Shown: one piece after another, positions 1 to 17,209 of the stretch
Numbering within the stretch: the first letter of the stretch is position 1
Layout of the letters: each line of letters opens with the position of its first letter
Origin: Paludibacteraceae bacterium
GTDB lineage: Bacteria > Bacteroidota > Bacteroidia > Bacteroidales > Paludibacteraceae
Length of the DNA stretch: 17,209 nt
Direction of reading: 5' to 3'
Assembly (NCBI GenBank): GCA_018055865.1
Contig: JAGPGR010000007.1
Span: forward strand, 1-17,209
The notes under the pieces: generated by a model
Seen by the model: the letters and a program-made list of their open reading frames with translations, nothing else
Databases searched by the model: none
What the model was told of the DNA's origin: nothing
Program-made: the position numbers and the translations under genes

Positions 1-1476
1 AACGGTCCGGTATTACTGGATATTCTGACGTATCGTTACAGCGGACACTCCCCATCCGACGCTTCCTCGTATCGTACCAAAGAAGAAGTGGAAGCCTGGG
101 AAGCTCAGGATTGTATCGTTTCTTACAGAAAACAACTGATTGAAGCCGGTGTTGCTGCACAAACCGATTTAGATGCCATTCAGGCAGATATAAAAGTATT
201 GATAAACGAAATGTTTCTGAAAGCCATTGATGATGAGTTATCTCCCAGAATGAAAAATGCGGACGTAATAAGTGATATGATGTTCTCAAATGGCTCTGTG
301 GAAAGTTTTTCGGAATCAAAACCGGATGTGCTGATGCCAATGGATGAAATATCGAGAGTAAAAAAGATAACTTCTAAAGAACGCTTTGCTTTTGATTCAG
401 ACGGAAAACCTTTCAGTAAAATGAAACAATTCCAGCTACGTGACGGTATTTTTGAAGCGATCATTGACAGATTCTACAAAGATGCATCGCTTATAGCATA
501 CGGCGAAGAAAACCGTGACTGGGGTGGAGCATTTGCCGTTTACGGCGGAATGACCGAAGCACTTCCGTACCATCGTCTGTTCAACTCGCCTATTTCCGAA
601 GCTTCAATTATCGGAACGGCTATCGGATATGCCATGTGCGGCGGTCGGGTGATTCCTGAAATAATGTATTGCGACTTTCTGGGCAGATGTGGCGATGAAG
701 TTTTCAATCAGCTTCCCAAATGGCAGGCCATGAGCGGAAACGTTCTCAAAATGCCGGTTGTGGTTCGGGTTTCAGTTGGCTCCAAATACGGTGCACAGCA
801 CTCACAGGACTGGACTTCACTCGTTGCTCATATTCCGGGATTGAAAGTATGTTTCCCCGTGACTCCATACGATGCAAAAGGATTGATGAATGCTGCACTT
901 CAGGGTACCGACCCGGTTATTTTCTTCGAAAGTCAGCGTATCTATGAAATCGGAGAGCAATTCCACAAAGAAGGAGTTCCTGCAGGATATTACGAAATTC
1001 CGTTTGGTGAACCAGATGTGAAGAAAGAAGGCAAAGATATCACATTCCTGACGGTAGGACATACGCTTTATCCCGCCCTGCAGGCTGCTAAAGAACTGGA
1101 AGAAAAATACGGAATGAGCGCCGAAGTAATTGATGCCCGTTCGCTCGTGCCGTTCAACTACGAAAAGGTGATTGAATCAGTGAAAAAAACCGGAAAAATC
1201 ATTGTAGCAAGTGATGCTACTGCCCGCGGCTCATTCCTGAATGACCTGGCTGCCAATATCAGCCAGCTCGCATTTGATTATCTCGATGCTCCGGTTTGTG
1301 TACTTGGATCACGCAACTGGATTACACCGGCTTACGAGCTTGAAAGTTCATTTTTTGCACAGCCATCCTGGTTTCTTGATATGATAAATGAACGCATTCA
1401 ACCTCTGAAAGGATACATCCCGACAGAACATATGACCGACGCGGAATTGGTGAGAAGATCAAAGATAGGGGTGTAA
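1..1476 (+). CDS. Thiamine-diphosphate 2-oxoacid dehydrogenase E1, fused alpha/beta chain (5' end outside window)
   Basis: The frame is open from base 1 and ends at TAA; 491 codons are visible. Codons 1-60 are the end of an E1 alpha chain, with the typical RYSGHSPSD and YRT signature at codons 12-25. A variable linker (about 85-130) leads into a complete E1 beta chain: RDG near 147, GEEN at 168-171, the NSPISE element ending near 199, QHSQD at 266-270, then a transketolase C-terminal domain from about 340. The family decarboxylates a 2-oxoacid (pyruvate, branched-chain) or acetoin on thiamine diphosphate and passes the acyl group to a lipoyl E2 in the cytoplasm. No E2 or E3 gene lies in the window, so the substrate is unknown. 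It precedes the pectin and sugar genes by 126 bp in the same orientation. An internal GTG at 88 is not the start, because the conserved alpha motif is upstream in frame. Confidence 0.9.
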   Translation, partial: NGPVLLDILTYRYSGHSPSDASSYRTKEEVEAWEAQDCIVSYRKQLIEAGVAAQTDLDAIQADIKVLINEMFLKAIDDELSPRMKNADVISDMMFSNGSVESFSESKPDVLMPMDEISRVKKITSKERFAFDSDGKPFSKMKQFQLRDGIFEAIIDRFYKDASLIAYGEENRDWGGAFAVYGGMTEALPYHRLFNSPISEASIIGTAIGYAMCGGRVIPEIMYCDFLGRCGDEVFNQLPKWQAMSGNVLKMPVVVRVSVGSKYGAQHSQDWTSLVAHIPGLKVCFPVTPYDAKGLMNAALQGTDPVIFFESQRIYEIGEQFHKEGVPAGYYEIPFGEPDVKKEGKDITFLTVGHTLYPALQAAKELEEKYGMSAEVIDARSLVPFNYEKVIESVKKTGKIIVASDATARGSFLNDLAANISQLAFDYLDAPVCVLGSRNWITPAYELESSFFAQPSWFLDMINERIQPLKGYIPTEHMTDAELVRRSKIGV

Positions 1477-1602
1477 TTCCCCTTTTGTTTCTATGATAAA
1501 GTCTGAGAAAATGGCATAGCGAATTGCCCCGGTTTATTTCAGATACGTTACAGGTAAAACAAAATAACAGGATTTTTTTAAGAATTCAAAGCTTACGTTT
1601 CA

Positions 1603-2367
1603 ATGAGAAGAAAAAAGGTCAGTGTTCTGATATTATTGATTATCACGTTATTGGTTTTGCCCTCATTCACCAAAACTAAGCATGTGAATATCTGGCTAAT
1701 TGGCGATTCTACGATGGCCTGGAAAAAGCCGGAACGTGCTCCGGAATCGGGCTGGGGTGAAGGATTGAAATTTTTTGCTAAAGAATATACAGAAATTCAT
1801 AATCACGCGGCAAGCGGCAGAAGCACCAGGAGTTTTATTGCTCAAAAAAGATGGGAAAAGGTACTTGACAGTATTCAAAAAGGGGATTTTGTAATTATTC
1901 AGTTTGGTCACAACGATGCCAAAAAGGATTCAACTCTTTATGCCGAAGCCAATTCTGATTACAAGAAATTTATCCGAAAAATGGTGGATGAAACACGCTC
2001 CAAAGGTGGAAAACCGATTATTTGTTCTTCTATTGTTCGCCGGCATTTCGATGGTAACGGAAACCTCCTGGACACGCACGGTGAATACATCAAAGCAGCC
2101 CGTGAAATTGCTTTTGAGACCAGTACACCTTATGTGAACATGGAAGCCCTCACCCGAAAAATGGTGAGTGAACTCGGTCCTGAAAAGTCAAAATCGCTTT
2201 TCGTGTTTTGTGCTCCGGGTGAATGTCCGCAGCGAAAAAATGGTGTGCAAGACTCTACTCATCTGAATTTCGATGGTGCACGACAAGTGGCAGAGCTGTT
2301 TGTGAATGAAGTGAACAAGGAAAAAATACAGGTGAGGAAATACTTTTTTAGAACTAAAAACGAATGA
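1603..2367 (+). CDS. Secreted SGNH hydrolase, rhamnogalacturonan acetylesterase-like (CE12 type)
   Basis: A 254-residue protein that should remove acetyl groups from rhamnogalacturonan I oligosaccharides in the periplasm. A basic N terminus (MRRKK) and a hydrophobic stretch at 7-22 look like a signal peptide; no lipobox cysteine is present. All four SGNH blocks are visible: GDST with nucleophile Ser36, SGRST with oxyanion Gly72, FGHND with Asn104, and DSTHLN with Asp217 and His220. The WGEG and GRSTRSF segments are typical of rhamnogalacturonan acetylesterases of the RhgT/YesT kind. The length is normal for the family. The next gene starts only 13 bp after its stop, so the two are surely co-transcribed; the lyase partner supports a pectic substrate. 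Another acetylated sugar polymer remains possible. Confidence 0.87.
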   Translation: MRRKKVSVLILLIITLLVLPSFTKTKHVNIWLIGDSTMAWKKPERAPESGWGEGLKFFAKEYTEIHNHAASGRSTRSFIAQKRWEKVLDSIQKGDFVIIQFGHNDAKKDSTLYAEANSDYKKFIRKMVDETRSKGGKPIICSSIVRRHFDGNGNLLDTHGEYIKAAREIAFETSTPYVNMEALTRKMVSELGPEKSKSLFVFCAPGECPQRKNGVQDSTHLNFDGARQVAELFVNEVNKEKIQVRKYFFRTKNE

Positions 2368-2380
2368 AATTCAGATTCAA

Positions 2381-3724
2381 ATGAGAAATACACCCATATT
2401 ATTCTTACTGATTCTGACTTTTATATTTCCTCAGACGGAGGTGAAAGCACAGATTGGCAGGAGTTTCCCTTCTGAACGAAAAGTGATAAAAGACCCTGTT
2501 ACAGGCAATCGGTTGATTTTTCTGACGAGTAAGCCCCTCGGTGATAAAAAGATTTACCAGACTCATAATCAATGGACTTCCGATGGAAAATGGATTATTT
2601 TTTCTTCAAACAGAGTAAAAGGAGAAGCCCTGGCGGTGAATGAAAATTCCGGTGAAATTGTTCAGGTAACTGAAGGGGGATTTGACGGAATGCTCAATGT
2701 TTCGAGAAAATCGATGAAGCTTTATTTTATCAGGAACGTTCAGAATGAGACAAAATCAAAAGCAATTATTGAAGTAAATCTGGAGAAAGTTTTTGCAGAT
2801 AGTAAAGCAGGCAAAATGAAATCGCCTGATGAATATCAGCGGGTTTGTTGTGTAATACCGGATGAATTTCAGGCTACCGGTGATTTGGCACTCGATGCAA
2901 ATGAAGATTGGGCCTGGTTTCGGGTTGGGAAAGAAAAAGCGTTGCAACATTTGTCGAAAGATGTAAAAATTGAACCAAATTTCGGTCCCCGCAACATGGG
3001 CGAAGGTCCGGGTGGAATTGCCGGTATGAACCTGAAAACCGGAGAAATAAAATATGTTGTTTCAGTACCTTTCCAGATTGGCCATATTCAGTCGAATCCC
3101 TGGGTCTCCGGACAAATTATTTTCTGCTGGGAAACCGGCGGTAAAGCTCCTCAGCGTACCTGGATAGTAAATTCCGAGGGGTCAGGATTGCGTCCGCTTT
3201 ATCCCGAAGCATCCTTTGAATGGATTACTCACGAAGCTGTGATAAGTTCCGATGAAGTGGCTTTTGCAATCATGGGACATAGAAAAATCAAAACGGAAAC
3301 CGACTCAACAAATTTCAAAGGAACTGATCCCAATGGAGTAAATCCCGGCCAGGATCCGGGATGGGGAAATTCCGGTACCAGAGAAAAACCTACCGGATTT
3401 GGGGTAGTCAATATTAAATCTCACGAAATGATAATTGAAGGACAGACACCCTCAGGGAGTGGCTTTTGGCATGTGGGTGGTTCGTCCGACGGGAAATTTG
3501 CAGTGGGTGATGACTTTGCACGGAATATATACCTGATTGATAGAAAAACACATGAGATGATACTGCTTTCTACCGGTCATAAACCTACGGCATTCGACCA
3601 TCCGCATCCCACATTTAAGGCAGATGGAACAAAAATAGTGATTCAGTCAGCTATGCTATCGGATGATAATCGTTCAATGAATATTTGTGTCATTCCTGTA
3701 CCGAAGAAATGGTTGAAAAGGTAG
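2381..3724 (+). CDS. Secreted oligogalacturonate lyase-like beta-propeller (PL22-like)
   Basis: A 447-residue protein with a signal peptide (hydrophobic 5-17, probable cleavage after VKA at 21-23), so probably periplasmic. The rest reads as repeated propeller strands (HNQWTSDGKWIIF at 62-74, SSDGKFAVGDD at 368-378, FKADGTKIVIQS at 412-423). Oligogalacturonate lyases (PL22) split short unsaturated galacturonides by beta-elimination with a Mn ion held by histidines. Candidate ligand and catalytic residues visible here are His235 (GHIQSNPW), His284 (WITHE), and His407 and His409 (DHPHP). The usual glutamine three residues before the first HPHP histidine appears to be Ala404, judged from memory of the family. 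A lyase acting on other uronide oligomers, or a non-catalytic TolB-like propeller, is possible. It is the second gene of the tight esterase-lyase pair. Confidence 0.78.
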   Translation: MRNTPILFLLILTFIFPQTEVKAQIGRSFPSERKVIKDPVTGNRLIFLTSKPLGDKKIYQTHNQWTSDGKWIIFSSNRVKGEALAVNENSGEIVQVTEGGFDGMLNVSRKSMKLYFIRNVQNETKSKAIIEVNLEKVFADSKAGKMKSPDEYQRVCCVIPDEFQATGDLALDANEDWAWFRVGKEKALQHLSKDVKIEPNFGPRNMGEGPGGIAGMNLKTGEIKYVVSVPFQIGHIQSNPWVSGQIIFCWETGGKAPQRTWIVNSEGSGLRPLYPEASFEWITHEAVISSDEVAFAIMGHRKIKTETDSTNFKGTDPNGVNPGQDPGWGNSGTREKPTGFGVVNIKSHEMIIEGQTPSGSGFWHVGGSSDGKFAVGDDFARNIYLIDRKTHEMILLSTGHKPTAFDHPHPTFKADGTKIVIQSAMLSDDNRSMNICVIPVPKKWLKR

Positions 3725-3727
3725 TTG

Positions 3728-3767
<40 letters not shown>

Positions 3768-3839
3768 TGAATATCGAAGAAAATTTTTTGTTGCTTATTC
3801 TGAAAATCAGTTGAGTGAAGATAGTCATCTGAAATCATC

Positions 3840-3867
3840 AATTGTAATTTGTAATTTGTAAATCGTA
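3840..3867 (+). repeat. Second heptamer array, about four copies of ATTTGTA-like unit
   Basis: Units AATTGTA, ATTTGTA, ATTTGTA and AATCGTA run head to tail and end ten bases before the ATG at 3878. The unit length is again 7 bp, as in the array at 3728. Each central copy creates TAATTTG, one base short of the Bacteroidota TAnnTTTG -7 box, so the array might contain or mimic promoter sequence; this is a guess. Confidence 0.8.
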
Positions 3868-3877
3868 AATAAAAATT

Positions 3878-5032
3878 ATGTCAACTATAAAAGTAAACGC
3901 TCACCTTCATACTCCGTACTCATTCAGTGCATTCCTTGATATTGACGATGCATTGGACAGAGCTGTGAGCGAGGGAGTTAAAGTGGTAGGAATTAATGAC
4001 TTTTACACTACTGCAGGTTATGATGATTGGGCTGAAGGTTGTAAAAAAAGGAATCTGTATCCGCTCTTTAATATTGAATTTATCAGTCTGAATGAGCAGG
4101 ATCAAAAAAACGGAATGCGGGTGAATGACCCTGCAAATCCGGGCAGAACTTACCTGAGCGGAAAGGGATTGAGTTACCCGTTTAAGTTGGATGAACCTTA
4201 CGCATCGCAACTGGCTAACGTTAGAAAAGAATCCAACGACCAGGTCGAAGCCATGTGCGGCAGGTTGAATGAACTTCTTTCAGTTACTAAAATGGATTTT
4301 TCACTCGATTTTGAGTGGATTAAAAACGAACTCACCAAAGGTTCAATCCGTGAACGTCATTTGGCGAAAGCATTACGATTGAAGGTGTATGAAAAATGCG
4401 AAAATGATGAAGCTGCTATTAAAATTCTGATGCAGGAACTTTTCGGAGGAAAAGAAATGAAATCCGGTACTGAAGATGTTGCGGGAGTGGAAAACGAAAT
4501 CCGCGGTAATCTTTTGAAAGCCGGTGGAGCTGCTTTTGTGCCTGAAACAGCAGAAGCATTCTTGCCGATGCAGACAGTTTGTGATATTATTCTGGCTGCA
4601 GGAGGAATCCCTGCCTATCCGTTTCTGGCTGATGATGCAAATGGCAAATACACTGATTTCGAAAGTGATCTTGAACGGGTTGCAGAGCAGTTGACCGAAC
4701 GTGGTTTTCATTCCGTAGAATTTATAACCACCCGAAATCATGTAGATTTGTTAGAAAAATATGCTTCATACCTTCATGATAAGGGTTTTGTAGTAACATT
4801 CGGCAGCGAGCACAATTCTCCAATGATGGAACCGGTTGAACTTTTTGCAAGAAACAATGTGCCATTAACTGAAAATTTAATGAAAATCAATTTTGAAGGA
4901 GCGTGTGTCATTGCTGCTCACCAACATCTTGTAAGCCAGGGACTCCGGGGATACGTGGACGGAAAAGGAAATGCAGACCGCACAAAAAGAGAAGAATTTG
5001 TTAAGTTAGGAAAAGAGCTAATTTGCCCCTAA
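3878..5032 (+). CDS. PHP-domain metal-dependent phosphoesterase-like protein
   Basis: A 384-residue protein with no signal peptide. PHP (polymerase and histidinol phosphatase) proteins use clustered histidines and acids to bind metal ions and usually hydrolyse phosphate esters. Visible motifs are HLH (His9, His11), the IND loop (Asp41), IE (Glu67), and GSEHN near the end (Glu311, His312). The expected histidine of the 'AHP' strand is replaced by Tyr247 in GGIPAYPF, so one metal ligand may be lost or supplied elsewhere. About 145 residues (70-215), largely charged and helical, are inserted between the Glu67 strand and the GGIPAYPF strand, making the protein longer than simple PHP enzymes. It lies 70 bp ahead of the aldolase/dehydrogenase, so a sugar-phosphate substrate from that pathway is likely but unproven. 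Its last codons lie inside a spacer repeat. Confidence 0.75.
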   Translation: MSTIKVNAHLHTPYSFSAFLDIDDALDRAVSEGVKVVGINDFYTTAGYDDWAEGCKKRNLYPLFNIEFISLNEQDQKNGMRVNDPANPGRTYLSGKGLSYPFKLDEPYASQLANVRKESNDQVEAMCGRLNELLSVTKMDFSLDFEWIKNELTKGSIRERHLAKALRLKVYEKCENDEAAIKILMQELFGGKEMKSGTEDVAGVENEIRGNLLKAGGAAFVPETAEAFLPMQTVCDIILAAGGIPAYPFLADDANGKYTDFESDLERVAEQLTERGFHSVEFITTRNHVDLLEKYASYLHDKGFVVTFGSEHNSPMMEPVELFARNNVPLTENLMKINFEGACVIAAHQHLVSQGLRGYVDGKGNADRTKREEFVKLGKELICP

Positions 5033-5050
5033 ATCCATAATAGGACTTTT
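5024..5050 (+). repeat. Degenerate single arm of the palindromic spacer repeat
   Basis: GCCCCTAAATCC followed by TAGGACTTTT matches the left arms at 7116 and 8587 in order and spacing. No right arm is found before the next gene. The PHP gene's final CCC TAA lies inside it. Confidence 0.6.
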
Positions 5051-5079
5051 TGTTGGCTTACAGAAGTTATATAAATTAG
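5049..5079 (+). promoter_or_regulatory. Possible promoter ahead of the aldolase/dehydrogenase fusion
   Basis: TTTG at 5049-5052 and TAAATTAG at 5072-5079 (7 of 8 matches to TAnnTTTG) are separated by 19 bp, the usual spacing of Bacteroidota -33 and -7 elements. This would place the start about 18 bases before the ATG at 5103. It is weak evidence, since AT-rich spacers produce such matches by chance. Confidence 0.3.
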
Positions 5080-5102
5080 AAATTTAAGATTGATTATTAA
5101 AC

Positions 5103-7115
5103 ATGAGCAACACAGACAACATAATACAAAGTTCCGAACTCTCTCTCCAGGGGATTGCGGGTCTTATCTCTATCTCTCAATTCTACGGACGTGACAGCCG
5201 TTTTGTGATAGCCGGAGGAGGAAATACTTCATACAAAGATGCTGAAAAAATCTGGGTGAAAGCCAGCGGCTCATCACTGGCAACGATTACAGAAGATGGT
5301 TTTGCAGTGCTCGACCGCGCAAAACTGAATTTCATGTCGGAAAAAGTGTACAGCAGCGATGCCCGCGAACGTGAAGAGCAGGTTAAAAACGATTTAGCTG
5401 ACGCAACTATCACCAAAGGAAAACGTCCGTCGGTAGAAACTTCCATGCACAATGCGATTGATTACCCGTATGTAGTCCATTTGCATCCCACGGCTGTAAA
5501 TGGTTTGATGTGTGCACGAAATGCCCAAACCGATTTGAGGAAACTTTTCGGCGAAAAAGCACTGTATGTGGAATATACCGATCCGGGTTATGTTTTGTTC
5601 AAAAAGGTGGATGATAAAATAAAAGCCCATCGAACCAAATTCAACGAAGAACCAAAAGTTATCTGGTTGCAAAACCATGGAATATTCGTTGCAGCAAATT
5701 CGATTGCCGAAATAAAAAATACGTACGATGAAATTTTAGCTTCGCTGAATGTATTTTCAGTCAATCTTCCGCTTGTAGAAGCCGGTTTGCACTCCTCTGA
5801 GGAATTAAAAGAGGTTGAAATGCTACCGGCCATCCGGATGATGGTTTCTAATGATGGTTTGAAAACGCTGAAAGTACGAAAAAATGAATTGATTCAATAC
5901 TATTCTGAAAGCATTGAAAATCAGAAAGACATAGCACAACCATTTACTCCCGATGCCATTGTTTATTGCAAATCGAACTATATTTTCATCAACGGAAAAA
6001 CAACCGAAGCTATTTTGGATGAAGCCGAAAAATCTATTCCCGCTTTTTCCGAAAAATTTGGTTATCTGCCAAAGGTATTATTAATTCGGGGAATTGGGTT
6101 GGTTGCTGTAGGTGAAAATGCCAAACAATGCGATATCATTTTGGATGTTTTTGAAGATGCTCTGAAAGTGGCTTTTCTCACTCAATCGTTTGGTGGGGCA
6201 CATCCGATGACACATTCTCAGATTGATTTTATAGATAACTGGGAAGTGGAAAATTACCGGCGAAGTGTTGCTGCCGGAGGAGCTGCCGGTCGTGCCGAAA
6301 ACAAAACAATCATCGTTACAGGTGCTGCGCAGGGTTTTGGTGAAGGCATTGCCGAATGTTTGCTCCACGAAGGAGCCAATATCGTGGTGGCTGATTTGAA
6401 CGAAGAAGCAGGTGAGAAAACGGTGGAGAAATTTAATTTGTCAGCAAAAAGTAATCGGGCCATTTTTGTAAAAACCAATGTAAGTGAAGTTTCAAGTATT
6501 GAAAATTTGATACACGAAACAGTGTGTAATTTTGGTGGAATAGACTGTTTTATCAGTAATGCAGGCGTACTGCGTGCCGGAGGGTTGGAAGAAATGACAC
6601 CCGAAAATTTCGATTTTGTAACCAAAATCAACTACAATGCCTATTTCTACTGCACGAAAGTGGTTAGCCGTGTTATGAAATTACAAACCAACTATGCTTC
6701 TGAAGAGTATTATGCCGATATAATACAAATCAATTCCAAATCAGGATTGCGCGGAAGTAAAGCTAATTTTGCTTATGCCGGTGGAAAATTCGGTGGAGTG
6801 GGGCTCACCCAATCGTTTGCGTTGGAGTTGGCACCATTCAGAATAAAAGTCAATTCAATTTGTCCGGGAAATTTCTATGAAGGACCACTCTGGAGTGACC
6901 CTGAAAACGGACTTTTTGTACAGTATTTAAATGCCGGAAAAGTCCCGGGAGCTAAAACCATCGAGGATGTAAAAGCGTTCTATTTATCGCAGGTACCTAT
7001 GCAAAAGGGCTGCACTCCCTTAGATGTTACCAAAGGTGCACTTTACCTGATGGAACAATGTGGTGAGACAGGACAGGCACTGCCAATCACCGGCGGACAA
7101 GTGATGCTGAGCTGA
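5103..7115 (+). CDS. Bifunctional class II aldolase / short-chain dehydrogenase (RhaEW type)
   Basis: A 670-residue cytoplasmic fusion. Residues about 15-385 are a class II (zinc) aldolase: GGGNTS at 38-43 for substrate phosphate, Glu112, zinc histidines His126 and His128 (HLH), and His192 (QNHG). Residues about 398-670 are a complete short-chain dehydrogenase: TGAAQGFGEG (406-415), Asp431 after the second strand suggesting NAD rather than NADP, SNAGV at 485-489, serine in INSKSG near 545, YAGGK (Tyr558, Lys562) and CPGNF. In known RhaEW-type proteins the aldolase splits L-rhamnulose 1-phosphate into DHAP and L-lactaldehyde and the dehydrogenase oxidises the aldehyde to lactate. Length and domain order fit. 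The substrate could be another ketose 1-phosphate, since no kinase or isomerase is in view. The next gene starts 209 bp downstream, after a repeat-filled spacer. Confidence 0.87.
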   Translation: MSNTDNIIQSSELSLQGIAGLISISQFYGRDSRFVIAGGGNTSYKDAEKIWVKASGSSLATITEDGFAVLDRAKLNFMSEKVYSSDAREREEQVKNDLADATITKGKRPSVETSMHNAIDYPYVVHLHPTAVNGLMCARNAQTDLRKLFGEKALYVEYTDPGYVLFKKVDDKIKAHRTKFNEEPKVIWLQNHGIFVAANSIAEIKNTYDEILASLNVFSVNLPLVEAGLHSSEELKEVEMLPAIRMMVSNDGLKTLKVRKNELIQYYSESIENQKDIAQPFTPDAIVYCKSNYIFINGKTTEAILDEAEKSIPAFSEKFGYLPKVLLIRGIGLVAVGENAKQCDIILDVFEDALKVAFLTQSFGGAHPMTHSQIDFIDNWEVENYRRSVAAGGAAGRAENKTIIVTGAAQGFGEGIAECLLHEGANIVVADLNEEAGEKTVEKFNLSAKSNRAIFVKTNVSEVSSIENLIHETVCNFGGIDCFISNAGVLRAGGLEEMTPENFDFVTKINYNAYFYCTKVVSRVMKLQTNYASEEYYADIIQINSKSGLRGSKANFAYAGGKFGGVGLTQSFALELAPFRIKVNSICPGNFYEGPLWSDPENGLFVQYLNAGKVPGAKTIEDVKAFYLSQVPMQKGCTPLDVTKGALYLMEQCGETGQALPITGGQVMLS

Positions 7116-7314
7116 AGCCCCCTAAACCTCACCGAAGTGGGACTTAAAGACCAGATTTCTGAATAATACTAATAAAGAAAAATATAAATCAACCAAATTA
7201 AAATATGCTGCCGAATATCTCAAAATGGTGAACAAAGCTAACTTAAAGTCCCCCGCAGTTTATCCCGCAAAGCGGGAGGGGATTTAGGGTGCTTTCTCTC
7301 GGGGATTTAGGGGT
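7116..7314 (+). repeat. Paired palindromic spacer element (two inverted arms)
   Basis: The left arm at 7116-7150 begins AGCCCCCTAAACC and ends GGGACTTAAAGA. It sits one base after the TGA of the aldolase/dehydrogenase. The right arm runs in inverted orientation from ACTTAAAGTCCCCC at 7241 to GGGGATTTAGGG near 7290, and contains its own hairpin CCCGCAAAGCGGG (7264-7276). A further fragment GGGGATTTAGGGG lies at 7301-7313. The middle part (about 7151-7240) is AT-rich with no reading frame of note. The arms match those at 8587-8697. Confidence 0.8.
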
Positions 7315-7324
7315 AGATTTATTT

Positions 7325-8596
7325 ATGAAAACAACCGCAATTCGTTTGTACGGCAAAAAAGACCTTCGGATGGAAGAGTTTGAACTGCCACAGTTAAGAG
7401 ACAATGAGATATTAGCAAAAGTAGTTTCAGATTCACTGTGTATGTCTTCATACAAAGCATCGTCGCAGGGCACCGATCATAAACGGATTCCCGATGATGT
7501 GGCTGAAAATCCGATTATTATCGGACATGAATTTGCCGGAGAATTAGTCGAGGTTGGCAGTAAGTGGGCTCACAAATTCAAAGCCGGAGATAAATTTTCC
7601 ATTCAGCCGGCTTTGTATTATGAGGATGGTCCGGTTGGAATTCTGAGCGCTCCGGGCTATAGCTACAAATTCATTGGCGGAGACGCCACTTATGTGATTA
7701 TCCCGAATGAAGTGATGGCAAGAGATTGCCTTCTGGCCTATCAGGGCGAAGGATATTATCCTGCTTCACTGGCAGAACCCCTTTCTTGTGTAATCGGGGC
7801 TATGCATGCCAATTATCATACCACGCCGGGAAGTTACAAACATTCAATGGAAATCGTGGACGGAGGAAAAATGGCAATTCTGGCAGGCGTAGGACCCATG
7901 GGGCTGGCAGCCATTAATTATGTACTTCGCCGCGAAGACCGAAAACCCTCGCTTTTAGTCGTAACAGATGTCGATCAAACACGTCTCGATCGAGCTGCAT
8001 CCATTTATACAGTAGAATTTGCTGCATCAAGAGGAATTGATTTGAAATATATCAACACCGGGAAAATGGGAAATCCTGCCGAAGAATTGAAAATGATTTC
8101 TGGTGATTCGGGATATGACGATGTTTTTGTTTTTGCACCGGTAAAACCCGTTGTTGAACAAGGCGATGCCATTCTCGCATTTGACGGATGTCTGAATTTC
8201 TTTGCCGGTCCGTCTGATCCTAATTTCAGTGCCATGTTTAATTTTTACAACGTGCATTATTCCTACACTCATATTGTGGGAACCAGTGGAGGAAATAACG
8301 ACGATATGGTTGAAGCACTGGATATAATGAGCAAAGGATTAGATCCGGCCGGATTAATCACACATATAGGTGGTTTGAATGCGGTGATTGAAGCCACCAA
8401 TCATCTCCCTGAAATTCCCGGTGGGAAAAAACTGATTTACACACACATTGATATGCCTTTGACACCGATTTCAGATTTTGCCAAAATGGGTGAAACGAAT
8501 CTGGTTTTTAAAACCTTGGCTGAGATTTGTGATAAAAATCTGGGTCTGTGGAGCGTGGAAGCCGAAGCGTTCCTACTCAAAAACATAGCCCCCTAA
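7325..8596 (+). CDS. Zinc-dependent medium-chain dehydrogenase, SorE/YggP-like (L-sorbose 1-phosphate reductase family)
   Basis: A 423-residue cytoplasmic oxidoreductase. The start chosen is ATG 7325 (MKTTAIRLYGKKDLR), which matches the family N terminus as I remember it. An upstream in-frame ATG at 7289 would add 12 residues encoded by repeat sequence and is unlikely. Catalytic zinc ligands visible are Cys39, His68 with Glu69 (GHEF), and probably Glu151 in EPLSC. The four-cysteine structural zinc loop of classical alcohol dehydrogenases is absent, as is usual in this branch. The Rossmann motif GVGPMG is at 188-193, with Asp215 favouring NAD. SorE relatives interconvert a ketose 1-phosphate and a hexitol phosphate; between two aldolase genes, a sugar-phosphate or aldehyde/diol substrate is likely. 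The last codons, GCC CCC TAA, lie inside the spacer repeat. Confidence 0.83.
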   Translation: MKTTAIRLYGKKDLRMEEFELPQLRDNEILAKVVSDSLCMSSYKASSQGTDHKRIPDDVAENPIIIGHEFAGELVEVGSKWAHKFKAGDKFSIQPALYYEDGPVGILSAPGYSYKFIGGDATYVIIPNEVMARDCLLAYQGEGYYPASLAEPLSCVIGAMHANYHTTPGSYKHSMEIVDGGKMAILAGVGPMGLAAINYVLRREDRKPSLLVVTDVDQTRLDRAASIYTVEFAASRGIDLKYINTGKMGNPAEELKMISGDSGYDDVFVFAPVKPVVEQGDAILAFDGCLNFFAGPSDPNFSAMFNFYNVHYSYTHIVGTSGGNNDDMVEALDIMSKGLDPAGLITHIGGLNAVIEATNHLPEIPGGKKLIYTHIDMPLTPISDFAKMGETNLVFKTLAEICDKNLGLWSVEAEAFLLKNIAP

Positions 8597-8697
8597 ATCC
8601 CCCATAGAGGACTTAAAAGACAAATTCTCTGAAAATAATGTATACAAACAATTAAATACTGTGCTCTTAAAGTCCCCTATGGGGGATTTAGGGGGCT
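8587..8697 (+). repeat. Paired palindromic spacer element, near-perfect inverted arms
   Basis: The left arm 8587-8620 and the reverse complement of the right arm 8665-8697 share AGCCCCCTAAATCCCCCATA, then G, then GGACTT after one mismatch (27 of 28 identical). The 44-bp middle is AT-rich. Each arm can also fold alone (TCCCC-TAT-GGGGA in the right arm). The left arm contains the stop codon of the dehydrogenase gene (8594-8596). The GGGGG of the right arm (8691-8695) lies 9 bases before the next ATG. Confidence 0.93.
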
Positions 8698-8704
8698 TCT
8701 TATT

Positions 8705-10003
8705 ATGAAACAATTAGACATTCAGTTAATGCATCCGGTGGAACAAATCAATGTTATCATCGGACGAATTTACAAAAGCGGAATGACCACCACATCCGGT
8801 GGAAACATTTCCATCAGAGACACCAATGGCGATATCTGGATTACGCCTTCGGGAGTGGATAAAGGTAATCTGACCACCAAAGACATCATGTGTGTAAAGA
8901 ATGACGGAACAGTCGTTGGGTTACACAAACCCTCGTCTGAGTTTCCCTTTCACAAAGCCATCTTCGAATCACGTCCTGATATTTCGGCAATCATTCACGC
9001 GCATCCGCCCGCATTGGTTGCATTCAGCATTGCCCGTGTAGTGCCTGATACCAAGGTTGTTCCACAGGCACATAATATTTGCGGTGACATCGGATTTGCT
9101 CCTTACGGAACACCCGGAAGTGAAGACCTCGGCAAAAAGATAGCTAACGAGTTCATAAAGAATCCTTATAAAGCCGTGATTATGGAAAATCACGGTGTAG
9201 TCCTCGGCGGAAGCGATATGATGGATGCTTATCAACGATTCGAAACACTTGAATTCTGCTGTCGTACCATAGTGAATGGTGGAAAATTGGGTAAAGTAAA
9301 TTACCTGACAGATAATCAGGTGGCAAGCTACGTCAATCATTTTCCTAAAAATATAACTCATTTTATGGATGTAGAATATCCATCAGACGAGCGGGCTTTA
9401 CGTTCGGATATGGTGAATATCATTCGTCGTGCCTGTAACCAGGGACTGATGATTTCTACATACGGAACTGTTTCCGTACGCTGGAAAAACGACGATTTCC
9501 TGATTACGCCCCGCGATGTTGCCCGATGGGATATCTTGTCGAGTGATATTGTTCAAATCAAAAATGGGATGGCTGAAGCCGGAAAAACGCCAAGTCGCTC
9601 TGTAGCATTGCATCAGCGGATTTATCAATTGAATCCGCATATTAACTCCATCATATGTACTCAGCCCGTGAACCTGATGGCACACGCGGTGAGCGGAACC
9701 AAATTCGACGTGAGAACTATCCCTGAAAGTTGGATTTTCTTGCAGGATGTGCCTTCCATTGAGTTTGGCGACCTGTATGATGATATTGACCGGATTGCCA
9801 ACATGTTCAGCACTAATCGGGTACTTTTGGTGGAAAATGATAGTGTTTTTGTAACCGGTGATAAATTACTGAATACATTTGACTACCTGGAAGTTGCCGA
9901 ATTTTCAGCCAATTCGCTCGTGATGGCATCAGGTATAGGGCCGCTGCAACCGATTGGAGATAAGGAAATCGAAGATTTGAGAGTGGCGTTTAATGTGAAG
10001 TGA
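8705..10003 (+). CDS. Tandem-duplicated class II aldolase/adducin-family protein, second domain degenerate
   Basis: A 432-residue cytoplasmic protein made of two class II aldolase domains, about 1-205 and 225-420. Domain 1 keeps every key residue: SGGNIS at 31-36, TPSG at 47-50, Glu79 (PSSEF), zinc histidines His98 and His100 (HAHPP) and His163 (ENHGVV). Such enzymes cleave or epimerise ketose phosphates such as fuculose 1-phosphate and ribulose 5-phosphate. In domain 2 the equivalent positions are Ser299, Cys318, Gln320 and Asp379, so metal binding and catalysis there are probably lost, while the framework (LITPRDVARWD, PSRSVALH) is retained. The true substrate is unknown; from context a deoxy-ketose 1-phosphate is plausible. 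It is the last gene of the + block and converges on the regulator at 10161. The ATG follows the spacer repeat closely. Confidence 0.88.
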   Translation: MKQLDIQLMHPVEQINVIIGRIYKSGMTTTSGGNISIRDTNGDIWITPSGVDKGNLTTKDIMCVKNDGTVVGLHKPSSEFPFHKAIFESRPDISAIIHAHPPALVAFSIARVVPDTKVVPQAHNICGDIGFAPYGTPGSEDLGKKIANEFIKNPYKAVIMENHGVVLGGSDMMDAYQRFETLEFCCRTIVNGGKLGKVNYLTDNQVASYVNHFPKNITHFMDVEYPSDERALRSDMVNIIRRACNQGLMISTYGTVSVRWKNDDFLITPRDVARWDILSSDIVQIKNGMAEAGKTPSRSVALHQRIYQLNPHINSIICTQPVNLMAHAVSGTKFDVRTIPESWIFLQDVPSIEFGDLYDDIDRIANMFSTNRVLLVENDSVFVTGDKLLNTFDYLEVAEFSANSLVMASGIGPLQPIGDKEIEDLRVAFNVK

Positions 10004-10128
10004 ATCGGAGCCTTTTCAACCTTTGGAGGAGGTGTTTTCACCCCGGATTCACCTACAGTCAGAGTTTTAGAATCGTTGCTACGCACGTGAATTAAAATCA
10101 GGAAACATCTCTCTATTGTAATCGCCCA

Positions 10129-10157
10129 AAAGTCCCCCGGGGGGGATTTAGGGGGTC
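10129..10157 (-). repeat. Single palindromic spacer arm in the convergent gap, possible terminator
   Basis: AAAGTCCCCCGGGGGGGATT followed by TAGGGGGTC is a right-type arm of the same repeat family, three bases past the regulator's stop codon. Read on the minus strand it gives TCCCC, a short loop, GGGGA, then CTTTT, which could act as a weak intrinsic terminator for the regulator. No left arm is recognisable in 10004-10128; that stretch holds only a weak 7-bp inverted repeat (GTGAATC at 10000, GATTCAC at 10046). Confidence 0.6.
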
Positions 10158-10160
10158 GTT

Positions 10161-13100
10161 TTATTTGATCATACTCGGCGCCATTCCGAAATGCTTCGTA
10201 AAGCAACGGGTGAAATATTTCGGGTCATTAAAACCAACTTCGAAGGCAATCTCAGAAATATTGAGATTGCCTTTTTGTTTCAGAATCAGTTCGTGAGCTA
10301 CCGTAAGACGGTAGTTTCGAATGAATTGCACCGCAGGTTGTCCGGTGAGAATATTCATTTTCTTGTTCAGCAGGGTTTTGCTTATTCCCATATCCGAAAT
10401 AAAATCGACAACTTCGTAATTCGGATTTTGATAGTTTGTTTTCACGGTCTGAATAGCCTGACGGATGAATTTTTCATCATTCGATTCTTCACCGAAATTC
10501 AGTTCTTTTAAGTCCATATTCAGACTGAATCTTCGTTGATAGTTGCGCCGGGCTTCAAGCATATTGTTGATACGGGCGAGCAACAATTCGGAGTCGAAAG
10601 GTTTTGCCAGAAAATCATCCACACCCAGTTTATAACTGCTTATTTGTGTTTCTACATTCGATTTGGCTGTAAGCATCAGGAATGGAATGTGTGAAATGGA
10701 AAAATCTGATTTAACCTGCTTTGAGAGCTCCAGACCATCCATTACCGGCATCATCAAATCGCTGACAATAAAATCAATTGTTTTGGATTTGAGCATTTGC
10801 AGGGCTTCCTGTCCGTTTTCAGCTTCTACTATTTTATAATTTTCTGAAAGAATGGAACTTATGAATTTTCGCATGTCGTGATTATCTTCCACTACGAGTA
10901 TTGATGGCTTAATACTGGAAAGATATGAATCCGGCTCAGAATTTTCACATTCGGAATTAGCTACTTCTTTCCGTTCTATTTCTTCTGTTGAAATAGCTGT
11001 ATTACTTCTTTCCAAAGGCATTAAAACACGGAAAGTGGCTCCACCTCCCCGGTTATTTTTGGCTGAAATGGTTCCGCCAAGTAATTCGGCAATCTTTGCA
11101 CATAAGTACAACCCGATACCTGTACCGCTTTGTCCTGAAACAGAAAATTTTTCGTGTTTCTTTGACTGGTAAAAACGGTCGAAAATCTGGCTAATATCAT
11201 TTTCATCAATTCCGAAACCATTGTCTTTCAGGCCGATGTAAAGTTTTTCCTGCTTGGTGTTTTTGTCATTCAGCGAACAAACATACAGCGTAATTGAACC
11301 ATTGTCAGGAGTGAATTTTATGGAATTTGAAAGCAGATTCGTTACGAGCTTCCGGATGGCTTCATCGTCGAACAGAATTTCAGGAGAATGCAACCGATAT
11401 ATCCGTCTGATTTTAATGCCCCGTTCGGAGGTGTAAGGGTCAAACGGAACCAAAATTCCATCCAGAAAAGTGATGATATTGCCGTTTTTTGTCTGAATAT
11501 TCATCTTATCACTTTCCACTTTCCTGAAATCCATCAATTGATTGATTAACGAGAGCAAATGCCTCGAATTTTGGGATACAAACTGAAGTTGTTCAATCAC
11601 TTTGGGGTTGGTGCTGAGTTTCAACGCACGTTCTATCGGTCCGGTAATGAGTGTGATAGGTGTGCGGAATTCGTGTGTGATGTTGGTAAAGAAGGAGATA
11701 CGGTCTGTCATGGATTCCTCCACTTTTGCCGACATTTCAATCAGTTGCTTTCGTTGTGTGTCGATTTTTTTATTCTGTGAAGCCAGAATTTCATTTTGCT
11801 TCATCAGCTCGTCAGCTTGTACCTCCAGTGTTTTTTTCTGGATTTGCAGCTCTTTGGTTCGTCTTTCAACCTTTTGCTGCAGCAATTCCTGCTGACTTTT
11901 CAAAGACCTGATACGCCACTTATAGATACGATAAATTCCCCATAGCATTAGAATAAATAAAAAAGAAACAAACCAGATTGTTTTATAAAAATAAGGGCGT
12001 ACAGTTATTTCAAGTTGAGTTGTTTTGTCTATCCAATCGTTGCCGCGCGACATAGCCCGTACCTGAAACGTGTACTTCCCCGGGCGAAGGTTTGTGTAGG
12101 TTATAAATCGCCTGTCAGCACCCGTATTAATCCATTTGTCGTCGAATCCAAGCAAACGATACGAGTACGAAACGGTGGATGGATTGTCGTAACCCAGCGC
12201 TGCAAATTCGATGGAGAACGATTTGTCTTTTTCGTGTAAATTTACTTTTTCAGCATAAGCGATATCGCTTTTGAGGTATCGGTTGTCGCCAAACCACACA
12301 GGTTTGTTCAATATCTGAAGTTTTGTGAAAATGATTTTTCCGGTATTTGTTGTGCTGTTTTGCTGGATTCCGATTAGCTCTGTCAATCCATAGTTGCTGC
12401 CGAAATAGATGTTTTTATTCGTTGGAGATTTGTAGAAGGCATTCCAGTAAAACTGATTGCTGATTATACCATCGTTGGTAGTATAGTTAGCAAAATGATT
12501 GGTTGCCGGATTGTAGCAGGAGAGGCCGTGTCCGGTACTTATCCATATCAATCCGTTTTCATCCTCCAGAATTCCAAAAACTGTATTGTGAGCCAGGCCG
12601 TGTTCCTTGTCGAGAAACTGAAGTTCGTACCCTTTTTTAGAATGCGACATTCTGCAAATGCCATACCCGTTGCTCCCAATCCAGATCGATTTGTCGCTGC
12701 TCAGAAACATGCTGGTAATGTTACGCATGAAAAGCGGAGCTATTTTTTCGCCGTTGCCGGTAAAGTTTACCGATTTGAATTTTGATGTTTTTCTGTTGTA
12801 TGTATTCAAACGAATAATGGCAAGTCCTTCGGAAGTACCCATATACAAGTTGTTTTCTGTGTCTGTCAGGCATCCCAGGGTTCCCCATATTCGTTGGAAC
12901 GAAGGATTTGCAAGTGGGTCAATAATTCTTTGTAATTGAAGGTCGTAAAAGAATATATTCCGGTTTGTTCCAATCCACATTCCATTGTTGATTGTGTCAT
13001 ATTTCAAAACAGCGATATATTGAGTCGGAAAATCCATGTGAGTAAAAGTGGGGTTGGACAGTCGGTTCAGATTGATGATGTTGATGCCTCCACCCCAGGT

Positions 13101-14384
13101 TCCGGCCCACAGATTGTCGTTTCCATCCATTTCGATGGTGCTCACCGAGTTATGACTTAAATCTGTGTTTGAAGTCGTGTAATGAATAAAGGAATTACTC
13201 CCTTTTAGTTTCCGGTTTAGCCCGCCTTCCACTGTTCCGAGCCAAAGATCACCATTCTTATCTTCGTAAATGGCATTTACCGGATTGGGTGAAATAGAAT
13301 TAGGATGGTCAATATCATAAATATAATTTCTGGTAATAAGCTTCGGGAGCATCATCTTGTTTATTCCGCCCGATTCGGTACCAATCCACAAAACGTCTTT
13401 GTCGGGGAGCAGGCAATTGATGAAATCGTTGGAAAGGGATGATTTGCTACCGGTTTTTGCAGAAATGCGGCTGAAATTATTATTCTCGGCGTCATAAAAG
13501 TTTAATCCCCGCAACGTTCCTATCACTAATGTTCCATCGTCAAAAAAAGCCAGATTTGTGACCATATCCTGCGAAATGGAATTCTGATCGCTTTCACTGT
13601 GGACATAATGCTCCAGGTTATAGCTGTTAATCAGATATTTATACAATCCATTGTCGGTACCTATCCAAAGTGTATTGTCTTTTTTCATCATGGATGAAAT
13701 AAATGTATTTTCACCGAAGTCAAGCGCTTCGTTCAGCTGCTTGAAACTCAAAGAACCATTGTGTGATACCAAAACCTGATAAATAATTCCTTTACTTCCT
13801 GCATAAACAGTATTGTCAATTTCATTTATCGTGGTAAATGAATGAGGACTTTCTCCTGTTTTGTTCTCAGAGGTGATTAATTTTGCGATATTTCCGTTTT
13901 TGTCAAAATCAATTTTGTAAATTTTCTCAACGGATAAAATCCAGATGCTCCCGTTCTGATCTTTTATCACACGTTGAGTATTGATGCCGGCCAGTTTGTC
14001 CATTTCTTCACTACCGGAAGTTATCGCGGCTTTTTGCATCGTGCGCAGGTTGATAACGTCAATTCCCATATTCGAAACCACCCAAAGCCGGTTGAAATTA
14101 TCCTCACTCACTTGCCGGATGTAATTGCTTTTCAGAGAAATAGGAAGACTGCTCACATTCAGTGTCATAAATTCATATCCATCGTACCGCACCAGACCGC
14201 CGCCACCGGTAGAAATCCATAAAAAACCCCGGCTGTCCCGGTACAGGTCATCAACAAAATTGTGCGGAAGCGATTCTGCTACCGTAAAACTGTTGAAGAT
14301 ATATTTTGAAGTAGTAGGATTCTGACTGTGCAAAACCGAAGCTAAAAACAAAACAGATAGAAATGCAAGTAGGTGTTTTTTCAT
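10161..14384 (-). CDS. Hybrid two-component system sensor kinase/response regulator (HTCS), arabinan-type by context
   Basis: A 1407-residue inner-membrane protein that joins periplasmic sensor, kinase, receiver and DNA-binding parts. It has a signal peptide (1-20), then two-component propeller repeats to about residue 670, with blade signatures such as WIGT at 240, 333 and 470, WLGT at 381 and WAGT at 426. A Y_Y_Y domain (about 715-795) precedes a transmembrane helix (802-820) and a coiled coil (825-890). The kinase has phospho-acceptor His904 (THEFRTP), N-box Asn1020, DNGFG at 1054-1058 and GTGIGL at 1087-1092. The receiver has Asp1167, phospho-acceptor Asp1209, Thr1239 and Lys1261. The AraC-type DNA-binding domain fills about 1305-1407. 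All catalytic residues are present, so it should be functional. Divergent placement before GH51 and GH43 suggests it senses arabino-oligosaccharides. Confidence 0.96.
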   Translation of the reverse strand: MKKHLLAFLSVLFLASVLHSQNPTTSKYIFNSFTVAESLPHNFVDDLYRDSRGFLWISTGGGGLVRYDGYEFMTLNVSSLPISLKSNYIRQVSEDNFNRLWVVSNMGIDVINLRTMQKAAITSGSEEMDKLAGINTQRVIKDQNGSIWILSVEKIYKIDFDKNGNIAKLITSENKTGESPHSFTTINEIDNTVYAGSKGIIYQVLVSHNGSLSFKQLNEALDFGENTFISSMMKKDNTLWIGTDNGLYKYLINSYNLEHYVHSESDQNSISQDMVTNLAFFDDGTLVIGTLRGLNFYDAENNNFSRISAKTGSKSSLSNDFINCLLPDKDVLWIGTESGGINKMMLPKLITRNYIYDIDHPNSISPNPVNAIYEDKNGDLWLGTVEGGLNRKLKGSNSFIHYTTSNTDLSHNSVSTIEMDGNDNLWAGTWGGGINIINLNRLSNPTFTHMDFPTQYIAVLKYDTINNGMWIGTNRNIFFYDLQLQRIIDPLANPSFQRIWGTLGCLTDTENNLYMGTSEGLAIIRLNTYNRKTSKFKSVNFTGNGEKIAPLFMRNITSMFLSSDKSIWIGSNGYGICRMSHSKKGYELQFLDKEHGLAHNTVFGILEDENGLIWISTGHGLSCYNPATNHFANYTTNDGIISNQFYWNAFYKSPTNKNIYFGSNYGLTELIGIQQNSTTNTGKIIFTKLQILNKPVWFGDNRYLKSDIAYAEKVNLHEKDKSFSIEFAALGYDNPSTVSYSYRLLGFDDKWINTGADRRFITYTNLRPGKYTFQVRAMSRGNDWIDKTTQLEITVRPYFYKTIWFVSFLFILMLWGIYRIYKWRIRSLKSQQELLQQKVERRTKELQIQKKTLEVQADELMKQNEILASQNKKIDTQRKQLIEMSAKVEESMTDRISFFTNITHEFRTPITLITGPIERALKLSTNPKVIEQLQFVSQNSRHLLSLINQLMDFRKVESDKMNIQTKNGNIITFLDGILVPFDPYTSERGIKIRRIYRLHSPEILFDDEAIRKLVTNLLSNSIKFTPDNGSITLYVCSLNDKNTKQEKLYIGLKDNGFGIDENDISQIFDRFYQSKKHEKFSVSGQSGTGIGLYLCAKIAELLGGTISAKNNRGGGATFRVLMPLERSNTAISTEEIERKEVANSECENSEPDSYLSSIKPSILVVEDNHDMRKFISSILSENYKIVEAENGQEALQMLKSKTIDFIVSDLMMPVMDGLELSKQVKSDFSISHIPFLMLTAKSNVETQISSYKLGVDDFLAKPFDSELLLARINNMLEARRNYQRRFSLNMDLKELNFGEESNDEKFIRQAIQTVKTNYQNPNYEVVDFISDMGISKTLLNKKMNILTGQPAVQFIRNYRLTVAHELILKQKGNLNISEIAFEVGFNDPKYFTRCFTKHFGMAPSMIK

Positions 14385-14404
14385 TTTTTCAGAAATTTCA
14401 AAAA

Positions 14405-14412
14405 CAAAAATA
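14405..14412 (-). promoter_or_regulatory. Candidate -7 box for the HTCS gene
   Basis: On the minus strand this reads TATTTTTG, a perfect TAnnTTTG. Transcription would start near 14398, giving a leader of roughly 14 bases before the ATG at 14384. No clear TTTG -33 box is seen at the usual distance. Confidence 0.5.
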
Positions 14413-14427
14413 GCTATAAAAATTGAA

Positions 14428-14446
14428 AAGTGTGAATATTACACTT
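14428..14446. promoter_or_regulatory. Inverted repeat AAGTGT-N7-ACACTT near the HTCS promoter
   Basis: Six-base perfect arms separated by GAATATT lie 16-34 bases upstream of the regulator's -7 box, about where a -33 element would be. It could be an operator or a chance match. Confidence 0.35.
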
Positions 14447-14457
14447 AAAAATACAAT

Positions 14458-14486
14458 TGTCCACCTTTTAAGGAGAAATGTCCACC
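14458..14486 (+). promoter_or_regulatory. Direct-repeat operator, TGTCCACC twice at 21 bp pitch
   Basis: Identical octamers occupy 14458-14465 and 14479-14486, exactly 21 bp apart start to start, or two helical turns. AraC-family activators bind such same-face direct repeats. The downstream copy ends 21 bp before a perfect -7 box, so it takes the place of the missing -33 element. This is the natural site for the adjacent HTCS protein to activate the GH51 operon. The octamers are seen directly; the binding is inferred. Confidence 0.65.
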
Positions 14487-14507
14487 CCACTGTCAGAACA
14501 ATTCAGG

Positions 14508-14515
14508 TATATTTG
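14508..14515 (+). promoter_or_regulatory. Promoter -7 box TATATTTG for the GH51-GH43 operon
   Basis: A perfect TAnnTTTG box without a TTTG -33 element, as is common in activator-dependent Bacteroidota promoters. The direct-repeat operator lies just upstream. Transcription would start near 14521, giving a leader of about 230 bases. Confidence 0.6.
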
Positions 14516-14538
14516 CAGAGGTTTGAAAATGATAAATC

Positions 14539-14560
14539 GCTGTTTTGAGCGAAAAACAGC
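14539..14560 (+). promoter_or_regulatory. Hairpin in the predicted GH51 leader
   Basis: GCTGTTTT (14539-14546) pairs with AAAACAGC (14553-14560) around a six-base loop. It is followed by seven A's rather than T's, so it is not a terminator on this strand. It could stabilise the 5' end of the mRNA. Confidence 0.4.
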
Positions 14561-14585
14561 AAAAAAACACCTTATTACCTTAAAT

Positions 14586-14599
14586 ATTTGCTAGCAAAT
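14586..14599. promoter_or_regulatory. Perfect 14-bp palindrome ATTTGCTAGCAAAT
   Basis: A perfect dyad in the predicted leader, about 70 bases downstream of the inferred transcription start. It could be a dimer-binding operator (a CRP-like or LacI-like site) or a chance palindrome in AT-rich DNA. No other copy was noticed in the window. Confidence 0.35.
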
Positions 14600-14750
14600 T
14601 TAATGTTTTTCACAAAATATTCATAAATTTTACCCGATAATTTCGATACTCTCATTCAAACCCTTTTCCTGTGCTTTTTCGGGTGTTTTTTTATAAAATG
14701 CCTTTATAACTATATTATACGGAAAATGAATAAACACTAAAAATATACAC

Positions 14751-16292
14751 ATGAAACACAAATTTTTCGTTTTTCTGATGCTGATTCTTGCATTCCAGGT
14801 TTCGGCACAGCAAAAGGCTGAAGTTACAGTCAATGTTGATAAAGGTGAATACCAAATCAATAAACACATTTACGGTCATTTTTCCGAACATCTCGGCAGA
14901 GGCATTTACGGAGGACTTTGGGTTGGCGAAAATTCGTCCATTCCGAACGTCAACGGAGTTCGCAAAGACATTATTGATGCGCTGAAACACATTCAGATTC
15001 CTAATTTGCGCTGGCCCGGAGGTTGTTTTGCCGATGAATATCACTGGATGGATGGCATTGGTCCCCGTTCCGAACGTCCAAAAATGGTCAACACACATTG
15101 GGGCGGAGTGGTCGAAGACAACAGTTTCGGAACGCACGAATTTATGAACCTCTGTGAAGCACTCGAAACAGAACCGTACATCTGCGGCAATGTGGGTAGC
15201 GGCACTGTGGAAGAAATGTCGAAATGGGTGGAATACATTACTTTCGACGGCGAAAGCCCGATGTCAAAACTTCGCAAGGAAAACGGACGCGAAAAACCCT
15301 GGAAAATAAATCTGTGGGGCGTTGGCAACGAAAACTGGGGCTGCGGCGGGAATATGACGCCCGAAGCTTATGCCGACCATTATCGCCGTTACGCTACTTA
15401 CTGCCGCAACTATAGCGACAATAAATTGTACAAAATTGCCGGCGGACCTAATGTAGATGATTATCGCTGGATGGAAGTGATGATGAAAAACATTCCGCAT
15501 TTCCTCATGAACGGCGTTTCAGTACATAACTATACATTTACCCGCGCCTGGGAAGACAAAGGCAACGCTACCGGTTTCTCCGAAGATGATTATTTCTCGC
15601 TCCTGCAACACGGAATGCGCATGGACGAAATAGTGACCAAACACGCCGAAGTGATGGACAAATACGACCCCAAAAAACGCATCGGAATGATAGTGGACGA
15701 ATGGGGCGCCTGGTACAACGTGGAACCGGGTACCAATCCGGGATTTCTTTACCAGCAAAATACCCTTCGTGATGCCATTCTGGCAGGAACTATTCTAAAT
15801 ATTTTTCATAAACATGCTGACCGGGTTCAGGTAGCCAATATTGCACAACTTGTCAACGTGCTGCAGGCTCTTTTCCTTACAGAAGGTGATAAAATGCTGC
15901 TTACTCCGACTTATCACGTTTTTGATATGTACAAAGTGCATCACGATGCCACCATGCTTCCTGTTGAAATCAGTTCACCGACTTACAGCCGATTGGGTAA
16001 ATCCATCCCTTCACTTTCGGTATCAGCCTCCAGAGATAAAAACGGAGCTGTCAATGTGTCTTTTGTGAATATTGACCCAAATCAATCAGTAGAGATTTCC
16101 TGTAATCTGAAAGACGTAAAAGGAAAACTGGCATCAGCCAATATTATTACTGCTCCAAAAATGGATTCCTACAACACATTTGACAATCCAAATCAGGTGG
16201 TACTGAAGGAATTTAAAAGCGGAAGTTTCAAAAACGGAATCCTGAAAATCAAAATTCCCGAAAAATCAGTCGTTACAGTTCAAATCAAATAA
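14751..16292 (+). CDS. Alpha-L-arabinofuranosidase, GH51
   Basis: A 513-residue secreted enzyme that removes terminal alpha-L-arabinofuranosyl groups from arabinan, arabino-oligosaccharides or arabinoxylan by a retaining mechanism. The signal peptide is [20 protein letters not shown], with cleavage likely after SAQ at 18-20 and no lipobox, so it is periplasmic. The family hallmarks are all present: [11 protein letters not shown] at 45-55, [14 protein letters not shown] at 86-99, the acid/base Glu194 in WGVGNENWG and the nucleophile Glu317 in [10 protein letters not shown] beta-sandwich domain covers roughly 400-513, as in other members, and the length is normal. The ATG at 14751 is preceded by A-rich sequence typical of Bacteroidota starts. 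The GH43 gene begins 11 bp after its stop, so the two form an operon under the promoter at 14508. Confidence 0.96.
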
Positions 16293-16303
16293 CTACTGAA
16301 GGT

Positions 16304-17209
16304 ATGAAACAAGCTATTTATATAGTATTGATTTGGTGCATTTCGGCTTTCACTTCGTGCAGTTACAAAGCGTTTGAACCAATCAGCAATCCAAATCCAT
16401 GGGCAGATGACTACCGAAGTGTTTCCGGAATGAAAGATTACCTGAAATGGGGAACCTACAATGTTCACGACCCCTCATGTAAACTTTTCGGAGATACGTA
16501 TTACATGTACTCCACCGATGCCATTTTTGGAGAAAACAAAAAGGAAATTCAGGAAAATAACCTGCCTTTCGGCTACATTCAGGTACGCAAATCGAAAGAT
16601 TTGGTCAACTGGGAGTTTGCAGGCTGGGCATTCCGTGAAATACCTGCTGAAGCAAAAAAATGGGTGCTCGACAACAGCGGCGGCAGAGGTGCAACCAATA
16701 TCTGGGCGCCTTATATACTTCAGTACAATGGGAAATACAGATTGTACTACAGCGTTTCGGCATTTGCCAAACAAACATCCTACATTGGTCTTGCCGAGTC
16801 TGACTCGCCCGAAGGACCCTGGGAATTGAAAGGATGCGTGGTGAAAACAAAGACCGGAGATAAGATGAATGCAATAGACCAGAGCATTGTGATAAATCCT
16901 GAAACCGGAGAACACTGGATGCATTACGGGTCGTATTTCGGCGGTTTATATTGCGTGAAGCTGAATCCTGAAACGGGACTTACCATGCAGGAAGGAGATC
17001 AGGGACATTTGATAGCCCGCCGTTTCAACGGGAAGAAAAACAACATCGAAGCTCCGGAAATTATCTACAATCCGGAATTAAAACAGTATTTCCTCTTCGT
17101 ATCTTATGATCCGCTGATGACTACCTACAATATCCGTGTTGGCCGTTCAGACAATCCGGAAGGTCCGTTTCTGGATTTCTATGGAAAAGATATGCGGGAA
17201 GAAGAGGAC
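16304..17209 (+). CDS. GH43 arabinanase/arabinofuranosidase-like lipoprotein (3' end outside window)
   Basis: The frame is open to the last base; 302 residues are visible. The N terminus has a hydrophobic stretch (4-16) ending in AFTSC, so Cys19 may be lipidated; a surface or periplasmic-face location is plausible. The five-bladed propeller shows the GH43 catalytic triad: base Asp56 (NVHDPS), pKa-modulating Asp192 (AIDQS) and acid Glu249 (NIEAPE), plus NIWAPY at 132-137 and YYSVSAF at 148-154. The pattern is closest to arabinan-acting GH43 enzymes, either endo-1,5-alpha-L-arabinanase or exo-acting relatives; the missing C terminus prevents a finer call. It follows GH51 by 11 bp, and together they would break arabinan side chains of pectin into arabinose. 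Confidence 0.92.
   Translation, partial: MKQAIYIVLIWCISAFTSCSYKAFEPISNPNPWADDYRSVSGMKDYLKWGTYNVHDPSCKLFGDTYYMYSTDAIFGENKKEIQENNLPFGYIQVRKSKDLVNWEFAGWAFREIPAEAKKWVLDNSGGRGATNIWAPYILQYNGKYRLYYSVSAFAKQTSYIGLAESDSPEGPWELKGCVVKTKTGDKMNAIDQSIVINPETGEHWMHYGSYFGGLYCVKLNPETGLTMQEGDQGHLIARRFNGKKNNIEAPEIIYNPELKQYFLFVSYDPLMTTYNIRVGRSDNPEGPFLDFYGKDMREEED

Follow-up and report, generated by a model that had tools for sequence, protein, structure and literature searches.

A conserved 21-bp-pitch direct repeat in a GH51-GH43 spacer of a Paludibacteraceae bacterium, very probably the operator of a BT0366-like hybrid two-component regulator

In gut Bacteroidota, many polysaccharide loci are under the control of hybrid two-component systems (HTCSs), whose assigned DNA sites are mostly predictions. 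The question raised by the locus described here is which regulator acts in the spacer between two divergent gene sets of a Paludibacteraceae bacterium, with an HTCS gene on the left and GH51 and GH43 genes on the right. In the window, i.e. the whole stretch of 17,209 bases that was analysed, TGTCCACC occurs exactly twice, both copies lying in this spacer with a pitch of 21 bp from start to start. A preliminary description had proposed an HTCS operator on the grounds of this exact repeat, of the sequence TATATTTG located 21 nt after the second copy, of a missing -33 element whose place is taken by the repeat, and of a divergent regulator gene ending in an AraC domain. The repeat and the box were confirmed at their positions, no TTG was present in the -33 zone of the window, and the regulator gene was found to encode a full HTCS with an AraC-type domain at its C terminus. 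The AraR-type palindrome and the HTCS-side -7 box, which are included among the features below, were absent from that description.

10161..14384, minus strand: HTCS sensor/regulator of 1407 aa, the proposed binder (domain matches)
14405..14412, minus strand: -7 box TATTTTTG of the predicted promoter of the HTCS gene itself (CAAAnnTA spacing in relatives)
14428..14446, no strand assigned: predicted AraR-type operator AAGTGT-N7-ACACTT, a palindrome 11 bp upstream of half-site 1
14458..14465, plus strand: predicted HTCS operator half-site 1, TGTCCACC (exact repeat; spacer alignment)
14479..14486, plus strand: predicted HTCS operator half-site 2, TGTCCACC, 21 bp from half-site 1, adjoining and partly occupying the -33 place
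14508..14515, plus strand: -7 box TATATTTG of the predicted GH51-GH43 promoter, 21 nt after half-site 2 (TAnnTTTG spacing in relatives)
14751..16292, plus strand: GH51-type alpha-L-arabinofuranosidase, gene 1 of the proposed operon (Alpha-L-AF_C match)
16304..17209, plus strand: GH43 protein, running off the contig end (domain match)

The repeat is very probably the operator of the adjoining BT0366-like HTCS, which would activate the GH51-GH43 promoter with AraR as a modulator; binding, activation, the start site and repression by AraR are what we infer from the sequence comparisons given below. Operators of this kind are already known, both 21-bp-pitch HTCS repeats and promoter shifts by BT0366 having been published (PMC3878776, PMC5061871).

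A chance repeat in an AT-rich spacer, next to an unregulated promoter, would be compatible with dinucleotide shuffles of the window, 11 of 200 of which contained the 8-mer TGTCCACC at least twice anywhere (neither the pitch nor the intergenic place being required). The full arrangement TGTCCACC-N13-TGTCCACC was found exactly at one place in the genome (2.24 Mb, 88% complete), the next best place having two mismatches; with up to three mismatches there were 18 matches, including that of the window, and 23 for the reversed control. A composite of the degenerate repeat and a -7 box occurred once in this genome (control 0). Further repeats at other arabinan genes, for which a genome search had been suggested in the preliminary description, did not emerge, as no second composite site was present in the 88% complete assembly.

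Spacers upstream of homologous HTCS genes were more informative. A set of 103 HTCS homologue loci was compiled, comprising 80 from public genomes (the best 80 of 582 confirmed) and 23 from the family of the window, for which 150 genomes had been sampled, 18 of them with an HTCS match at E ≤1e-100. These loci consisted of 41 close homologues, 47 distant ones, 14 with <60 bp of upstream DNA and the window's own copy, which was excluded from the count. Close homologues were those with at least 900 bits, plus the partial gene L107, which was added by hand; the cut was set after the score table had been seen. A repeat was scored as a TGTCCACC-type pair at pitch 21 with at least 13 of 16 letters, no more than 450 bp upstream. 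The comparison of orthologous HTCS-GH51 spacers that the preliminary description had called for bore out its proposal: among the matches listed (best 80 of 582 plus the family loci), 26 of the 41 close homologues had the repeat in their upstream DNA and none of the 47 distant HTCSs did. The other 15 close homologues among these matches had no repeat within the 450 bp upstream, and a stricter threshold (at least 14 of 16 letters) left 23 of 41. Other pitches gave far fewer pairs at 13 or more of 16 letters (2, 4, 2 and 0 close homologues at pitches of 19, 20, 22 and 23, respectively), and dinucleotide shuffles gave a mean of 0.02 pitch-21 repeats (maximum 1). Records with the repeat were named Bacteroides, Phocaeicola, Prevotella, Odoribacteraceae, Dysgonamonadaceae and Seramator, many loci being from related Bacteroides, so that the counts are not independent. 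In the alignment of the 26 repeat-bearing spacers, T, C, C and a further C two places on were invariant in both boxes, partly owing to the choice of spacers by motif likeness, whilst the rest of the spacer was variable. Within the genus, the composite site was present once each in G089, G119 and G072, which possess a close orthologue (72-82% identity), and was not found in G024 (42% homologue), G052, G102 or G112. Judged by these alignments, the repeat is strongly conserved, and the homologous spacers are the strongest evidence against chance.

The consensus promoter described in PMC7366714 has TAnnTTTG at -7 and TTTG near -33. With gaps of 15-27 nt allowed after half-site 2, TAnnTTTG was found in 21 of 27 sites including that of the window, always at 21 nt (16 sites) or 20 nt (five sites); the remaining six had no exact TAnnTTTG in this range. 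Only two of the 21 sites with TAnnTTTG had a TTG in the -33 zone. The probability of a chance repeat is practically negligible, since both the pitch and the -7 spacing are conserved within spacers that are otherwise poorly conserved, which already contradicts it.

On the other strand, 22 of the 26 spacers other than that of the window had CAAAnnTA at a distance of 45-75 nt from the repeat, compared with a mean of 0.77 and a maximum of 5 in shuffles. The distance was 65-67 nt in 17 of them, 54 nt in three from the genus of the window, and 55 and 61 nt in one each; in the window it is 53 nt, and a minus-strand transcription start for the HTCS gene is predicted near 14402. The two groups (53-54 nt in the genus of the window, 65-67 nt in the 17 others) are about one helical turn apart. 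The repeat likely has a divergent promoter on either side, each at a near-fixed spacing, judging from these alignments, and the near-fixed distance to the -7 box of the HTCS gene suggests that the operator may feed autoactivation. The same distance, seen in most spacers, could mean that the HTCS binds mainly for its own autoregulation or for repression, and not for activation of the GH51 operon; BT0366 signalling has indeed been reported to repress distant loci as well (Lynch and Sonnenburg 2012; PMC3404733), and BT0366 mRNA to rise 15-fold over glucose (PMC5061871, where a passage says arabinose and its figure arabinan). On the GH side, however, the repeat takes the -33 position with a gap of 20 or 21 nt, which is the place of an activator, and in passages of Schwalm 2016 (PMC5061871) BT0366 is required for induction of BT0367 by arabinan and for most of the induction of BT0364. 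A mainly autoregulatory or repressive role is very unlikely indeed, and the repeat is better read as an activating operator of the GH51-GH43 promoter.

The HTCS next to the repeat contains Reg_prop, Y_Y_Y, HisKA, HATPase_c, Response_reg and HTH_18 in one chain, all above their cut-offs, and its residues 1161-1406 match the solved chain 12aw. The tetrapeptide SHIP is found at residue 1231 in its REC domain, conforming to the S/CHIP motif of HTCSs in the alpha3-beta4 loop of REC (PMC11253607). Pairing of the repeat with the DNA-binding domain was assessed at 75 loci that had both upstream DNA and a readable domain; the window was left out, as were 13 loci, including L107, at which upstream DNA was available but the domain gave no match. 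Where the domain was at least 45% identical to that of the window, 25 of 39 loci had the site, compared with none of 36 below 45% (among the matches listed). Helix classes, defined after the helix table had been seen, divided the loci in a similar way (among the matches listed): the recognition helix xS[KR][ST]xxN without an initial Tyr, to which the window belongs, went with a site in 23 of 27 loci, the form with His for Asn in two of eight and YSKT in none of six, and none of the other 34 had one. On this sequence evidence, the presence of the repeat goes together with a similar HTCS DNA-binding domain. The HTCS operator proposed in the preliminary description is therefore supported by this association, by the near-fixed -7 distance and by the 26 of 41 close as opposed to 0 of 47 distant homologues (all among the matches listed).

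Four loci with a similar recognition helix (L020, L023, L026 and L032) have no repeat within 450 bp and are unexplained exceptions. They favour the view that the repeat is bound by some other regulator, either a paralogous HTCS whose helix is similar or a free AraC-type protein, and that the adjacency of the repeat to the HTCS gene is incidental. This is very unlikely, since the site lies upstream of one HTCS group across several named taxa and of none of the 47 distant HTCSs (among the matches listed), since all genomes of the genus in which it was found have a close orthologue, and since a BT0366 fragment shifts promoters of its own locus, namely the BT0365 promoter and the BT0366-BT0367 intergenic DNA (Schwalm 2016; PMC5061871). 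A BT1754/BT0366 chimera was also located at the BT0366 locus by ChIP-seq (Lynch and Sonnenburg 2012; PMC3404733). The adjoining HTCS remains the preferred binder.

The link to BT0366 was provided by L013, a locus of an uncultured Bacteroides. In the promoter that follows its HTCS gene, the AraR oligo from the BT0365 promoter (PMC4666351) is matched over all 31 letters; among the 103 loci, the core of this oligo was found in L013 only. This match is followed by TATCCACC-N13-TGTCCACC and then by a -7 box, and the genes after this promoter encode a LamG protein, SusC and SusD. This order fits BT0365 followed by the SusC-like BT0364, and so, by way of L013, the operator very probably belongs to the BT0366 group and the HTCS next to it in the window is most likely an orthologue of the arabinan sensor BT0366. 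Like the window, the BT0366 polysaccharide utilization locus (PUL), BT0360-BT0369, has an arabinan HTCS within divergent cassettes containing GH43 and GH51 genes; its sites were predicted (Ravcheev 2013), its binding was detected by gel shift (PMC5061871) and it has an AraR site at the BT0365 promoter (PMC4666351). Of the features of BT0366-group loci, divergent GH51 and GH43 genes are present in the window itself and SusC/SusD genes in the relative G089, where GH51, GH43, a gap of 412 nt, a 571-aa protein without a Pfam match, SusC, SusD and another GH43 follow each other on the same strand.

Direct-repeat motifs with two conserved boxes and an average pitch of 21 bp were predicted for 16 HTCSs of B. 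thetaiotaomicron by Ravcheev 2013 (PMC3878776), who named BT0366 HTCS_Ara-1 and modelled a dimer on one DNA face. The window resembles these motifs in its two boxes and 21-bp pitch, the comparison being one of box layout and not of letters. It has, as they do, a two-box direct repeat with a pitch of about 21 bp that precedes glycan-utilization genes and is conserved at homologues. None of the paper titles found for TGTCCAC and Bacteroides promoters was on HTCSs. What the alignment adds is an operator at the level of letters, about TGTCCACC-N13-TGTCCACC-N20/21-TAnnTTTG, together with the matching protein group and the promoter position.

In the mechanism that we propose, periplasmic arabinan oligosaccharides would activate the sensor kinase, and phosphate would pass to the REC domain. 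Two AraC-type DNA-binding domains would then bind next to each other, one on each TGTCCACC half-site, on the same DNA face and separated by two helical turns. The downstream half-site would substitute for the missing -33 element, and the bound HTCS would bring RNA polymerase to TATATTTG and switch on GH51-GH43, with a predicted transcription start near 14521. In the araC-araBAD system of E. coli, the regulator gene is likewise divergent and AraC-type domains occupy direct half-sites, about 21 bp, beside the -35 element; unlike the HTCS, its regulator is a one-component arabinose sensor with an unrelated sensor part, and its promoter is of the sigma-70 type.

The AraR-type palindrome at 14428-14446 is the only perfect copy of AAGTGT-N7-ACACTT in its genome. 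It is also perfect in three relatives of the same genus and has one mismatch in L011. BtAraR of B. thetaiotaomicron (BT0354, NrtR family) has GTGT-N7-ACAC operators (PMC4666351), from which it is released by L-arabinose (PMC4666351, PMC5061871). The window and its genome agree with the system of PMC4666351 in the GTGT-N7-ACAC palindrome, in an AraR orthologue among ara genes and in having loci that carry both an HTCS and an AraR site; the difference is that the site of the window overlaps the HTCS gene's own promoter. A Crp/BT4338-type site was also considered for the palindrome and was dropped, as the published consensus misfits by eye whereas the AraR sites of PMC4666351, those of BT0356 and BT0365, fit.

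The AraR orthologue of the genome (L125:6249-6938, 276 bits to BtAraR, 5bs6) comes after araA, kinase, epimerase and symporter genes. This contig starts within araA, leaving the promoter of the ara operon off the contig, and it contained no AraR-like site (2.27 expected). AraR-like sites with up to two mismatches were not enriched in the genome (83, compared with 161 for the reversed control), and the test within the genus was therefore restricted to perfect sites. Seven same-genus genomes contained ten of these, and the reversed control gave one. All ten were at arabinose-related genes: five at araA, three at the HTCS/GH51 promoter and two at GH127 genes. The araA-linked sites preceded araA by 804-927 nt and were followed first by another gene, which we take to be araD; such a site was present in all five genomes in which araA was found and in neither of the two without it. 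The two GH127 sites (L149:1501-1519 and L151:1501-1519, from G119 and G072) precede beta-L-arabinofuranosidase genes, and each is itself preceded by a sigma-factor gene of the same strand. A second NrtR-family regulator of the window's genome (L126:2364-3068, 117 bits to BtAraR) has a xylose isomerase-like protein and a sugar kinase as its neighbours, and is perhaps XylR.

The association of the two kinds of site was counted at 35 HTCS operators with a -7 box, the window included, an AraR-type site being accepted with at least 10 of 12 letters no more than 80 bp upstream. Twelve operators had one (shuffles: mean 0.13, maximum 2; among the matches listed). Seven of the 12 had a gap of 11 bp, among them the window and three others from its genus; in the remaining five it was 10, 9, 1, 1 and 24 bp. 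An AraR-type site was present at seven of 14 operators downstream of an HTCS gene, and the HTCS-upstream operators with one were confined to the window, the three relatives from its genus and L011 (both among the matches listed). At ten loci named Bacteroides the scored HTCS-upstream sites had no AraR-type site, any such site being in the promoter that follows the HTCS gene, whereas in the genus of the window one divergent promoter carries both the HTCS and the AraR-type sites, as the sole composite found per genome.

The AraR-type site of the window is about 15 bp upstream of the -7 box of the HTCS gene, over its -33 region, with its end some 60 bp short of the GH51 -7 box. At the latter distance AraR would be too far away to block polymerase directly at the GH51 promoter, and it most likely limits synthesis of the HTCS until arabinose is present, as judged from the position of the site. 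The two operators could go further and form one phased module, with joint gating by polymer (arabinan oligosaccharide) and monomer (arabinose) and with AraR also shutting the sensor gene. We regard such a module as a tentative idea and an unlikely one; its odds are lowered by the effects of araR loss in B. thetaiotaomicron, where, in passages of PMC5061871, steady mRNA levels of BT0364 and BT0367 were unchanged on arabinose or glucose. Growth on arabinan was likewise reported there as unchanged, and the sole alteration was in the time course following a shift to arabinan. These observations speak against a strong AraR effect, although in B. thetaiotaomicron the AraR site is off the HTCS promoter, as far as the loci analysed here show. 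The adjoining AraR-type site illustrates how polymer and monomer signals could converge on one promoter, and, were the phased module real, the arabinan locus in the genus of the window would hang on a single site.

General 21-bp repeats phased to -7 boxes gave weak signs only in the 59 spacers without the TGTCCACC repeat, which contained four near-identical 8-mer pairs at lag 21, one at lag 27 and none at other lags (loci L097 and L035). The predicted GH51 leader is about 230 nt, longer than in several relatives, and an Rfam search of the window gave nothing at gathering score. In this 5' leader the block TTTTGAGCGAAAAA (14543-14556) is largely conserved in four same-genus spacers; it lies inside an inverted repeat in the window, and not obviously so in G089. 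Elsewhere in the window (1603-10003), the genes encode a GDSL lipase, a protein with a weak oligogalacturonate lyase-like match, a PHP protein, a class II aldolase/SDR fusion, a zinc alcohol dehydrogenase and a protein with two class II aldolase stretches, which perhaps belong to a separate sugar pathway.
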